Below, one piece after another: positions 1-64,000 of a stretch of 64,000 nt of DNA. Origin of the DNA: Fuerstiella sp. (lineage in GTDB: Bacteria; Planctomycetota; Planctomycetia; Planctomycetales; Planctomycetaceae); assembly GCA_022843805.1 (NCBI GenBank), contig JALHMY010000001.1, positions 70,008 through 134,007 of the forward strand, in the 5' to 3' direction. Numbering within the stretch: the first letter of the stretch is position 1; the number at the start of each line of letters is the position of its first letter. The position numbers and the translations under genes were made by a program. Below the pieces are notes generated by a model, which worked only from the letters and a program-made list of their open reading frames with translations, had not been told where the DNA came from and did not search any database.

Positions 1-32
1 CCGCCCTGACTGGTTTCTTTTTAGATGCCGGT

Positions 33-208
33 CGCCGTATCAGCTTTTTTCTGTCAGACCCGAAACATGCGAAGTTTTACCGGGAGGGCGAGGCTCCTGC
101 CGAGCCGAAATCCACACGCATTCCAGGGCAAACGGCTCAGCAGGAGCTTCGCCCTCCCATCTGCCGCCGTATCAGGTTTTTTCTGTCAGGCCCGAAACAT
201 GCGAAGTT
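33..208. repeat. Palindromic element flanked by 44-bp direct repeats
   Basis: Two copies of a 44-bp segment (33-76 and 165-208, 42 of 44 positions equal) flank a long inverted repeat. The inverted repeat arms are 82-107 and 133-158 (26 nt, 24 paired), beginning GGGAGGGCGAGGCTCC on the left. Both direct-repeat copies end in CATGCGAAGTT, so each holds an ATG; the right-hand ATG (199) is the likely start of the following gene. The arrangement looks like insertion of a non-coding palindromic element near the start codon, with duplication of the target, so that the gene kept an intact 5' end. The element has no coding capacity of its own. An alternative origin is a local duplication through replication slippage at the hairpin. 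Confidence 0.8.
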
Positions 209-1218
209 CGTGGTCCGTTCTGGCACTGGTCCTGGTTGCTGGTGCCGTCGTCATTCCGTCGTTATTCCGGCAACCTGCTTCACTGACCGTGTATTGTGCC
301 CATGATGCGATCTTTGCTGACGACATCATTCGGCTCTTCGAAAAGCGGTCCGGCATTGCTGTGGAAGTCCGTTACGACGAAGAAGCCAATAAGTCGCTTG
401 GACTTACAAATCTCCTGATCGCGGAAAAAGATCGACCACGGTGCGACGTTTTCTGGAACAATCAGACTCTGGGAACAATTCGCTTAATGGACCATGGAGT
501 ACTCGCTCCATTTAAAGGAACGGGGTATGAACGAATCCCTTCTCCTTTTAAGGACGTTGGCGGCCACTGGACGGGCTTTGCCGCCAGGATGAGAGTCTTC
601 ATTGTGAACAGCGAACAATTGACAGCCACGGAGGAAGAAGTAGCAGAGCTGCTGGCCTCGGAATCATTGAATACCGTTGCGATCGCGATCCCTCTCTACG
701 GAACGACGCTGACACATTATTCCGTATTGGCGGCGGAAATGGGGCTGGAGGAACTAAAGAAGTGGCATCACTCGCTTCAGGCTCGAGGTATTCGTGAAGC
801 GCGCGGAAACGGGTCCGTCAAAGATCTTGTCGCGGAAGGCGCCTGTGCACTGGGTTTCACAGATACGGATGATGTTTTTGTCGCGATGGATCAGGGAAAA
901 CCGGTGAAGATGCTGCCGATAAGAACGACGGCCGGAAAGACGATTGTCATTCCCAACAGCGTCGCCATGATTCGAGGATGCCAGCATCCCGACGCCGCTC
1001 AGAAATTTATCGATTTCCTGCTTTCGGCCGAGGTAGAATTGCTGCTGGCCCAGTCGGCTTCACGACAAATTCCACTGGGCGACGTGGACCGCAGTCGCCT
1101 GCCGGACAGCGTTCAGGAACTGATGAACTGGGCCGGGCAGGGGGTGGAGATGGAAGCCGCCGCTCAACTGAATGATTCTGTGCTGGAATGGCTGTCCGGG
1201 GAGTATGTGCAGCAGTGA
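199..1218 (+). CDS. Fbp/AfuA-type ABC transporter substrate-binding protein
   Basis: A predicted 339-residue exported solute-binding protein of the family-1 type used for ferric iron or similar anions. The N-terminus has a hydrophobic signal (LALVLVAGAVVIP), followed by LTVYCAHD, which matches the first strand of iron-binding FbpA/AfuA proteins, and by the domain-closing segments CDVFWNNQ and IPNSVAMIRG. The frame stays open upstream to 25, but that extension only translates the repeat element, so ATG 199 is preferred because it places the signal peptide at the N-terminus. The next gene, a permease, overlaps its 3' end by 31 bp. No ATPase gene follows, so the ATPase must lie upstream of the window or elsewhere. 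The substrate is inferred from family resemblance only. Confidence 0.78.
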   Translation: MRSSWSVLALVLVAGAVVIPSLFRQPASLTVYCAHDAIFADDIIRLFEKRSGIAVEVRYDEEANKSLGLTNLLIAEKDRPRCDVFWNNQTLGTIRLMDHGVLAPFKGTGYERIPSPFKDVGGHWTGFAARMRVFIVNSEQLTATEEEVAELLASESLNTVAIAIPLYGTTLTHYSVLAAEMGLEELKKWHHSLQARGIREARGNGSVKDLVAEGACALGFTDTDDVFVAMDQGKPVKMLPIRTTAGKTIVIPNSVAMIRGCQHPDAAQKFIDFLLSAEVELLLAQSASRQIPLGDVDRSRLPDSVQELMNWAGQGVEMEAAAQLNDSVLEWLSGEYVQQ

Positions 1219-2711
1219 CTCTCAGTACGGCCATCCTGTGGTCTTTTGTCAGATGTATATGTGTGGCCACACTGGCGATTGTTCCGGCAGCCGAACTGAC
1301 GGCCTGGCTGAGATCCACAGGCAGCGGAAAGACCGGCAGCGGAAAGAGTGCCCGAATCGGGCTGATCGCAGCTCTGCTGCCATTTCTGGTTCCGGAACTT
1401 CTGCTGGGTTATACGTGGCGTCTGGCAGCAGCCCGGCTGGTCGACAATCAGCCGGCGACAGAGCTTCTGTATGGCCTCATTCTGACGATCCGGGCGGTCG
1501 CCATTACGGTCGCAGTGCGACTGATGATGCCCGCGTCGGACCTGAGCGAGGAGGCTCTGCATTCATGGAAGTTATTGCGTCCCGTGACGGAGACCGGGCG
1601 CTGGAGATGGTTCCGGATCCGGCTGAAGATGAATGGTCCGTGGCGTCCCATACTGATAGCATGGAGTCTGGCGGCTCTGGTGTCGTTTCAGGAGTTCGAA
1701 ACGGCTGCTCTGCTGCAGATTGACCGCCATCCCATTGCATGGACCGTCTGGCTGTTTGATGCGCACGCCAGCCGACAACCGATTTCAGATAGTCTTGAGA
1801 TGATCCTTCGTCCGGTGCTGATCGAGTTCCTGCTGTTGACGCCAGTCTGGGTGCTGCTGCGGGGCAGCACCATTACCAGTATCAGCTCACTTGAATGCAA
1901 CAGGTCTCCGGATTCCAGCTTCTGTCAGACAGCTGGTACTTCCGGCAGGACGAGCAACTGGCTGGCACTCGCGTGGCTTTTCCTGTCGCTCAGTGTCTGC
2001 CTGTTCTGGCCGCTGGCGACAAATGCAGCCCCATTACTTCGAGGAATCCGGGCGATTTCCGATCAGTGGCCGTTCCTGCGGCAGTCGTTTGAACAGATTC
2101 TGATATCACTGGGATTCGCAGCAGCCGCAACAATAGTCGCACTTCGAATTGCAGTGTGGCTGCACTTTCGCCAGACACCCGCACTGACGATGCTCTTGCT
2201 GATGCCGGGACTTTGTGGGTCGCTGATGACCAGCATTTCGCTTCTGTCTGTGTTCCAGCTACCCGTTCTGAATGGGCTGTACGATTCGTGGCTGCCTCTG
2301 CTGCTTGGACTGGCGCTGACACTGCTGCCTCGCGCATGGCTGATTGCCGGACTCGTGCTGAATTCAACCAGTCCCTTAGCCGTTTACTCAGCAAATCTGC
2401 TGGATGAATCACCGGATGCCGGAGTTCGTCAGCGATCAACAGTAATCCGCTGGAAGCTCCAGGCATCCCGCTGGTTCTTTGCAGGCCTGATACTCAGTCA
2501 CTGGGGTTTCTGGGATGTCACGATTGCCTCAACACTGCGGCCCATTCAGCTGGAGCCGGTCGTCACTCGGCTCTATAATGAAATGCATTACGGACGAACC
2601 GAGGCCCTGACACTGATCACGCTCATGGCTGCGGCAGCAGTACCGCTGAGCGCTCTGATGGCCGCGATTTTCTGGAGACTTTGGGTCACCATTGTTCGCT
2701 TCCATGCATAA
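1188..2711 (+). CDS. ABC transporter permease, FbpB/ThiP-like
   Basis: A 507-residue polytopic membrane protein with about twelve hydrophobic segments. This fits the fused double permease (FbpB or ThiP type) that works with a family-1 binding protein. Hydrophobic stretches include LAWLFLSLSVCLFWPLA near the middle and MLLLMPGLCGSLMTSISLL in the second half. The canonical EAA loops are not clear, so the family call rests on topology and on the overlap with the substrate-binding gene. ATG 1188 lies inside the upstream gene, a sign of translational coupling. A DinB-like gene follows after 42 bp instead of an ATPase. Confidence 0.7.
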   Translation: MAVRGVCAAVTLSTAILWSFVRCICVATLAIVPAAELTAWLRSTGSGKTGSGKSARIGLIAALLPFLVPELLLGYTWRLAAARLVDNQPATELLYGLILTIRAVAITVAVRLMMPASDLSEEALHSWKLLRPVTETGRWRWFRIRLKMNGPWRPILIAWSLAALVSFQEFETAALLQIDRHPIAWTVWLFDAHASRQPISDSLEMILRPVLIEFLLLTPVWVLLRGSTITSISSLECNRSPDSSFCQTAGTSGRTSNWLALAWLFLSLSVCLFWPLATNAAPLLRGIRAISDQWPFLRQSFEQILISLGFAAAATIVALRIAVWLHFRQTPALTMLLLMPGLCGSLMTSISLLSVFQLPVLNGLYDSWLPLLLGLALTLLPRAWLIAGLVLNSTSPLAVYSANLLDESPDAGVRQRSTVIRWKLQASRWFFAGLILSHWGFWDVTIASTLRPIQLEPVVTRLYNEMHYGRTEALTLITLMAAAAVPLSALMAAIFWRLWVTIVRFHA

Positions 2712-2753
2712 TGGTTCGCTCCCCGGCACACTCAGCATTCAGGACCAGGACCC

Positions 2754-3263
2754 ATGTCGATTGATTCTCGCCTCAGCCTTGCAATTGCTCAAATCCAGTT
2801 TGCCCGAAAATACACTCTCAGTCTGCTCGATGATGTGCAGACCGATGACTGGTTTCGAGTGACATCGAACAATCCGACACACCTGGCATGGCAAATTGGA
2901 CATCTGGCGATGGCCCAATATGGATTGTGTCTGTTTCGCCTTCGAGGACGTCAGCCTGTGGACACGGAGCTGATGTCCAGCTCCTTCAGAAAGAAGTTCA
3001 GCAAGGGGACGATCCCGGATCCTGTCGCCGCGAATAATCCGAGCGTCGCGGAAATCCGACAGGTTTTTGACAAGGTATATCAGCAGACAATGCTGGAGCT
3101 GCCTCTCACCGACATTGATGTCCTGGACGAACCAGTTGATGAGCCCTACGCAGCATTCCCCAGCAAGCTCGGCTGCCTGCTGTTCTGCTCACATCATGAA
3201 ATGCTGCACGCTGGCCAGATCGGGCTGCTGCGCCGGCTGCTGGGCAAGTCTCCTGTCAGGTAA
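2754..3263 (+). CDS. DinB-family (DinB_2-like) four-helix protein
   Basis: A 169-residue soluble protein. It shows the metal-site pattern of the DinB/YfiT superfamily: a histidine in HLAWQIGH (H43 or H50) and a C-terminal HHEMLHAGQ motif (H147, H148, H152). DinB-fold proteins are four-helix bundles that usually bind a divalent metal, and some are thiol-dependent transferases; the reaction here cannot be read from sequence. A typical N-terminal motif of the superfamily appears as FARKYTLSLLDDV. It follows the permease by 42 bp on the same strand, possibly by readthrough, without an evident functional link. Confidence 0.8.
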   Translation: MSIDSRLSLAIAQIQFARKYTLSLLDDVQTDDWFRVTSNNPTHLAWQIGHLAMAQYGLCLFRLRGRQPVDTELMSSSFRKKFSKGTIPDPVAANNPSVAEIRQVFDKVYQQTMLELPLTDIDVLDEPVDEPYAAFPSKLGCLLFCSHHEMLHAGQIGLLRRLLGKSPVR

Positions 3264-3312
3264 TTTCAGGCAATAGCCTCAACACAACGCGACTCGGGCC
3301 GGACTGAACCGA

Positions 3313-3420
3313 TTACCCTCGCATAAACCAGACACAGAACCATGCGAGCAGTGGAAAGAGGACGAAGATCAGCCCAAAGGTGATCAGCGTCGATCGGCTG
3401 TTGTCCGGCCAGCGTCCCAT
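3313..3420 (-). CDS. Possible small single-pass membrane protein
   Basis: A 35-codon frame starting at ATG 3420. It has a short polar N-terminus (MGRWPDNSRS) and then one continuous hydrophobic segment, LITFGLIFVLFPLLAWF, ending in a positively charged tail (FMRG). A longer version of the same frame begins at 3537 but would translate the palindromic repeat at 3485-3540, so the short form is favoured. No strong ribosome-binding site is visible. It lies downstream of the oxidoreductase gene on the same strand. Positive-outside or inside topology cannot be told. Chance remains a real alternative for so short a frame. Confidence 0.4.
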   Translation of the reverse strand: MGRWPDNSRSTLITFGLIFVLFPLLAWFCVWFMRG

Positions 3421-3484
3421 GAAGTCAGGGCCTGCAAACAAGTAAGAGCATCGTGTTTTGTCAGGATAAAAAATCGGTTTGGAT

Positions 3485-3540
3485 GTAGTGGATCTTGCTA
3501 AAGATCCTGCAGCCCGGGGATCTTTAGCAAGATCCACTAC
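3485..3540. repeat. Perfect 23-bp inverted repeat (palindromic repeat or terminator)
   Basis: Arms 3485-3507 and 3518-3540 pair over all 23 positions with a 10-nt loop. The outer end reads GTAGTGGATC. The inner half of each arm (GGATCTTGCTAAAGATCC) is itself close to palindromic, so alternative cruciforms are possible. It sits 43 bp past the oxidoreductase stop codon, where it could end transcription, but no T-run follows on either strand. A dispersed REP-like element therefore fits at least as well as a terminator. Confidence 0.75.
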
Positions 3541-3582
3541 ACGAAATTCAAAGCGTGACAGAGCAGTAGCCTGATTTCTGGT

Positions 3583-5121
3583 TTAAGAATTGATCACCTG
3601 TTCGTCCGTTTCAGGAGCAGCGTCGCTGGCCGGATCAAACCATTCGTCTTTGAAGACAATGCGTTTTTTCAGCTTCATGGCCAGATTCGCAGTCAGTGCC
3701 ATGATGGCGTCGGCCATTGCCACTTTGCCCGGACAACGCAGCTTGTTCTCGCCCGATCGAATGCAATAACAGAAGTGTTCCATTTCTTCACGGTAACCGC
3801 GGCTGACTTTTTCCTCCGCCCCGGCACCACCACCGGGCCCTGACGCGGCACCGGTTTCATAGCTGTCCAGAACTGAACCACCTTCCTGACTGTTGACCAC
3901 CCAGATACGCTGTTCGAACCCACCGGGGCTGTCCTTGCTCGGTTCCTTGTACAACAGAGCTTCCTTTTCCGTCTTCATGACAATCGTGCCGCGACTGCCA
4001 AACACAGCTTCGCCATAGGGCTCCCAGCTGTTGGTGCTCATGGACGAATAGGTCACAATCGCCAGATCGTTCTTATCCTCTGAGTAATGCTTTCCAGGGA
4101 ATTCAAACGTTACGAAAATCTGGTCATCAATTTCGCGATCGTCCGTCCATTTGTCCTTCGGACCGACACCCTGAATTCCATAAAAGTTTCGTCCGCCAAA
4201 ACCCTGCACGGCAACCGGGTGAACTTTACCCAGAAAGATGCTGGCCGCATCCATCTGATGGCTGCCCAGTTCGGCCATCAGTCCACCACCGGTTGAATTG
4301 TAGAGGCGCCAGTCAACAAGCTGTTTGGCGCTCTCATACCCAAGGTCTTTCAGAACTCCGTCTTTTTCCAGCTTCAGAAGGTGTTCATGATCTGGTTTGG
4401 CGTAGCCATCGTAATCCCATTTGCGCCATGCATCGCTGTCAGGGAAGCTGTTGTTGCGATGCCACTGAGCTCGAATGAATTTGATATCGCCCAGAAGGCC
4501 CATGCCTGTCAGATGAGCAGCGTTTTCATAAAGGACGCTGTAATGCCTTTGATGGCCAACGGCCAGCAGCAGTCCCTTTGAATCGGCCGTGCGAATCATT
4601 TTCTTGCAGTCGGTGATGTTCTGAGCCATCAGCTTTTCGCAAAGAACGTGCAGGCCGGCTTCCATACACTCCAGAGCAATGGGCGCGTGCTGATTCAGAG
4701 GCACGGCGATCACCACGGCTTCCAGGCCCAGTTCGTCCTTCTTAGCCAGCAGTTCACGATGACTTGCAAAGGTGCGAATCTCGGATGCTTTGGCCGCCCC
4801 AAGAACCGCATTCAGTCCCCGGCGAGCTTCAGGATGGCTGCCTGTAAACGTCCGTTTCAGATTTGCCGGACGCAAGTCGGCAATCGCCACAATCTCCATA
4901 TAATCTGTGGGATGTTCGCTGATCAGCACGTTGCCTTCATCGCCGGTGCCAATAAACGCCGTACGCACCGGCTTACCCTTCAGCTTTTCATAACCGAAGT
5001 ACATCGCCCCTGCGCCGGCCCCCACAGCCGCCGCGCCCTTCAGGAAATCGCGGCGAGTGACCCCCACAGCATCAGAGAAATTCTCTCTGCCAATCTTTTC
5101 CTGTTCCGGTGTCAGCAACAT
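3583..5121 (-). CDS. Gfo/Idh/MocA family oxidoreductase with Tat-type signal
   Basis: A 512-residue predicted exported NAD(P)-dependent oxidoreductase. Residues 22-40 hold a Tat-like motif, TRRDFLKG, followed by a small-residue hydrophobic stretch. The Rossmann fold starts with [13 protein letters not shown] near residue 52. The usual EKP motif appears as EKLMAQN, and [14 protein letters not shown] fits the C-terminal substrate-binding helix of the family. Members act on sugars, inositol or pseudoaminosugars; the substrate here is unknown. The start is supported by GAGGAG eight bases before the ATG. The DoxX-like gene lies 72 bp upstream on the same strand, so the two are probably cotranscribed. 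Confidence 0.88.
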
Positions 5122-5193
5122 CAGTCTGCTCCTCTGGTATCTGCTTGTCTGAATCTCTTTGTCAGTATTTGATCTTGATCAGTATTCGAGTTG

Positions 5194-6450
5194 TCAGGTT
5201 ACTGCCGGTGAAATTCCTGCCCGGGAATCTGCCGATGATGCAGACCGCTTTGAAGCGGGATTCTTCTTCCGTCTCAAAAAGCCGGCCAGCAGTCCGTCAA
5301 CGCCGAACCAGAGACCTGTCGGAAGACCGGCAATTCCCAGCAGGGCAATCACTTCAATCAGGTTTTTATTGATGATCAGGCTGTGCTCGGTCCCCGGCGG
5401 TTCGGGTACGCCAGGCCATGGAGGCATGGCCATATAAAAATTGAACAGCATGAAGGCTGCCATCACTGCTGTAAATCGAGTCATCAGTCCAAGGATCAGC
5501 AGGCTTCCCAGAATTGTCAACCCGGCAATTGTCATCATGTCGGTCACTCGGAGCGGAGTCCATGGCTCCGGCATCGCACCTCGGGCAAACTGAGCAGTGT
5601 CCAGCAGCTTGACCGCCGACTCCTTCAGCTCCGACTCAAGACTCTTGACCGGTCCGGTGAGTTCAGAACGCAGAGCCTGCAGTTTGCCCCATTCGTGATT
5701 GGCGTGTTCCCACTGGAAGTCGGTCTTCGCGGCCGCCCGGCTTTGTTCATACCGGGCAAGCTGTTCGCGGTATTGTTCCAGTTTTCCCAGCCGCTGCCAC
5801 TCCTCGTTTCCGACCAGTTCCGGGTTGCCTCGCAATGTCCCGGCCAGTTTCTGGCGATAACCCATTCCCTTTTTCTGACGATCATAAAGCTTTGTCAGAG
5901 TTTCCCGAAAAGCGACGGCTTCGCTGTCGGTTCGACCTTCCACCAGTGATTCCAGGCGAGCTTTTTCTGCGGGTTCCAGAAACATTTTGGTATCAACACA
6001 GATCTTCTTTGCCGCTGCATCAAACCAAACAATTTTTTCGGAAACGTTCAGCTTTTCCACGCCTGAAGGAAGTTTCGCCAGCGGTTCAGTGACGGCCATG
6101 CGATCACCGATTTTCTGAGCCGTTCCATCCAGCAACCGATTCAGAGCCGTTTTTTGCTGATCATTCAAAGCATAATGAGTGGTGAAGCGCTGAGCCCAGT
6201 CGCTCCATCGTGCTGACACGGTATCATAATCCAGCCATCCCAGCTCGTCCGGATCTCCCGCCATTTTTCGAAACGTTTCGCGAAGCGGACCCTCGGATGC
6301 CTTCAGATAGCCAGCCGATGTCCACGGACGGGACGTGCTGAGCGTATCGATTTTCCAAAGGCCTTCGTAAAGCAGCTGCCAGCCGATGGCGAGCCTGAGC
6401 GCCACGAGCATAACAACCGCAATCAACGATATTCGGCGAATCTCTGACAC
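5194..6450 (-). CDS. DoxX-like membrane protein with large inserted domain
   Basis: A 418-residue membrane protein starting at GTG 6450, preceded by GGAG. The first hydrophobic helix (IAVVMLVALRLAIGWQLLYEGLWKI) is typical of DoxX proteins. It is followed by about 250 residues of charged, helical and partly coiled-coil sequence (for example YREQLARYEQSRAAAK). The remaining DoxX helices then appear near residues 305-400, with IAGLTILGSLLILGLMTRF and LIEVIALLGIAGLPTGLWFG. The long insert between helices 1 and 2 is much larger than in standard DoxX proteins of about 140 residues. DoxX proteins are linked to quinone or thiosulfate oxidation, but the role here is not known. It is probably in an operon with the oxidoreductase downstream. 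Confidence 0.78.
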   Translation of the reverse strand: MSEIRRISLIAVVMLVALRLAIGWQLLYEGLWKIDTLSTSRPWTSAGYLKASEGPLRETFRKMAGDPDELGWLDYDTVSARWSDWAQRFTTHYALNDQQKTALNRLLDGTAQKIGDRMAVTEPLAKLPSGVEKLNVSEKIVWFDAAAKKICVDTKMFLEPAEKARLESLVEGRTDSEAVAFRETLTKLYDRQKKGMGYRQKLAGTLRGNPELVGNEEWQRLGKLEQYREQLARYEQSRAAAKTDFQWEHANHEWGKLQALRSELTGPVKSLESELKESAVKLLDTAQFARGAMPEPWTPLRVTDMMTIAGLTILGSLLILGLMTRFTAVMAAFMLFNFYMAMPPWPGVPEPPGTEHSLIINKNLIEVIALLGIAGLPTGLWFGVDGLLAGFLRRKKNPASKRSASSADSRAGISPAVT

Positions 6451-6518
6451 GAAAACGTTACTCCACTTTCTGCTGAAAGAAGTCAGCTTTGGCTTCGTGA
6501 GCCTCTCAGCGACCGTCG

Positions 6519-7607
6519 TTATACGACCTGATCGGCGTCCCAGCGAATCCGGTCGCCTGAAATCCCGATCACGACTGGCTGAACGCGACGACCATGCTCC
6601 GGAAAAGGCACCAGAATAACACCGATATTTTCCAGATTCTCACAACATTGCCTCGCTTTTTCGATACCGAGGACGAAAAACGCGGTCGAAAGGGCATCAG
6701 CGACCGCTGCAGAATCAGCCAAAACAGTCACAGACAGCATCCCCTCAACTGGCCAGCCAGTCTTAGGATCCAGAATATGCCCATAACGACGGCCCTCATG
6801 GCGATAAAACTGAATATTTGACCCGCTTGTCGACATCGCCTGATCACAAACCAGCACCATACCAAGTCTCTTATTGGTGAACAAAGGATTTCCGATCCCC
6901 ACTGGCCAGCCGGGCAAACCATAATGGCTGCCACGTCCAAGCAGACTGCTGTGACCACCGTGCAGAAGGTACTCGGTCGGAGCGTTTTCGGTCTTTGCCA
7001 GCCATGCTGCGACTTCGTCGAGCGCAAAGCCCTTTCCAATAGCTCCTGGATCAAGTTTCAACCCGGGCCGGGCAAAATGCACGCTGGAAGATTCTTCGTC
7101 GATTGTCAGGTGCTGCGTACCAGTCTGCTCGAGAGCCGCTGCGATCTGCGATTCAGCGGGAATTGTTTTTTGCTGACGACACTGGCGCCATAGCTGAATC
7201 AGGCTGCCGGTGGTCATATCGAACGCCTGATCGGTCATCTGATGCAGCTTCTGAGCCAGCTGCAGCAGCTCGACAAACTGTCGGCGAACTCGTACCGGCT
7301 GTTCCGCGGCCTGTTGATTGACCAGACTGATTTCACTGTGAGACCGATAGATGCTCAGCCAGGACTCCATTTCGTGCACCGCCTGCAGCATTTCTCCGGC
7401 GGGTAAAAGATGTTCGGGACGCCCCGGATTCAGGATGACTGAAAACTCGCAGGCCATCGCTCTGGTGGCCACCCGAATCGTGCTGCCTGCCTGAAACGAA
7501 GATTGCTCCTGCTCCTGCAGAATGGACGGCGTTTCTTCGTCGGGAGCTGCCGATGGTGTGACCTTTAGTTTTAGCAGGTCACGGCGAGATGATTGTTTTT
7601 CGGCCAT
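6519..7607 (-). CDS. apbE: FAD:protein FMN transferase
   Basis: A 362-residue ApbE-family protein, which transfers FMN from FAD to a threonine of target redox proteins using magnesium. Diagnostic stretches are MACEFSVILN near residue 48, DPGAIGKGFALDEV in the middle, the LLHGGHSSLLG segment, MSTSGSNIQ and GHILDPKTGWPVEG, and the C-terminal DSAAVADALSTAFFVLG with its metal-binding Asp/Thr pattern. The N-terminus (SSRRDLLKLKVTPSA) resembles a degenerate Tat motif but lacks a clear hydrophobic core, so export is uncertain. It is 68 bp upstream of the DoxX-like gene on the same strand. No obvious flavoprotein target is encoded in the window. Confidence 0.9.
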   Translation of the reverse strand: MAEKQSSRRDLLKLKVTPSAAPDEETPSILQEQEQSSFQAGSTIRVATRAMACEFSVILNPGRPEHLLPAGEMLQAVHEMESWLSIYRSHSEISLVNQQAAEQPVRVRRQFVELLQLAQKLHQMTDQAFDMTTGSLIQLWRQCRQQKTIPAESQIAAALEQTGTQHLTIDEESSSVHFARPGLKLDPGAIGKGFALDEVAAWLAKTENAPTEYLLHGGHSSLLGRGSHYGLPGWPVGIGNPLFTNKRLGMVLVCDQAMSTSGSNIQFYRHEGRRYGHILDPKTGWPVEGMLSVTVLADSAAVADALSTAFFVLGIEKARQCCENLENIGVILVPFPEHGRRVQPVVIGISGDRIRWDADQVV

Positions 7608-8007
7608 GTGAGCACAGATTTACAGACAGCCTGTTCAGGCAGAGTTCAAAAGCGAACGTGAAAAATTGTATGGCGAACAGAGGTTGAGCGGATATTTGGG
7701 TTTGAAACCTTTTCAGAGATTGTCGGGCCGCATCGACGACTGTCAATCAAATCCGTGTTGTGCCGTTTTTTCTTTATGCGGGATTCTGTTGTTGATTTTC
7801 TGAGCGATGACGCGGCAGTTGGCGATACGGTTTCGTGATGTCTCAGAAAATCGGCCTGCAGCAACTTTTTTAATTCCTACCCACGGGTGACTTGTATTTT
7901 GGTACGTATTATGTAAACATGCCCGCGCAGAGAACGTCGACCCACACGAACATGCTCTGTTTCATCGAACGCTGTATTTCCAAAAGAGGTAGCACCAGGA
8001 GAAAAAC
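7608..8007. promoter_or_regulatory. Divergent intergenic region with a perfect 11-bp inverted repeat
   Basis: This 400-bp stretch separates apbE (minus) from the LTxxQ gene (plus). No convincing gene is seen; a 72-codon minus-strand frame at 7646-7864 looks random. Arms at 7794-7804 and 7842-7852 (GATTTTCTGAG and its exact complement) enclose 37 bp, and could be a protein-binding site or an RNA stem. AGGAGA at 7997-8002 is the ribosome-binding site of the following gene. Promoters for both genes must lie here, but no strong -35/-10 pair stands out. Confidence 0.45.
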
Positions 8008-8541
8008 ATGAAGATCTACTTGTTCGCGTTGTTGTCGGCACTGTCGGTTGTGTTGATTGCGGGTGATACATCATCGATGGCTCAGGAGAAGGCGAAGGGC
8101 AAATCGTCTGAGAAGGCAGAGTCGGAAAAATCGACCGCCAGCAAGACTCGCACGCCCCCCGCCGCAGGTCGACGCCTCCCAACGGGATTTGGTTCACTCA
8201 GCCTGACGGATGAGCAGAAAGAGCAGATTTTTCAGATTCGCGAAGAACACAGCGAACAAATGCGGGAGCTTGAAGAACAATTGAAGCAACTGCGAATGGC
8301 GATGGAAAAGGAGTTCACTGCCGTGCTGACATCTGATCAGAAAAAGATGCTGGCCAGCCAAAAGGCGGCGAAAGAAGAGCTGGCCAAAGCGAAGGAAGAA
8401 GCCGACTCGGATGAAGAAGAGCCGAAAGCGGAAGAAAAGCCGGCCAGTAAATCGAAATCCAGCGCTGCGGCCACCAGCGATGACAGCGCGAATGCCGCCG
8501 AAGAGGCAACCGCAAAGACCAGTACAAAGAAAAAGGGATGA
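8008..8541 (+). CDS. Secreted LTxxQ (Spy/CpxP-like) protein with charged tail
   Basis: A 177-residue predicted periplasmic protein. The N-terminal signal peptide (LFALLSALSVVLIAG) ends before MAQEKAKG. The central region has two LTxxQ-type motifs, LTDEQKEQIFQIREEH and LTSDQKKML, separated by a charged helix, as in the Spy/CpxP family of periplasmic chaperone or stress-sensing proteins. Both flanks are low-complexity, rich in Lys, Ser, Ala and Glu, and probably disordered. An AGGAGA sits six bases before the ATG. It is likely monocistronic, since a strong terminator follows at 8687. The exact role is not known. Confidence 0.75.
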   Translation: MKIYLFALLSALSVVLIAGDTSSMAQEKAKGKSSEKAESEKSTASKTRTPPAAGRRLPTGFGSLSLTDEQKEQIFQIREEHSEQMRELEEQLKQLRMAMEKEFTAVLTSDQKKMLASQKAAKEELAKAKEEADSDEEEPKAEEKPASKSKSSAAATSDDSANAAEEATAKTSTKKKG

Positions 8542-8686
8542 TCAACCAATTGATCTGATTGCCTGACCATTCAGCTAATTCGCCCGTCATGAACAGATTG
8601 TGGGAACGGTCCTGACGGAATCGAAAGAAGACACACTCCAACTGACTAACACCCATTAGCTCAGGCAAAGACCAACGATCATCCAG

Positions 8687-8722
8687 CCCTGGTTTCGGCA
8701 ACGAAGCCAGGGTTTCGTTTTT
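8687..8722 (+). terminator. Rho-independent terminator
   Basis: Stem arms 8687-8697 and 8702-8712 (CCCTGGTTTCG with its complement, one G-T pair) and a GCAA loop, followed by TTTCGTTTTT at 8713-8722. It lies 146 bp beyond the LTxxQ gene and would end its transcript. Confidence 0.75.
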
Positions 8723-8789
8723 ACTGAAGTTCCCCATGCAACTCGAGTGACTGGTTTCAGCCGCTGCCTTCCGAGTCGACCGACGAACT

Positions 8790-8906
8790 ACGAAATACCT
8801 CGTCGATGCGAATGTGCTCAGTGAGATCACTCGACCTGACCCGTGTATTCCAGTTGTGGAATGGCTGCGAAAGCACGAACGCAACCTTGTTGTCACGCCG
8901 ATCGAT
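8790..8906 (+). pseudogene. N-terminal fragment of a VapC-type PIN toxin
   Basis: Translation from 8790 gives TKYLVDANVLSEITRPDP and then VVEWLRKHERNLVVTPI, which matches the start of VapC-family PIN ribonucleases: the first catalytic Asp in VDAN, then a RP.P..VV.WL pattern. Two defects mark it as dead. The expected ATG is ACG at 8790, and after PI the similarity stops, with the frame closing at TAG 8958-8960, so about 38 of the usual 130 residues remain. No antitoxin gene is recognisable upstream. It therefore looks like the scar of a lost toxin-antitoxin module, lying against the 3' end of the TPR gene. Confidence 0.65.
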
Positions 8907-8932
8907 CGGCCCCAGCCGGTGGCAGATAAATC

Positions 8933-10180
8933 TCACTCGGGTGTTGCGGAATGGCCATAGACACTCAGACAGCGGAAATGGAGTACCTGCATTTTCCTGA
9001 TCAGTTCGCGGCCTTTCACACCATAGCGCATCGGAGCCAGCTGCATCGCCGCTTCTGCATGATGTCGCGCACTCCCGGTTTCCTGAATGTCTTCAAAAAA
9101 CCGTGCCAGCAGGAAGTGAGTGTCCGCATTGGAACCAAACTTAAGCAGGCTCAAATACTGAGTGCGTGCTTCACTCAACCTGCCCAGACGGCGGTAACAA
9201 TAGGCCGAGCCCATCGCGATCTGATAAGACTGAGCGGCAGTGGCAGGACTTTCGGGAGAAGAAGTTAGCAGCTGGTCAGCCATTCCATAAAATCGAAGTG
9301 CGGAGGACCAGTCCAGACGGTTTTCATACACAGTCCCCAGCAGGCTGCACGCCTCGACGTTCTGGAACGTTTCTGATTTCTCGAGCAGAATTCGGATGGT
9401 ATCTTCCGTTAGTCCCAGCATAGCAAGCCCTCGTGCTCGCTCCAAATGCTGGTCGAAAACTGCTGCTGCGGGGAGTTCATTTCGCGTCTGCCGTCTTAGC
9501 AAATCGATGTTCCGTTCAAGTTCGGGCTGTTCGCGTCTGAGCAACTGTCCGTCTATACGAATTGCAGGGTCCAGAATCACCATTCGCCGGAGCAGCGAAC
9601 CGGCTTCACCCAGCCTTGATTGCTCACGAAGACTGACGAACTGTTCTGCATCATGGTGTCCGCGGGCATCCAGATAGATCCGGGGCACCAGCGCCAGTAA
9701 CGTCAGGCCACTGACTGCTCTCAGAAAGATTGTCTGCCGGTCATTCCTGCGATGATCGACCGAGGTATTTATCACAGTTTGTGTGACCAAAGCGGTTCCG
9801 ACAGTCACACAGAATGCTGCAACAAGGCGCATAGTCCCGGGGAAAACTGGCAGTTCTTTCAGAGGCCCGTCGATCTCCTGAAACCTGACCAGCAGACCCC
9901 AAACGAAAACCAGCAACAGAGCTGCAAACAGGCAGCATTGCCATTTCCGGAACCGCGAAGAAAGGATTCTTCCCACCATCCATGCCAATGGCGCGGTGCT
10001 TAACAGACAGACAGCTGCCACGTCACGCCACACAAAAGGCAGCACTATTGTACCAGCAGGCCGTTTGGCGGAGATTGCTCCGTCGTTGATTCCAATCAGA
10101 GCCACAAGCAAACTGATCGTGCTGAACACAGCAAAGACGCGAACGACGGGCTCTTGAAAGTTTTGAGTATGGTGATTCAT
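8933..10180 (-). CDS. Membrane protein with C-terminal TPR-like region
   Basis: A 415-residue protein from ATG 10180; the frame extends to 10291 but the extra 37 residues lack features. The N-terminal half holds four to five hydrophobic helices, such as VVRVFAVFSTISLLVALIGI and CLFAALLLVFVWGLLV. The C-terminal half, from about residue 190, has helical repeats of TPR type (ACSLLGTVYENRLDWSSALRFYGMADQLL, in two adjacent helices, then MGSAYCYRRLGRLSEARTQYL). It would act as a membrane-anchored scaffold, with partners unknown. It is the last gene of a minus-strand run beginning with DUF1559, separated from the previous gene by 150 bp. Confidence 0.68.
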   Translation of the reverse strand: MNHHTQNFQEPVVRVFAVFSTISLLVALIGINDGAISAKRPAGTIVLPFVWRDVAAVCLLSTAPLAWMVGRILSSRFRKWQCCLFAALLLVFVWGLLVRFQEIDGPLKELPVFPGTMRLVAAFCVTVGTALVTQTVINTSVDHRRNDRQTIFLRAVSGLTLLALVPRIYLDARGHHDAEQFVSLREQSRLGEAGSLLRRMVILDPAIRIDGQLLRREQPELERNIDLLRRQTRNELPAAAVFDQHLERARGLAMLGLTEDTIRILLEKSETFQNVEACSLLGTVYENRLDWSSALRFYGMADQLLTSSPESPATAAQSYQIAMGSAYCYRRLGRLSEARTQYLSLLKFGSNADTHFLLARFFEDIQETGSARHHAEAAMQLAPMRYGVKGRELIRKMQVLHFRCLSVYGHSATPE

Positions 10181-10330
10181 GGGAAATGCGGGCACTCGAG
10201 TAATTCGACGATCGGCAGGAGAGGATTTACCTATGGACTCCACAAGCTCTGCGTGAGAAATGCTGCAGCACGCGGAGCGGGGAGAGTACATTCGTTCCTG
10301 CCGCGCGCCGGAAAGAAGCAGATCGACGTC

Positions 10331-11404
10331 TCAGGTGTTTCGCGGCGGAGCCGATTGCGGACCTGCGGTGCGACGATTTTTCCAGATCATCCCGTCATAG
10401 CTATAGTGCAGAAACGCCACAATCACGTTGACCAGCAGCCAGAGATCAGGCAGATCACGGTCCAGCAACCATGAGCAACTGCCGAGCACAACGGCAAACA
10501 TTAAGAGCATGAGTCCCCAGCGTGGGGCCACCCAGCGGAGAATGCCATTCTGCTCACCTGACGCAGCTTCTTGTCGCCGTGTGTACCAGCTAATGACCGC
10601 AAGGTATTCGCTGGCATGAAACCATGCAGACGCCGTCGCCAGCGAAAGTACCATTTCCGGACGATGAGTATGAACCGCCCAGAGCAGGCTGACGTAAAGA
10701 CTCATGCAGCTGATCAAATAGAGACTGCGACCGGCAGCGCGGGCATTCAGCGTTGTGAGCTCCCTCGCCACAAGCCAGCCGGGAACTGCGAGGCTGCACC
10801 AGTCAGCATGGCTCAGCCAGGTTTCAATGGAGCCAGGAGCAGAGGCTGCGACGGCCGTGCGAAAAATTACGTACAACAGAAAACCGCGGATCAGCCATTT
10901 CTCCAGGCTGATTTGCCACGCAGACGATAACGTCGGAGGGGACCCAATGCGGCTGTAAATCCGAAAGACACCATGATGCTGTGCCGCAAAGTGCCATGCG
11001 TTCCATGTGTAGTCAGCCGCAAGCAGGCAGGTCAGCGTCCCGGTTGTGATTCGAACGCTGAGGCAGATCAGGACAATGACCAGCGCCAGTCCGATGAATG
11101 CCATTCTTCGTTCCTGAAATCGTTCACGATCGATGAGTACCACCAGAAGTGTGATCCAGCGATGGGGAGTTGTAACAAAATACAACTGCCAGAACTGCAC
11201 GCCGGATCGACCTTCAAAGCCCGGGGCAAACTGCAAAAGCAGCATTACCGGCCAAAGGATGTTAGCGATAAAAAACGCATCGTAAGCTCTGCCAGTGATC
11301 CATCCGCCGGACACTGCTTCAGATCTTACGATGCGACCCGCCTCGTCAGTCTCTTGAGATGCTGCCGGCGATCGATCAAACGACAATGTCTGAATGCCAG
11401 CCAT
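10331..11404 (-). CDS. Polytopic membrane protein with conserved-looking His motifs
   Basis: A 357-residue protein with about eight or nine hydrophobic segments. I do not recognise the family. Three polar clusters stand out within or next to membrane helices: WNAWHFAAQHHGVFRIY near residue 136, WFHASEYLAV near 265, and AFLHYSYDGMIWK near 338. The histidine pattern (HxxxQHHG, then HxxEY, then HYxxDG) recalls integral membrane metal enzymes, but this is inference. Its ATG overlaps the stop codon of the upstream lipoprotein gene by one base, so the two are translationally coupled. Confidence 0.65.
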   Translation of the reverse strand: MAGIQTLSFDRSPAASQETDEAGRIVRSEAVSGGWITGRAYDAFFIANILWPVMLLLQFAPGFEGRSGVQFWQLYFVTTPHRWITLLVVLIDRERFQERRMAFIGLALVIVLICLSVRITTGTLTCLLAADYTWNAWHFAAQHHGVFRIYSRIGSPPTLSSAWQISLEKWLIRGFLLYVIFRTAVAASAPGSIETWLSHADWCSLAVPGWLVARELTTLNARAAGRSLYLISCMSLYVSLLWAVHTHRPEMVLSLATASAWFHASEYLAVISWYTRRQEAASGEQNGILRWVAPRWGLMLLMFAVVLGSCSWLLDRDLPDLWLLVNVIVAFLHYSYDGMIWKNRRTAGPQSAPPRNT

Positions 11405-11916
11405 CAGGCACCCGGTACAAAGCTGCCTGGAACGTTGCGATCAAGGTTGATCGTCAATTCATTCTGCTCACTTGCCTCAATCTTTACTTCGACAGGCGAG
11501 GCGACAGGATCTGCATAAATCGTCGGAATCACATCTGCTGACGTGACTGTCTGCACTGCCTTCATGGCCTTGGCTGCCCCGGGTGCATCACTGTCGCCGC
11601 CATAATCCGGTTCCTGAGAAGTCGTTTGATTGATAATCACTCGAAAACTTCCAACCATGGCACCGTCGCCGTCGACATAGGTTGTCATCACGAATGTTCC
11701 GTCAGAATTGATGATCCCTCCGGCATTTTTTCCTTCCTGCGAGGCCAGGGGAACGAAGGAGATAGCACCTCCTCCGACCATTGGCTTTCCATCGAAATTG
11801 ACAACACCTCGCGCGGGATAGACTTTGACGTTCCCGGTTTCTCCACAGCCTGCAGAAACTGCCAGAAGAGTCATCATGAATGCGAAACGCAACGGGTTCA
11901 CTAAAAACTTCATCAC
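11404..11916 (-). CDS. Lipoprotein of the type paired with DUF1559 genes
   Basis: A 170-residue predicted lipoprotein. Its signal peptide ends in a lipobox (AVSAGC), followed by a short beta-rich domain: ARGVVNFDGKPMVGGGAISFVP, split into a transthyretin- or carboxypeptidase-regulatory-like start, and SDGTFVMTTYVDGDGAMVGSFRVII. This pattern (V.G.V.ldGkPl..a.V.F.P, then G.F.l.t...DGA..G.y.V.I) is common next to DUF1559 genes in planctomycetes. It lies 162 bp downstream of the DUF1559 gene and overlaps the next gene by one base. It probably sits on the periplasmic face of a membrane. Confidence 0.8.
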   Translation of the reverse strand: MMKFLVNPLRFAFMMTLLAVSAGCGETGNVKVYPARGVVNFDGKPMVGGGAISFVPLASQEGKNAGGIINSDGTFVMTTYVDGDGAMVGSFRVIINQTTSQEPDYGGDSDAPGAAKAMKAVQTVTSADVIPTIYADPVASPVEVKIEASEQNELTINLDRNVPGSFVPGA

Positions 11917-12078
11917 TCAATCCATCCATCCGAAATCGTCAGATCAGGAAGTTACCAAAACTGCAGGTTGTCATCCGGCGGCCAGCATGGCATCAAACAG
12001 AAGCGCCACATACTGATACACAGCACAGAGAGAAAAAATACCTGCAACGTACAGACAGTCCACCTGGCATCAGGCCGA

Positions 12079-13074
12079 CTAAAACTCTCCTGTGGTCTCT
12101 CCACCACCACGAGTGCCAATGGCCTGCCACAGCAGCAGATCGATATTGTCTGAAAAGAATCGTACAGAGCCGTCGGCCAGTGCTGCCTGAGCGCCACCGA
12201 TGTGGTAGCTTCTGGCGGCTGAGTACATTTCTGTGTATGGACTGCCAACCTGAATGCATGGCATACCCTGAGCCGGGAAGTTCCTGCAGCCCCACACGCC
12301 ATCCGGCGTTGTGCTGTTCGGTCCGGTTCGGGTGCTGAAGATGTTGGCTCCCATCACACCGTAGGACCAGGTACCGCGGGTATCCTGAAAAGAAGGTCCC
12401 GTCGCGCTGGCCAGCCGAAACTTCAGCTCGCTGAGCGCGATCGTGTTGGAGGTGCCGTCAGTGATATCTCGCATACTGAAACGAGAGTTATTTCCAAAGA
12501 CACCGCCAACGGCGTTGTTGTTGGTGTGGATTCGACCGTATCCGGCCTTGCCGTAGCTCGCCGCATAATTGCCGCGTGCCAGATGTTCCATTCCCGTTCC
12601 ATTTGCAAGCCGTTCATCATTGGTTGGATGAGACGGGCATGACATCGCCGGCAAGGGATCCAGACCAACTGTCACTCCCTGCACCGTATAAAATCCGTTC
12701 CCAAACCAGTCGACGACTTCGGGCCTCTCAGCCACGATCCTGACAAACGACTGATACTGCGCACTCTGCTCGAAGAACGGCAACAGGAAACAAATCCATG
12801 GACCGCCGATTCCGGGTCCGCCACCGCCATTGCGTCCGTTCGGATCGTCACCCAGAGGATTCACGGTACCTGGTGGAAAGACGCTGTGAGTGTCGTGATA
12901 GTTGTGAAGAGCCAGTGCCAGCTGCTTCAGATTGTTCTTGCATTGTGTGCGGCGAGCAGCTTCACGAGCCTGTTGAACTGCGGGCAGCAGCAATGCAATC
13001 AGAATGGCGATAATTGCAATGACTACCAAAAGTTCAATGAGCGTAAATCCCCGCTTTAACCGGAATTGTTTCAT
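12079..13074 (-). CDS. DUF1559 pilin-like protein
   Basis: A 331-residue protein with a type IV prepilin-like N-terminus: a short basic leader (MKQFRLKRG), then [20 protein letters not shown], with the peptidase cleavage site after Gly and Glu at mature position 5. [18 protein letters not shown] follows, the hallmark of DUF1559. The C-terminus carries the family motif [17 protein letters not shown] (H-x9-DG). Such proteins are numerous in planctomycete genomes and are thought to be pseudopilin-like surface proteins. An AGGAG precedes the ATG. It heads the minus-strand group with the lipoprotein and two membrane proteins. Confidence 0.93.
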   Translation of the reverse strand: MKQFRLKRGFTLIELLVVIAIIAILIALLLPAVQQAREAARRTQCKNNLKQLALALHNYHDTHSVFPPGTVNPLGDDPNGRNGGGGPGIGGPWICFLLPFFEQSAQYQSFVRIVAERPEVVDWFGNGFYTVQGVTVGLDPLPAMSCPSHPTNDERLANGTGMEHLARGNYAASYGKAGYGRIHTNNNAVGGVFGNNSRFSMRDITDGTSNTIALSELKFRLASATGPSFQDTRGTWSYGVMGANIFSTRTGPNSTTPDGVWGCRNFPAQGMPCIQVGSPYTEMYSAARSYHIGGAQAALADGSVRFFSDNIDLLLWQAIGTRGGGETTGEF

Positions 13075-13373
13075 ATGGTTTTTCTCCTGTGAATTGAAAA
13101 ATCGTTCAATAAGCTCGGATGAGGCGACTCATAATGCCTGCCGCGATGATGCGTGAGACCTGTTAACGTTGAGCGAACTGAATGAGGCGTTTTTGACTTT
13201 TCCTGTTACAGGAAATTTCTGATCACATTTGAGGAAATCTTTGATCACATCGCGTCCTCACAAATTCTTGACAATTATCGAGTTTGATATCGAACAGCAG
13301 CCGCCAGGAAATTTGTGAGCGCAGCTGGGCCGTTGATTTCAGTGGTATTCATTCTGGTGGCGGAGGCTGGACT
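13075..13373. promoter_or_regulatory. Divergent regulatory region with tandem 18-bp direct repeats
   Basis: This region separates the DUF1559 gene (minus) from the PQQ fusion gene (plus). Two direct repeats, GGAAATTTCTGATCACAT at 13211-13228 and GGAAATCTTTGATCACAT at 13233-13250, match at 16 of 18 positions and start 22 bp apart, about two helical turns. That spacing suggests cooperative binding of a regulator to one face of the DNA. A TTGACA at 13269-13274 lies just downstream, and the repeats are close enough to affect transcription of either gene. GGAGG at 13362-13366 is the ribosome-binding site for ATG 13374. Confidence 0.5.
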
Positions 13374-16300
13374 ATGAATTTGTGCGTCGGTGGCAGCTCG
13401 CTTCCATTACAGAGTGTCTGCCGGAACTGCGTCGCTGTCGCGGGGGTCTTACTGTCCGTCATTTGCTCATCCCTGAAGGCGGACTGGCCGACTTACCGTC
13501 ATGATGCGGCTCGCAGTGGCTACACAACTCAGCCGCTGCAGGCACCGCTCTATGAGGCATGGATTTATCGTTCTCCGCATGCCCCGCAGCCCGCATGGCC
13601 TCGATCAGATCGTCAGACGTTTGACCGGGCGATCCAGCCGGTGATTGCCGGCGGTACTGTATACTTTGGTGATACCGTAACAGGCGCCGTCAGTGCACTT
13701 CAGCTGAAAACCGGAACGATTCGCTGGCGATTCTTCACCGAGGGCCCTATCCGTTTTGCTCCGGTTGTCTTTGAGGAACGGCTATTTGTCACCAGTGATG
13801 ACGGATGTCTGTATGCATTAGATCGCGAGAACGGTCATCTGCTGTGGAAGCATCAGGGAGGTCCCGACCATAGTCGTCGTCTGGGAAACGAACGGATGAT
13901 TTCCCGCTGGCCAGCGAGGGGTGGTGCTGTTGTGGTCGATGCTACCGTTTACTACGCCGCGGGAATCTGGCCGTCCGATGGAATCTTCCTGCACGCACTG
14001 GATGCTCGCAGCGGCGAACCGATCTGGGTGAATGATCACTCCGGCAGCATAGCGATGCCGCAGCCACACGGCGGCGCTGATGCGGAGAGTGGCGTGGCCG
14101 CCCAGGGACATCTCGTTGCAGCGAACACCAGCCAGCCAGGAAAATCGGGACAGAATGAGGAGCGTGCCTGGTTACTTGTACCCACAGGCCGTGCGGTGCC
14201 TGCAGCATTTGATCGTGCAACGGGACAGTTTCAATATTTCAATCTTCAAAAGTATGGCCACAAAGGCGGCGCGAGTGTTGTTGCCGGTGATCGTTACTTC
14301 CTGAACAGCGGAGTAGCTTTTGACATAGTCAGTGGCACGTCGCTGGATACCATCGGGATCGGCGCGGTTGTAGCAACTCCCGGCGGTGTTGTGAAATACT
14401 CGGATGGTGCACTAAAGGGTATGCGATGGGAAATCGTGGAGAAAAAAGACCGGAAAGGTCAGCCGTACAGGACGCCGGCACTGACAACTTTGTGGAACGC
14501 GGAAGCTGTTCCCGTTGCGCAGGAACTGATCATGGCCAACACCACGGCCGTGATTGGCACAAGCAACAAGGTTCTGATGGTCGACACCGAAACGCAGTCG
14601 ATCACCTGGCAGACCAGCGTGGACGGCGATGCGATGGGCCTTGTCGTAAGCGATGGCTGCCTGCTCGTTTCAACGAATACCGGAGCAATCTGCTGTTTTC
14701 AGCCGGAGCCCCCCGCGGAAACGATCAACGGTTCGGAAAGCCGAGTATCAAAATCCACTTCGTCGGACAACAGTTTATCGAAGTCCGCCGAATCAGCTGT
14801 AGAAGCCAGCGACTCAGCCATGCGGGCCATCGCGAAACAGATCTTGGCGCTGTCGAAACTGCGAGCGGGTTACTGTCTGGATCTGGGTTGCGGCGACGGA
14901 CAGCTGTCGATGGCACTGGCTCAGCAGAGCGAGCTGCATATCATTGCCATCGACAATGATCCGCGACTGTTGCAGCAGGCTCGCGAGCGACTGGCAGATG
15001 CCCGCCTGCTGGGGTCTCGAGTCACTGTGCTGGCCGCAGCCGATCTGGCGGATACCGGGTTGCCTAATTACTTCGCGAACCTGATTGTTTCTCAGAAAGC
15101 GCTGACTGAAGGCGTCGAAAGCCTGCCATCGGGTGAACTGGAACGACTGCTGCGCCCCTATGGAGGCATCTCCGCAGCTGGTCGCATCAATTCGCTGGCG
15201 CCCTGTGTGCGAGGCCCGCTGGCTGGTGCCGGTGAATGGACTCATCAGTATTCGACTGCCGGGAACTCCACATGCTCGACGGACGAACTGATCAAAGGTC
15301 CGCTTGGACTGCTCTGGTTTTGCGACATCGAACTGCAGATGCCTCAGCGTCACGGGCGCGGCCCCGGTCCTTTGTTTTATGACGGCCTTCTTTACTCTAT
15401 GGGTTTGAATGAACTTGCCTGCGTGGATGCGTACAACGGCCGACTTTTGTGGAAGTACTCTCTGCCCGATATTCTCAAACCGTACGATGGCGATGAGTTG
15501 ATGGGCACCGCGGGTACTCACAGCAATTACTGTGTCGCCGATACAGGGCTTTACGTGCGTCGCGAATCTCGTTGCCTGCAAATTGATCGTATCAGCGGTG
15601 AGCTGATCAGGGAGTTTGAGGCTCCACTGCAGCCCGACGGCAAGCCGGGAACCTGGGGTTTTATCGCCTGCCAGAACGACATCCTGATCGGCACACTGGC
15701 TGATCCGGAGCATGTCGTTACGTTTCGCTACGTAAACCGTGGCGGAGATATGAAATCTCTGCTGACAGAATCCAAATCACTGTTCGCCATGGACGCGGAA
15801 TCCGGCAAAATGCTTTGGCGATTTGATGCAAGTGCATCCATCCGTCATAACGCAATAGCGTTCGACGGTGATGGTATCTACTTTATCGAACGGCCAGCAG
15901 CCCCATTCGATCGTGTAAAGAACGCCAGGCCGGATTATCACCCGACCGGGTCGATCATTGCTCTGGATGCCCGAACCGGAAAGACTCGATGGACGAGTGT
16001 CAACGAGATCGACGGAACTCTGCTCGCGCTGAGTGAAAACCATCCCGTACTGCTGATGGGTTCTCAGCCAACACGCTTCGCACTGGCCTCCGAACCAGGC
16101 AACAGCCTGGCAGTGTTTGATCTGAAGACAGGCGAACAACGCTGGAGGAACCCGGTCACTTACAGTTCGCGGCCAATGATCAATGATCGCACTATCTATG
16201 CACAGGGGGGAGCGTGGGATCTTCTGACCGGCGAGGAACGACCCTTCAACTTTCGTCGTTCGTATGGCTGCGGTATTCTGGCCGGGTCAAAGCACACGAT

Positions 16301-17300
16301 GGTTTTCCGATCGGCAACGCTGGGTTATTTCGACTTCCGGCATCAGGAAAAGACGGACAACTTTGGCGGCATTCGGCCCGGCTGCTGGATCAACGCCATA
16401 CCGGCCGGAGGACTGGTGCTTGTGCCGGATGCGTCAGCCGGATGTGTTTGCAGTTATCTGAACCAGTCGTGGTTTGCTCTGGAGCCCGATGGTCTGCGCC
16501 CCCCGGCGATTTCGCCAAAGGGCGGAGCATTTCGAGAACCTGTCGATGTGACGCTGACGCCCGAGGAACCCGGGCAGACTGTTCGCTACACGCTGGATGG
16601 CACATCGCCAAAGATCACTTCGCCGGAAGTGACTGGCTCAGTTCGAGTCGATACGAACATCACTCTAAAGGCCAGGACGTTCGACGCGAAGCAGCGACCG
16701 GGTCGAATTGCCGAAGCCCCTTTTGTGGTTGATCCGGCAATCCTGCCCACCGAAGATTCTCACTGGCGTATCTGGGATACGAGTGGTGAAGGAGTCTCTT
16801 CACTGCCCAGTCGCTGGATTGCCAGGGACGGCAATATTGCTCAGCTGTCCAATATTTTCCAGGGCAGTGCGACAGAGGCAGGGCCCGAGGTCGAACGTTA
16901 TGGAACTCTCAGGATCTATCAGGACGCGAAGGAGTTTACTGACGGTCAGATGGAACTGGAGATGCGATCGGATGACGACGATTCTTTTGGTGTGGTGTTT
17001 CGCTGTCAGGATGAAAAACGTCATTATCTCTTCAGCAGTGACCGGCAGCGGAATTTCAGCGTTCTGGCAGTAAAAAACGGTGACAACTACAGAGTGCTCG
17101 TCGATTCTGATCGCACGTACGAACCCGGGCGGTGGCATCGGCTGTCTGTCACGATGGTTGCCGAAAGGCTGCAGATTGATCTGGATGGTGAGCGCCTTCT
17201 CGAAGCCAGCGATGCCGCGTTTCCCAAAGGCTCGATCGGTCTCCACAGCTGGGGATCTGACAAGGTACAGTTTCGCAACATCCGACTGCAGCCACGATGA
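13374..17300 (+). CDS. Giant exported PQQ-propeller / methyltransferase-like / chitobiase-C fusion
   Basis: A protein of 1308 residues from ATG 13374 (GGAGG seven bases upstream; an open TTG start at 13284 is less likely). The domains, in order, are a signal-like hydrophobic segment (VAVAGVLLSVICSS), PQQ-type propeller repeats to about residue 450 (DGCLYALDRENGHLLWKH), and a SAM-methyltransferase-like Rossmann segment at about 482-620 with motif I LDLGCGDGQLSMAL and IIAIDNDPRLL. More PQQ repeats follow (VDAYNGRLLWKYSL; LDARTGKTRW), then a chitobiase/hexosaminidase C-terminal-like domain at about 1042-1110 (VRYTLDGTSPK) and a C-terminal LamG/DUF1080-like sandwich at about 1117-1308. A SAM-binding fold inside an exported propeller is odd and may be structural. 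Its stop overlaps the next start by 4 bp. Confidence 0.85.
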   Translation: MNLCVGGSSLPLQSVCRNCVAVAGVLLSVICSSLKADWPTYRHDAARSGYTTQPLQAPLYEAWIYRSPHAPQPAWPRSDRQTFDRAIQPVIAGGTVYFGDTVTGAVSALQLKTGTIRWRFFTEGPIRFAPVVFEERLFVTSDDGCLYALDRENGHLLWKHQGGPDHSRRLGNERMISRWPARGGAVVVDATVYYAAGIWPSDGIFLHALDARSGEPIWVNDHSGSIAMPQPHGGADAESGVAAQGHLVAANTSQPGKSGQNEERAWLLVPTGRAVPAAFDRATGQFQYFNLQKYGHKGGASVVAGDRYFLNSGVAFDIVSGTSLDTIGIGAVVATPGGVVKYSDGALKGMRWEIVEKKDRKGQPYRTPALTTLWNAEAVPVAQELIMANTTAVIGTSNKVLMVDTETQSITWQTSVDGDAMGLVVSDGCLLVSTNTGAICCFQPEPPAETINGSESRVSKSTSSDNSLSKSAESAVEASDSAMRAIAKQILALSKLRAGYCLDLGCGDGQLSMALAQQSELHIIAIDNDPRLLQQARERLADARLLGSRVTVLAAADLADTGLPNYFANLIVSQKALTEGVESLPSGELERLLRPYGGISAAGRINSLAPCVRGPLAGAGEWTHQYSTAGNSTCSTDELIKGPLGLLWFCDIELQMPQRHGRGPGPLFYDGLLYSMGLNELACVDAYNGRLLWKYSLPDILKPYDGDELMGTAGTHSNYCVADTGLYVRRESRCLQIDRISGELIREFEAPLQPDGKPGTWGFIACQNDILIGTLADPEHVVTFRYVNRGGDMKSLLTESKSLFAMDAESGKMLWRFDASASIRHNAIAFDGDGIYFIERPAAPFDRVKNARPDYHPTGSIIALDARTGKTRWTSVNEIDGTLLALSENHPVLLMGSQPTRFALASEPGNSLAVFDLKTGEQRWRNPVTYSSRPMINDRTIYAQGGAWDLLTGEERPFNFRRSYGCGILAGSKHTMVFRSATLGYFDFRHQEKTDNFGGIRPGCWINAIPAGGLVLVPDASAGCVCSYLNQSWFALEPDGLRPPAISPKGGAFREPVDVTLTPEEPGQTVRYTLDGTSPKITSPEVTGSVRVDTNITLKARTFDAKQRPGRIAEAPFVVDPAILPTEDSHWRIWDTSGEGVSSLPSRWIARDGNIAQLSNIFQGSATEAGPEVERYGTLRIYQDAKEFTDGQMELEMRSDDDDSFGVVFRCQDEKRHYLFSSDRQRNFSVLAVKNGDNYRVLVDSDRTYEPGRWHRLSVTMVAERLQIDLDGERLLEASDAAFPKGSIGLHSWGSDKVQFRNIRLQPR

Positions 17301-19045
17301 ATCCGGAGCTGTTAATTACCATGAAGCGATTCCTGAGCATGATCATTCCGTCCCTCTGTCTGACTGCGGCACCCGCGATGGGGCAGCCAGCCGGAGCGAC
17401 ATCGTGCCACTTTGAGGATGTCAGCGAATCGGCGGGCCTGCACTTTCGTCATCATTCCCCTCTCAGCAAAGAGCGGCACCTGCACCTTGTGATGGGCTCC
17501 GGCGTCGCATGGCTGGATATCGATCATGACGGGTGGCCCGACCTCTGCTTTGCGCAGGGCTGTTCGTGGCAGGGGCAGAGCCCGGGGCAACTGGAGCCAA
17601 ACTCCGCAGAGACTTCGCTCGATCGAATCTTCCGAAATTATGGCGGAGATTTTAAAGACGTCACCCGTGCAGCGGGAATACTCAACTATCGCTACTCGAT
17701 GGGTCTGGCGGCTGGTGATCTGGACAATGACGGCTTTGTGGACCTGATGATATCCTGTTTTGGTTCCCATCAGCTTTACCGCAATAACGGTGACGGAACG
17801 TTCGACGACGTCTCGTCGCAGCTTGGCTCTGAGCCGTCAATTCTGTCGGCCAGTTGCACGTGGGTTGATTGTGACCAGGATGGTCTGCTCGACCTGTATG
17901 TAACAAACTACGTTCAGGCAGATCCGGAGAACTATGCTGTCTGCACGCAAACACATCGAAATCGCACTGTCGCCATACCCTGTCCTCCCCGAAAGTATGC
18001 ATGGCCAACCGACACGCTCTACAAAAACATGGGAGATGGCCGATTTCTCGATATCTCTCAGGAGGCGGGACTTCAGAACTGTGTGAAATCGGCCGGCCTT
18101 GGAGTGGTAGCAGGAGATTTCAACGGCGACCAGATTATCGATCTCTATGTGGCAAACGATACAACCGCCAATTTCCTGCTGATCAATGACGGCCGCGGAC
18201 ATTTTCATGACACGGCGATTCCGGCAGGAGCAGCGTTCAATCGTCTGGGAGAAGCTGAAGCCGGTATGGGTGTTGCCAGCGGAGACGTTGATGGAGACGG
18301 ACGGCTCGATTTGTTTGTAGGCAACTATTACGGAGAATCAAACACCCTGTATCGCAGCGAAGAACAGGGTGTTTTCCTGGATGTTACCGCGGAATACGGA
18401 CTCGCGGCACCAAGCCGCACCAGGCTGACGTTCGGAACAATACTGGCCGACTTCAATAACGATACCTGGCTGGATGCATTTATTGCCAACGGACACCTGT
18501 CTGATCAGTTGAGTGAACTTGGGCTGCAGATTCCTTTCCGCCAGAAAAGCCAGCTGATGATGAACTCTCAGGGAACTCACTTCCTTGACTCCACCGCTGT
18601 GGCCGGTCACTACTTTCGGCAGGACGTTGTAGGGCGAGGCTGTGCGGCTGGCGACTTTAATCTCGATGGATTTCCGGACATTGTGGTACAGCACCTCAAT
18701 GAATCGGCCGCGTTGCTGCAGAACTCGGGGAACTCGCAGAACCCGTCTGTTTCGCTTCGTCTGGTCGGGCGAAGCGGAAATCGCGATGGACTTGGCACTC
18801 GACTGGAGGTCGAACTTCCGGACCGAACAATCATGCGGTATCGCGAGGGCAGCTCCAGCTATCTTTCGTGCAATGATGCCCGGCTTACCATTGGTCTCGG
18901 AAACGTCTCCATGCCGGTGACTGTCCGGATTCAATGGCCGGGCGGTGCACTGCAGACTGTTGAAGAACTGGTGGCCGGAACGGAGGTGATCATCGTGGAG
19001 GGTCGCGAGGCGCTACTCACGGCTGACATGCGAGTTGAACCATGA
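17297..19045 (+). CDS. CRTAC1 family protein (FG-GAP repeats with ASPIC/UnbV domain)
   Basis: A 582-residue predicted exported protein. A signal peptide (MKRFLSMIIPSLCLTAAPAMG, split by an alternative ATG at 17321) is followed by FEDVSESAGLHFRH. Seven calcium-type FG-GAP/VCBS repeats come next, including DIDHDGWPDLCF, DLDNDGFVDLMIS, DCDQDGLLDLYVTNY, DVDGDGRLDLFVGN and DFNLDGFPDIVV. These would form an integrin-like propeller. Residues from about 490 match the ASPIC/UnbV domain (GLGTRLEVEL and VRIQWPGGALQTVEEL). These proteins are extracellular or periplasmic, with a presumed binding role. ATGA overlaps tie it to both neighbours, the PQQ fusion gene and the TPR gene. Confidence 0.92.
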   Translation: MNPELLITMKRFLSMIIPSLCLTAAPAMGQPAGATSCHFEDVSESAGLHFRHHSPLSKERHLHLVMGSGVAWLDIDHDGWPDLCFAQGCSWQGQSPGQLEPNSAETSLDRIFRNYGGDFKDVTRAAGILNYRYSMGLAAGDLDNDGFVDLMISCFGSHQLYRNNGDGTFDDVSSQLGSEPSILSASCTWVDCDQDGLLDLYVTNYVQADPENYAVCTQTHRNRTVAIPCPPRKYAWPTDTLYKNMGDGRFLDISQEAGLQNCVKSAGLGVVAGDFNGDQIIDLYVANDTTANFLLINDGRGHFHDTAIPAGAAFNRLGEAEAGMGVASGDVDGDGRLDLFVGNYYGESNTLYRSEEQGVFLDVTAEYGLAAPSRTRLTFGTILADFNNDTWLDAFIANGHLSDQLSELGLQIPFRQKSQLMMNSQGTHFLDSTAVAGHYFRQDVVGRGCAAGDFNLDGFPDIVVQHLNESAALLQNSGNSQNPSVSLRLVGRSGNRDGLGTRLEVELPDRTIMRYREGSSSYLSCNDARLTIGLGNVSMPVTVRIQWPGGALQTVEELVAGTEVIIVEGREALLTADMRVEP

Positions 19046-19824
19046 GGAATATCGATCTCCCGTCAGGACGTAACAGCCGGGCGATATTCGTCCGAACAGT
19101 TTGCTTCTTCGCCGCTGTGGCTGCATTGCTGGCGACCCTGACTTTCTGGCTATGGGGAACGGTCAGAAATTCCAGCGTCCGGTCTGTCTCCGAATCGTTA
19201 CAATTTCGTGAAGACCTGCGGGAACTCGCGAAGGGACGACGAGCGGCGGAGTTCGGTGACTATGAGACCGCACTTCAGCACGCGGAGAATGCGATCATGA
19301 TTCAGCCGGAAAGCATTGCTGTCAATCTCTTCAGGTCGGAGTTGCTTTTTCGACTGCACCGGACGGATGAAATGCGAGAGCCGCTTCAGGCCATTCTTCG
19401 TCAGAATCCTGATCATTTCGAGGCACACGCTAATCTTGCATTCTCGCTGCGTTTCTGCGGGATGCTGGATGAGGCTGAGGCCCATGTAAAATGGTGCATT
19501 GAACGTCGTCCGGACTTTCTTCCGACCCGCCGAATATTAGCCGAAATTCTGCGAGATCGGGGGGATTCGGAATCTGCTCTGAGGGAGATTCGCAAACTGA
19601 TTCTGGCTTCGCCGCGAGATCCTGACTGTCATCTTCTGCAGGCGGAACTGCTGATGTATCGCCGAGAATTCGAGCTGGCTTATCAAAACCTGCTGCCACT
19701 CGATGAGCAGTTTAGAGGAGACCACCGTTTTGCAGCGACGATGGCTCGCCTCTGCATTGTCAGTGGTCGAAATCCGGAAGCTGCGAAGTACAACGAGATT
19801 CTTAAACGGCTGCAATCGCATTGA
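19042..19824 (+). CDS. Membrane-anchored TPR protein
   Basis: A 260-residue protein with one N-terminal membrane helix (TVCFFAAVAALLATLTFWLWG) followed by TPR repeats. Examples are AAEFGDYETALQHAENAIMI, FEAHANLAFSLRFCGMLDEA and RRILAEILRDRGDSESALRE. The repeats would face the periplasm and bind peptides or proteins. The start codon overlaps the ASPIC gene stop (ATGA), so it completes a three-gene coupled operon. CRTAC1 and TPR proteins often occur together, which fits a joint surface or export function, but the role is not known. Confidence 0.83.
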   Translation: MRNIDLPSGRNSRAIFVRTVCFFAAVAALLATLTFWLWGTVRNSSVRSVSESLQFREDLRELAKGRRAAEFGDYETALQHAENAIMIQPESIAVNLFRSELLFRLHRTDEMREPLQAILRQNPDHFEAHANLAFSLRFCGMLDEAEAHVKWCIERRPDFLPTRRILAEILRDRGDSESALREIRKLILASPRDPDCHLLQAELLMYRREFELAYQNLLPLDEQFRGDHRFAATMARLCIVSGRNPEAAKYNEILKRLQSH

Positions 19825-20120
19825 GCAGGCGACAATAACCAAACTGCTCTTTGCAGCCTGCCATCAATCATCCCGAATGCTGAGATCGCAGAAGATCCGC
19901 TGGAGCTGGATTTCAGAATTGCAGCGTCGTGGTTCGCAGGTTGAGAATCGCCACCTGACTCGTTCCCACTGTTCAGGGGATCTTAGTTTTTGGTTAACAC
20001 CGGATTCCGCCATTTGAATCCTGGATGAAACTCCGTAGGCTTTCGGAAGTAAGCAGGTTTCGACAGCGGTTAATGGTGTTGACAGGTAATTCGGAAATCA
20101 ACGGAACAGGAATGCGTTCA

Positions 20121-21149
20121 ATGAAGTTGCATCATCGCAGAGGCGATCGCGGATTTACACTGATTGAGTTGCTTGTAGTCATTGCCATTATTGCGATTCT
20201 TATTGCTCTTCTGCTTCCAGCTGTGCAGCAGGCGCGAGAAGCAGCTCGCAGAACCCAATGCAAGAACAATCTGAAGCAAATCGGCCTGGCGCTGCACAAC
20301 TATGAGTCGACATTCTCGGTGTTTCCCATGGGAGATTGTTCGGTCAATCGTGGCACAGGTGATATTCCTCAGGCTTCAGTGCATGCGTACATCCTGCCGT
20401 ATCTTGAGGGAGGGAATAACTATGCGACTTTCAATTTCAATTTTCAGGTGAATGGAAATGCCAACAACACTCAGGCGAGGATTCAGATAATCCCCAGTTA
20501 CCACTGCCCCTCGGACCCGGGAGGTACGCGAAATCTGGTGGCGAACGTGATCAATGCCGCAAGCACCAACTACATGCAGTGTCTCGGTTCGCATTCTGAT
20601 CATGCGGGATACGTTGTCTCCGGAAACACGATTCAGCGAAGCTCTCTCCACGGAATGTTCTCCCGGAACTCGCGTACAAGAATGGGTGATATTACTGATG
20701 GAACGAGCAACACGGCAATGTTTGCAGAAATCAGGAAGGGACCCAACAACACAAGCTCGTTCCTCATTGTACCTGCCGGGGCTCCACATGATTTCAATGT
20801 GGCGACAAACTTTACGACTGGCCCCTGGACAGGCAATGACCAACTTTCTCCCCCCGCCGCTTGCGAGAATCGCGCGGTCAATGCCTGGGCCTACCGCGGA
20901 CTGCAGTATTATCGCGGACTTCTCGTGGCCACATATTATACTCACACTCTTGTTCCAAACGCGCGTGTTCGTGACTGTATCACTTCGTCACTTTGGCAGG
21001 GTCATCTTGCCGCGAGAAGTTACCACGTGGGTGGTGCGCAAACCGTGCTGGCCGACGGCTCTGTACGTTTCGTGAGTGAGAACATTGACGGAAACGTCTG
21101 GCGAGCCGTGGGGAGTATCTCCAATGGTGAAGTGTCGGGTGAGTTCTAA
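20121..21149 (+). CDS. DUF1559 pilin-like protein
   Basis: A 342-residue DUF1559 member. ATG 20121 is chosen because AGGA lies nine bases before it and it gives a normal short leader, [11 protein letters not shown]; the frame is open from 20025 but that part adds only an unlike extension. [20 protein letters not shown] and [18 protein letters not shown] are nearly identical to the copy at 12079-13074, while the remaining domain differs. The H-x9-DG motif reads [17 protein letters not shown]. It is followed after 52 bp by a lipoprotein gene, repeating the arrangement of the first pair. Confidence 0.92.
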
Positions 21150-21201
21150 CGCTGACATCAACCTTTTTATTCTGTTATTCAGTTGCCCTGTTATTAAGGT
21201 C

Positions 21202-21651
21202 ATGGAATCAATGCTTTGCCGATGGGTGTTCTCTTTCGCAGGACTGCTTCTTCTCTCTGGCTGTGGAAATGCTCAACCCACCGGCGAAAGACTTGCCACC
21301 GTCAGTGCCTCTGGCGTTCTCACGCTGAACAGTAAGCCACTGGAGTATTATCAGGTTCTTTTTTTTCCTCCCAACGGGCAGAGGCCGGCGGCCGGAACGG
21401 CGGATGCCGAGGGGAAGTTTGTGCTGGGTACCAATGAGCCGCAGGATGGCGCTGTTGTCGGCTCACACAAAGTCGCCATCAACTGGGTGGGGCCACCTTC
21501 AACAGATCCAAACGATGGCATAATGGAGTTTTCGGAACCGCCAGCTCCCTCCATCCGGATTGATCCCCGTTATTCGGATCCCGAAACGTCAGGGCTTGTC
21601 GTGGAAATACCCGCCAGCGGCACAAACGAGATTCGAATTGATCTGAAATGA
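21202..21651 (+). CDS. Lipoprotein of the type paired with DUF1559 genes
   Basis: A 149-residue predicted lipoprotein with signal peptide and lipobox (LLLLSGCGN). The beta-rich domain has the same plan as the lipoprotein at 11404-11916: ASGVLTLNSKPLEYYQVLFFP, in two strands, then EGKFVLGTNEPQDGAVVGSHKVAI and a C-terminal GTNEIRIDL. ATG 21211 is an alternative start, better spaced from AAGG. The open frame extends back to 21076 across the DUF1559 stop, but without a signal peptide in place. It is probably cotranscribed with the DUF1559 gene. Confidence 0.8.
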   Translation: MESMLCRWVFSFAGLLLLSGCGNAQPTGERLATVSASGVLTLNSKPLEYYQVLFFPPNGQRPAAGTADAEGKFVLGTNEPQDGAVVGSHKVAINWVGPPSTDPNDGIMEFSEPPAPSIRIDPRYSDPETSGLVVEIPASGTNEIRIDLK

Positions 21652-21884
21652 TCGGACCCGGGTTTCACGATGTCCGGGCGGCCAGGGATTCCGGACGAGT
21701 CGTCTCCAATGCAAGGTTGACTTGTCGGTCCCGGCTCGCCATCCTGCTCTGTACACTGTGGTGGAGGTCTGCGTGAACGTGATACGGCTTCGAGCAGCAA
21801 GCCACGTCACGTGCCGATTCTGGTGGGAGTCACGACTTCCTCCATCCGCTTTGAAACACTCCTTCAGGCAGAGGACTCGCCGTC

Positions 21885-23138
21885 ATGCGATTCTTAACAC
21901 ACGGGATCCGCAGACTTTGCGGCTCGATTTGCTGGAATACCGGTGATGAGCCTGACCGATTGCGAATTCTTACACGCCGTTGCCCGGCAAAAGCAGCTAA
22001 GTTTTCCGCTGGCCTGATCCTGTTGCTAATGCCGCTGACCGTTGTGGCTCAGGAAGTGACGGTGACTTCGGCGTTTCTGCAGGACAATCTTGACCGCCTG
22101 CGAGACGAGACCAATCTTGTCGGGGTGGGCGCAACGCTGCTGGTTGATGGGAAGATCGTTTCTGCTGCTGTCAGCGGCAAGCGAAAGCAGGGTTCCGACA
22201 TTGCCGTCACCGTTGACGACAAATGGCACATCGGCTCGATCACCAAATCGATGACCGCCACGGTGATCGGAAGACTCATCGAACGCGGGATGCTTTCATG
22301 GGATAGTCCGCTGCCCGATCTGCTGCCAGGGATAGCGAAGGACTTTGATCCGAGCTGGAACCAGGTGACGCTGCATCATGTCCTGACTCATACGGCCGGG
22401 CTTCCTGCAAATTTCTCACTGTTAAATCGACTCGACTGGCCCGACGATTTCGAAACGCTGCACACCAGCCGCAGAGAGGCTCTGTCAGAAATTCTTGCGA
22501 AGCCTGCCGCGTCGTCACCAGGACAGGTGTTTGTCTATTCCAATGTTGGCTATACACTGGCCGGGTTGATTGCCGCTGAGACGGCCGGCACGACCTGGGA
22601 ATCGCTCATCAATGAAGAGCTGTTTCGGCCGCTCAAACTTCAGTCTGCCGGTTTCGGACCGCCGCTGGGAGATCAGCCCCTCGATCAACCCTGGGGACAT
22701 CGACGCGCGCTGTTCCTGAGATCGCCCATGGACCCTCGAAATCGTGCGGACAATTCCCCCATGATGGCACCAGCAGGCTGCGTTCATATTTCGATGGCCG
22801 ATCTGGCTCGATTCGGCTGGGAACATCTTCAGGGTGAAGCGGCGAAGTCGACCCTGCTGAGAAAGGAGACCTTTCAAAAACTCCATGAACCCGCAATGAA
22901 TCAGTATGCCTGCGGCTGGGTCAATACGCAGAGCGACTGGGCGGACGGAAAAACCCTGTGGCACAACGGTTCCAATACGATGTGGTATTCGCTTCTCGTA
23001 CTGATCCCTTCGAAGAACGCCACAGTCGTTGTTGTAGCGAATGATTTTACACCCGGCGCTGAGCCGGGATTCTTCAAGGTTGTCGAAGCCGTCTGTTCCA
23101 GACTGCCTGCAAAACACACGGTCACCTTTTATCCATGA
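21885..23138 (+). CDS. Serine beta-lactamase-family hydrolase
   Basis: A 417-residue class C beta-lactamase-like (Pfam Beta-lactamase) protein. It has the catalytic SxxK (SITKSMTATVIGRLIERG, with Ser and Lys), the YxN motif as VYSNVGYTLAG, and HNG as LWHNGSNTMWY in place of KTG. A hydrophobic stretch near residues 40-55 (FSAGLILLLMPLTVVAQ) looks like the signal peptide, so translation may begin further in than ATG 21885, although GAGGA lies nine bases before that ATG. Members hydrolyse esters or peptides, or act as D,D-peptidases; true beta-lactamase activity is not implied. It appears monocistronic, with repeats downstream. Confidence 0.88.
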   Translation: MRFLTHGIRRLCGSICWNTGDEPDRLRILTRRCPAKAAKFSAGLILLLMPLTVVAQEVTVTSAFLQDNLDRLRDETNLVGVGATLLVDGKIVSAAVSGKRKQGSDIAVTVDDKWHIGSITKSMTATVIGRLIERGMLSWDSPLPDLLPGIAKDFDPSWNQVTLHHVLTHTAGLPANFSLLNRLDWPDDFETLHTSRREALSEILAKPAASSPGQVFVYSNVGYTLAGLIAAETAGTTWESLINEELFRPLKLQSAGFGPPLGDQPLDQPWGHRRALFLRSPMDPRNRADNSPMMAPAGCVHISMADLARFGWEHLQGEAAKSTLLRKETFQKLHEPAMNQYACGWVNTQSDWADGKTLWHNGSNTMWYSLLVLIPSKNATVVVVANDFTPGAEPGFFKVVEAVCSRLPAKHTVTFYP

Positions 23139-23162
23139 TTTCGGGCCGAATGACAGCGGGAC

Positions 23163-23470
23163 GCGGGTGTTGTTGGAACGGCGTTGCGGGTGTTATTGGT
23201 ACGGCGTTGAGTGCAATCCGCGGCGGGCCCTCCCCCGGCCTTCGGCCGACCCCTCCCACTCCGCTTCGCTCCGCGGGAGGGGAGGTTATAAAAACCTCCT
23301 CCCCCAACGAAGTTGGGGGAGGTCGAGCGAGCGGCAGCGAGATCGGGAGGGGGATGGTGAACCGCGGGGGAGGGTGTTATTGGGGCGGCGTTGAGTGCAT
23401 TACGCGGCGGGCCCTCCCCCGGCCTTCGGCCGACCCCTCCCACTTCGCTGCGCTGCGCGGGAGGGGAGGG
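23163..23470. repeat. Tandem GC-rich multi-hairpin repeat, two copies
   Basis: Two copies of a unit about 184 bp apart (marker GAGTGCA at 23209 and 23393). Each includes GGCCTTCGGCC, CCCCTCCCACT and the matching GGGAGGGG. Between them lies a perfect 11-bp stem, 23298-23308 with 23312-23322, closed by a GAA loop. The unit starts with a short motif (GGTGTTRTTGG.RCGGCGTTG) seen three times. The same element recurs in inverse orientation at 33990-34391. It fills the space between two convergent genes and has no credible coding content, although chance frames run through it. Confidence 0.85.
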
Positions 23471-23524
23471 ATTTGGGAGGGGCCAAAATGGTCGTCTCGC
23501 ACTGCTGCGGTTACTGACAGGCAA

Positions 23525-24481
23525 TCAGGCCGTCTTCATGGCAGCAACACTTGCCTTCATCTTTTCAAGCCCGGTTTTTGCAACGCTGAGTGCATCCTGC
23601 TGCCAGTAATCCCGATTGAATAATTCCAGTGATAATGTCACCGATCGGTTCTTTCCGCCAACCAGGCCCAGGATGTGCTGCACAGGAGCAACTCCGTCCC
23701 CTGGGTAAACTCGGTGGGCATCGGTTATCTCTTCCCGCCCAGGCATCGCCGGATAATCATTGACATGGAAAACATGCACTGCCTCGTCGCTCAGCAACTG
23801 CAGCCCGCCGAATCCAGACCCTCCCTTGAAAATGTGATAAATATCCGGCAGCACACAGGCGCTGGGATGGTCGGCCTCGGTGCACACGAAAACCGTTTCG
23901 CCAAGTCTTGAAAGATTTGTGGAAAACCCCCAAACCTCCAGCTGAGGAACAACACCCGTCCGGTCCCCCAGCTCCAGCAGTGCCCGATAACGTTCCGCCA
24001 CAACGAACAGATCGAGCTTGTCTCCTTTGGTCGCGCCAGCCGGTGGGGCCGCAATCCGCGTGCCTCCAATTTCTCTCAGTACTTCCATGTCACGTTTCGC
24101 ATCGTCCAGAGCCTGTCGACGCTTTTCCGAATCGTCGACAATCCAGTTGGCAAACCCAATTGCACTGTCCACCGTCAATCCTGCATCTTCAATACGCTTC
24201 CGAAGGTCGGACAGTTTTCCGCCACCTTCCACATACTGATGAAGATTCTGCATCCACGGTTCAATCCCGTCGTATCCCGCCTCAGCCGTGATCCGAACTT
24301 CTTCCACAATTCCCAGCTGCTGACCACGAATGGTGCTGGTGTTCAGACAAAATCGAAACGGACTTGCTCCGTTTGTTTCTGTAGGGCTGTTTTCAGAAGA
24401 ACTCCGAACGGCATCTATCCCGCAAAGTCCGGCCACAAGTGCAGAGGAAGCAGACACAAAACCGCGACGTTTGATCGACAT
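23525..24481 (-). CDS. Exported sugar phosphate isomerase/epimerase-like TIM barrel
   Basis: A 318-residue protein of the AP-endonuclease-2/xylose isomerase-like TIM-barrel superfamily. It has a Tat-like leader (MSIKRRGFVSASSALVAG), then FRFCLNTSTIRG, AEAGYDGIEPWM, WGFSTNLSRLGETV, CVLPDIYHIFKGG, HVFHVNDYPA and LSLELFNRDYW, which form the strand ends and carry the likely metal ligands (Glu, Asp, His, Glu). Planctomycete paralogues are numerous and their substrates mostly unknown. It stands alone between the repeat cluster and the divergent ATPase cassette. Confidence 0.85.
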   Translation of the reverse strand: MSIKRRGFVSASSALVAGLCGIDAVRSSSENSPTETNGASPFRFCLNTSTIRGQQLGIVEEVRITAEAGYDGIEPWMQNLHQYVEGGGKLSDLRKRIEDAGLTVDSAIGFANWIVDDSEKRRQALDDAKRDMEVLREIGGTRIAAPPAGATKGDKLDLFVVAERYRALLELGDRTGVVPQLEVWGFSTNLSRLGETVFVCTEADHPSACVLPDIYHIFKGGSGFGGLQLLSDEAVHVFHVNDYPAMPGREEITDAHRVYPGDGVAPVQHILGLVGGKNRSVTLSLELFNRDYWQQDALSVAKTGLEKMKASVAAMKTA

Positions 24482-24801
24482 GAATAAACCCTGTTCTCAT
24501 TTTCCCTGTGGATGCTGCTGGCGACAGGACCGCGGAATAGCGAACCTTCAGCGATGCCGTTTGCGAGCCGTCATTTCGATGACCTGAGACTGCCCGTTTG
24601 CCCGCTGTCCGCATCCTATCGCTGTTCCGGGGATTTTTCTGCCTGAGCGATTTCAATTCGTTCGCAAAATTCGCTCACCAGGCAGTTACTCTTGCACACG
24701 GGCGAGTCACGTGTACTCTGATCGACACTCCAGCGGCTTGCAGTCAGCTCGACGCACTGTTCGAACGTTCAGTTTGTCACCGAGAAGTTGAAGTAGTCAT
24801 C
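24482..24801. promoter_or_regulatory. Divergent region upstream of the GHKL cassette
   Basis: This 320-bp interval lies between the TIM-barrel gene (minus) and the ATPase cassette (plus). The plus-strand frame is open here from TTG 24598, but the encoded 68 residues show no domain, so I treat it as non-coding. No strong promoter or operator was recognised by eye. Confidence 0.35.
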
Positions 24802-26745
24802 GTGAAACTGGCCTGGCATTTCAGCAAAGTGAATCCTCGATTTAAGAATCGGGAAGCCACACAGGGCGAATTTTTTGCCAGTGATACAGAGCTGCGCGGT
24901 TTTGTGCGTGAGGCCATACAGAACTCGCTGGATGCCCGGCGTCCTGGATTTACGGGAGCGATTGGCGTCCGAATTTTTCTTTCGGGGACGGAGAACGCGC
25001 TTCCGCGGGAGACGTCGAAGCGTTATTTCCGAGGCGGCTGGGATCATTTTCGAAGCGAATCCAGTGGCCTTCGGGACGCTCCGGTTTCTGACGAGCTTTG
25101 TCAGTTTGTTGTGTATGAAGACAGTGGGACGACCGGACTGACAGGCGACACGGATCAGTATCATGAGATCTCTGGCAGGCGGAATCCGTTTTACTACTTT
25201 TTTCGTGCCGAGGGTCAGTCGAACAAACGCGAAACGGGTCGCGGACGATGGGGACTGGGCAAATATGTCTTCCCTCGCAGCAGTCGAATACGGACGTTTT
25301 TTGGACTAACGGTTCGGTGCGATGATCGGCGACGACTGCTGGTCGGGCAGTCCATTCTCAGATCGCACGAAGTGGATGGAAAAAGCTACACGCCGGACGG
25401 ATGGTTTGGCGGCAAGCCTCCTCGTGAGGACGCAGCGCCACCGGTTGAAGACGACGACTTCATTGATCACTTTGAGCGCGATTTTTGCCTGGAGCGAAAA
25501 CGGGATCCCGGGTTGTCGATTGTGGTTCCGTTCTGCGACCCGACATGGGATGTCACTCAGGTGGCCAGCTGTATTGTTCAGGATTATTTCAGTGCCATCC
25601 TGCGAGATGAGCTGGTCGTGACGGTTGAGAGTCCGGATACGCAGCTGGTGATTCATTCGCAGTCGATCGCGGATGTGCTGACTCAGTGTGACGAGGACGT
25701 ACAGCTGCACATTCGGCCTTTGCTGGATTTGACGCTGTGGTCGAAGGCCTGTCAGGAAAGCGGGCAGCTGATTGTGCTGGCTCGCCGGGCCAGCCGGGGT
25801 GTGCCACGATGGACTCGCCGAGACCTTGATGACGAAGTGTTTGCCAGGATTCGCAGAGAGTATCGAAGCACTGGGCGTGCGGCGATTCGGATTCCTCTTC
25901 TGGTTCAGCCCAAAGGCGGAGAGCCCCGGCAGTCTCACTTCGACGTGTTTTTGGAGCGATGCGAATCGACCGTACAGCGACGACCCGTTTTTATTCGGGA
26001 AGGCATCGTGATTTCGGGCGTTCGTTCGCGCCTGATCCGGGACGTTAGCGCGATCGTGCAGATTGAAGATGCACCTCTGGCAACGTTTCTGGGTGACGCG
26101 GAGAATCCGGCACATACGGAATGGCACGAGGAATCATCGCACTTTAAAGGCAAGTACCTTCATGGTACGGCAACTCTGAGATTCGTCCGAAATACGGTTC
26201 CCGATCTTTGTCAGCTGCTGAGTGAAGAGCTGGAAGCTGAAGATTCGGAACTGTTGCTGGATGTCTTTTCCATCGGAACAGAAGGTGGCCAGGCGGGTTA
26301 TCCGGTTGGCTTTGAGAGTCGCAAATCTCGCGAGCGGTCATCAGCCGGCCTTGCGAAACTGCAGTCCGCGGCGCCCAGAGCAAAAGCCTGCCGAATCACT
26401 CGCCGAAAGGGAGGCTTTTGCATCACCGGAACAGGGCAGTCAGAAACGGAATCTGCTGATACTTCCAGAGGAGGCCCAAAAAACTCGTGCAAACGAATCG
26501 AAGTGCGAATGGCTTATGACAGGCGTCAGGGCAGTCCGCTGCGACGCTACAGCGCGACCGACTTTCAGCTTTCAGAAGCTCCGATATGCATCGAATCTTC
26601 GGGCACCAAAACGGAAATCGGTGGTCCGAATCTGCTGATTCTGACGCCGGAAGCCGGTCGTTTTGAGGTGATCGTAACCGGGTTTGATATCAATCGGGAC
26701 CTGTATGTCGTGACTCAGTCCGGAAAACTACATGCCTCGACTTAA
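24802..26745 (+). CDS. GHKL (Hsp90/MORC-like) ATPase, first gene of a three-gene cassette
   Basis: A 647-residue protein from GTG 24802, chosen because the family-like sequence begins there; the frame is open from 24598. Its GHKL ATP site is complete: REAIQNSLDA (E37, N41), the Asp box EDSGTTG (D107), and the lid GRGRWGLGKYVF (146-157). The preceding NREATQGEFF segment matches GHKL ATPases of phage-defence and restriction-type operons. The remaining 450 residues are mixed alpha/beta with no nuclease or helicase motif I can name. It overlaps the next gene by 14 bp. ATP-driven dimer closure, as in Hsp90, MutL and MORC, is expected. A defence role is inferred from family context only. Confidence 0.8.
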   Translation: MKLAWHFSKVNPRFKNREATQGEFFASDTELRGFVREAIQNSLDARRPGFTGAIGVRIFLSGTENALPRETSKRYFRGGWDHFRSESSGLRDAPVSDELCQFVVYEDSGTTGLTGDTDQYHEISGRRNPFYYFFRAEGQSNKRETGRGRWGLGKYVFPRSSRIRTFFGLTVRCDDRRRLLVGQSILRSHEVDGKSYTPDGWFGGKPPREDAAPPVEDDDFIDHFERDFCLERKRDPGLSIVVPFCDPTWDVTQVASCIVQDYFSAILRDELVVTVESPDTQLVIHSQSIADVLTQCDEDVQLHIRPLLDLTLWSKACQESGQLIVLARRASRGVPRWTRRDLDDEVFARIRREYRSTGRAAIRIPLLVQPKGGEPRQSHFDVFLERCESTVQRRPVFIREGIVISGVRSRLIRDVSAIVQIEDAPLATFLGDAENPAHTEWHEESSHFKGKYLHGTATLRFVRNTVPDLCQLLSEELEAEDSELLLDVFSIGTEGGQAGYPVGFESRKSRERSSAGLAKLQSAAPRAKACRITRRKGGFCITGTGQSETESADTSRGGPKNSCKRIEVRMAYDRRQGSPLRRYSATDFQLSEAPICIESSGTKTEIGGPNLLILTPEAGRFEVIVTGFDINRDLYVVTQSGKLHAST

Positions 26746-27532
26746 CTTTACAGGCCGCCGCAGGATTTCGCAGAGCCACGTGCAGATCAATGTTACGGGC
26801 ATTGGCGGTATTGAAACTTTTTCCGCTGAGCTGAAACTGCAATCCTATCGATTTCCGGACAACGCCCGAGTGATCATTGAAGCGTACCGGCAGCTGGAAC
26901 TTGTCCGTTTTGATTTTGGAACAGTCTCGAACACGGAACCGCCTTCGAGCTGCCGGCTGTCCGAATTTGGGACGTTGAATGGTGTGCGATTTCGTCTGAA
27001 GATTGTTTCCGCGGATCCGCCGTCAGGCCGATTGCTGGGTGTGGCGGATCGCATACAACCATGGGACCGGCATCAGGAATCCATACCACGAGTTCCTCTC
27101 CTGGCCGTGAGATCACAGGACCTTGGCCGTGAAATCTGGCGGCTTGATTTCACTGACGAACCTTTGCTGCTGGTCAACACGCGAGTCGCCTCAAGGAAAG
27201 CGCTCGTGCAGTCGGGTGAATTTCAGTCGCTGGTCCTGCCAGAGATTCTTCGAAGTATTCTGAACCGAATTGTACTGGTGGATCAGGTTCGAGCTCCGGA
27301 AGATTCGGACGACTGGACCAGTCGCTGGCTGCGATTCGCGCTGTCGCTGCCGGGGGTTTCGGAAATGCCGGAAGACCCCGATACCGAGCTGGATCTTGAC
27401 TGGATTGATTCAGCCGTGGGTTCATTCTGTCGATGGCGTGGAGCGGATCGCCAGTTCAGCGCATTCTGGCACAATCGCGCGTCACAGCAGGCAGAAGTTG
27501 CGGCAGTTGCGGATCCGGAGGATCCATGTTAG
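26732..27532 (+). CDS. Unrecognised protein, middle gene of the GHKL cassette
   Basis: A 266-residue soluble protein that I cannot assign. The N-terminal half is predicted beta-rich (FTGRRRISQSHVQINV, then NARVIIEAYRQLELVRFDFG). The middle has GREIWRLDFTDEPLLLVN, and the C-terminal third is helical and acidic (PEILRSILNRIVLV; SRWLRFALSLPGV). There is no signal peptide, membrane helix or clear catalytic motif. It overlaps the ATPase gene by 14 bp and the DUF6339-like gene by 7 bp, so all three must be expressed together, probably as a complex or pathway. Confidence 0.82.
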   Translation: MPRLNFTGRRRISQSHVQINVTGIGGIETFSAELKLQSYRFPDNARVIIEAYRQLELVRFDFGTVSNTEPPSSCRLSEFGTLNGVRFRLKIVSADPPSGRLLGVADRIQPWDRHQESIPRVPLLAVRSQDLGREIWRLDFTDEPLLLVNTRVASRKALVQSGEFQSLVLPEILRSILNRIVLVDQVRAPEDSDDWTSRWLRFALSLPGVSEMPEDPDTELDLDWIDSAVGSFCRWRGADRQFSAFWHNRASQQAEVAAVADPEDPC

Positions 27533-28278
27533 CCCGCCGACTCACTCTGACAGGCATCGAGCAGTTTGAATTGTGGCTGCAGCAGCTAAGGCACGATCCG
27601 CATCTGGATGCGCCTCTGGATCTGCTCGTGGGCAGCACGAGTTCCGCACCTCTGGACGTCGAAGTCGACGCCGAGTTTCGAAGTTTTCATTCCCGTCTGG
27701 AGGCTGCCGAGCATCTTTTCAGGATACTTCGTGGCGACCCGTCAACCTTAAGAAGCGATCGCGGCTTCTGGACATGGCTCTCGCTGTGCTGGTTCGACGA
27801 CCTTTGTCCGGTGGTCAGTGAGCGACGAGTTCCGGGAGACGCAGCAAGATGGATCTGCGATCTGGAGAATCCCAGACGAGCGTGTCGACATCTGCTGGCC
27901 GGTCCCTTTCAGATCTATCGGGCACACAGGGACGATCCGTCGCGAGCGCTTTCGCTGCTTTGCGGATCGATTTATCAGGCTGGTCCGCTGGTGAGTCTGA
28001 TCGCCTCACGGCCTTCGCTGGTCACATGCAACGCTGTTGTTGGAGCGGCCACGCGGCTGTATTACAACCATCAGGCGGGAAGGAACCGCCCGGGACTGTC
28101 AGCAAGAGCACCCGGAAGTCCACGTCGATTCGCTGATGTGCTCAGCCAGCTGGACCTCACCTGGGATTTGCATTCACTCACCACGGACGAGCTGCTTGCA
28201 TTGCTGCCGTCCGAGTTCGATCATTTTCACCGAGAAGCGTCAGCCGGAAAATCCCGGCAAAGGTTGTTGCTGGACTGA
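27526..28278 (+). CDS. DUF6339-like protein, third gene of the GHKL cassette
   Basis: A 250-residue soluble protein from ATG 27526, with GGAGG at 27516-27520 inside the preceding gene. Its pattern fits what I remember of DUF6339: LTLTGIEQFELWLQQLR at the start, DRGFWTWLSLCWFDDLCP, then RHLLAGPFQIYRAHRDDP followed by ALSLLCG, and near the end SPRRFADVLSQLDLTWDLH and ALLPSEFDHF. DUF6339 proteins occur at the end of operons with GHKL ATPases, Z1-domain proteins, PD-(D/E)XK proteins and DNA methyltransferases. None of those other partners is present here. The biochemical activity is not known. Confidence 0.72.
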   Translation: MLARRLTLTGIEQFELWLQQLRHDPHLDAPLDLLVGSTSSAPLDVEVDAEFRSFHSRLEAAEHLFRILRGDPSTLRSDRGFWTWLSLCWFDDLCPVVSERRVPGDAARWICDLENPRRACRHLLAGPFQIYRAHRDDPSRALSLLCGSIYQAGPLVSLIASRPSLVTCNAVVGAATRLYYNHQAGRNRPGLSARAPGSPRRFADVLSQLDLTWDLHSLTTDELLALLPSEFDHFHREASAGKSRQRLLLD

Positions 28279-28322
28279 CCGCCGACCTGGAAATGAAGCG
28301 GCCTTGCGTGAATGATCGGCAA

Positions 28323-28676
28323 TTATTCTTTTTCAGTATTTGTCAGGAAACAACCGCCGCTCATAAACATTCCATTGTCACACGGATGGCACCATTCGAT
28401 GCGAACGTTGTACTGAAATTCGCGTGTTTCGCTGGCCATCCGCACAACCACATCACCCGGCGTCACGGCTCCACGATGGAGCAGTCCAATGCCCGTTCGA
28501 CTGATTTCACGAGTCATTGCCGAGATGGTGTTTCCTCGCGGAGTTCGAATTTCAGCCGGGACCGAAAGTTCCAGACGTTCGTTTGTGCGAGCATTGGAAA
28601 CATTGGATTTTCCGATACTCTCAAGTACTCGCCGCAGATCTTCGATCGTTGGCCGACTCCAGGGATCCTGCGTCAT
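28323..28676 (-). CDS. PilZ-domain protein
   Basis: A 117-residue protein from ATG 28676 (GGAG eight bases before; GTG 28688 is an alternative). It has a PilZ-like c-di-GMP site: RTNER as the RxxxR motif near residue 30 and TREISRTGIGLLH in the position of (D/N)xSxxG, with Glu replacing Asp/Asn. The barrel strands are visible (VPAEIRT, GDVVVRMA, YNVRIEWCHP). It is a stand-alone effector, perhaps controlling surface or motility functions. The Glu substitution could weaken ligand binding. Confidence 0.75.
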   Translation of the reverse strand: MTQDPWSRPTIEDLRRVLESIGKSNVSNARTNERLELSVPAEIRTPRGNTISAMTREISRTGIGLLHRGAVTPGDVVVRMASETREFQYNVRIEWCHPCDNGMFMSGGCFLTNTEKE

Positions 28677-28845
28677 CGCTGACTCCACCTGCCTGCTTCC
28701 TGTTCACCTCAACCGCCAGACGCTGAAGAAACGTCTTAAACCATGCGGCTGAAAAGCGACTTTCGTCGTCGGAAACTTAGTGCACAGACCGGGCGAAGTA
28801 GCCAAAGAACAACCGGAACGGTGGATTTTACTACCCTGATCTGTA

Positions 28846-30660
28846 TTAGCGTTCCGCATGAACCGGTTTATTCCGCCGTGGAGCAAACAGCAGGATTGCA
28901 ACGATTATGCCGCCGAAGATCAGCCCCCATGTTCGCATGGAGATTCGAGTGAGCGGGCCACCCAGTTTAACGACTGGCGTGCCATCGACAGCAGCGACCG
29001 GTCCCGGTGTCGTTTCAAGTCCCGTGTGGAAAGACGCCGACTGGAACGGATCGTCTTCAAATCCTGGATTTCGCGACATTGAAACTGTGCGGGTCGGGGC
29101 AACGGCACCGGAACGATCCTGAGAACTGGCAAAGGCTGCGAATGAACTGTCATCACTGACCGTACGGTGTGAGTTTTTGGCAAAACCGCTGCCCCATGAG
29201 TCTTCACTTTCACTTCCGGACTTCTCAGGAGTTTCTGATGCCGCAAAACCGGTCGCTTCGGCAGATGTCAGGCTGGCCTGTCGCAGTGTCTCTTCAGCGT
29301 CAGAAGCCTGTTTCCACTGAAATCCCTCCTGGTCAGCGTGTGCTTTCACATCCGCCAGCCCCACCTGAGCGAAGGGGTCTTTTCCATCAAAGAGTTCCGC
29401 ATTCCCGGTTTGGCTTTTGTCTGCCTGAACCAGCAATTGATTGGCTGCAAGGACAGTCTTTGAGAGCCTGCCAGCGGATTTCGCAGTTTTGCCAAAATCT
29501 GCCGACTTCTCCTGACTGGTCTCCTGCACAACCTGACCATTCACTGGAGTGATCTTTCTCACGCGCCGTGCCGCAGAAGCTGTGGCCTGAGAGTCGCCGG
29601 AGAGCAGGGCGTCGAAATCGCGGGCCTGAGTTCCTGAGCGACCCGCCTTTTTGTCACTCAGTGCGACTGCATTCTCCCGGGATGACTCCTCAGCCGACGT
29701 TTCGAAATCGGCCTGCAGAGCACGAAACATTTCCTGATAGTCTTCGCCCGAATCTTCCTTGTCGACGGAATCTTCAACGGTGACTGCAGAAGCCTTCCGC
29801 ACACCAGCAGACTCCCCACGGCTCGCGTTATGCCGGGAAACCAGAGCTTCCAGGTCCGCTGCAGGATTTCCGGTAGAATGCGATGGCTTCTTCTTCGACT
29901 GAATCAGAGGTTCCGCTGCGGAATCGGCCTGACCCTCAGGATCGAGTGCCGCCAGCAATTCCTCGTTTTCAAACGGATTTTCAGCCGCCTTTTTGCTGAC
30001 CGGAGCTTTCGCAGCCGCGGTGTTTCGGACAGTCTTCTTCTCCGCTGACTTCGTATCCGCCAGCTGATCAGCAACCGGCTTGCCGCCCAATGGCTTATCA
30101 GCGAGGGCCTTATCAGCAGTGGTTTTGCCTGTACTCGTTTTTTGAGTCACCTTTTCACTTTTTGATGCGGCGAGTGCATCGAGTTCGGCCAGTCGCTCCG
30201 CCTCACTCTGCACCTTTGCGGATTTCTTTGCGGTTTCTGTGCCGGGACGCTCCAGGAACGGATCAGCTTCCAGTTCCTTCCGGCGATTCCCTCTCGCCAG
30301 CAGAGAATCGAACGGATTGGGCAATTTGGTATCACCTGAGGCCTCAGCGGCTTTTGTGTCAGCTACTGCCGAGCCTGCTGACTCCTCCGCTGCGGGTGTA
30401 TTTTTCTTCATAGGTGACCATGAGGACAGTCTGGTTCCCAGAGCCGGTTTATCCGCTGTCGTTTCGGTTCCAGCGACGGCTGAGCTACTGCTGCCTTCGG
30501 TCTGACGGCGTTCGTCTTCTGCGATTTCCTGCAGTGTTTTGTAATCTGAGGGAGATCCGGATGCGAACATGTCGCGTAAACGACTGCCAGCACATCCTGC
30601 ACCAGAAGCACACACCAACATGGCCAGGCCACTGTACACAAGTTTTCTGGAAGCTGACAT
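28846..30660 (-). CDS. Long disordered exported protein with C-terminal membrane anchor
   Basis: A 604-residue protein from ATG 30660. A signal-like N-terminus (KLVYSGLAMLVCASGAGCAG) may end in a weak lipobox. About 520 residues of Ala-, Ser-, Lys- and Glu-rich low-complexity sequence follow, with little predicted fold. The protein ends in a single membrane helix, TWGLIFGGIIVAILLFA, followed by the basic tail PRRNKPV. No enzymatic domain is visible. It may be an envelope-spanning tether between two membranes or between membrane and wall. No family was recognised. Confidence 0.7.
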   Translation of the reverse strand: MSASRKLVYSGLAMLVCASGAGCAGSRLRDMFASGSPSDYKTLQEIAEDERRQTEGSSSSAVAGTETTADKPALGTRLSSWSPMKKNTPAAEESAGSAVADTKAAEASGDTKLPNPFDSLLARGNRRKELEADPFLERPGTETAKKSAKVQSEAERLAELDALAASKSEKVTQKTSTGKTTADKALADKPLGGKPVADQLADTKSAEKKTVRNTAAAKAPVSKKAAENPFENEELLAALDPEGQADSAAEPLIQSKKKPSHSTGNPAADLEALVSRHNASRGESAGVRKASAVTVEDSVDKEDSGEDYQEMFRALQADFETSAEESSRENAVALSDKKAGRSGTQARDFDALLSGDSQATASAARRVRKITPVNGQVVQETSQEKSADFGKTAKSAGRLSKTVLAANQLLVQADKSQTGNAELFDGKDPFAQVGLADVKAHADQEGFQWKQASDAEETLRQASLTSAEATGFAASETPEKSGSESEDSWGSGFAKNSHRTVSDDSSFAAFASSQDRSGAVAPTRTVSMSRNPGFEDDPFQSASFHTGLETTPGPVAAVDGTPVVKLGGPLTRISMRTWGLIFGGIIVAILLFAPRRNKPVHAER

Positions 30661-31003
30661 AATGCCGTCCCCTGCCGAAGATAACAGACTTCGCCGCCAC
30701 AGGGATCGCCAAAGCAATTTGACGACCCCGACTACCCCTTCGTTCGTATCGGCAATCCGGAATACTCGTGAGAAATCGCAGAGGACGGTTGAATCGATTC
30801 TGCAAATTCTGTCGGTTACAGCATCCGGTTGTACCGATTCAGCTGACCTGTGAATCTGCGTAAAGCGTATCGATCATCCGGATTGCACGGGAAGTTGTTT
30901 GCCTGGGCGGTCTGGCCTGCTACGTTACTCCACGTTTTCGAATTTCGACAGAAGTTCTGGTCCGGCCAGCCTGTCCGCACAACGCCAACGATTCAGAGAT
31001 CAC

Positions 31004-32431
31004 GTGAACACCAACAAATCCACGCTGCTGATTGTCTTTCTGACGGTATTTATTGACCTGCTTGGGTTTGGAATCGTTCTTCCGCTGTTACCGCGGTACG
31101 GTTCTTACTTCAACATCGGGTATCGGGAGCTGGGACTGCTGATGGCATCATTTTCAGCCATGCAGTTCGTCTTTGCCCCGATGTGGGGATCAATGTCAGA
31201 CCGGGTCGGGCGGCGGCCCATTCTTCTGCTCGGCCTGTTCGGATCCACGATGTCCTATGTCCTGTTTGGTCTGGCCTCATCACTGGGCCGGGATGGATCC
31301 GTTCTGGGGATGGGACCCGTTCCCTGGCTGTTTATTGCCCGAATTGGCGCAGGTATTGCCGGAGCCACAATCTCGACCGCCCAGGCAGTGATTGCAGACT
31401 GCACCGGGATTGAAGGGCGGGGACGTGGAATGGCCCTCATAGGGGCAGCCTTTGGAATCGGCTTCACATTCGGCCCCCTGATTGGGGCTGCGTCAACATC
31501 CGAGGACGCGCTTGTTGGTCTGAACGATGCCCAGTATCAGGCAGTTCTTGCATGGTCAGAGCCCGAAGCGACGCTGACTGCCGATCAGTTTCTCGCCGAA
31601 ATGGATCAGCACGAGACAATGCGGCAGGCGGACCGGGAAGCTGCTCAGGTGCTGCTTCAGGAACCCATGACTCGTCAGCTGTTGCGTCAGAAGCTGACAG
31701 AACCTCCCACATCCGCGCCTGGTTATATTGCCGCAACTCTGTCAGGCCTGGCGTTTCTGCTGGCGTTTGCAAAACTGAAGGAGTCGCGTCCTGCCGGGCA
31801 ATCGGCCGGAGCGGTCACTCACCGTAGATCGTGGCTCAACATTTCGCAGCTGAAAACTCATCTGTCCCGACCGGCATTGTCCATTATTCTCATCTCCGTG
31901 TTTATCACGACATTTGGCTTTGCACAGTTCGAAAGTACTCTGTCGCTGCTCACAAGAGAATTTGGATACGGTTCTCGCTCCAACTTTTTTCTGTACGCAT
32001 ACGTCGGATTTGTGCTGTCGATCGGGCAGGGCATGCTGGTTCGGCGATTTCTGCCTCGAATTGGCGAATACCGTATGGCGCTGACTGGCGTCACTCTGAT
32101 GACGATCGGGTTTGTGCTCATCGGACTCACGGCTGGCAAAGTTTTCCCCGGAATCGCTCTGTGGTTTATTCTGCCTGTCGTAGTAATCGGATTTTCTGCC
32201 GTGACACCGTCCCTGCAGTCGCTTTTATCGCAGGCCGCGTCGCAGGATGAGCAGGGGTCTGTACTGGGAACCGGGCAGAGCCTGTCGTCGCTGGCGAGAA
32301 TTCTGGGGCCTTATACGGGAATTCAGCTGCTCAAATATTCCACGGCAACTCCCTATTTTCTGGGAGCCAGTCTGATTCTGTTCGGTGGAATTATGATTTC
32401 ACGACTGAAGAAAAAGCCCTCAGGAGAATGA
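31004..32431 (+). CDS. MFS transporter, TetA-like
   Basis: A 475-residue major facilitator protein from GTG 31004; the frame is open from 30899 but the first membrane helix (TLLIVFLTVFIDLLGFG) starts just after this GTG. The cytoplasmic loop motif A reads GSMSDRVGRRPILLLG, and motif C-like IARIGAGIAGATIS follows, as in TetA-type drug/H+ antiporters. Twelve helices are interrupted after helix 6 by a loop of about 90 charged residues (DQFLAEMDQHETMRQAD). The substrate is unknown. Its last 12 bases overlap the convergent DUF1501 gene. Confidence 0.88.
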   Translation: MNTNKSTLLIVFLTVFIDLLGFGIVLPLLPRYGSYFNIGYRELGLLMASFSAMQFVFAPMWGSMSDRVGRRPILLLGLFGSTMSYVLFGLASSLGRDGSVLGMGPVPWLFIARIGAGIAGATISTAQAVIADCTGIEGRGRGMALIGAAFGIGFTFGPLIGAASTSEDALVGLNDAQYQAVLAWSEPEATLTADQFLAEMDQHETMRQADREAAQVLLQEPMTRQLLRQKLTEPPTSAPGYIAATLSGLAFLLAFAKLKESRPAGQSAGAVTHRRSWLNISQLKTHLSRPALSIILISVFITTFGFAQFESTLSLLTREFGYGSRSNFFLYAYVGFVLSIGQGMLVRRFLPRIGEYRMALTGVTLMTIGFVLIGLTAGKVFPGIALWFILPVVVIGFSAVTPSLQSLLSQAASQDEQGSVLGTGQSLSSLARILGPYTGIQLLKYSTATPYFLGASLILFGGIMISRLKKKPSGE

Positions 32432-33874
32432 GACGGGCTCGTCGTGATAAATCTGGTGAGGGCGTCCGAATTCGTCCTGCCACGCAGCCGTAGAGGGGAT
32501 ACCCAGAGCGTTATAGATGGTGGCAGCAAGATTCTCCGGCCGCTGCGGCGATTTGATGGGATAGGCACCGTCTTTGTCGGAGGCACCAACCACCACACCA
32601 CCAGGAACTCCTCCTCCGGCAACGAACACCGACTGTACGGCACCCCAGTGGTCACGCCCGGGAACTTTGCTTTCTCCGCCTCCGGCATTGATTTTTGGTG
32701 TCCGCCCCATTTCGCCACACATAACGATCAGGGTCTCATCCAGCAAACCGCGATCGTCGAGATCATCCAGCAGCGCGGAAATACCCCGATCCGCCGGAGG
32801 CAGCAGACAGTCACGCAGCAGCGGGAAGTTATTCTCATGCGTATCCCACGCCTCATTGTTACCGAGATTGACCTGTACGAGGCCAACTCCCTGCTCGATC
32901 AGCTGCCGAGTCATCAGCAGCGACCATCCGAATGCATTGCGGCCATATCGATCGAGGTCTCGCGGATCAGCGTTGTGAACGTCAAACGCCTTCTGTACAC
33001 GAACATCAGTCAGCAGCGAAATGGCCGATTGTCGATGCCTGTCGAAATTCTCCACGGCAGCTGATCGCTCCAGTTCAGCTCGCTGCCTGTCCAGCATCGA
33101 CAGAAGCTGGCTGCGATGACCGAGCCTTGAAACATCAAGGCCTTCCGGCAGGCTCAGACTGGGCGCCTGAAATTTCAGGTTCGGATTCCTTTCACGACCA
33201 CGAACAAAGTGATATTCATAATCCGGATAAGCACCGTAGGATTTCGGGTTGTAGGGAGATGCTTCGACGAACCATGGATCTCGATGGTGACCCATCTGAC
33301 CACCGAACTGACCGGGAAGTACTCGGCCTGTGTTGTGAATCAGGCGTTCCGGGAGCACGATCGCTGTTGGCAGATTATTGTTTCGCCGGGGAAGGCTGTC
33401 CCCCACAACCGAAGCGATCGAGGGCCAGTCACCGGGCTGAGGCTTGCTGGCATCGAAGGTGGGCGGCATGGGAGTACGGCCGGTCAGGATGGTCATATGA
33501 CCCTGAGAATGTTCGTTGTAGGGAGTTGTCAGCGAACGAATAAGACTCCATTTCTGACTGCGAGCAGCCAGCATGGGCAGGTGTTCACAGATTTGTACTC
33601 CGGGAGTGCGAGTTGCCACGGGAGAAAATTCTCCCCGAATTCCGGCCGGTGCATCCGGTTTGGGGTCAAAGCTGTCATGCTGTGTCAGACCACCGGAAAG
33701 GAAAATAAAGATGACGGATTTGGCCTGGCGAGTCCGAAGTGTGGCGGCCGGAACAGCATCAGCGGCCTGCAATGCCGTCACATGATTGAGGCCAAGTCCC
33801 AGCAGACTGATTGATCCGGCCTGCAGCATAGTGCGGCGTGATCGACTTTCGTGTTCAGTAAGCCGCGAAAGCAT
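32420..33874 (-). CDS. DUF1501 (sulfatase-like fold) Tat-exported protein
   Basis: A 484-residue DUF1501 protein from ATG 33874. The leader ESRSRRTMLQAGSISLLGLG is Tat-like. Family signatures are KSVIFIFLSGGLTQHDSFDPKPDAP, broken by typical glycine turns, GEFSPVATRTPGVQICEHLP, EQGVGLVQVNLG, WDTHENNF and TLIVMCGEMGRTPKIN, plus GRDHWG. DUF1501 is related to alkaline phosphatase/sulfatase-type folds; activity is not established. A second copy lies at 36464-37915. It overlaps the convergent MFS gene by 12 bp at the 3' end. Confidence 0.92.
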   Translation of the reverse strand: MLSRLTEHESRSRRTMLQAGSISLLGLGLNHVTALQAADAVPAATLRTRQAKSVIFIFLSGGLTQHDSFDPKPDAPAGIRGEFSPVATRTPGVQICEHLPMLAARSQKWSLIRSLTTPYNEHSQGHMTILTGRTPMPPTFDASKPQPGDWPSIASVVGDSLPRRNNNLPTAIVLPERLIHNTGRVLPGQFGGQMGHHRDPWFVEASPYNPKSYGAYPDYEYHFVRGRERNPNLKFQAPSLSLPEGLDVSRLGHRSQLLSMLDRQRAELERSAAVENFDRHRQSAISLLTDVRVQKAFDVHNADPRDLDRYGRNAFGWSLLMTRQLIEQGVGLVQVNLGNNEAWDTHENNFPLLRDCLLPPADRGISALLDDLDDRGLLDETLIVMCGEMGRTPKINAGGGESKVPGRDHWGAVQSVFVAGGGVPGGVVVGASDKDGAYPIKSPQRPENLAATIYNALGIPSTAAWQDEFGRPHQIYHDEPVSFS

Positions 33875-34933
33875 TGAGCATACTCCGAAGTACAGTTCGC
33901 CAGGGACATGACAGCAATGCAGCCGATCATACCTGATACCTGCAGCATCCTCCAGCCCCATCCGGCATCACACCGTCAGACCACTCTCCGCGTGCCTCCC
34001 CTCCCCGCGCACCTCCCCTCCCACGCAGCGAAGCGAAGTGGGAGGGGTCGGCCGAAGGCCGGGGGAGGGCCCGCCACGTATTGCACTCAACGACGTACCA
34101 ATAACACCTTCGCCCCGCTGGTCACCGGCCCCCTCCCGATCTTGCTTCGCTCGATCGACCTCCCCCGGCTTCGCCGGGAGAGGAGGTGAAAAAAAACCTC
34201 CCCTCCCACGCAGCGAAGCGAAGTGGGAGGGGTCGGCCGACAGGCCGGGGGAGGGCCCGCCGCGTATTGCACTCAACGACGTACCAACAACACCCTCGCC
34301 CCGCCGTTCACCAACCCCCTCCCGATCTCGCTGCCGCTCGATCGACCTCCCCCAGCTTCGCTGGGAGAGGAGGTGAAAAAAACCCTCCCCTCGCGCGAAA
34401 GCTTCCTCTCCCATGCAACAGAGTGCTGCAGGAGGTCGGCCATCAGGGCTCCGGAGACAACGTTGCACGTGATGAACGACGCACGGCCTTGCGTCATCTG
34501 AGACCGCGTTTACTTTCATGATGTTCAGCACGCATTACACTGGCACGATTTTCACTCGCACTTCATAAACGGATTTCCCGACAGGCTGAACCGGAAGCAA
34601 GTCGTATAGAATACGGATTGGCTTTAGCGCTTAAGGCTGAACTCAGCCGAAACAACAACGTAGCCGGGGAACCGCTTTTATCCACGACCTGACGGTCGGC
34701 AATTCCGTCTCTGCGGCGATGTTGCCGCCAGATTTTTCTGCGAGCTTCGACTTACAAAATCGCGGAAATTGCAGACACTTATCTCTGGACACAATCCACA
34801 AAGCAAAAGAAATTCACTCTGATACAATCCCTGCAAAACATTCCACGCTCTGATCGTGCTGCACGCTGAGCGGAAGTTTGTGAAACGACCTGCCTGTAAC
34901 CTGCCATCTCGCTCCCAATCAGGATGAATTACT
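33875..34933. other. Long intergenic region holding a repeat cluster
   Basis: Over 1 kb between divergent genes (DUF1501, minus; PQQ protein, plus). Positions 33990-34391 are tandem GC-rich repeats, listed separately. From about 34400 to 34930 no gene is convincing; a plus-strand frame without a good start runs roughly 34535-34690 and looks weakly coding, perhaps decayed sequence. Promoters for both flanking genes should lie here. Confidence 0.4.
33990..34391. repeat. Tandem GC-rich multi-hairpin repeat, inverse orientation
   Basis: The same element as at 23163-23470, on the opposite strand. TTGCACTC markers at 34081 and 34267 give a 186-bp period. Each unit contains the CCCTCCCAC...GTGGGAGGGG pair, GGCCGAAGGCC (with one insertion in the second copy) and a CCTCCCCCRGCTTCG hairpin. 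A T/A-rich spacer (GGTGAAAAAA on this strand) separates units. Sequence agreement with the first cluster is high, which shows recent spread or conversion between the two loci 10.8 kb apart. Confidence 0.85.
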
Positions 34934-36406
34934 GTGACTCGAAGAATCGTCCCTGGGTATCGGCCTGTGAATTCCCTCGTCTACTTCCTGATATTGGCGG
35001 TGTCAGCAGTGCCAGTCGCCGCTGCCTGTGGCGGTGATCAGGGCAGCTGGTTTCGCCGGGATCATGGAGTGGCCCCGGAGGGTGTTGCTTTACCCGCAGA
35101 TTTCAGCGAAGGTGCCGGACGGTTATGGCGGACAGAATTGCCTCCGGGAAATTCATCTCCGTGCGTTTGTGGCGATTCCGTTTATCTCACCACATATGCC
35201 GCCGAAGGCCGGGAACTGGCAACCATTGCACTCGACCGCACGACAGGCCAGATTCGCTGGAAGAAAGTCGTTCCGACCACCACGCTCGAAGCGTTTCATG
35301 CTGTGGGCAGCCCGGCCTCTTCAACGCCAGCATGCAACGGCTCACAAATATTTTCCTTCTTCGGCAGCTACGGAATGTTGTGCTATGATCGGGATGGAAA
35401 TCTGCTTTGGGAACGAAAGCTCGGTCCGTTTCAGGATGAATTTGGGGCATCCAGTTCCCCGCTTCTGGTGGGCGACAAAGTTGTGCTCTGCGAAGACCAC
35501 GATATCGACAGTTTTCTGATCGCGCTCGACCAAAGGACTGGTGAAATCGCATGGAAGACGCCCAGAGCAGAAGCAACTCGCAGTTACTCCACGCCTGTGC
35601 TGTTCGACAATCAGGGGCGAACCGAAATCCTTGTTGCCGGAGCTCTGCAACTGACGGCCTATGATCCTGCTGATGGTCAGCGCCTATGGTGGTTCGACGG
35701 ACTGTCGCGTATTGTGGACAGTACTCCCATCGTATTCAACGGAGAAATCTATGTGGCCACATGGACTCCCGGTGGAGACTCAGAGGATCGCATTCGCATG
35801 GAACCGTTTTCTGCCGCATTAACCACCTATGATAAAAATGCGGACGGGGCGATCGGAGAGGATGAACTGCCGGAAGGCAATGAAATCCTGCAGCGGTTCT
35901 TTCGAATTGATCTGAATCAGAATAAACAGCTCGAACAGCCGGAATGGGAAAAACATGCTCTGGTCTTTGAGCGAGCTCAGAACGTGGCGGCCGCTATTCG
36001 GCCTGGCACCCGAGGACCGGTCTCAGCGGAGAATACTCGATGGGTCTACCAGCGAGGACTGCCAACGGTTCCCAGTTCGGTTGTCTATGACGGCGTCATG
36101 TATATGGTGAAGGACAGTGGAATAATTACCAGCCTGGATGTTGCGACCGGGAAAGTGCTGAAACAGGGGCGGGCAACCGGCCGGGGCAATTATTATTCGT
36201 CCATCGTGGCAGGCGATGGCAAGGTGTATCTGATCAGTGAAAGTGGTGTTGTCACGATCCTGAAGGCCGGAGCTGACTGGAGCATTTCCGGTACCCATGA
36301 TTTCGGCGAACGCATTATGGCAACGCCTGCGTTTTCCGATGACATGATGCTGGTTCGTACGGACGCCGCGGTCTATGCTTTTCGGGCGGCAAAGGCATCT
36401 GAGTGA
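34934..36406 (+). CDS. PQQ-like beta-propeller protein with EF-hand insert
   Basis: A 490-residue exported protein from GTG 34934, with AGGA upstream. After a signal peptide (FLILAVSAVPVAAA), PQQ-type repeats follow: TIALDRTTGQIRWKK, LIALDQRTGEIAWKT, TAYDPADGQRLWWFDG and ITSLDVATGKVLKQG. Between blades, near residues 299-345, lies an EF-hand pair: DKNADGAIGEDE is a full calcium loop, while DLNQNKQLEQPE is degenerate. No enzyme motif for a PQQ dehydrogenase is present, so it is probably a binding or scaffold protein. It resembles the N-terminal part of the large fusion at 13374. Confidence 0.88.
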   Translation: MTRRIVPGYRPVNSLVYFLILAVSAVPVAAACGGDQGSWFRRDHGVAPEGVALPADFSEGAGRLWRTELPPGNSSPCVCGDSVYLTTYAAEGRELATIALDRTTGQIRWKKVVPTTTLEAFHAVGSPASSTPACNGSQIFSFFGSYGMLCYDRDGNLLWERKLGPFQDEFGASSSPLLVGDKVVLCEDHDIDSFLIALDQRTGEIAWKTPRAEATRSYSTPVLFDNQGRTEILVAGALQLTAYDPADGQRLWWFDGLSRIVDSTPIVFNGEIYVATWTPGGDSEDRIRMEPFSAALTTYDKNADGAIGEDELPEGNEILQRFFRIDLNQNKQLEQPEWEKHALVFERAQNVAAAIRPGTRGPVSAENTRWVYQRGLPTVPSSVVYDGVMYMVKDSGIITSLDVATGKVLKQGRATGRGNYYSSIVAGDGKVYLISESGVVTILKAGADWSISGTHDFGERIMATPAFSDDMMLVRTDAAVYAFRAAKASE

Positions 36407-36463
36407 GTGTTGCGGGCCTGAGGGGAGTAATGGGAAGAAGGGGAATAATGAGCACAGGTCCCG

Positions 36464-37915
36464 TTACGCGGACTGCATGATGTCCCATAGTTCTGCGCCG
36501 CCCTGGGCAATTTCTATGGGTCTGCCGGTCTGGTCGGGTATCCGGGTTGCCGGATCAATTCCCAAAGTCCTGTAAATGGTGGCCAACAGATCGGCGGGAC
36601 GAACGGGCTTTTCTGCGACGTATGCAGCCTGTGCATCAGACGCTCCGTAGACGGTACCGCCTTTGATTCCTGCACCGGCGAGCAGTGATCCGTAGCAATT
36701 GGTCCAGTGGTCGCGACCAGCGTTCCCGTTGATCCGGGGAGTTCGTCCCATTTCGCTGGTAACGACAATCAGAGTTTCATCGAGCAGACCGCGTTCCTGC
36801 AGGTCTGTCATGAGAGCGTGCATGGTCTGATCGAAACCCGGCAGCTTATTCTGCTTCAGGATGCTGAAATTATTGGTATGAGTATCCCAGGCATCATAGT
36901 CAACCTGCACAGGTCCCCAGAACAGATCCCAGGTCACGTTCACAAAACGCACGCCTGCTTCAATCAGTCGGCGAGCTGTCAGTGCGGAGTTTCCAAACAG
37001 AGTGCGACCATAGCGGTCAATCATTGCCGGATCTTCCCGCGTCACATCAAACGCCTGACGCATGGATGAGGATGACAGCAGATCAAACGCCTGCTGCTGA
37101 TTTCTCTGATAGGAAACGGGTGCAGCAATTGCATCCAGCCGTCTGCGTTCGTCATCAAACTGCTGCAGCAGCGAGCGGCGAAGACTCAAACGATCAACGG
37201 TCATCCCGTCATCGAGCGACGTCCCGGGCAGCACAGGCATTCCTCGAACAATCTGAGGTTTACCGGGACTCGGAGCAAACGAATCCTTATCATAATATGG
37301 CAGACACTCGGTCGTCAGAGGATCATACTGTTTGCCAAGAAAACCGCCGTAGGGACCTGCCCGGCGAAAGGATTGTCCCCAGCCGAGCCAGTTTGGCATA
37401 TAGACATACGACGGCGCTTCGGTGGATGGTGCTTCGGACTTGGTGCCCTGCAGATACTGGATCACTGATCCGATGCTTGGTGCGTCTGAACTGCGAGGAT
37501 GCTGATCGGGCGGCATCAGATCGTAGCCCGTGTAACATGGCAGACAGTTGTGACATCCGGCTTTGTGAGTGACCGAACGAATGAAGGCAAACTGGTGAGC
37601 CATTTCTGCCAGCCGCGGCAGATGCTCACACACTTCAATCCCGGGAACCGTGGTGGCGATCGGTTTGAATTCGCCTCGAACCTCAGAAGGCGCATTGGGC
37701 TTCAGGTCATACATATCCTGAGTTGCTGCACCTCCCAGCAGGAAGATAAAGATGACGTTCTTTGCCTTCGCCTGGTGCACCAGCCCGGCTTCTTCGGCAG
37801 CCAGCATTTGCGGAAGCCCGAAACCACCCAGCGCAGACAGAGCACCGGCTTTCAGCGTTTCTCGCCGGGTTAAACCGTCACAGCATCGTCTTCGACTTCC
37901 GAGCATTGTCAGCAT
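36464..37915 (-). CDS. DUF1501 Tat-exported protein, second copy
   Basis: A 483-residue DUF1501 member. The Tat motif TRRETLKAGALSALGGFG is clear. Family signatures are KNVIFIFLLGGAATQDMYDL, GEFKPIATTVPGIEVCEHLP, EAGVRFVNVTWDLFWG, WDTHTNNFS and TLIVVTSEMGRTPRIN, then GRDHW. It is homologous to but distinct from the copy at 32420-33874 and is convergent with the PQQ gene. The two DUF1501 genes bracket the PQQ gene and the second repeat cluster. The activity is unknown. Confidence 0.92.
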   Translation of the reverse strand: MLTMLGSRRRCCDGLTRRETLKAGALSALGGFGLPQMLAAEEAGLVHQAKAKNVIFIFLLGGAATQDMYDLKPNAPSEVRGEFKPIATTVPGIEVCEHLPRLAEMAHQFAFIRSVTHKAGCHNCLPCYTGYDLMPPDQHPRSSDAPSIGSVIQYLQGTKSEAPSTEAPSYVYMPNWLGWGQSFRRAGPYGGFLGKQYDPLTTECLPYYDKDSFAPSPGKPQIVRGMPVLPGTSLDDGMTVDRLSLRRSLLQQFDDERRRLDAIAAPVSYQRNQQQAFDLLSSSSMRQAFDVTREDPAMIDRYGRTLFGNSALTARRLIEAGVRFVNVTWDLFWGPVQVDYDAWDTHTNNFSILKQNKLPGFDQTMHALMTDLQERGLLDETLIVVTSEMGRTPRINGNAGRDHWTNCYGSLLAGAGIKGGTVYGASDAQAAYVAEKPVRPADLLATIYRTLGIDPATRIPDQTGRPIEIAQGGAELWDIMQSA

Positions 37916-38345
37916 GGCGGATTCTCGCGGGTTCAGCAGAGGCGGGCGTTATCAGAGGCGGGCTTCAACAGGCGAACATCGAATTCTCGCAAATTTGGCC
38001 CCCGGTCGGAACTGTATTCTGCGATTCAGTGGATAGTTTGTCGCACTTTTCTCTGAACATGCTGTTATCGATTCTCAACTTACCTGGCCTCTTCATCCAG
38101 TCGCTGATATTCTGAGTTCACCCATGAATGGTATTCGTACATTGCCATTGGAGCGGTTGGTACGGATGAAACTGAATTCATATCGACTCAAGGAACGTGT
38201 GCATCTTCCGGACATGATTGATGTTGGCCTTGTGGACGAAAGCTGGATTATCAGATTCCCGGACCCTCCTGGAGAAAGACTCCGGTCGCTAATCGAGAAT
38301 CCGGATCAGTAAATTCAAGATGATTCATACGGGCGACCCAGAGTA
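37916..38345. other. Intergenic stretch with a gene remnant
   Basis: 430 bp between the DUF1501 gene (minus) and the NHL protein (plus). It contains the nucleotidyltransferase-like fragment at 38124-38312 and otherwise nothing that I can support. Promoters for both neighbours are expected here. Confidence 0.4.
38124..38312 (+). pseudogene. C-terminal fragment of a nucleotidyltransferase-like (AbiEii-type) protein
   Basis: A 62-codon frame: LPLERLVRMKLNSYRLKERV followed by HLPDMIDVGLVDESWIIRFP. This resembles the C-terminal end of stand-alone nucleotidyltransferase-fold proteins found in toxin-antitoxin-like settings (L..LVRMKL.S.R.KDRVHLRDM...GLID). The catalytic GSxxxD region is missing and the upstream 200 bp has no matching sequence. 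It may be a remnant of a deleted gene; a genuine small protein is less likely. Recognition is from memory of the pattern. Confidence 0.45.
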
Positions 38346-40736
38346 ATGAACAGAGGTTGTGATATGCACGGACTGAAGACGCGAAATACTGTGGTCAGCA
38401 TTATTCTGTGCGTGATACTCGCGACCAGCCACAGCGATTGTCGCAGTGACGAGCCTGTCGGCAGGCCCGCGATTCCTATCGAACTGACAAAGGTCGATGA
38501 CAAGGCGATCGCCTACGCGACCTTTCAAAGTCACAATCAAAAAGTCGTCAGCAACCGACATGGCATTTTCATTACTTATATCCAGTCGGCCGCACCTGAC
38601 TATATGGGACAAAAATGGAAACTGGCACGCAGCACCGATGCAGGCCGATCTTTTACCACCATGTTTGAAGAAACCCGTGCCACCAATCCTCCGGTACTGG
38701 AAACCGACCGGGATGGAGCCCTCTATCTGACTCGGCCGGATTTCTCCGATGGCAACGCTTACCTTTCAAAATTCGCCAATCCGTATGTTGAGCCTGTCAC
38801 CACGACGATTCCCGGGGCATCTGCCGGTAAGTTCTGTCAGTTGCTGGATGAGCCTCGGCAGCGTGTTTACTTCTTTGCGCACAGCGGGACATTTCATATC
38901 ACCGGCACGGATGGCCAGGTCATCAGCAATACGAATCTGCTGGTCGCCGGGCCAAAGTCCGTCACACAGTATCCTCATCTGACGCTCGGCAGTGACAGAA
39001 CACTTTACGCCGCATGGACGACGAACAATCTGAATGAATATCTGTATCGTTCGATTCAGGCGATGAAGTCACCTGATGGAGGAGAAACGTGGCAAACACT
39101 GGACGGTCAGCCCCTGATGCTGCCGATTGTCAGCGACGATTCCGGACCCACCACACGGATTTCGCTGGACGACGAACTGGATGTGCATTCATGGCTCTCA
39201 TCGTTTTTGTTCAAACGCGGTAAGCTCCATTTTGTCTATTTTGCGAAGACCAGTCCGCAGCGGCAGCGTTATCTGCGTTACGACGGAGCGACCGGAAAAA
39301 AGGAACTGGATATTGAACCCCTGTTCGCCGAGCACCCACCGGCTGAGCCGAATGACAGCGGAGCTCTGGCCACTGACCTGACGAACCCGGAATCACCTCT
39401 GTATTTTGTCTCGACGATTGATGATCGCAAACGGCTGGCGTGCCTTGTCAGTCACGACAATGGGAGCAGCTGGCAGGAATTTGCTGTTTCAGACCGAGCC
39501 TTTTCGCACCGCGTCTATTCGATTGGAGCCGCTCGCAGTCTGACTCGCCAGGGCGAGATCATCGGAACGTTTACGGATGTGCCTGAATCTGCAGAGCTGT
39601 ATACAGAACCAAACTCGGGCACCGTATACTTCTTTCGCATTCCCACTCGAATCAATGACTTTTCCACGGAATACACGATTGAAACGATTGCCGGAAACGG
39701 TCAGCCGGGCGATACACCGGAAGACGTGCCCGATGCCCGGGCAGTACCTGTCGATCTGCCATTTGGAGTTGAATATGGGCCGGATGGAGCTCTGTATATT
39801 ACAGCGATTGGCAGCCATCGAGTGCTGCGTCTGGATTCTGTAACCGGCAAACTGACCAGCGTCGCCGGAACAGGAAAAAAGGGATATACCGGAGATGGCG
39901 GCCTCGCGACTCAGGCCACGTTCAACGAACCCTATGAGGTGCGATTTGATTCCCGGGGCAACATGATCATTGATGATATGCAGAATCATGTTCTGCGGCG
40001 AATCGACGCCGGAACGGGGATCATTACGACCATCGCGGGAGACGGAACACTGGGAGATCGCGGGGACGGCGGACCTGCGGTCGAATCACGGCTGCACTAT
40101 CCTCACAGTATTGCTCTGGATGCCGAAGACAACATCTTCATCGGAGATATTCTGAACAATCGGGTACGCCGAATTGATGGACGCACCGGCCGCATTGAAA
40201 CGGTGGTTGGGAACGGCAAAGAGGGCATACCGCTGGATGGTGGAATCGCACGTGAGCAGCCATTGACAACACCTCAGGGTCTGGCAGTCTATGACGGCGC
40301 CCTGTGGCTGGCCTCGTTCCGACTTCACCGAATCTGGCGAGTGGACCTGCAGAGCGGGGTGATTCGTCATGTCGCTGGCACCGGAAAACAGGGACATACC
40401 GGTGACGGTGGTGACCCGCTTCTGGCCACGTTTGACGGGCCGCGTGGTATGAAGATCTCTCCGGACGGGATTCTTTACATGCTGGAAGGTGAAAACAACA
40501 TACTGCGAGCACTGGACATCCGGCAGCGACAAATTCGTACGGTCGCGGGTACTGGCCCAAAGCAGCACAAATTTGAACGGGACGGCATACTGGCAACTCT
40601 GGCTCCCTTGTGGCAGCCCCATGGTGTGTGTGTCAGTCCGGACGGTTCACTGATTATCAGTGATACTATCAATCATCGAGTGAGAAAGCTGGTACCCGTC
40701 AGGAAAAACAACGACGCCGGAAGTTCGGCTAAGTAG
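38346..40736 (+). CDS. Exported protein with sialidase-like propeller and NHL repeats
   Basis: A 796-residue protein; ATG 38364 is an alternative start just before the signal segment VVSIILCVILATSHSDC. Residues to about 430 look like a BNR/sialidase-type propeller (ARSTDAGRSFTTMF, SPDGGETWQTLDG and SHDNGSSWQEF are Asp-box-like). The C-terminal half holds at least five NHL repeats: PFGVEYGPDGALYITAIGSHRV, in which the blade ends in RV.R.D, PHSIALDAEDNIFIGDILNN and PHGVCVSPDGSLIISDTINH. The linkers read VAGTGK.G.TGDGG. It probably binds or processes extracellular ligands. It follows the remnant gene and precedes a palindromic repeat. Confidence 0.85.
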   Translation: MNRGCDMHGLKTRNTVVSIILCVILATSHSDCRSDEPVGRPAIPIELTKVDDKAIAYATFQSHNQKVVSNRHGIFITYIQSAAPDYMGQKWKLARSTDAGRSFTTMFEETRATNPPVLETDRDGALYLTRPDFSDGNAYLSKFANPYVEPVTTTIPGASAGKFCQLLDEPRQRVYFFAHSGTFHITGTDGQVISNTNLLVAGPKSVTQYPHLTLGSDRTLYAAWTTNNLNEYLYRSIQAMKSPDGGETWQTLDGQPLMLPIVSDDSGPTTRISLDDELDVHSWLSSFLFKRGKLHFVYFAKTSPQRQRYLRYDGATGKKELDIEPLFAEHPPAEPNDSGALATDLTNPESPLYFVSTIDDRKRLACLVSHDNGSSWQEFAVSDRAFSHRVYSIGAARSLTRQGEIIGTFTDVPESAELYTEPNSGTVYFFRIPTRINDFSTEYTIETIAGNGQPGDTPEDVPDARAVPVDLPFGVEYGPDGALYITAIGSHRVLRLDSVTGKLTSVAGTGKKGYTGDGGLATQATFNEPYEVRFDSRGNMIIDDMQNHVLRRIDAGTGIITTIAGDGTLGDRGDGGPAVESRLHYPHSIALDAEDNIFIGDILNNRVRRIDGRTGRIETVVGNGKEGIPLDGGIAREQPLTTPQGLAVYDGALWLASFRLHRIWRVDLQSGVIRHVAGTGKQGHTGDGGDPLLATFDGPRGMKISPDGILYMLEGENNILRALDIRQRQIRTVAGTGPKQHKFERDGILATLAPLWQPHGVCVSPDGSLIISDTINHRVRKLVPVRKNNDAGSSAK

Positions 40737-40798
40737 CTCCACTCGATTCATGTCGTCTGTCGGACGGTGAGGCCTAATACGCTGTCAGATAATTAAGT

Positions 40799-40848
40799 GT
40801 CGCCTTTTGCTCCGCAAAAGAACGCTCTTTCGTGGAGCGAAAGGCGAC
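40799..40848. repeat. Long palindromic repeat
   Basis: Arms 40799-40820 and 40827-40848 (22 nt, 19 paired, the three differences compatible with G-T pairing) and a 6-nt loop. The arm begins GTCGCCTTTTGCTCCGC. It lies between the NHL protein gene and the ABC transporter genes, 62 bp after the stop codon. It could terminate transcription, but the sequence looks like a dispersed palindromic element rather than a stem plus T-run. Confidence 0.72.
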
Positions 40849-40985
40849 TATGACGGAAACTTACTGTTTTCCTGGTCCGAAGGAAGTTAAGCTGGTGACT
40901 CGACCATTCCGGCTGTTGATCATATCTGAATATGAACTGTGTCCTGTCCAAACGGTCTTCCGTCCGAACTGTTTCCTGATCTGAA

Positions 40986-41939
40986 GTGCGCAGGCAATTT
41001 GTGTCAATTACTGCGGTCGAAATCGACAATGTTACAAAGACCTTTGATGATCTGATTGCCGTCGATCAGATTTCCTTTCACGTACCGCGTGGAGGAACAC
41101 TGGGACTGATCGGTCCCAACGGAGCCGGCAAAACGACTTTGCTTCGAATCATTTCCACATTGGCTCGACCGGATTCCGGAGATGTCCTGATTGAGGGAGA
41201 ATCCGTTCAGAAGAATCCGCGGCTGGTGCGAACTCGCCTGGGATTCATGCCGGCGGAGTTTGGTTGTCCGCGGAATCTGACGATTGAGGAGTATCTTGAC
41301 TACTTCGCCTGTATGTACGACATACCGGTTGTCGAACGTCGGCAGCGAATTCGCGACGTCTGTGAACTCACCGATCTGAGCGGACGTGAAGGGGTTTACG
41401 TCAAAGGATTGTCTACGGGAAATCGGCAGCGACTGCTTTTGGCCAAGACGCTCATCCACGATCCTTCGGTACTGATTCTGGATGAACCTGCCAGCGGACT
41501 GGATCCTCGGGCTCGCAATGAATTGCGAGCGATCATTCGCACCCTTGCTTCGCTGGGCAAATCCATCATCATCAGTTCGCACATCCTGCCGGATATTGAA
41601 GATATCAGTGATCGTATTGGCATTCTGGAAGCAGGGCGGCTTGTCCTGGAGGGCGATCTGGCCACACTGCGAGCACAGAGTGCACCGGCACATCGAGCGA
41701 TCCGGCTGCGAGTGCCGACAGAAGATCTGGTGCGAGCATCGGGAGTCCTGAGCAGTCTGCCGAACGTCACATCCTGTGAAACACGCGATCAGCAGCTGAT
41801 CATCTCCAGCGACGAGGCCAACAGTAACTATCTGCTGGCCGCCCTGCTGCAGCACGATATCCGCGTTCTGCAGTTCTCCGAGAACGAAACCAACCTTGAG
41901 GAGATCTTTATGCGGTCGACTGCAGGAAAAGTGACATGA
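40986..41939 (+). CDS. ABC transporter ATP-binding protein
   Basis: A 317-residue ATPase (GTG 40986; GTG 41001 also possible). Walker A is GPNGAGKTT, the signature LSTGNRQRLLLAK is slightly divergent (LSTGN for LSGGQ), Walker B is SVLILDEPASGLDP, and the switch His is SSHILPDIE. The C-terminal 80 residues form the extra domain typical of ABC-2 exporters. ATGA overlap with the permease gene shows a coupled operon, and a large membrane protein follows. The transported substrate is unknown. Confidence 0.93.
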   Translation: MRRQFVSITAVEIDNVTKTFDDLIAVDQISFHVPRGGTLGLIGPNGAGKTTLLRIISTLARPDSGDVLIEGESVQKNPRLVRTRLGFMPAEFGCPRNLTIEEYLDYFACMYDIPVVERRQRIRDVCELTDLSGREGVYVKGLSTGNRQRLLLAKTLIHDPSVLILDEPASGLDPRARNELRAIIRTLASLGKSIIISSHILPDIEDISDRIGILEAGRLVLEGDLATLRAQSAPAHRAIRLRVPTEDLVRASGVLSSLPNVTSCETRDQQLIISSDEANSNYLLAALLQHDIRVLQFSENETNLEEIFMRSTAGKVT

Positions 41940-43726
41940 AAGCCGTGCGACGCTTTGCAGAGCTCTTTCGGAACAGTCCGACGTTTGGTCGTGATCGCGC
42001 GAACATCATTTCCGGCATCACGATCGGGACCACAGCTCTGCTGCTGAACGGAGTCATCATGATGATGATCCTTCCTCTGATGCTGGATCCGGATGACATT
42101 GATTTTCGCATGCTGACGGAGAATATGGAGTTTGGTCAGCTGCTGGGTCTGATCCTGCTGGGTGGTGCGACGGCATTTGCAACGGTCCTGATTCCGCTTC
42201 GCCTCGCATCCGTGTTCATGGCGCCGCGGATTGGCCGTTACTTCGATCAAATTGTGCTCAGCGGAATCTCACCAATCCGTTTTCTGATTGGCAAAGTCAC
42301 CTCACAGAATCTGTTTCTTGCGCTGATCCTGTTTTTGCTGCTGCCGTGGTTTGTTCTGGTGCTGTCACTGGGGGGCCTGGAGTGGCCCGTGTTTCTGGGG
42401 AACCTGTTTCTCGTCTGGCAGTATTGCATGATGCTGTCGCTGGCTATGCTGTGGTTATCGCTGTATCTGAATGAAGTTCTGGCAGGACTGGCGCTGTTGT
42501 ATGTGGCTGCTGTCTTGTGTGCGGTGGGCTGTGCACCGCTTCCGTGGCAGCCATTCGTGGTCACTCCATTTCCGGCCCTGATGTATTCCGTCTATTCTGC
42601 CGTGAATCTGACCGACCCTGAATTGGGCGGCAGTTATCCGGGAATTTTTCTGGCCTGTGCCGCCGGCATGGCAACTGTGATGGCCGTCTCCCTGGGGGCC
42701 ATCTATCTGGGTCCACTCTATGGGATTACTCGCGACAACAGCACATTTGGCGAGGTTGTTAAAGCGGGTGACAGTAAACGGCGGCGACGATTTCGTTTTC
42801 GTCTGCATATCCAGCGACCGTCCGAGCTGGCTTTCTTTTATGAAAACCGGGGCGACTCTTTTCGAAAATACGAAGGCCTGCTGCGCTGGGGGATTGCTCT
42901 GGGATTCCTGCTGATCGCTGGCACTGCAGCGTGGTCCGCCCTATATTTTTTAATGACCAGGCACTACCTTCCCTTTATCCGTGCAGGCAATCGTCTCCCA
43001 TGGGTTGCCTATGAATTTCACACCCTTTGCCACGGCGTCCACGGTGTAGCCCTGATTCTGGCCGTGTTTTTGTTTTCACATGCCAGGAACACAACGTACC
43101 AGCGACTGCCTGTGATTTTTGGATGGAAGATGCAGGTGTCCCGGATGGACTCGGCTGCCTTTGGACTGTTCCTGCTCATTTCCACCGCCGTAACAATCGG
43201 AATTCCGCTTTGGATTGAACAGTCCGCTGCCATCCCCGCAGGAGTTACGCTGTTTCCGACGACAGAAATGCAGTCGGAACAACATGTCAGACAGCTTGAT
43301 TATCTGCGGCTGTCGGTGGAAGGCACACTGGCACTTTCTCTTTGTGGCGTGGCGGTGTACTTTCTCCAGAGAACACTTTGCCTGTCGCTTTGGATGAAAA
43401 GTATGGCGATGGCGGTTGGTGCACTGCTTTACCTGGCCGCATGTATCACTCCGATGGTCCTCGGCGCCATCATCATGGAGATTCCTCAACTGTCAGCCAA
43501 CCCTCTGCTGAAGTACAACGCCCCGCAGCTGGCCATGACATCACCTGTCATGTTCTTCCTGTTTCTTTATCAGGAAGGTGGACCTTTTTTCCGTGAAGGC
43601 TTGTCGACCGCTCCATTTTATCTGGTTCAGGTCAGCATCATCGCAGCCTGCGTGATCGTCATGAGGCCGCTCGGCAGAAGGCTGAGACGTGAATATCTCG
43701 GGCCGCTCAGGACGGAGAACAAGTGA
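41936..43726 (+). CDS. ABC-2-type permease
   Basis: A 596-residue integral membrane protein with about twelve hydrophobic segments, for example LLGLILLGGATAFATVLIPL and LFLALILFLLLPWFVLVLSL. A basic cytoplasmic loop (KRRRRFRFRLHIQRPSELAF, near residue 285) separates two halves. Together with the ATPase it would form an exporter. The start codon overlaps the ATPase stop by 4 bp and its own stop overlaps the next gene, so three genes are cotranslated. Confidence 0.82.
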   Translation: MKAVRRFAELFRNSPTFGRDRANIISGITIGTTALLLNGVIMMMILPLMLDPDDIDFRMLTENMEFGQLLGLILLGGATAFATVLIPLRLASVFMAPRIGRYFDQIVLSGISPIRFLIGKVTSQNLFLALILFLLLPWFVLVLSLGGLEWPVFLGNLFLVWQYCMMLSLAMLWLSLYLNEVLAGLALLYVAAVLCAVGCAPLPWQPFVVTPFPALMYSVYSAVNLTDPELGGSYPGIFLACAAGMATVMAVSLGAIYLGPLYGITRDNSTFGEVVKAGDSKRRRRFRFRLHIQRPSELAFFYENRGDSFRKYEGLLRWGIALGFLLIAGTAAWSALYFLMTRHYLPFIRAGNRLPWVAYEFHTLCHGVHGVALILAVFLFSHARNTTYQRLPVIFGWKMQVSRMDSAAFGLFLLISTAVTIGIPLWIEQSAAIPAGVTLFPTTEMQSEQHVRQLDYLRLSVEGTLALSLCGVAVYFLQRTLCLSLWMKSMAMAVGALLYLAACITPMVLGAIIMEIPQLSANPLLKYNAPQLAMTSPVMFFLFLYQEGGPFFREGLSTAPFYLVQVSIIAACVIVMRPLGRRLRREYLGPLRTENK

Positions 43727-45807
43727 TGGCCGTTATCTCCCGAGTTCGCTCTCTTGTTCTGTTCACCGTGATACTCACCACTGGCTTGACGAACGTGGAT
43801 GCTCAGACCGCGTCAGTCGGTGACGAGGGGCCAAACGTGGACTTCGCCGGTTTGGATATTCAGGCTTCAGCCGGCTGGGATGGCTATGTGGATGATTCAG
43901 CCCCGGTATCATTCTCGTTCCTGATATCAAACAATTCGGACCAGGTGATTGAAGGAACGCTGATTCTTGAAGATCCGCTCAATGGAAGGAAGATTGAGCT
44001 GGGTGAAATCTTTGTCGGCCCGAACAGTGTGAGACAATTTCAGTCCATTCAGGCAATGTCGAACTGGTATCAGTGCGTTGCGTCGCTCAGCGGCCGGAAC
44101 AAAACTTACTGGCGGCGTGAGCTTCCGCTTCACACCGGAAAAGACTTTTCCGCGGAAATCAACTATCTGCTGTTTGTCGATGACAGCGGTCGCTCGCTGC
44201 AGTTACCGGTCGATGAAACGGTATCGAACAGCTCCGGCCGTTTTCTGCCGCAACTCGGCAAAGGAAATCCGGTTCAGCCACTGTCTGCCAAAACCTGGCA
44301 GATACCCCGACATCCGGGCCCACTGACGGTTGTTCAGGCCATCGTATTTTCTGAACAGGCGGACGCCGACAGGCTGAATGACGTTCAGTGGGAGGCCATC
44401 GCCAAATGGATGTGTCTGGGGGGAACTGTATTTGTCTGCGAAAAGTCCACCGAGATCATCGATCGACTGAAAAAGGCGACTCCCCTTGAGATGCTGGCGC
44501 CGACCTCGTTCGAACAGCTGGCCGTCTATCGGTGTGGAGCTGGTTCTGTTCGGGCATATTCCGGGCAGCTGTTTTCGGCCAGTGATCTGGAAACACCCCG
44601 GCTGCTTGCTACAGCCACATCGCGTCTGACTTCGACAAATTTGGCGTCAATGATCAATTGGGCCCATCTGTCGTGGGGAGAGAACAGCAATTCGGATGTT
44701 ACTCGGATGCTTGTCGTCACCGTATTTGCCGGATACTGGCTAATGTCGGGCATCATTACTCTGATGATCTTTCGGCAAAGTCGCCGCCGGATTGCGATCT
44801 ATACGCTGACTGTTGTGGCCGGAGCGTGTGTGGCTGCAGCGGTACTGGGCGGCGTTCTTCGATCGAGTTATGGAGACCTGCGCTGGGCATCAATCACCCA
44901 GGCTGGCCCCGGCGGTATCGTTCAGCTTGGAAAGATTGATGTGCGTTCAGCTGGCGGTCGGAATACTCTGATGGCCGTACGAGGAAAGCATGCGGATCTG
45001 CAGCTGATGGAAGGCATGATTCGCGATCCCTATCCTTTCTATTATTTTGGTAATCAAACCTCGCATGATGCGTTTCCGCCTTTCCGATGGCACGAGAATC
45101 TGCAGCCTGACACCTCAGATGCTTACCAGATTCGAGTGCCTGTCACTCCCTGGGGTCAGCGCCGCACGTATGCAACGGGTTACGATTCGGAAGTTCGTCC
45201 GCTGGACGTTAGCCTGAAGTACGAGCCGCCGTCTGCTCAATGGGCAGGATCCGGTATTCTGCCGGGAAAATTTACTCTGACCGTCACCAGCCATCTGCCC
45301 TTTGATCTCGCCGAATGCACTCTGGTCATTGGAAGGACTGACGCCCTGCATACGGCAGGTAAGCAGTTTACCCGTCAGGGTTTCCAGCCCAGCACACAAG
45401 TGGTCGGAAGGCAAAGCGGCGTCCAGTTTCAGCGAGCCGATGCAAACGAGAGGTTTAGCAATATTCGCTCTTCTCACACTGTAACACAGGAATTTACCGA
45501 TCTGAGACTGCGCTACCGCGACAATAGTACATGGGGATTCAGCTCTGCTTCCGGTGTTGATATTGCTGACATCCGGAACAATGCGAGATCTGCACTCCCC
45601 CGGGCGATTGATGCCTGGATTGTCGGTAAACTGGCGATCTCACCTGTTCTTGCAATCGATGAAGAACACAGCGACTTTCAGCCTATGAACGAAAGCCACC
45701 TGTTCGTTCAGGAGATTCCTGCGGAGGCCCTTCCATTGGAATGGCTGCAATTCGAAGAAGAACGTCTTCAGCAACAGATCGATGCCGCATTAAAAGCCAG
45801 CAGATAA
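43723..45807 (+). CDS. Exported/membrane partner protein of the ABC exporter
   Basis: A 694-residue protein starting at GTG 43723 or, more likely, ATG 43726. A signal peptide (SLVLFTVILTTGLTNVDAQ) is followed by a beta-sandwich N-terminal domain (VSFSFLISNNSDQVIEGTLIL). A segment near residues 200-260 (WEAIAKWMCLGGTVFVCE) resembles the degenerate glutamine-amidotransferase-like fold of large ABC-associated membrane proteins. Two membrane helices lie at about 328-384 (VTVFAGYWLMSGIITLMIF and VVAGACVAAAVLGGVL), and a large C-terminal beta-rich domain follows. I do not recognise the family. The overlap with the permease implies one complex. Confidence 0.72.
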   Translation: MMAVISRVRSLVLFTVILTTGLTNVDAQTASVGDEGPNVDFAGLDIQASAGWDGYVDDSAPVSFSFLISNNSDQVIEGTLILEDPLNGRKIELGEIFVGPNSVRQFQSIQAMSNWYQCVASLSGRNKTYWRRELPLHTGKDFSAEINYLLFVDDSGRSLQLPVDETVSNSSGRFLPQLGKGNPVQPLSAKTWQIPRHPGPLTVVQAIVFSEQADADRLNDVQWEAIAKWMCLGGTVFVCEKSTEIIDRLKKATPLEMLAPTSFEQLAVYRCGAGSVRAYSGQLFSASDLETPRLLATATSRLTSTNLASMINWAHLSWGENSNSDVTRMLVVTVFAGYWLMSGIITLMIFRQSRRRIAIYTLTVVAGACVAAAVLGGVLRSSYGDLRWASITQAGPGGIVQLGKIDVRSAGGRNTLMAVRGKHADLQLMEGMIRDPYPFYYFGNQTSHDAFPPFRWHENLQPDTSDAYQIRVPVTPWGQRRTYATGYDSEVRPLDVSLKYEPPSAQWAGSGILPGKFTLTVTSHLPFDLAECTLVIGRTDALHTAGKQFTRQGFQPSTQVVGRQSGVQFQRADANERFSNIRSSHTVTQEFTDLRLRYRDNSTWGFSSASGVDIADIRNNARSALPRAIDAWIVGKLAISPVLAIDEEHSDFQPMNESHLFVQEIPAEALPLEWLQFEEERLQQQIDAALKASR

Positions 45808-45878
45808 TGGCGGATCCTTCGCGTCTTCCCGGTTGGTGGTAAAGTTTGGTGTCAGTTCACATCAGTGGAGCATGTCCC

Positions 45879-47390
45879 GTGAAAATCGTTTGTCGTGCAT
45901 TCATCCTCCTGGTCGGAGTTTTCTTTTCGCCTGGCCTGGTCGCCATTGCCGGAGATCTGGCCGTTCCAGGCCAGCCGGTTCAGATTGCGTCCCGCCGCGA
46001 ACTGTTTGCCGATCGCCTGCTTATTGAGCGACTCACGAATGCTCGCCTGCACCTGCATGAACCACGCATTGAAGAGATTGTTCTTCGCATGGACAAACCA
46101 TGGGAAGGTCCGCAGGCGGGTTATTCCACGGTGATCAAAGACAATGACCGTTACCTGATGTTTTATCGAGGTATCTCACAGCTCGGGCTGGACGGAAGTG
46201 ATCATGAGCGGACGTGTGTGGCGACGTCAGCCGATGGGATACACTGGACCAAACCGGAGCTCGGACTGTTTGAGTTTGAAGGCAGCCGGTCGAACAACAT
46301 TGTTCTGGCAAATGCAGCGCCAGCCACACACAATCTCTGTCCGATGCTGGATACAAAGCCGGGCGTTGAGAGCAGCGAACGTTTTAAGGCCGTGGGTGGA
46401 ACAGGCGATCAACTGTTTGGCTTCGTTTCCGCCGATGGAATTCACTGGAAGCGACTGCGTGATGAGCCGATTCTTTCGTCGAAAGATGTGCCGTTTGAAC
46501 ACATCCATCTGTTTGATTCTCAGAATCTTGTTTTCTGGTCAGACGCTGAGCAGAAGTATGTCTGCTATTTTCGTGTCTGGGATGGCCTGCGAAAGATTGC
46601 TCGATCAACAAGCAGCGACTTCCGCAACTGGACACCGGCTGTTCTGATGGAACAGATGCACGATGACGGGATTAATGGTCCGCGTCCGGCCCCGGCCGAG
46701 CATCTCTATACCAATCAGACATCGCCTTATTTTCGAGCTCCCCATCTTTATTTGGCTATTGCAGCAAGATTTTTCGAAGGGCGGCAGGTGCTGACAGAAT
46801 CACAGGCAAAGGAAATCAACGTCAATCCGGATTACTTTCGGGACACGTCAGACTCCGTGTTCATGACGTCTCGCGGGGGGCATACTTATGATCGAACTTT
46901 TCTGGAAGGGTATATCAAGCCGGGCATCGGCGCCAGAAACTGGGTCTCCAGGACCAATTATCCTGCGTTAAACATTGTGCAGACTGGTCCGGAGGAAATG
47001 TCGCTTTATGTGAACCATGACTATGCTCAGCCGACTTCTCACCTGCGACGGTACAGTCTTCGGCTGGACGGTTTCGCTTCGGTTCGGGCCGGAGCAGGTG
47101 GCGGCGAACTGATCACGAGACCGCTCGTCTTCTCCGGTCGTGAACTGCAAATTAACTTTGCAACGTCGGCCGGGGGTGGCATTCGGTTCGAGATTCAGGA
47201 AGCGAATGGCAGCGTGGTTCCGGGATTCTCGATGGACGACTGCCAGGAGCAGATAGGGAACGAGATCAGTCGAACCGTGACATGGAAGAGCGGGGCTGAT
47301 CTTTCGAAAGTTTCCGGCAGACCCGTTCGGCTGCGGGTGGAAGTCCGGGATGCGGACCTGTTTGCTATCCAGTTTTCAGCGTCGCGATAA
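45879..47390 (+). CDS. Exported five-bladed-propeller glycosidase-like protein
   Basis: A 503-residue protein from GTG 45879, which starts directly before the signal peptide FILLVGVFFSPGLVAIAG; the longer frame from 45846 would bury it. The first domain has repeats of the GH32/GH43/GH68-like fold: YLMFYRGISQ, CVATSADGIHWTKPELGL, LFGFVSADGIHWKRL and YVCYFRVWDG. The C-terminal part is a beta-sandwich, with LRLDGFASVRAGAGGGELITR, split at the Gly run. The catalytic acids cannot be named with certainty. It lies 71 bp behind the ABC operon and a hairpin follows. Confidence 0.75.
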   Translation: MKIVCRAFILLVGVFFSPGLVAIAGDLAVPGQPVQIASRRELFADRLLIERLTNARLHLHEPRIEEIVLRMDKPWEGPQAGYSTVIKDNDRYLMFYRGISQLGLDGSDHERTCVATSADGIHWTKPELGLFEFEGSRSNNIVLANAAPATHNLCPMLDTKPGVESSERFKAVGGTGDQLFGFVSADGIHWKRLRDEPILSSKDVPFEHIHLFDSQNLVFWSDAEQKYVCYFRVWDGLRKIARSTSSDFRNWTPAVLMEQMHDDGINGPRPAPAEHLYTNQTSPYFRAPHLYLAIAARFFEGRQVLTESQAKEINVNPDYFRDTSDSVFMTSRGGHTYDRTFLEGYIKPGIGARNWVSRTNYPALNIVQTGPEEMSLYVNHDYAQPTSHLRRYSLRLDGFASVRAGAGGGELITRPLVFSGRELQINFATSAGGGIRFEIQEANGSVVPGFSMDDCQEQIGNEISRTVTWKSGADLSKVSGRPVRLRVEVRDADLFAIQFSASR

Positions 47391-47451
47391 ACCACCCGAA
47401 ATTTTTGTAGAACGCTGAAGCCGTCGGGAAACAGATTGCTGAACGAAGAAA

Positions 47452-47474
47452 GCTCGACCTTTGTTGGGTCGAGC
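47452..47474 (+). terminator. Possible terminator hairpin between convergent genes
   Basis: An 8-bp perfect stem, 47452-47459 with 47467-47474 (GCTCGACC and its complement), with a 7-nt loop. It lies 61 bp after the glycosidase-like gene and 82 bp before the end of the convergent protease gene. Only a loose T-rich segment (GCGTTTTGG) follows, so termination is plausible but not certain. Confidence 0.45.
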
Positions 47475-47555
47475 CTTCAGTGCGTTTTGGCTGGCGTACG
47501 GTCAGCAGACTGCGGGACACTGGTGCCTGATTTAAGGGGTTACGGATTTGCCCGC

Positions 47556-49259
47556 TTACTGATCTGCCTGCAGCGACTGAATGACTTCATCGGAACCTGC
47601 CTTGATTTCTTCATTCTCCGGGTCGAGTTTCATGGCCCGATTCAGGTGTTTTCTTCCGGACTTTGGATCGCCATTGGCGACCATGGCGAGGCCGTAATAG
47701 TAGTTCGTCCATGAGTCATCCGGCAGAGCTTTCAGTGCCACGGTGAGCAACTGCAGCGATTCGTCGAATTTCTGCTGGATGATCAGAACGGCTCCCAGAT
47801 CCCGGTGAGCTTCCGGATGATCGCTCTGCAGCGACAGAGTCCGCCGGTAAAAATTCTCGGCTTCTTCGTATTTCTGCAATCCCTCGAATGCTGATCCGAC
47901 CGAGTAGTTGGTTTCGGCATCTTCCGAATACTGTCCAAAAACGGGCTGTAATCTGTCCAGACCTTCCTGAAAATTTCCCAGCTGGATATCAGAGATCGCG
48001 AGCCCTCGAATTGCTTCGTTAGAGCCTGGATCCTGTTTGCAGGCCGTCACGTAATCCTTGTGTGCAGCTTCCGGATCACCCCATTCCAAACGTGTGGCAG
48101 CCCGGCGAAGCAGATAATCAAGACATTCCGGGTCGTTCCGCAGAGCACTGGTGAAGTGAGCAATGCTGGTTTCATATTCACCTGCTGCTCTGGTCACTTC
48201 GCCCAGTCCGCAGTGAGCATCACCGCTTTGTGGATCCAGTTTCAGAGCTTCTTCGAAATCACCTTTGGCGCTGTCCATGTCGTCTTTCTGGATCCAGCAC
48301 CATCCTCTCACAGCATAAATACCTGAGGACTTGCCGTTGAGTTTCAGGGCGGCAGTGGCGAGACGGAGTGCAATGGAGGGCCTGGATTCGCCGAGATGTC
48401 GTTCTGCGGCGAATAACAGATCCTCTTCCGTTTTCGGGTTCACACATCGAAGTCCATCGGCCAGATAGGCGTTCAGGGCTTCCAGGTCAACATAGATACT
48501 AATCAGACGGGCATCGGTGCGATGTCCTTCAACAACTGCCACGACATTGCCGTCATCATCACAAACAGGACCGCCGCTGTTTCCCTGGTTTGTCGCCATG
48601 TCGGATTCCAGCAGCATACACTCGAAATTGTTTGCCAGTTGTCCGCGAGCGACCTGCCGCACGTAGCCGGTGGAGTAGATCCACAGGCTCTTCGATCCAA
48701 CGGTATTTCCTGCGATTGAATGAATTCGCTGACCCGGCGTGGCACTGGCAGGAGCGAGTGGCAGGGCGGGATTCTCCCCGGAAAGTCGATCCAGCTGGAT
48801 TATTGCCAGGTCACTTTTCTGATCACTGTCGGCGACAACTCCACGAATGGCACGGGAAGGAGTCAGTGAGTCCATATCGGTCACAAGCCGACCGTCGACG
48901 AACTCGGGAAAGAACACCCGGCATTCCTCCAGGCCTTCGATCACATGATGGTTGGTCACCATCAGTCGACGTTCTGCATCCAGCACCCAGCCGGTACCGG
49001 TTGATACGCTTCCGTCGGGATGGTTGCAGACAATGAGGCCGGTACTGCGAACGATCCGGTTGTAGACGGGATTACCCGGTACCTGTCCCTGACTGACTGT
49101 TTTGGAAGAACTCTTTTCCGCGGGAATATTCTGTTTTTCCCGAACTATCTGAGGCCGGGTGGGCGTTTTTTGTGCATGAGCAGCCGCGGGCAGAATAACG
49201 GTGACAGCAATCAGAAACAGGGTGGCAGCAATCCACCGACAACGGATTTCGTGAGTCAT
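47556..49259 (-). CDS. Exported trypsin-like protease with TPR tail
   Basis: A 567-residue protein from ATG 49259 (AAGG before it; a longer frame from 49322 would overlap the next gene). After a signal peptide (AATLFLIAVTVILPAAAHAQ), residues to about 280 form a DegP/trypsin-type serine protease: TNHHVIEG (His), SDLAIIQLD (Asp) and NQGNSGGPVCDD (Ser). Six to eight TPR units follow, such as DAHCGLGEVTRAAGEYETSI and TNYYYGLAMVANGDPKSGRK. No PDZ domain is present. It probably acts in the periplasm. It is the last gene of the chemosensory run, 37 bp downstream of the ExxN gene, though its link to chemosensing is unclear. Confidence 0.87.
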   Translation of the reverse strand: MTHEIRCRWIAATLFLIAVTVILPAAAHAQKTPTRPQIVREKQNIPAEKSSSKTVSQGQVPGNPVYNRIVRSTGLIVCNHPDGSVSTGTGWVLDAERRLMVTNHHVIEGLEECRVFFPEFVDGRLVTDMDSLTPSRAIRGVVADSDQKSDLAIIQLDRLSGENPALPLAPASATPGQRIHSIAGNTVGSKSLWIYSTGYVRQVARGQLANNFECMLLESDMATNQGNSGGPVCDDDGNVVAVVEGHRTDARLISIYVDLEALNAYLADGLRCVNPKTEEDLLFAAERHLGESRPSIALRLATAALKLNGKSSGIYAVRGWCWIQKDDMDSAKGDFEEALKLDPQSGDAHCGLGEVTRAAGEYETSIAHFTSALRNDPECLDYLLRRAATRLEWGDPEAAHKDYVTACKQDPGSNEAIRGLAISDIQLGNFQEGLDRLQPVFGQYSEDAETNYSVGSAFEGLQKYEEAENFYRRTLSLQSDHPEAHRDLGAVLIIQQKFDESLQLLTVALKALPDDSWTNYYYGLAMVANGDPKSGRKHLNRAMKLDPENEEIKAGSDEVIQSLQADQ

Positions 49260-49296
49260 AAGGTGCGCCTTCTCGCATGGAACCGGGGATTGAGCT

Positions 49297-49758
49297 TTAA
49301 AGAGATCCTGCCAGCATCGCACCGCCGCTGTAGCGCGGGATTTGCACGGTGTAGCGGGCCGTTTCGGTCAGTGCAGGAGACGGAGTACCTGCCGGGCAGA
49401 CTTTCAGATCACTCAGTGACAGACGTTCCTTGCTCTGCTCAGAGAACAGATTGACGCAGACGTTCAGCACTTCGTAGAGATTCACTCGAATATTGTCAGG
49501 CACATTTCCGGTCTTGGTGGATTCGTTGGCAACCCCCGCAGGAATCATGGAGAAGGCGGCGCCAAGCGAATTGGCAAGCCCCAGATCGCAGGCCAGAACG
49601 CGACGGACATCGTTGGAATCATTCACATAGCTGGCCAGCACAAACGGTTTGGAAAGATCGGGGCCTGAGACAGCAGTCTTGGCCTGAACTCCCTCACCCA
49701 GGAGGCATTGCATCAGTTTGAGCACGTTGTCGAGAGAAGGCAGAGTTTTTTCAGACAC
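49297..49758 (-). CDS. Small protein with CheC/CheX-like ExxN motif
   Basis: A 153-residue soluble protein, not recognised with certainty. The stretch ACDLGLANSLGAAFSMIPAG is followed by NLYEVLNVCVNLF, where E96 and N99 form an ExxN motif as in the CheC/CheX phosphatases (compare GEIVNMVGGN in the CheX at 50295). The order of elements also fits: strand, helix, then the ExxN helix, then LSDLKVCP. It lies 19 bp downstream of a cheY gene. It may be a second CheX/CheC-like phosphatase or a non-catalytic CheY-binding relative; this is inference. Confidence 0.6.
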   Translation of the reverse strand: MSEKTLPSLDNVLKLMQCLLGEGVQAKTAVSGPDLSKPFVLASYVNDSNDVRRVLACDLGLANSLGAAFSMIPAGVANESTKTGNVPDNIRVNLYEVLNVCVNLFSEQSKERLSLSDLKVCPAGTPSPALTETARYTVQIPRYSGGAMLAGSL

Positions 49759-49777
49759 AGGGTCACCTCAGGCTGTC

Positions 49778-50140
49778 TTACGCCAACAGTGGGCTAAGGG
49801 CAGCTTCGAAAGAATTGGAAGTGAAGGGTTTTGTCACAAGAAAAGCTGCGCCGGCATCTTCGGCTTCCTTACGCACTTCAGGACTGCTTTCTGACGTAAT
49901 GAAACCGAACCGAATCGTATTTCCCGCTTCTCGCAGTTTCTTCAGCAGTTCGATGCCTTTCATTTCCGGCATGTTCCAGTCGGAAAGTACGAGATCCGGT
50001 TTCTGATCGGCAATCACCGTCAGTGCTTCGGCTCCGTTATTGGCTTCAATGGTCTGGAAATTGGCCAGACCGGTTTGTTTAAGGGTGCGGATGACAATCA
50101 TTCGCATCGCTTTACTGTCGTCAACAACAAGGATCTTCAT
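49778..50140 (-). CDS. cheY: CheY-like response regulator
   Basis: A 120-residue single receiver domain. The acidic pocket is D7, D8; the phospho-acceptor is D54 in LSDWNMP; a switch Thr/Ser lies in FGFITSES (T82) and the conserved Lys is K104 in VTKPF. No output domain is present, as expected for a diffusible chemotaxis regulator. It lies between the cheX gene and the ExxN gene and is the second of two CheY genes in the locus (the other at 53917-54300). An ATG is preceded by a GGGAG. Confidence 0.93.
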   Translation of the reverse strand: MKILVVDDSKAMRMIVIRTLKQTGLANFQTIEANNGAEALTVIADQKPDLVLSDWNMPEMKGIELLKKLREAGNTIRFGFITSESSPEVRKEAEDAGAAFLVTKPFTSNSFEAALSPLLA

Positions 50141-50294
50141 TTCAAATGCTCCCTTTTACTTAATCAGCGTCCGAACGCTGTATGCAGCTGTTTAAAACAT
50201 TAGCTCAGGAAATCTGGTTTGCACCGTTCGCTGACGGTTCGAGGCCACGTTGTCGCCGCGCTTCGTCGAAGGAACGTGATATCAGGCTGTCTTC

Positions 50295-50747
50295 TCAGCC
50301 GGGAATTGCCGACTTGTCCAGCAGTCGTACGATCAGCGGGTCACCCTGACAGTTGTGCGCGACTGTAATGCCGACGAAATCAGCGCCGAATGGAGGCTCA
50401 CCGCCCGTATTGCCGACGCATGGCAGAGACAGACTGGATTCGCCTTCGACGATTCCCTTCAGGTTGCCACCCACCATATTGACTATCTCCCCAACGGCAT
50501 CGCGAATCTCTTCTTCCGACAATGCTGCTTCTTCGGTCGCGAACATGGTGGAAGCGATGATTTTCGCGGTTGTCCGCGGAGCCAGAACCTGGACGAGTGA
50601 ATCCCATCCTCCGGAGATCCGGATGACGGCAGACACAGCGTCTGTTTCGTCGCAGCAGGCCTGGTCAGTGGGAACCATGTCCAGCCCCAGCATTCCGGAG
50701 CAGACATCGTTGACCACCTGCTGCAGTGTTTGAGCATCGATCGACAT
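50295..50747 (-). CDS. cheX: CheX-like CheY-P phosphatase
   Basis: A 150-residue protein of the CheC/CheX family. The catalytic helix reads DAVGEIVNMVGGNLKG with E87 and N90, the pair that activates water for CheY-phosphate hydrolysis. Upstream, GWDSLVQVLAPRTTAKIIAS fits the family's strand and helix. Only one ExxN helix is visible, as in CheX (CheC has two). It lies between cheR and cheY, close enough (12 bp from cheR) to be cotranscribed. The assignment is by motif. Confidence 0.82.
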   Translation of the reverse strand: MSIDAQTLQQVVNDVCSGMLGLDMVPTDQACCDETDAVSAVIRISGGWDSLVQVLAPRTTAKIIASTMFATEEAALSEEEIRDAVGEIVNMVGGNLKGIVEGESSLSLPCVGNTGGEPPFGADFVGITVAHNCQGDPLIVRLLDKSAIPG

Positions 50748-50759
50748 AAGGTAAAAATC

Positions 50760-51584
50760 CTAAACTGTGACCGGTCTGAAACAGACGGTCTTTCCAACGG
50801 GTTCTCTCACAAAAGGAACATTCAGCGTGATCAGGGTTTCGCCGCCACCCAGAAACAGGTAACCATCCGGACGCAGCACTTTATGAACCCGCGTCAGAAT
50901 TCGTTCTTTGGAAGGCTGATCAAAGTAGATCAGCACATTCCTCAGGAACACCACATCGAAACTCGCCAGAGTTGGCCATGCGGAAGCGAGGTTCATTCGT
51001 CTGGCATCGATCATTCGTCGCAGCTCCGCCCGAGCCTGCCACTGAGTGCCGTGTCTTTCAAAGTGTTTGATCAGCAGCGGCGCCGGTAAACCTCGATTGA
51101 CTTCGAACTGACTGTAAGTGCCGTCTGTAGTCCGTTTGACCATTTCATCGGAAAGATCTGTGGCCTGAATACGGACGTTCCATGCGGCCAGTTCATTAAA
51201 AGAATCCCTGATGGTCATCGCGATACTATAGGCCTCCTGCCCGCTGGACGATGCTCCACTCCAGATCGACAGTGATTTCGCACCCGATCGCTTTTTGATC
51301 AATTCGGGCAGGATGACTGTGCGAAGAGCATCGAATGGCTGCATATCCCTGAAGAAGCTGGTTTCGTTGATCGTCATCGCTTCAGCGACCTGATCATGCA
51401 GAGCGCCTGTCGGACGACGACGCAGTTCTGCCACGAGACGTTCAACATTCGGCAGACCGGCGGTCTTCGCAACCGGGGAAAGCCGGGACTCCAGAAGGTA
51501 ATCCTGGTTGGTGGAAATCACATTGCCCGACTTTTCAGCGATGAGCGTCTTCAGGTAGGCGATATCAGGAGTTGCCAGTGGCAT
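50760..51584 (-). CDS. cheR: Chemoreceptor methyltransferase CheR
   Basis: A 274-residue SAM-dependent methyltransferase that methylates glutamates on MCPs. It has the N-terminal helical CheR domain, then NETSFFRDMQPFDALR, SLSIWSGASSSGQEAYSIAM (the SAM motif, here with Ser for the usual Cys), IQATDLSDEM and FDVVFLRNVLIYFD. The C-terminus is GYLFLGGGETL. No TPR or pentapeptide-binding extension is present. It follows cheB after 45 bp and precedes cheX by 12 bp. Confidence 0.94.
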   Translation of the reverse strand: MPLATPDIAYLKTLIAEKSGNVISTNQDYLLESRLSPVAKTAGLPNVERLVAELRRRPTGALHDQVAEAMTINETSFFRDMQPFDALRTVILPELIKKRSGAKSLSIWSGASSSGQEAYSIAMTIRDSFNELAAWNVRIQATDLSDEMVKRTTDGTYSQFEVNRGLPAPLLIKHFERHGTQWQARAELRRMIDARRMNLASAWPTLASFDVVFLRNVLIYFDQPSKERILTRVHKVLRPDGYLFLGGGETLITLNVPFVREPVGKTVCFRPVTV

Positions 51585-51629
51585 TTTCTTTATCCAATGT
51601 AAGACGAGTGTGGAAACCGGGGCTGAGCC

Positions 51630-52880
51630 TTACACGCCTGCAGCGGTAAGTGTCATGGACCCGCGAATGCGAGTCATAATGGCGGTATGCATCTCACTGA
51701 GCGGTACGACCGCGTCTGCCAGGCCTGCATCCGCCACACTTCGGGGCATTCCCCAGACAACCGAACTCGCCTCATCCTGAACCAGTATGCTGGCACCCAG
51801 CTGACTTAACTTCTGGCAGCCTGCAGTACCGTCCTTACCCATGCCGGTCAGTACAACGGCCAGCGCACTGCCGCCATACACATCAGCAACCGATCGAAAC
51901 AGCACATCCACAGCCGGCCGACAGGAATTCTCCGGAGCTGCCTTAGTCGTTTTGATCACCACGTTTGTTCCATCCCGCGCAACGATCATGTGAAAATCAC
52001 CTGGAGCAACCCAGACTTCACCGGGCCGCACGATCGCTCCATCAAAGCCCTCCCGGACGGTCAGCCGTGCACCACGGTCAAGGCGTTCGGCCAGTAACTG
52101 TGTGAATACGGGAGGCATATGCTGGGTAATTAATACGGGAACATTGAGGTCTCCCGGAAGACGACTCACCACGTCGGCCAGTGCATTCGGCCCCCCTGTG
52201 GAGGAGCCAATCGCCAGAACGCTGATCTGACCTGCCCGGCGACGACTGGCAGCAGTGGCGATTCGGCCAGTATCCGCCGGACGTTCCGTTCGTATTTCCG
52301 GCTGGATTTGTGGACGAGTCTCCGGATAAACCTGTGGCCGCATGGCCGGCGCCGGAGTCGGTATCGCCGGAACCGGAGCTGGTACTGCTGGTACTGTTCC
52401 GGAAGGACGGACGGCAACGGCATTCCGCGGAATGGACATTGATACGGCAGGCTCTTTCGGGGTCTTGTGACGTTTGCCCCACTGCCGGATCTTGGGTACC
52501 ACCTCGTTACGAAGATACTCCATCGCCTTGTCAACATGTCCCACACCCGTGGGCTTTGGAACATAGTCCGTTGCACCGGCGGCGAGTGCATCGAGTGTTG
52601 CTTCACCTCCGCGAACAGTCAGAGTGCTGAACATCACAACCGGAACCGATGCGTTAATGCAGCGAATGGTTCGAAGTGCTTCGATGCCATTGATAACCGG
52701 CATATCAACGTCCAGCAGAACCACATCCGGTTTCTGTGCACGAAAGAAAGCGATTGCTTCTTCACCATTTGCCGCCGCGCCAACAACTTCAAGATCCGGT
52801 TCTGCAGAAATCGTTTCCAGCAGAATACGTCGAGTGACGCTCGAATCATCAGCTATCAGCACGCGAATATTCTTGGACAT
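51630..52880 (-). CDS. cheB: Chemoreceptor methylesterase/deamidase CheB
   Basis: A 416-residue CheB from ATG 52880; the longer frame from 52925 adds 15 residues without function. The receiver domain has D11, D12 and D57 (VLLDVDMPVING). A Pro/Ala-rich linker of about 70 residues (PAPVPAIPTPAP) follows, unusually long. The C-terminal esterase has the Ser motif IGSSTGGPNAL, the His in ITQHMPPVFT, and the Asp in VVLTGMGKDGTAG. It removes methyl groups from MCPs when phosphorylated by CheA. It lies between the HDOD gene and cheR. Confidence 0.95.
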   Translation of the reverse strand: MSKNIRVLIADDSSVTRRILLETISAEPDLEVVGAAANGEEAIAFFRAQKPDVVLLDVDMPVINGIEALRTIRCINASVPVVMFSTLTVRGGEATLDALAAGATDYVPKPTGVGHVDKAMEYLRNEVVPKIRQWGKRHKTPKEPAVSMSIPRNAVAVRPSGTVPAVPAPVPAIPTPAPAMRPQVYPETRPQIQPEIRTERPADTGRIATAASRRRAGQISVLAIGSSTGGPNALADVVSRLPGDLNVPVLITQHMPPVFTQLLAERLDRGARLTVREGFDGAIVRPGEVWVAPGDFHMIVARDGTNVVIKTTKAAPENSCRPAVDVLFRSVADVYGGSALAVVLTGMGKDGTAGCQKLSQLGASILVQDEASSVVWGMPRSVADAGLADAVVPLSEMHTAIMTRIRGSMTLTAAGV

Positions 52881-52985
52881 CAGTTCACTCCGTACATAAC
52901 CAACACTCTCAGGGCGTCCCGCCATTTCCTGAATTCAATTTCAGGACAGGTAACCCCAGGCAATGGTGCCCTTTCGATTACTAAC

Positions 52986-53888
52986 TCAGCCACCCATCAT
53001 TTCGATCGAATCTCGTTCCGCTGCCCTCATGATTTCCACGGCCATATCATTTAAACGTCCGGCCGCATTTCTGACTCCACAACTGTCCAGGAGAAAGATC
53101 GCCGCGTTCTCACGCACGTCATATTGTCTGGTTGAACCGGTTCGGTGAAGATGATTGGCCATGTGGTCACAGGCAGAGATCAGTGCTACAAGTCGGCGGT
53201 AACTAAGGGATTGTCCCGGATCGTGATGAAACCTGATCACATCAATCAGTTCGGCCGGGAGTTTCTGACGGACACCAAACCATGCTCCCAGTTCACAATG
53301 ATTCGTTTTAATCGCCTGTTCTTCCAGAATCAGAAGGTCAGGACCTTCCATGAAATCCAGCGGATCGATTCGGGAAAAAGTCTCTGGTACGCTCACAGCG
53401 AAAAGTGTTCGACCCAGATCATGAATGAGTCCCGCTGAAAACTCTTCTCCCTGAAAACCCGCCCCGACCGCTCGATTCACATTTACGGCAAGCATGGCCG
53501 TCAGAAAACCGTGCCGCCAGAGCGCCTCCCGCACCCATTCTTCCTGAAGAGAAATCTTCTTCATCAGTGACGCCATACTGGTCGACAAAATCAGGTTGCG
53601 ACACTGTCGAAATCCAAGCCTGACAACGGACTGATGAAGATTGGAAATAGGTCTTCCCGGCGAGAACATCACTGAATTCGCCATGGTCAGGATATCGGAT
53701 GCCAGTTTCACATCTCGCTCCACGACCGCAGTGAACTCCGAGATCGCACAGTCCGGATCCCTTGCTATTTCCAGTGCATGAATCGCTATGGCCGGCAACA
53801 TCTGCAGATCCTTCGTTCGCTGCCGAAACAACGCCTCCAGTTCTGCCGGTATGCCCGGTTCTGTCAGTGCAACAGCACTCATGGCCAT
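52986..53888 (-). CDS. HDOD-domain protein
   Basis: A 300-residue soluble protein with a single HDOD domain: LPAIAIHALEIARDPDCAI, with KLASDILTMANSVMF and ISNLHQSVVRLG typical of the fold, then HGFLTAMLAVNVN and GLIHDLGRTLF. ATG 53882 is a close alternative. HDOD proteins are related to HD phosphohydrolases but generally lack the full catalytic set; they serve as signalling adaptors near chemotaxis and c-di-GMP genes. It lies 28 bp after a cheY gene and before cheB. Confidence 0.88.
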   Translation of the reverse strand: MAMSAVALTEPGIPAELEALFRQRTKDLQMLPAIAIHALEIARDPDCAISEFTAVVERDVKLASDILTMANSVMFSPGRPISNLHQSVVRLGFRQCRNLILSTSMASLMKKISLQEEWVREALWRHGFLTAMLAVNVNRAVGAGFQGEEFSAGLIHDLGRTLFAVSVPETFSRIDPLDFMEGPDLLILEEQAIKTNHCELGAWFGVRQKLPAELIDVIRFHHDPGQSLSYRRLVALISACDHMANHLHRTGSTRQYDVRENAAIFLLDSCGVRNAAGRLNDMAVEIMRAAERDSIEMMGG

Positions 53889-53916
53889 AACCTCCTCATG
53901 ACAACTGCTGTTATGC

Positions 53917-54300
53917 TCAGTCAGCGTAGCCAGTTGCCGCTACCCCGATCAGCTTAAGCTTGTCGATCAGGATATCGGCGGTAAACGGCTTCATTACGAA
54001 CTCATCCACACCCGCCATCAGGGCACGCGCCATCTGAGCAGGTTCAGTTTCCGTGGTCACCATCACCATCTTCATTTCTCTCCACGAATCATCAGCACGA
54101 ACGGCCTTTACAAACTCAAGGCCGTTCATCACAGGCATATTCCAGTCAACAAGCGTCACTTCCACATGTCCAGCCTGATGCAGGCAGGTCAGCCCTTCCT
54201 GACCGTTACCGGCTTCGAGGATCTCGAATCCAAGGGGCTCGACAATGTTGCGAAGAATCCGGCGCATCGCTCGGGAGTCGTCTATGATGAGGGCGTACAT
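53917..54300 (-). CDS. cheY: CheY-like response regulator
   Basis: A 127-residue receiver domain: D7, D8, phospho-acceptor D52 in LVDWNMP, T82 in VMVTTET and K104 in VMKPF. It shares the DWNMP context with the other CheY of this locus but differs elsewhere. It follows the MCP at 54495 by 194 bp and precedes the HDOD gene by 28 bp. Two CheYs under one CheA suggest either two outputs or a phosphate sink. Confidence 0.93.
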   Translation of the reverse strand: MYALIIDDSRAMRRILRNIVEPLGFEILEAGNGQEGLTCLHQAGHVEVTLVDWNMPVMNGLEFVKAVRADDSWREMKMVMVTTETEPAQMARALMAGVDEFVMKPFTADILIDKLKLIGVAATGYAD

Positions 54301-54494
54301 GGGCGTTCCTTATTCAGTTTTCCGAACGGTTACGATTATTTTTTCCGGAATCATCTGATGATCAAAAGCAACAGCGATGGTTTTCTTATTCACGCTGTTA
54401 CAACCGCTCTGTCATACTTAGCTCACGGCAATTCACCGCGCTTTCCGGAAACCTGTTTGTTGCTCAGATTTCCTTCACTCGTCGTCAATCGGCA

Positions 54495-56078
54495 TCAGTC
54501 TATCCGGACATAATCCGCAAGTGACGCATTCGACTTCGAAGACCTCACGCCAGCGATTGATGGTCTGTTCTCCGGCTGGCGATAGCGGCTGCCAGGTTTT
54601 GGCGCTGTTGGTTCATAAACCATACCCACCAGTTCCATCAGCTGCTGAGCGACATCTTCAATATCGCTGGCCGCCCTGAGTGTGTTCTCGGTTCCCTGAG
54701 ATGTTGACTGAGCGGCTTCGGCAACCAGTGAAATGTTGCGGGCAATTTCACCACTGCCTGCTGCCACTTCTGAGATGTTCCGGCTGATCTCACCTGTCAT
54801 CGCTGACTGCTCTTCCACTGCACTCGCGATCGCATTCTGGCTCTCATTGATCTGACGAATAATACCCGTCACCTGACTGATCGCCTGAACGGCCTGCTGA
54901 GTATCATCCTGGATCATCGCGATCTTGCGGATGATGTCTTCCGTCGCTTCGCTCGTCTGTTTCGCCAGCTCCTTCACTTCGTTCGCAACAACCGCAAAAC
55001 CCTTGCCCGCTTCACCGGCACGAGCGGCTTCGATCGTCGCGTTCAGCGCCAGAAGATTGGTCTGCTCCGCGATCGAATTGATCACCTTGATCACATTGCC
55101 AATCTCCGCACTGCTTTCACCAAGCTTTGTTATCGTTCCATTGGTGCGATTGGCAGCAGCAACTGCTTCACTCGCCACCGAAGCTGCGCGAGATGTGTTG
55201 CCGGAGATCTCTTTAATACTGCTGTTGAATTCTTCCACGGCGGTGGCAAGGGCCTGTGCATTCGTACTGACCTGTTCGGCCGCTCCGCTTGCCAGTGTTG
55301 CCTGGTGTGTTGTCTCCTGGGCGTTCTGACGCATCTCTTCGCCGACCGCAATCAGCTGTTCCTGAGCCGTGAACCGGAGTGATTCAGCTGATCCACCCAG
55401 AGATCGCGAAATTCCACGGGTAATCATCCATCCGCAGAACGCACCTCCGAAAATCAGTACGCCAGCCAGTGCTATCCAGATGCGATTCCGGTCTGCCACG
55501 ATTGTGCTGATCTGAGATTCCGAATCGGCCGCATATTTTACAGCGATTTGAACGAGACTGTCGATGACCGTTCGGTGTGCCAGATAATGAGACTTCACCT
55601 CACCACGCACGACCGCTTTTGCTGCCACCACATCGCCGGCAAGGCAGGCCGGTATCAGGCCTGATCTGACGATTTCGTAAAAACGCTGAGCTGGTTCGCG
55701 GGATTTCTCCAGCATCAGCGGACGCATCTCCTCATGATGCAGTTCCTCCTGCCAGTAGTTCTGTCGATCCTGATACTCCTTTTCCAGCTGTTTCAGTTTG
55801 TCGATGTGCTGGGCAAGTTCTTCCCTGTCACCTCGCTCTGTGTCGTCAACCAGCTGCAGAGCAGTCAGGTAAGATTCCACGATATACTCAGGAGGTGGCA
55901 GGATGTCGGCGACGACATCTTTACCCATAACAACCTGCTTGTAATAAGGACCATGCACTTTCGCCAGTTCCAGTGTCCACCACGCCCAGCCTGTGTTGAT
56001 CAGCTGCGCGACCACTGCGAGGACAATCAGGAACATTATTCTGGAAATGATGGATGTTTTATTCAGAATTGAACTCAC
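54495..56078 (-). CDS. Methyl-accepting chemotaxis protein
   Basis: A 527-residue MCP from GTG 56078. It has two membrane helices ([18 protein letters not shown] and [19 protein letters not shown]) around a periplasmic helical sensor of about 160 residues that starts [17 protein letters not shown]. No clear HAMP domain follows. The signalling domain has the hairpin tip [19 protein letters not shown]. No C-terminal CheR-tether pentapeptide is seen. Nearly all of its signalling segment matches the adjacent MCP (56276-57853) at DNA level, offset by 1772 bp. Confidence 0.94.
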
Positions 56079-56198
56079 GGTTGCTGACCTGTTTTTACAA
56101 AAGTCTGTCGAAGTAATCTGAGATTGATGTTGCCCGGCTGACGAGTGTTACTGCACGGAATAAAGTGTTTTGAGGATCCCGGAGTCAGAGCGATCAGG

Positions 56199-56229
56199 AA
56201 GCCCGGCTTTTTCTTTAAAAACCGGGCTT
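56199..56229 (-). terminator. Hairpin between two MCP genes
   Basis: Arms 56199-56206 and 56222-56229 (AAGCCCGG with CCGGGCTT), extended by a T-run pairing with an A-run inside the loop. It lies 47 bp downstream of the stop of the MCP at 56276-57853. No T-run follows the stem on the minus strand, so it may attenuate transcription into the next MCP or only stabilise the mRNA end. Confidence 0.5.
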
Positions 56230-56275
56230 CTGACCGGACTGATTCTGCGGAGAATATTTGGTCAGCGTGTGACCT

Positions 56276-57853
56276 TTAACGGTCACCGTGCCTTCCATAC
56301 GGTTTAGCGCCTCCGCGTGATCCGTTCGATGGCTGAGTCTTCGATGCGGACTGGTACGGGCTTTCAGACCTGCCGGAAATTTCGCGGCGAACGTCGCCTA
56401 CCAGCTGAAGCAGATCTTCAGCGGTCGCTTCAATATCGCCGGCGGCCCTGAGCGTGTTCTCGGTTCCCTGAGATGTTGACTGAGCGGCTTCGGCAACCAG
56501 AGAAATGTTACGGGCAATTTCACCACTGCCTGCTGCCACTTCTGAGATGTTCCGGCTGATCTCACCTGTCATCGCTGACTGCTCTTCCACAGCACTCGCG
56601 ATCGCATTCTGGCTCTCATTAATCTGACGAATAATACCCGTCACCTGACTGATCGCCTGAACTGCCTGCTGAGTATCATCCTGGATCATCGCGATCTTGC
56701 GGATGATGTCTTCCGTCGCTTCGCTCGTCTGTTTCGCCAGCTCCTTCACTTCGTTCGCAACAACCGCGAAACCCTTACCCGCTTCACCAGCACGAGCGGC
56801 TTCGATCGTCGCGTTCAGCGCCAGAAGATTGGTCTGCTCCGCGATCGAATTGATCACCTTGATCACATTGCCAATCTCCGCACTGCTTTCACCAAGCTTC
56901 GTCACTGTTCCGTTGGTGCGATTGGCAGCAGCAACTGCTTCACTGGCCACTGTGGCTGCGTGAGATGTGTTGCCGGAGATCTCCTTAATACTGCTGTTGA
57001 ATTCTTCCACGGCGGTGGCAAGGGCCTGTGCATTCGTACTGACCTGTTCGGCCGCTCCGCTCGCCAGTGTCGCCTGGTGTGTTGTCTCCTGGGCGTTCTG
57101 ACGCATCTGCTCACTGACAGCACACAGTTCGTTACGAGCCAGCTGACGCAGGGCTTCCGCTGACTTGCGAAGTGTGGACGTAGTCATTTTGACCGTGTAC
57201 CAGCCAAAGCCTACGCCAAACAAAACCATTGCACCCGTCAGCCCCACAGACCACATGTTTCTCTTACCGATAACGTCAATGACTTCTGCTTCGGTCGCTG
57301 CATTCTGTTTTGTCAGCAGTTCGACAGCCTTCTCGATGGCATCATGGTGCTTCCCATACGCGTCACGAAGTACACCGGTGGACAGGGCATTGGCAAGTTC
57401 ACCTTTGGCTTCCCGGCAGAGCGGTATGAACTGTTCATCGCGGATACGAAAAAACTCGTTAGCTGCCTGACCGGATTCCGTCAGCAGCTGCTGTTTGAGA
57501 GCGCCATCCGGCAGTTTTTCCTGCCAGAACTCCACTCGCTCTTCATACTGTTTCTTCAGCACCTGAGCCTCTTCAGCAAGCGAGCGAATGTGGTCGGCAG
57601 TACTGCCATCCGTTGCCTCGGCGGCATGGGCAAGGTCCAGGACGTTGAGATAACTTTCAATGATATAAACAGGCGGCGGAAGAATGTCGGCAAGGAGATC
57701 CTTTCCAGTGGCGATTTGTTCGTAATAGGGACCATGCACTTTTGCAAGGTTCAGAGTATTGTTCGACCACCAGCCGTACGCCATAATCCCGACCGTGAAA
57801 ACGCCGATCAGAAAATATAAGCGGGCTGGTACGGTGACACGACGAGACGACAT
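56276..57853 (-). CDS. Methyl-accepting chemotaxis protein, near-duplicate signalling domain
   Basis: A 525-residue MCP with two membrane helices ([19 protein letters not shown] and [19 protein letters not shown]) around a helical sensor whose beginning, [20 protein letters not shown], resembles that of the neighbouring MCP. Sensor sequences otherwise differ. The signalling domain includes [19 protein letters not shown] and [20 protein letters not shown], identical to the neighbour. The 664-bp segment 56445-57108 corresponds to 54673-55336 with few changes. A tandem duplication followed by gene conversion is likely. It may sense a different ligand through the same CheA. Confidence 0.94.
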
Positions 57854-58031
57854 TCTGCAAACTCCATAGGTTGTTGGGGAAAACGAGGTTCAGGGAACAA
57901 TCCTGTTTTGACAGATGTTTCTGTCACGCGACAGACGGCCCCTGACTGAACTCACCAGTAGTTTTGTTTAAGTGGGATCTTCAATTTTTCTTACACGATG
58001 ACTCTGCGAATGACAGCTGATCACTGACGGA

Positions 58032-59396
58032 TCAGCACATTGAATGACCACTTTGAAGGCGATCACTCAGTCTTCTGCTGGATTCCAGAACCTGATGAAT
58101 GGTGCGACCGATCTCTTCCGTTGCATTCTTCTGCTGAAGCACGGCACCTGAGATCGCGCCCTGAGAATCATCAATATGAGCAATGACCAGTCGAACATTC
58201 TCGAGGTCTTCCAGAAGTTGTCCTGAAGCACTCTGAATGGCTGAAACTTTTTGTGTGATTGTGGATGTTGCCCTGGATGTTTCTCTGGCAAGCTCCTTGA
58301 CTTCGCCGGCGACAACGGCGAATCCCTTGCCGGATTCACCAGCACGGGCCGCTTCTATCGTGGCATTCAGTGCCAGCAGATTTGTCTGTTCCGCGATTCC
58401 TTCGATCAGTTTGACGATGTTGCCAATCTCTTCGCTGTTTTGATGAAGAGCGGCTCCTTTCTCGTTTGTTGTTTCCACTCGCTGAACGACTTCTCTGGCC
58501 AGGCCGGAAGCGGATGCGGCTCCGCCGGAGATGTCATTAATGTTTGCTGACAACTGCTCGATGGCACTCGCTATGTTGGCGGTGTTGTTTGACACTTCCA
58601 CTGCTACTTCCTGCCCTATCTGAGCCGCCTGTGAACGAATGTCGTATCGCACAGTTGCCAGAACGATTAAAGAGAGCAGACTGCAGACCATCAGGCTGAC
58701 GAATACAAAAAGCCCGCTTTTCACCAGAGTGGCGTGAGCCAGCTGGTCGGCGGTATCAAGAGACTGCACGATTTCAAATGCACCATACAAATCACCCTCT
58801 GACAGATTCTCCATCTGATGATCGGTGATATCACGGCCGTCCGAATTTCCCCATACCGTTTCCGATGTTTCCGGATTGCCATGGCACATGAGACAGGATT
58901 TCCCCAGATGTACCGGACGGAAGTAGTGAATTGAATTGGTTGCTTCATCCAGTTTCATAACTTCCGGGGATCCTGTATTCCTGAATTCCTGCAGCACGGC
59001 TGACTGAAGCTCATCTGCCCTGTGATTCGGGTTTCGAGCATTGATGGCTGATACTCGAAACTCGTACCCGGCTTCAGCAGCCGTGTGAGTGATCGAATGC
59101 ATCGAGACTACGATTGGTACTGTGGAAAAAAGCTTGTCCTGTTCACCGGCCGCCGCCCATTTCTTCAGCTGCTCCCGGTCAAAGATTCCCTGTGTCCACT
59201 GCTGCTCGGCATTTGCCCGAACGGATTCTGCCGTCAGGCAGATGGCTCGGGCCTTATCCAGACAAGCCGCTATGGCTGATTCACGAGTGTTCTGATAGTT
59301 GTTTCGAGTCAGTACAAAAATGATGACCGCCGGGATCACCGTCCCCACGACCAGTAGTCGAACAGCCTGAGGCACTCTTCGAAGTAGCCTGAACAT
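58032..59396 (-). CDS. Methyl-accepting protein with c-type heme (Tll0287-like/DUF3365) sensor
   Basis: A 454-residue MCP from ATG 59396 (AGGA upstream; the open frame reaches 59429). One membrane helix (VRLLVVGTVIPAVIIFVLT) is followed by a periplasmic domain of DUF3365/Tll0287 type containing SCLMCHGNPE: C168, C171 and H172 form a CxxCH heme c motif (nucleotides 58881-58895). A second helix (GLFVFVSLMVCSLLSLIVLA) leads to the signalling domain, with [19 protein letters not shown]. Heme would sense redox state or a gas. Cytochrome c maturation genes are not in this window, but are required. Confidence 0.9.
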   Translation of the reverse strand: MFRLLRRVPQAVRLLVVGTVIPAVIIFVLTRNNYQNTRESAIAACLDKARAICLTAESVRANAEQQWTQGIFDREQLKKWAAAGEQDKLFSTVPIVVSMHSITHTAAEAGYEFRVSAINARNPNHRADELQSAVLQEFRNTGSPEVMKLDEATNSIHYFRPVHLGKSCLMCHGNPETSETVWGNSDGRDITDHQMENLSEGDLYGAFEIVQSLDTADQLAHATLVKSGLFVFVSLMVCSLLSLIVLATVRYDIRSQAAQIGQEVAVEVSNNTANIASAIEQLSANINDISGGAASASGLAREVVQRVETTNEKGAALHQNSEEIGNIVKLIEGIAEQTNLLALNATIEAARAGESGKGFAVVAGEVKELARETSRATSTITQKVSAIQSASGQLLEDLENVRLVIAHIDDSQGAISGAVLQQKNATEEIGRTIHQVLESSRRLSDRLQSGHSMC

Positions 59397-59485
59397 TTTC
59401 CTGCTCCGTCGGACAACGCCGATAAACAATATAAGGACAAGTTTGCGCTTTCAGCTTTGCACGGTTGCTCGGCTGTTTGTTGTTC

Positions 59486-60529
59486 TTAGCTGCCGGACAG
59501 GGTGAATGATCGAATACGTGTTTTTCTGAGAATCGGTTTTCCTGTTGTGGTAGTCAATTGCTGGTTAAATGACTGAACTGATCTGACAGCTGGCTGACCA
59601 GCGGAGTTATCCGTTCGAATTCCTGTTGTGAGATTACGGGCTTCATCTGCCAGCGTCTGAGCCTGACAGGCGAGCTGAGCGACGATGGATCGCTGCTCTT
59701 CGACGGCCGAAGCGATTGTTCCCTGTGAATCATGTGTCTGACTGATCTGATTGCGCACGTTTCTGGTCGACTGAATGGTGTCGTGCGAAGACTGCTGAAT
59801 ACAGCGCACTCGCTTGATAACATTATCTGCGGTGGTGTGAGTTACATTAGCCAGCTGTTTTACTTCGTTGGCTACAACGGAGAATCCCTTGCCGGCTTCT
59901 CCGGCTCGCGCCGATTCGATTGTGGCATTCAGTGCCAGAAGATTTGTCTGTTCTGAAATCGAAGTAATTTCTGCGATCAGCAGGGACACAGATTCCGTGT
60001 GTTCATTCAGTGATTCCACGATTCGGCCTGACTGTTCGGCTGACTGCATGGCGCTGCTGAGTGAAGCGACTGCGACTCCTGAACATCGGGCAATCTCGTC
60101 GATGCTCAGCGATGTCTGGCGCGTTGCTTCGGCCAGCTCTTCAGAATAACCCACGATACGGGATGTGATCGTATCTGTAAGCTTTTGAAGCTGATCACTG
60201 CTCTTCGATACTCGGCGCTGGACAAGTCCAACAAATATGCCGGTCACAGTCGTTGCCATCAGAAACAGAAAGCCAGGGATCTGCAATCGTTCACTGAACG
60301 ATGCCGAAGTCTCTGAAGTACGGGGTTCAGAAGCGGGTATGGAAGTACGCCCGGATACTGTCTGACTATTCTCCGGTCGTTCCGACGGACGGTCTGAGAG
60401 TGCCGGCAATGCTGTTTCACTTCGAGCATACCAGACCCCGGTCAGCAGCGAGGAGCCGTAGAGCAGGGTGATGAGCAGCATCAGGGAGATGGCACTGATA
60501 CCGGAGAATGGGTTTTGCCGGGGGGTCAT
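59486..60529 (-). CDS. Short MCP with reduced periplasmic region
   Basis: A 347-residue MCP-like protein. Two membrane helices ([20 protein letters not shown] and [17 protein letters not shown]) enclose only about 60 residues rich in Ser, Thr, Pro and Glu, too little for a sensor domain. The signalling hairpin [19 protein letters not shown] is present with Ser for Ala. It may act as an accessory signalling protein or respond to membrane state or an interacting partner. It lies 81 bp behind cheW. Confidence 0.85.
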
Positions 60530-60610
60530 CAGAGTACTTTCTCAACAGTATCGGACTTCAACAGTGGTTGCATGCTGGCATCAGAACGTGACGATTAACG
60601 GCCTCAGAAA

Positions 60611-61042
60611 TCAGGAGGCAAGCTTCATTGCTGAGTCGAGGTTCAATACCAGCAGGAGTCGTCCATCGAGTTTGAATGAGCCGCAGATCAGCTCACGGGG
60701 AATACCCTGCAACGTCTCGGGTGGTGGTTCAAACTGATCGTTGTCAACGACCAGAACATCACCGATCTCATTGACAAGAAGACTCACGGGACCATCCGAG
60801 GTTCGAATGACCACGTTCATCAGCTTGTCTGTGGACTCCTGAGTCGCGAGATTCAGTCGACGACGCAGATCCAGCGCCGTTACAATCTGACCCCGCAGGT
60901 TCATAAGGCCGCGAACAACATCGGAAGCACCTGGTATTCTTGTCATTCGCTGAGCGCGAATCACTTCCTGAACGCGGTGCACTTCCACTCCCAGATAGAG
61001 TGGCCCCACACGAAATGTGCAATAGGAACTTTGAGCGGCCAT
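60611..61042 (-). CDS. cheW: Chemotaxis coupling protein CheW
   Basis: A 143-residue CheW-domain protein linking MCPs to CheA. Family features are TFRVGPLYLGVEVHRVQEVI, PGASDVVRGLMNLRGQIVTALDL (broken by a family-typical turn), PVSLLVNEIGDVL and CGSFKLDGRLLLVLNLD. It lies between cheA (116 bp upstream on the minus strand) and the first MCP gene (81 bp downstream). Confidence 0.94.
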   Translation of the reverse strand: MAAQSSYCTFRVGPLYLGVEVHRVQEVIRAQRMTRIPGASDVVRGLMNLRGQIVTALDLRRRLNLATQESTDKLMNVVIRTSDGPVSLLVNEIGDVLVVDNDQFEPPPETLQGIPRELICGSFKLDGRLLLVLNLDSAMKLAS

Positions 61043-61158
61043 TTGAAGTATCGGTTTTACTGAAGGAATTAAAGATAACCGGCCATCACTTCACGGTATC
61101 TGCGAAACCGACTGAAAGTGATGGCAACACGAACCTGCTGCCAAACCTGTGTCTGTTG

Positions 61159-63540
61159 TCAGGCATTGCGAGCAAGAATGTCCAGGTCGACTATCCGTGT
61201 CACGCGGCCAGCGATAATGCGAGTCTCCTCACTTTGCTGTCCGACGCCTTCATCTGACTGATTCACGATGTCCACAATCCGTCCGACAACAACTCCAACA
61301 TTTCGTTGTCCGTTGTTGTAAACCACCAGGGAAATTGAGCCGCTTTCGTCCGGTTCGACCTGACCAAATTCGCTGATGGAAACCAGCGGCATGATCTGTC
61401 CCCGGTATTGCACGACCTGCGATCGACCTGTCTTCTCGATCGCGTCCAGTCGGATTTCTTCCAGTCGGGATACTGTCGACAGCTGGATTGCTGCTCGTGT
61501 ACCGTCTTTTGGATCCACGATCAGCCACGAATCACCGATTCGCGACTGTTCATTCTTGCCAGCGTTTCCATCAAGGAACTGCCTGCCCGCATGTTCGCTC
61601 AGCACATGTGCCTGCTGAGCGATGCCCATGACATCCAGAATCAGAGAAACTGTCCCATCGCCCATGATTGTGGATCCGGCATAGACCGTGATCCCTTTGA
61701 TATGCTGGCCCAGCGGCTTAACCACGATTTCCTGTGTATCGTTGATCTGGTCAACGACGAGTCCGAACTGCCGATCTTCCGCCTGCAGTACCACCATATT
61801 GACGATATCGGCGGCCCGACGTTCGTCATGAGTTCGACGAGGGCGAAGATTCAGCTCTTCATCCAGATAGACCAGAGGAAGCAGCTGTCCCCTCAGACGA
61901 TAAACCGGTACCGAATGCATCAGTTCGATGTCACGACGAGCCCGTTCAGCCTCCAGACGAACCAGCTCCAGCAAACTCACCTGCGGAATGCAGTAGCGAT
62001 CGCCTGAACATGTCACAACCAGAGCCGGAACTATTGCCAGTGTGAGCGGTATTTTGATCCGAAGTGTTGTTCCCTGACCCATGCTGCTGTGAATGTCCAG
62101 CGTACCACCGATCTTCTCGACGTTGGTTTTCACAACGTCCATTCCGACACCTCGCCCGGAAACGTTGGTCACCTTCTCCGCTGTGGAGAATCCTGGCAGA
62201 AGAATCAGCTGCGTCGCTTCGCGGTCAGACATGGATGTTGCCTGATCGAGTGTTACCAGACCTTTCTCCACCGCCTTGTTGCGCACCCGATCCACATTGA
62301 TGCCGCCGCCGTCATCCGAGATCTCGATGATGACCTGGCCACCTTCATGATACGCTCGCAGCCACAATGTGCCTTCCACCGGCTTACCGGCGGACGCTCT
62401 GACATGCGGTGGTTCAATGCCATGGTCGACGGAGTTTCGGACAATATGGGTGAGCGGATCCTTGATGGCCTCAAGAATGGTTTTGTCCAGTTCCGTTTCC
62501 GCTCCTTCCATCTGCACCTGAACCTGTTTGCCACAGCTGATCGACAGGTCCCGAACAACGCGTGGCAACTTGCTCCAGGCATTGCGGATTGGCTGCATGC
62601 GGGTTTTCATCACGCCCTCCTGCAGCTCTGTGGTTATCAGATTCAATCGCTGTGAAGCGGCCGTCATTCCGGCATCATCAGTGCCCTGACTGAACTGCAG
62701 AATCTGGTTTCTTGCCAGCACCAGCTCACCGACGAGGTTCATGAGCTTGTCGAGCAGATGAACGTCTATGCGAACAGAGGAATCCGAGACTGATGCGTTT
62801 CCACCAGTGGATTCGCCCTGACCACTTTCATTGCTGTTTCGGTTGTTTGAAGAAACAACCGCCCGGGTGACTTTTGGTTCTTCGTCAGCCTCTTCACGCT
62901 GCTCATTTGGCGAAGAATTATCCGACGACGCTGCGACGGCGTCCGCTGGCTCTTTCACCTTCGCCGCTGCTGACTTGTCCTTTGCTGTCACTTTTTTCGG
63001 CGTTTTCGCTCCGGTCGACTTTTTGCCGGGCTTTTTGCCGGATGACGTTTCCCCGCCGTTGCCTGATGACGACGTGCTCTCCAGTGCTTTTACGACTTCT
63101 TCGACAGGTATTTCTGTTGGCTGATTTGCTTTCAATTCGGGTCGGGCTGGTGTTTTTCCGTTTCTCAGATCATCGAGTACGGAGATCAGCTGCTCGTAGG
63201 AAGCGTCACCTTCGGTACCAACTGCCTCGATATGACCTAAGATGGCGCGAACCGCGTCAACCATTGACAATAACCCGCTGGTGATGTCAGCTGTCAGCCG
63301 CAACTCACCGTCACGCAGCTTAACCAGCAGGTTTTCCCCAACATGGGTGACATGTTCCAGAGTGGGAAACGCGAGAAATCCGGACGTTCCCTTAATGGTG
63401 TGGATCGTCCGAAAAATACTGGAAAGCCGACTTCGATCATCTGGTGTCTCTTCCAGGGCCATCAGGTCCCTGTCCAGCTGATCCAGATTCTCGTAACTTT
63501 CGACCAGAAATTCTTTAACGATTTCATCCAGCATTTCCAC
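61159..63540 (-). CDS. cheA: Chemotaxis histidine kinase CheA
   Basis: A 793-residue CheA from GTG 63540 (ATG 63534 is also possible). The HPt domain carries H47 in FRTIHTIKGTSGF. An acidic/Lys-rich linker of about 120 residues (around 130-245) takes the place of the P2 domain. A dimerisation domain (LMNLVGELVLARNQI), the ATPase (THIVRNSVDHGI; ISDDGGGI; GRGVGMDVVK) and two tandem CheW-like domains follow (TCSGDRYCIPQVSLLEL; DSWLIVDPKDGTRAA). The missing P2 and doubled CheW domain are unusual for a standard flagellar CheA. It is the first gene of the chemosensory run. Confidence 0.95.
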   Translation of the reverse strand: MEMLDEIVKEFLVESYENLDQLDRDLMALEETPDDRSRLSSIFRTIHTIKGTSGFLAFPTLEHVTHVGENLLVKLRDGELRLTADITSGLLSMVDAVRAILGHIEAVGTEGDASYEQLISVLDDLRNGKTPARPELKANQPTEIPVEEVVKALESTSSSGNGGETSSGKKPGKKSTGAKTPKKVTAKDKSAAAKVKEPADAVAASSDNSSPNEQREEADEEPKVTRAVVSSNNRNSNESGQGESTGGNASVSDSSVRIDVHLLDKLMNLVGELVLARNQILQFSQGTDDAGMTAASQRLNLITTELQEGVMKTRMQPIRNAWSKLPRVVRDLSISCGKQVQVQMEGAETELDKTILEAIKDPLTHIVRNSVDHGIEPPHVRASAGKPVEGTLWLRAYHEGGQVIIEISDDGGGINVDRVRNKAVEKGLVTLDQATSMSDREATQLILLPGFSTAEKVTNVSGRGVGMDVVKTNVEKIGGTLDIHSSMGQGTTLRIKIPLTLAIVPALVVTCSGDRYCIPQVSLLELVRLEAERARRDIELMHSVPVYRLRGQLLPLVYLDEELNLRPRRTHDERRAADIVNMVVLQAEDRQFGLVVDQINDTQEIVVKPLGQHIKGITVYAGSTIMGDGTVSLILDVMGIAQQAHVLSEHAGRQFLDGNAGKNEQSRIGDSWLIVDPKDGTRAAIQLSTVSRLEEIRLDAIEKTGRSQVVQYRGQIMPLVSISEFGQVEPDESGSISLVVYNNGQRNVGVVVGRIVDIVNQSDEGVGQQSEETRIIAGRVTRIVDLDILARNA

Positions 63541-63886
63541 GGATGTTTGCCTTTCGTATCACTTCTGCCGTCTGCTTTACTCTTGCAATCGCTTCTGTTC
63601 AGCTTCCGCGGACGTGTGATCGAGCATCAGCAAACTCTCTTGCTCCGATTCTTCTTCCTATGTTTCCCTTCTTCACCAATTCGGAAAAACGGTTTAGAAT
63701 GTATCGATTTTGCTTCAGCAGGATTTTTCTTTGAAAAATCGCTGATGTTTCCGCAGGACTTTCACTGCGTTCGCTGAAAGTATTCTTTTGACGACTTAAT
63801 TTGGCTGGCGCTTCTGAGTGTTTGTCACCGCCTGGTTTCGCCAAAAGATCAGGTTTTTACCACTGACTGGAAGAGGATCTTCTGTC
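63541..63886. promoter_or_regulatory. Divergent region upstream of cheA
   Basis: 346 bp between cheA (minus) and a partial gene (plus). A perfect 8-bp inverted repeat, 63722-63729 with 63733-63740 (GATTTTTC and its complement), could be an operator or a small stem. No gene is convincing here; the 81-codon minus-strand frame at 63599-63844 has no recognisable features. GAGGA at 63873-63877 serves the following gene. Confidence 0.4.
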
Positions 63887-64000
63887 TTGAGTAAGATTTC
63901 ATTGAAGGCTGGCGATTTAGTCATTTACACGATGCCCAAACGGAGTCGGCACCCGGGCCCACGGGCCCGCGCCATTCATCCCGCTCAGCTGGGTGACGAT
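63887..64000 (+). CDS. Partial planctomycete-type small protein, cut by the window end
   Basis: A 38-codon partial frame from TTG 63887, with GAGGA nine bases upstream, open to the last base of the window. It begins MSKISLKAGDLVIYTMPKRS and continues HPGPRARAIHPAQLGDD. The pattern (L.aGDlViY..pK.S.HPGPRA..I.PA..GD) looks like a conserved small planctomycete protein I have seen, probably about 80-100 residues long, with no known function. It is transcribed away from cheA. Confidence 0.55.
   Translation, partial: MSKISLKAGDLVIYTMPKRSRHPGPRARAIHPAQLGDD

What the first reader, a model, noticed from the sequence alone, without database searches (positions are those of the whole stretch)
24802..28278. 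Compact GHKL ATPase, unknown protein and DUF6339-like cassette, possible defence system
Three genes overlap by 14 and 7 bp and form one unit. The first is a GHKL ATPase with complete N box, DxGxxG and lid motifs. The third looks like DUF6339, and the second is unassigned. GHKL ATPases and DUF6339 proteins are known from operons with Z1-domain proteins, PD-(D/E)XK proteins and DNA methyltransferases. Here the cassette stands alone, with no nuclease, helicase or methyltransferase beside it. It could be a minimal form of such a system with its effector hidden in the middle or C-terminal regions. A defence role is inference.
Basis: partly seen in the sequence, partly recalled or inferred. Interest (0 to 1): 0.78.

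Follow-up and report, generated by a model that had tools for sequence, protein, structure and literature searches.

The report
Scattered paraMORC2 ATPase gene triad
Three genes that always travel together across many bacterial phyla, an ATPase related to the DNA-handling MORC/MutL proteins plus two proteins of unknown function, sit in most other lineages beside a DNA-methylating enzyme, but in this planctomycete group the set has come loose from that enzyme and been taken apart around the chromosome while all its pieces were kept, which makes a usually mobile DNA-discrimination system look like a settled resident.

Summary
Three genes (24802-26745, 26732-27532, 27526-28278, +) overlap by 14 and 7 bp, and the first has intact GHKL motifs. 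Gene 1 is a paraMORC2-type ATPase: it matches the GHKL proteins of annotated GHKL / unknown / DUF6339 operons (hhalign E 3.6e-60) and carries that family's ExxxH motif in 83/83 relatives. Genes 2 and 3 match no Pfam family. Their models (pLDDT 92, 93) show a beta-sandwich plus helices and an all-helical protein; no nuclease fold was recognised. Gene 3 is only weakly DUF6339-like. The triad is conserved across many phyla. Outside two clades, 26 of 37 loci carry a cytosine-5 DNA methyltransferase within 8 kb, usually with Vsr. In the window's planctomycete clade none is linked. Instead the genes have scattered: in at least six genomes they lie at separate, partly syntenic loci, under purifying selection, with an unlinked EcoRII/Dcm-type methyltransferase in 14 of 18 genomes (11 of 93 other relatives). 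Best reading: a nuclease-less, restriction-modification-derived DNA-clamp complex that became resident and was dispersed. The defence role is inferred. A second clade keeps the triad in genomes where no cytosine-5 methyltransferase was found, so that dependence is not universal.

The parts
24802..26745 (+). gene 1: paraMORC2-type GHKL ATPase, 647 aa, GTG start
   Evidence: ORF and start conservation; PADLOC PDC-M33A 5.6e-19; hhalign E 3.6e-60 to annotated relatives; GHKL motifs and E434-x3-H438-x2-W441 in all or nearly all of 83 sequences
26732..27532 (+). gene 2: 266 aa, N-terminal Fn3/Ig-like beta-sandwich plus helical C-terminal domain; no Pfam family; overlaps gene 1 by 14 bp
   Evidence: AlphaFold model pLDDT 92.4; VIA-align Z about 8 for residues 8-114 only; weak profile match to the middle gene of DUF6339 operons, E 5e-4
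27526..28278 (+). gene 3: 250 aa, all-helical, weakly DUF6339-like; overlaps gene 2 by 7 bp
   Evidence: AlphaFold model pLDDT 92.8, no convincing PDB match; no Pfam match; profile match to DUF6339 proteins E 0.0014 around D-x-G-x-W-x-W-L
23525..24481 (-). divergent flanking gene, AP_endonuc_2 (xylose-isomerase-like TIM barrel); marks the chromosomal site shared with relatives
   Evidence: Pfam 5e-27; same neighbour of gene 1 in about nine related genomes, 62-71% identical

Best explanation
The three genes encode one complex. Gene 1 is a paraMORC2 GHKL ATPase that, like MutL and MORC, probably dimerises on ATP and clamps or loops DNA; genes 2 and 3 are its dedicated, probably non-enzymatic partners (adaptor and DNA-contact subunits). 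In most lineages outside two clades the genes lie beside a cytosine-5 DNA methyltransferase and Vsr, so I take the complex to be the DNA-discriminating arm of a nuclease-less, methylation-linked defence system: DNA without the right m5C pattern is bound by the clamp and its use is blocked, or it is passed to another nuclease. In the window's planctomycete clade the module became a vertically inherited resident, lost linkage to the methyltransferase and then broke up in several lineages, while the unlinked methyltransferase and Vsr were largely kept. Shown: family identity, triad conservation, methyltransferase/Vsr linkage elsewhere, dispersal with co-retention, purifying selection. Inferred: complex formation, the clamp mechanism, m5C sensing and the defence role.
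For: Gene 1 matches annotated GHKL proteins of GHKL / X / DUF6339 / cytosine methyltransferase operons at E 3.6e-60 and has the ExxxH motif that Iyer et al. 2008 (PMC2292703) give for paraMORC2. The triad is conserved in order and coupling across phyla. PF00145 methyltransferase lies in 26 of 80 loci, Vsr in 19, EcoRII-C in 4; outside the two unlinked clades 26 of 37. In the planctomycete clade g2 is found in 11 of 12 and g3 in 10 of 12 further genomes, often far from g1 and at syntenic sites. EcoRII/Dcm-type methyltransferase in 14 of 18 clade genomes versus 11 of 93 others, Fisher 4e-8. The Vsr of cassette genomes form one clade together with two others. dN/dS 0.02-0.12. No nuclease fold recognised in genes 2 and 3.
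Against: A second clade of 23 loci (Nitrospirota, Nitrospinota, delta-, gamma-, betaproteobacteria) has no linked methyltransferase, and most of its genomes tested have no PF00145 match at all, including a 2.5-Mb chromosome assembly, so m5C is not always needed. The same type of methyltransferase occurs in 11 relatives without the close form of the triad. Fixed chromosomal sites, vertical inheritance and very low dN/dS are unusual for an arms-race gene. No phage or plasmid challenge data exist. The Fisher tests ignore shared ancestry (by genus p = 0.013 for the methyltransferase).
Confidence: 0.45

Rival explanations
1. The triad is a resident DNA-maintenance or nucleoid/regulatory machine (MORC- or MutL-like) recruited from a restriction-modification context; in this clade and in the methyltransferase-free clade it no longer serves defence.
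For: Vertical inheritance at fixed loci, dispersal without loss, dN/dS down to 0.02 for gene 2; most genomes tested of the second clade lack a detectable cytosine-5 methyltransferase; no matches in viral contigs or phage records. Iyer et al. 2008 suggested that versions in non-RM contexts may have been recruited for mismatch repair.
Against: Patchy presence, 10 of 99 relatives; strong methyltransferase/Vsr linkage in the other lineages.
Confidence: 0.3
2. The triad is a very-short-patch-repair accessory: a dedicated MutL analogue that works with Vsr to repair T:G mismatches from deaminated 5-methylcytosine.
For: Co-occurrence with both Dcm-type methyltransferase and Vsr, linked (19 loci) or unlinked; no nuclease of its own recognised; MutL acts with Vsr in E. 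coli (PMC2292703).
Against: Seven of the 26 methyltransferase-linked loci show no Vsr in the fetched stretch; the second clade keeps the triad in genomes without a detectable methyltransferase; Vsr and the methyltransferase occur in relatives without the triad.
Confidence: 0.15
3. Classical restriction: a nuclease activity is hidden in gene 1's C-terminal region or in genes 2/3.
For: Conserved polar residues remain: E434, H438, D587 in gene 1; R121, H122, R201 in gene 3. Gene 1's C-terminal half was not modelled.
Against: No nuclease family in Pfam, NCBIfam, PHROGs or PADLOC for the three window proteins; no nuclease fold among Foldseek matches for genes 2 and 3.
Confidence: 0.1

Closest known systems
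paraMORC2 GHKL ATPases of restriction-modification operons (Iyer, Abhiman & Aravind 2008, PMC2292703)
   Same: GHKL motifs, ExxxH motif after the ATPase module, methyltransferase/Vsr neighbourhoods in relatives, patchy cross-phylum spread
   Different: Always with two dedicated partners that match no Pfam family; in this clade no linked methyltransferase, and the three genes scattered yet retained
GHKL / ~340 aa / DUF6339 / cytosine methyltransferase operons (e.g. Synechococcus elongatus plasmid pIITB6_1; haloarchaeal plasmids)
   Same: Same gene order and same ATPase family (hhalign E 3.6e-60)
   Different: Genes 2 and 3 are only weakly alignable to their counterparts (E 5e-4 and 1.4e-3); gene 3 fails the DUF6339 Pfam model; no methyltransferase in the window
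PADLOC PDC-M33 (candidate defence family, protein M33A)
   Same: Gene 1 matches PDC-M33A at 5.6e-19
   Different: No PADLOC match for genes 2 and 3; the match covers under half of the profile
HEF_HK / Response_reg_2 two-component-like operons with cytosine methyltransferases and Vsr (Bellieny-Rabelo et al. 2021, PMC8011034)
   Same: In Bacteroidota locus L100 the triad lies downstream of Vsr, a methyltransferase and a HATPase_c_3 + HATPase_c protein
   Different: A different GHKL protein; [quoted passage not shown] absent in the window
paraMORC3 / VcSduA Shedu (PMC12137116)
   Same: N-terminal GHKL ATPase used in anti-phage defence
   Different: VcSduA carries its own PD-(D/E)XK nuclease domain; no such domain was found here

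Membership tests
paraMORC2 | intact GHKL ATPase motifs | tested here: met
   invariant or nearly so in 83 sequences
[quoted passage not shown]
   E434-x3-H438 in 83/83 and at the aligned place in annotated relatives; that it lies in the S5 domain was not shown
paraMORC2 | S5-fold domain after the GHKL domain | not tested
paraMORC2 | restriction-modification neighbourhood (methyltransferase, Vsr, nuclease, helicase) | tested here: inconclusive
   met in 26 of 37 loci outside two clades; not met in the window's own neighbourhood; methyltransferase and Vsr unlinked in the genome
DUF6339 (PF19866), for gene 3 | match to the Pfam model | tested here: not met
   no match at E up to 1 for the window protein, nor at E up to 10 for four relatives; the model does match annotated DUF6339 proteins
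DUF6339 (PF19866), for gene 3 | homology by profile-profile comparison | tested here: inconclusive
   hhalign E 0.0014, probability 17%, 37 columns; cross controls E 0.026 and 0.32
Restriction-modification system (type II) | cognate methyltransferase | tested here: inconclusive
   unlinked EcoRII/Dcm-type gene in 14 of 18 clade genomes, split into two ORFs in the window's genome; cognacy not shown
Restriction-modification system (type II) | restriction endonuclease | tested here: inconclusive
   none recognised in genes 2 and 3; EcoRII-C absent from the cassette-bearing relatives; gene 1 C-terminal half not modelled
Z1-domain GHKL systems | Z1 and PD-(D/E)XK proteins in the operon | tested here: inconclusive
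   none among the window's immediate neighbours searched and none in the top families of 72 neighbour proteins of relatives; the full family list was not shown

The most novel reading that the evidence does not exclude
A nuclease-less restriction-modification-derived system made of a paraMORC2 clamp, two protein families not in Pfam, a Dcm-type methyltransferase and Vsr has been domesticated in Planctomycetaceae as five unlinked, co-retained loci that still act as one self/non-self DNA system.
Probability: 0.25. Interest if true: 0.8.

Novelty: new variant of a known kind. Interest (0 to 1): 0.55.

Why it matters
In 2008 a reviewer of the MORC paper asked whether standalone members (there paraMORC3) still work with restriction-modification genes elsewhere in the genome, and the authors had mostly failed to find any. 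This clade offers a natural experiment on that question: the same triad linked to a methyltransferase in other phyla, contiguous but unlinked in the window and G001, and fully dispersed in sister genomes, with an unlinked methyltransferase largely kept. It also defines two deeply conserved protein families that lack Pfam models, and makes it directly testable whether a GHKL clamp can discriminate DNA without a nuclease of its own.

Tried and rejected
Hidden nuclease in genes 2/3: Pfam, PADLOC, NCBIfam, PHROGs, Foldseek and VIA-align gave none; absence of a match does not prove a new fold. DUF6339 search in 48 genomes rang nowhere, controls included, so it says nothing. EcoRII-type nuclease in the same genomes: absent from cassette-bearing relatives. 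Mobility on plasmids or phages: with a gammaproteobacterial gene 1 as query two weak plasmid matches and no phage match; no viral contig encodes a relative by tblastn. Literature: no paper held names DUF6339 or PDC-M33. Sequence relatives in the PDB: none significant. L027 was first read on the wrong strand and redone.

Full report
Observation. The GTG start of gene 1 is conserved in relatives. G+C content over the cassette is the same as around it, no tRNA lies in the window, and the neighbours examined are ordinary genes. The window lies on contig 1 of a 9.2-Mb genome assembly.

Identity of gene 1. Pfam and NCBIfam are silent; PADLOC gives only PDC-M33A, E 5.6e-19. A divergent relative in G097 (L045) matches PDC-M33A better and led to annotated plasmid operons in haloarchaea, Synechococcus, Deinococcus and Ligilactobacillus whose order is GHKL / middle protein of about 235-355 aa / DUF6339-type protein, mostly with a cytosine methyltransferase nearby, and with Vsr in Deinococcus (in the Deinococcus record the genes bear no DUF6339 label, but the third one matches the Pfam model). 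Profile comparison of gene 1 with these ATPases gives E 3.6e-60 over 497 columns. The motif E-x3-H-x2-W is shared. ExxxH is the feature that Iyer et al. 2008 give for paraMORC2, a GHKL family of restriction-modification operons (PMC2292703). I therefore class gene 1 as paraMORC2-like; the S5 domain itself was not tested.

Genes 2 and 3. Neither has a Pfam match, nor do their divergent relatives. Models built on 67 and 62 sequences are confident (pLDDT 92.4 and 92.8). Gene 2 is an N-terminal beta-sandwich, with Fn3/Ig-like Z scores near 8 that cover residues 8-114 only, plus a helical C-terminal part that was barely tested. Gene 3 is helical with no convincing PDB match. Gene 2 aligns weakly with the middle protein of the annotated operons (E 5e-4) and gene 3 with DUF6339 (E 1.4e-3, at the D-x-G-x-W-x-W-L motif), better than the crossed controls (E 0.026, 0.32). 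Together with the shared gene order I think these are the same three-gene architecture, but gene 3 cannot be filed as DUF6339.

Distribution and linkage. A scan of about 85,000 species genomes found 255 relatives of gene 1; the best 80 were fetched. Nearly all non-planctomycete loci long enough to tell carry g1-g2-g3 in that order, most often with start and stop overlapping by 4 bp. Neighbour clustering and Pfam show a cytosine-5 methyltransferase in 26 loci, Vsr in 19 and EcoRII-C in 4. On the gene 1 tree the linked loci are basal and paraphyletic; two clades have no linked methyltransferase, the window's planctomycete clade (20 rows) and a mixed Nitrospirota/Nitrospinota/proteobacterial clade (23 rows). 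Among the other 37 loci 26 are linked, and most of the 11 unlinked ones are on short contigs. The tree was a quick one and the place of long branches is unsure.

The planctomycete clade. Within 99 relatives the triad is patchy, 10 genomes. In the window and in G001 it is contiguous beside the AP_endonuc_2 gene. In G003 the three genes lie on three contigs; in G055 gene 1 stands alone at the AP_endonuc_2 site, a second gene 1 sits with gene 2, and gene 3 lies about 75 kb from these on the same contig. Of 12 further genomes 11 have gene 2 and 10 have gene 3. Where dispersed, the sites are partly syntenic: gene 2 after a protein-kinase gene in G148, G151, G152 and G153; gene 3 after a GAF-domain gene in G055, G147, G148, G151, G153 and G157. 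Closely related pairs give dN/dS of 0.02-0.12 for all three. Some of these assemblies are incomplete or fragmented, but in most of the separated cases the gene has other genes on both sides.

Unlinked partners. The window's genome and its relatives carry a methyltransferase of the EcoRII/Dcm type on another contig, closest among the fetched loci to the one beside the triad in L080, L084 and L104. It is present in 14 of 18 clade genomes and in 11 of 93 other relatives (Fisher 4e-8, not corrected for ancestry). In the smaller by-genus count the association is weaker (p = 0.013). The Vsr of six cassette genomes forms one clade with two cassette-free genomes (Fisher 5e-6, by genus 2.6e-4). In the window's genome the methyltransferase gene is interrupted between the catalytic part and the target-recognition part; the second ORF could have its own GTG start, so it is either a two-chain enzyme or a broken gene.

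Interpretation and limits. Family identity and cohesion of the triad are well supported; the mechanism is not. The link to m5C is strong in the other lineages and statistical in the window's clade, but most genomes tested in the second clade show no PF00145 match (these are assemblies of unknown completeness). The dispersal with co-retention shows that the genes are kept without needing an operon, which suggests a joint function and fits a domesticated system at least as well as an active defence island. A defence role remains inference.

Noticed in passing
L142 8220-9360 (-), G000 contig 57: EcoRII/Dcm-type methyltransferase interrupted between the catalytic motifs and the recognition region, with an insertion of about 50 bp; two ORFs of 217 and 157 aa, the second with a possible GTG start. 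A two-chain enzyme or a broken gene.
   Followed up: partly
L096:4737-7013: A gene 3 relative continues into several hundred residues of leucine-rich repeats up to the contig end.
   Followed up: no
L036, L037 (G055); L050, L260 (G147); L261 (G157): A second gene 1 copy sits directly upstream of gene 2 in three close genomes, while the first copy stays at the AP_endonuc_2 site in G055 and G147.
   Followed up: partly
L100, L115, L116, L121, L122: Bacteroidota loci place the triad downstream of Vsr and a methyltransferase; L100 also has a HATPase_c_3 + HATPase_c protein between them.
   Followed up: partly
L143 7989-9298; L148 8118-9250; L152 176-1479: The Vsr gene follows an AIR-carboxylase-like gene in three planctomycete genomes.
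   Followed up: no
window 23165-23469: Two direct copies of a 121-bp G+C-rich segment (86% identical) in the stretch between the beta-lactamase-like gene and the AP_endonuc_2 gene.
   Followed up: no
L275, L276: In haloarchaeal plasmids the GHKL/X/DUF6339 genes lie near genes annotated phospholipase D family and, in L276, helicase-related and Zn-binding proteins, which recalls DISARM; not tested.
   Followed up: no
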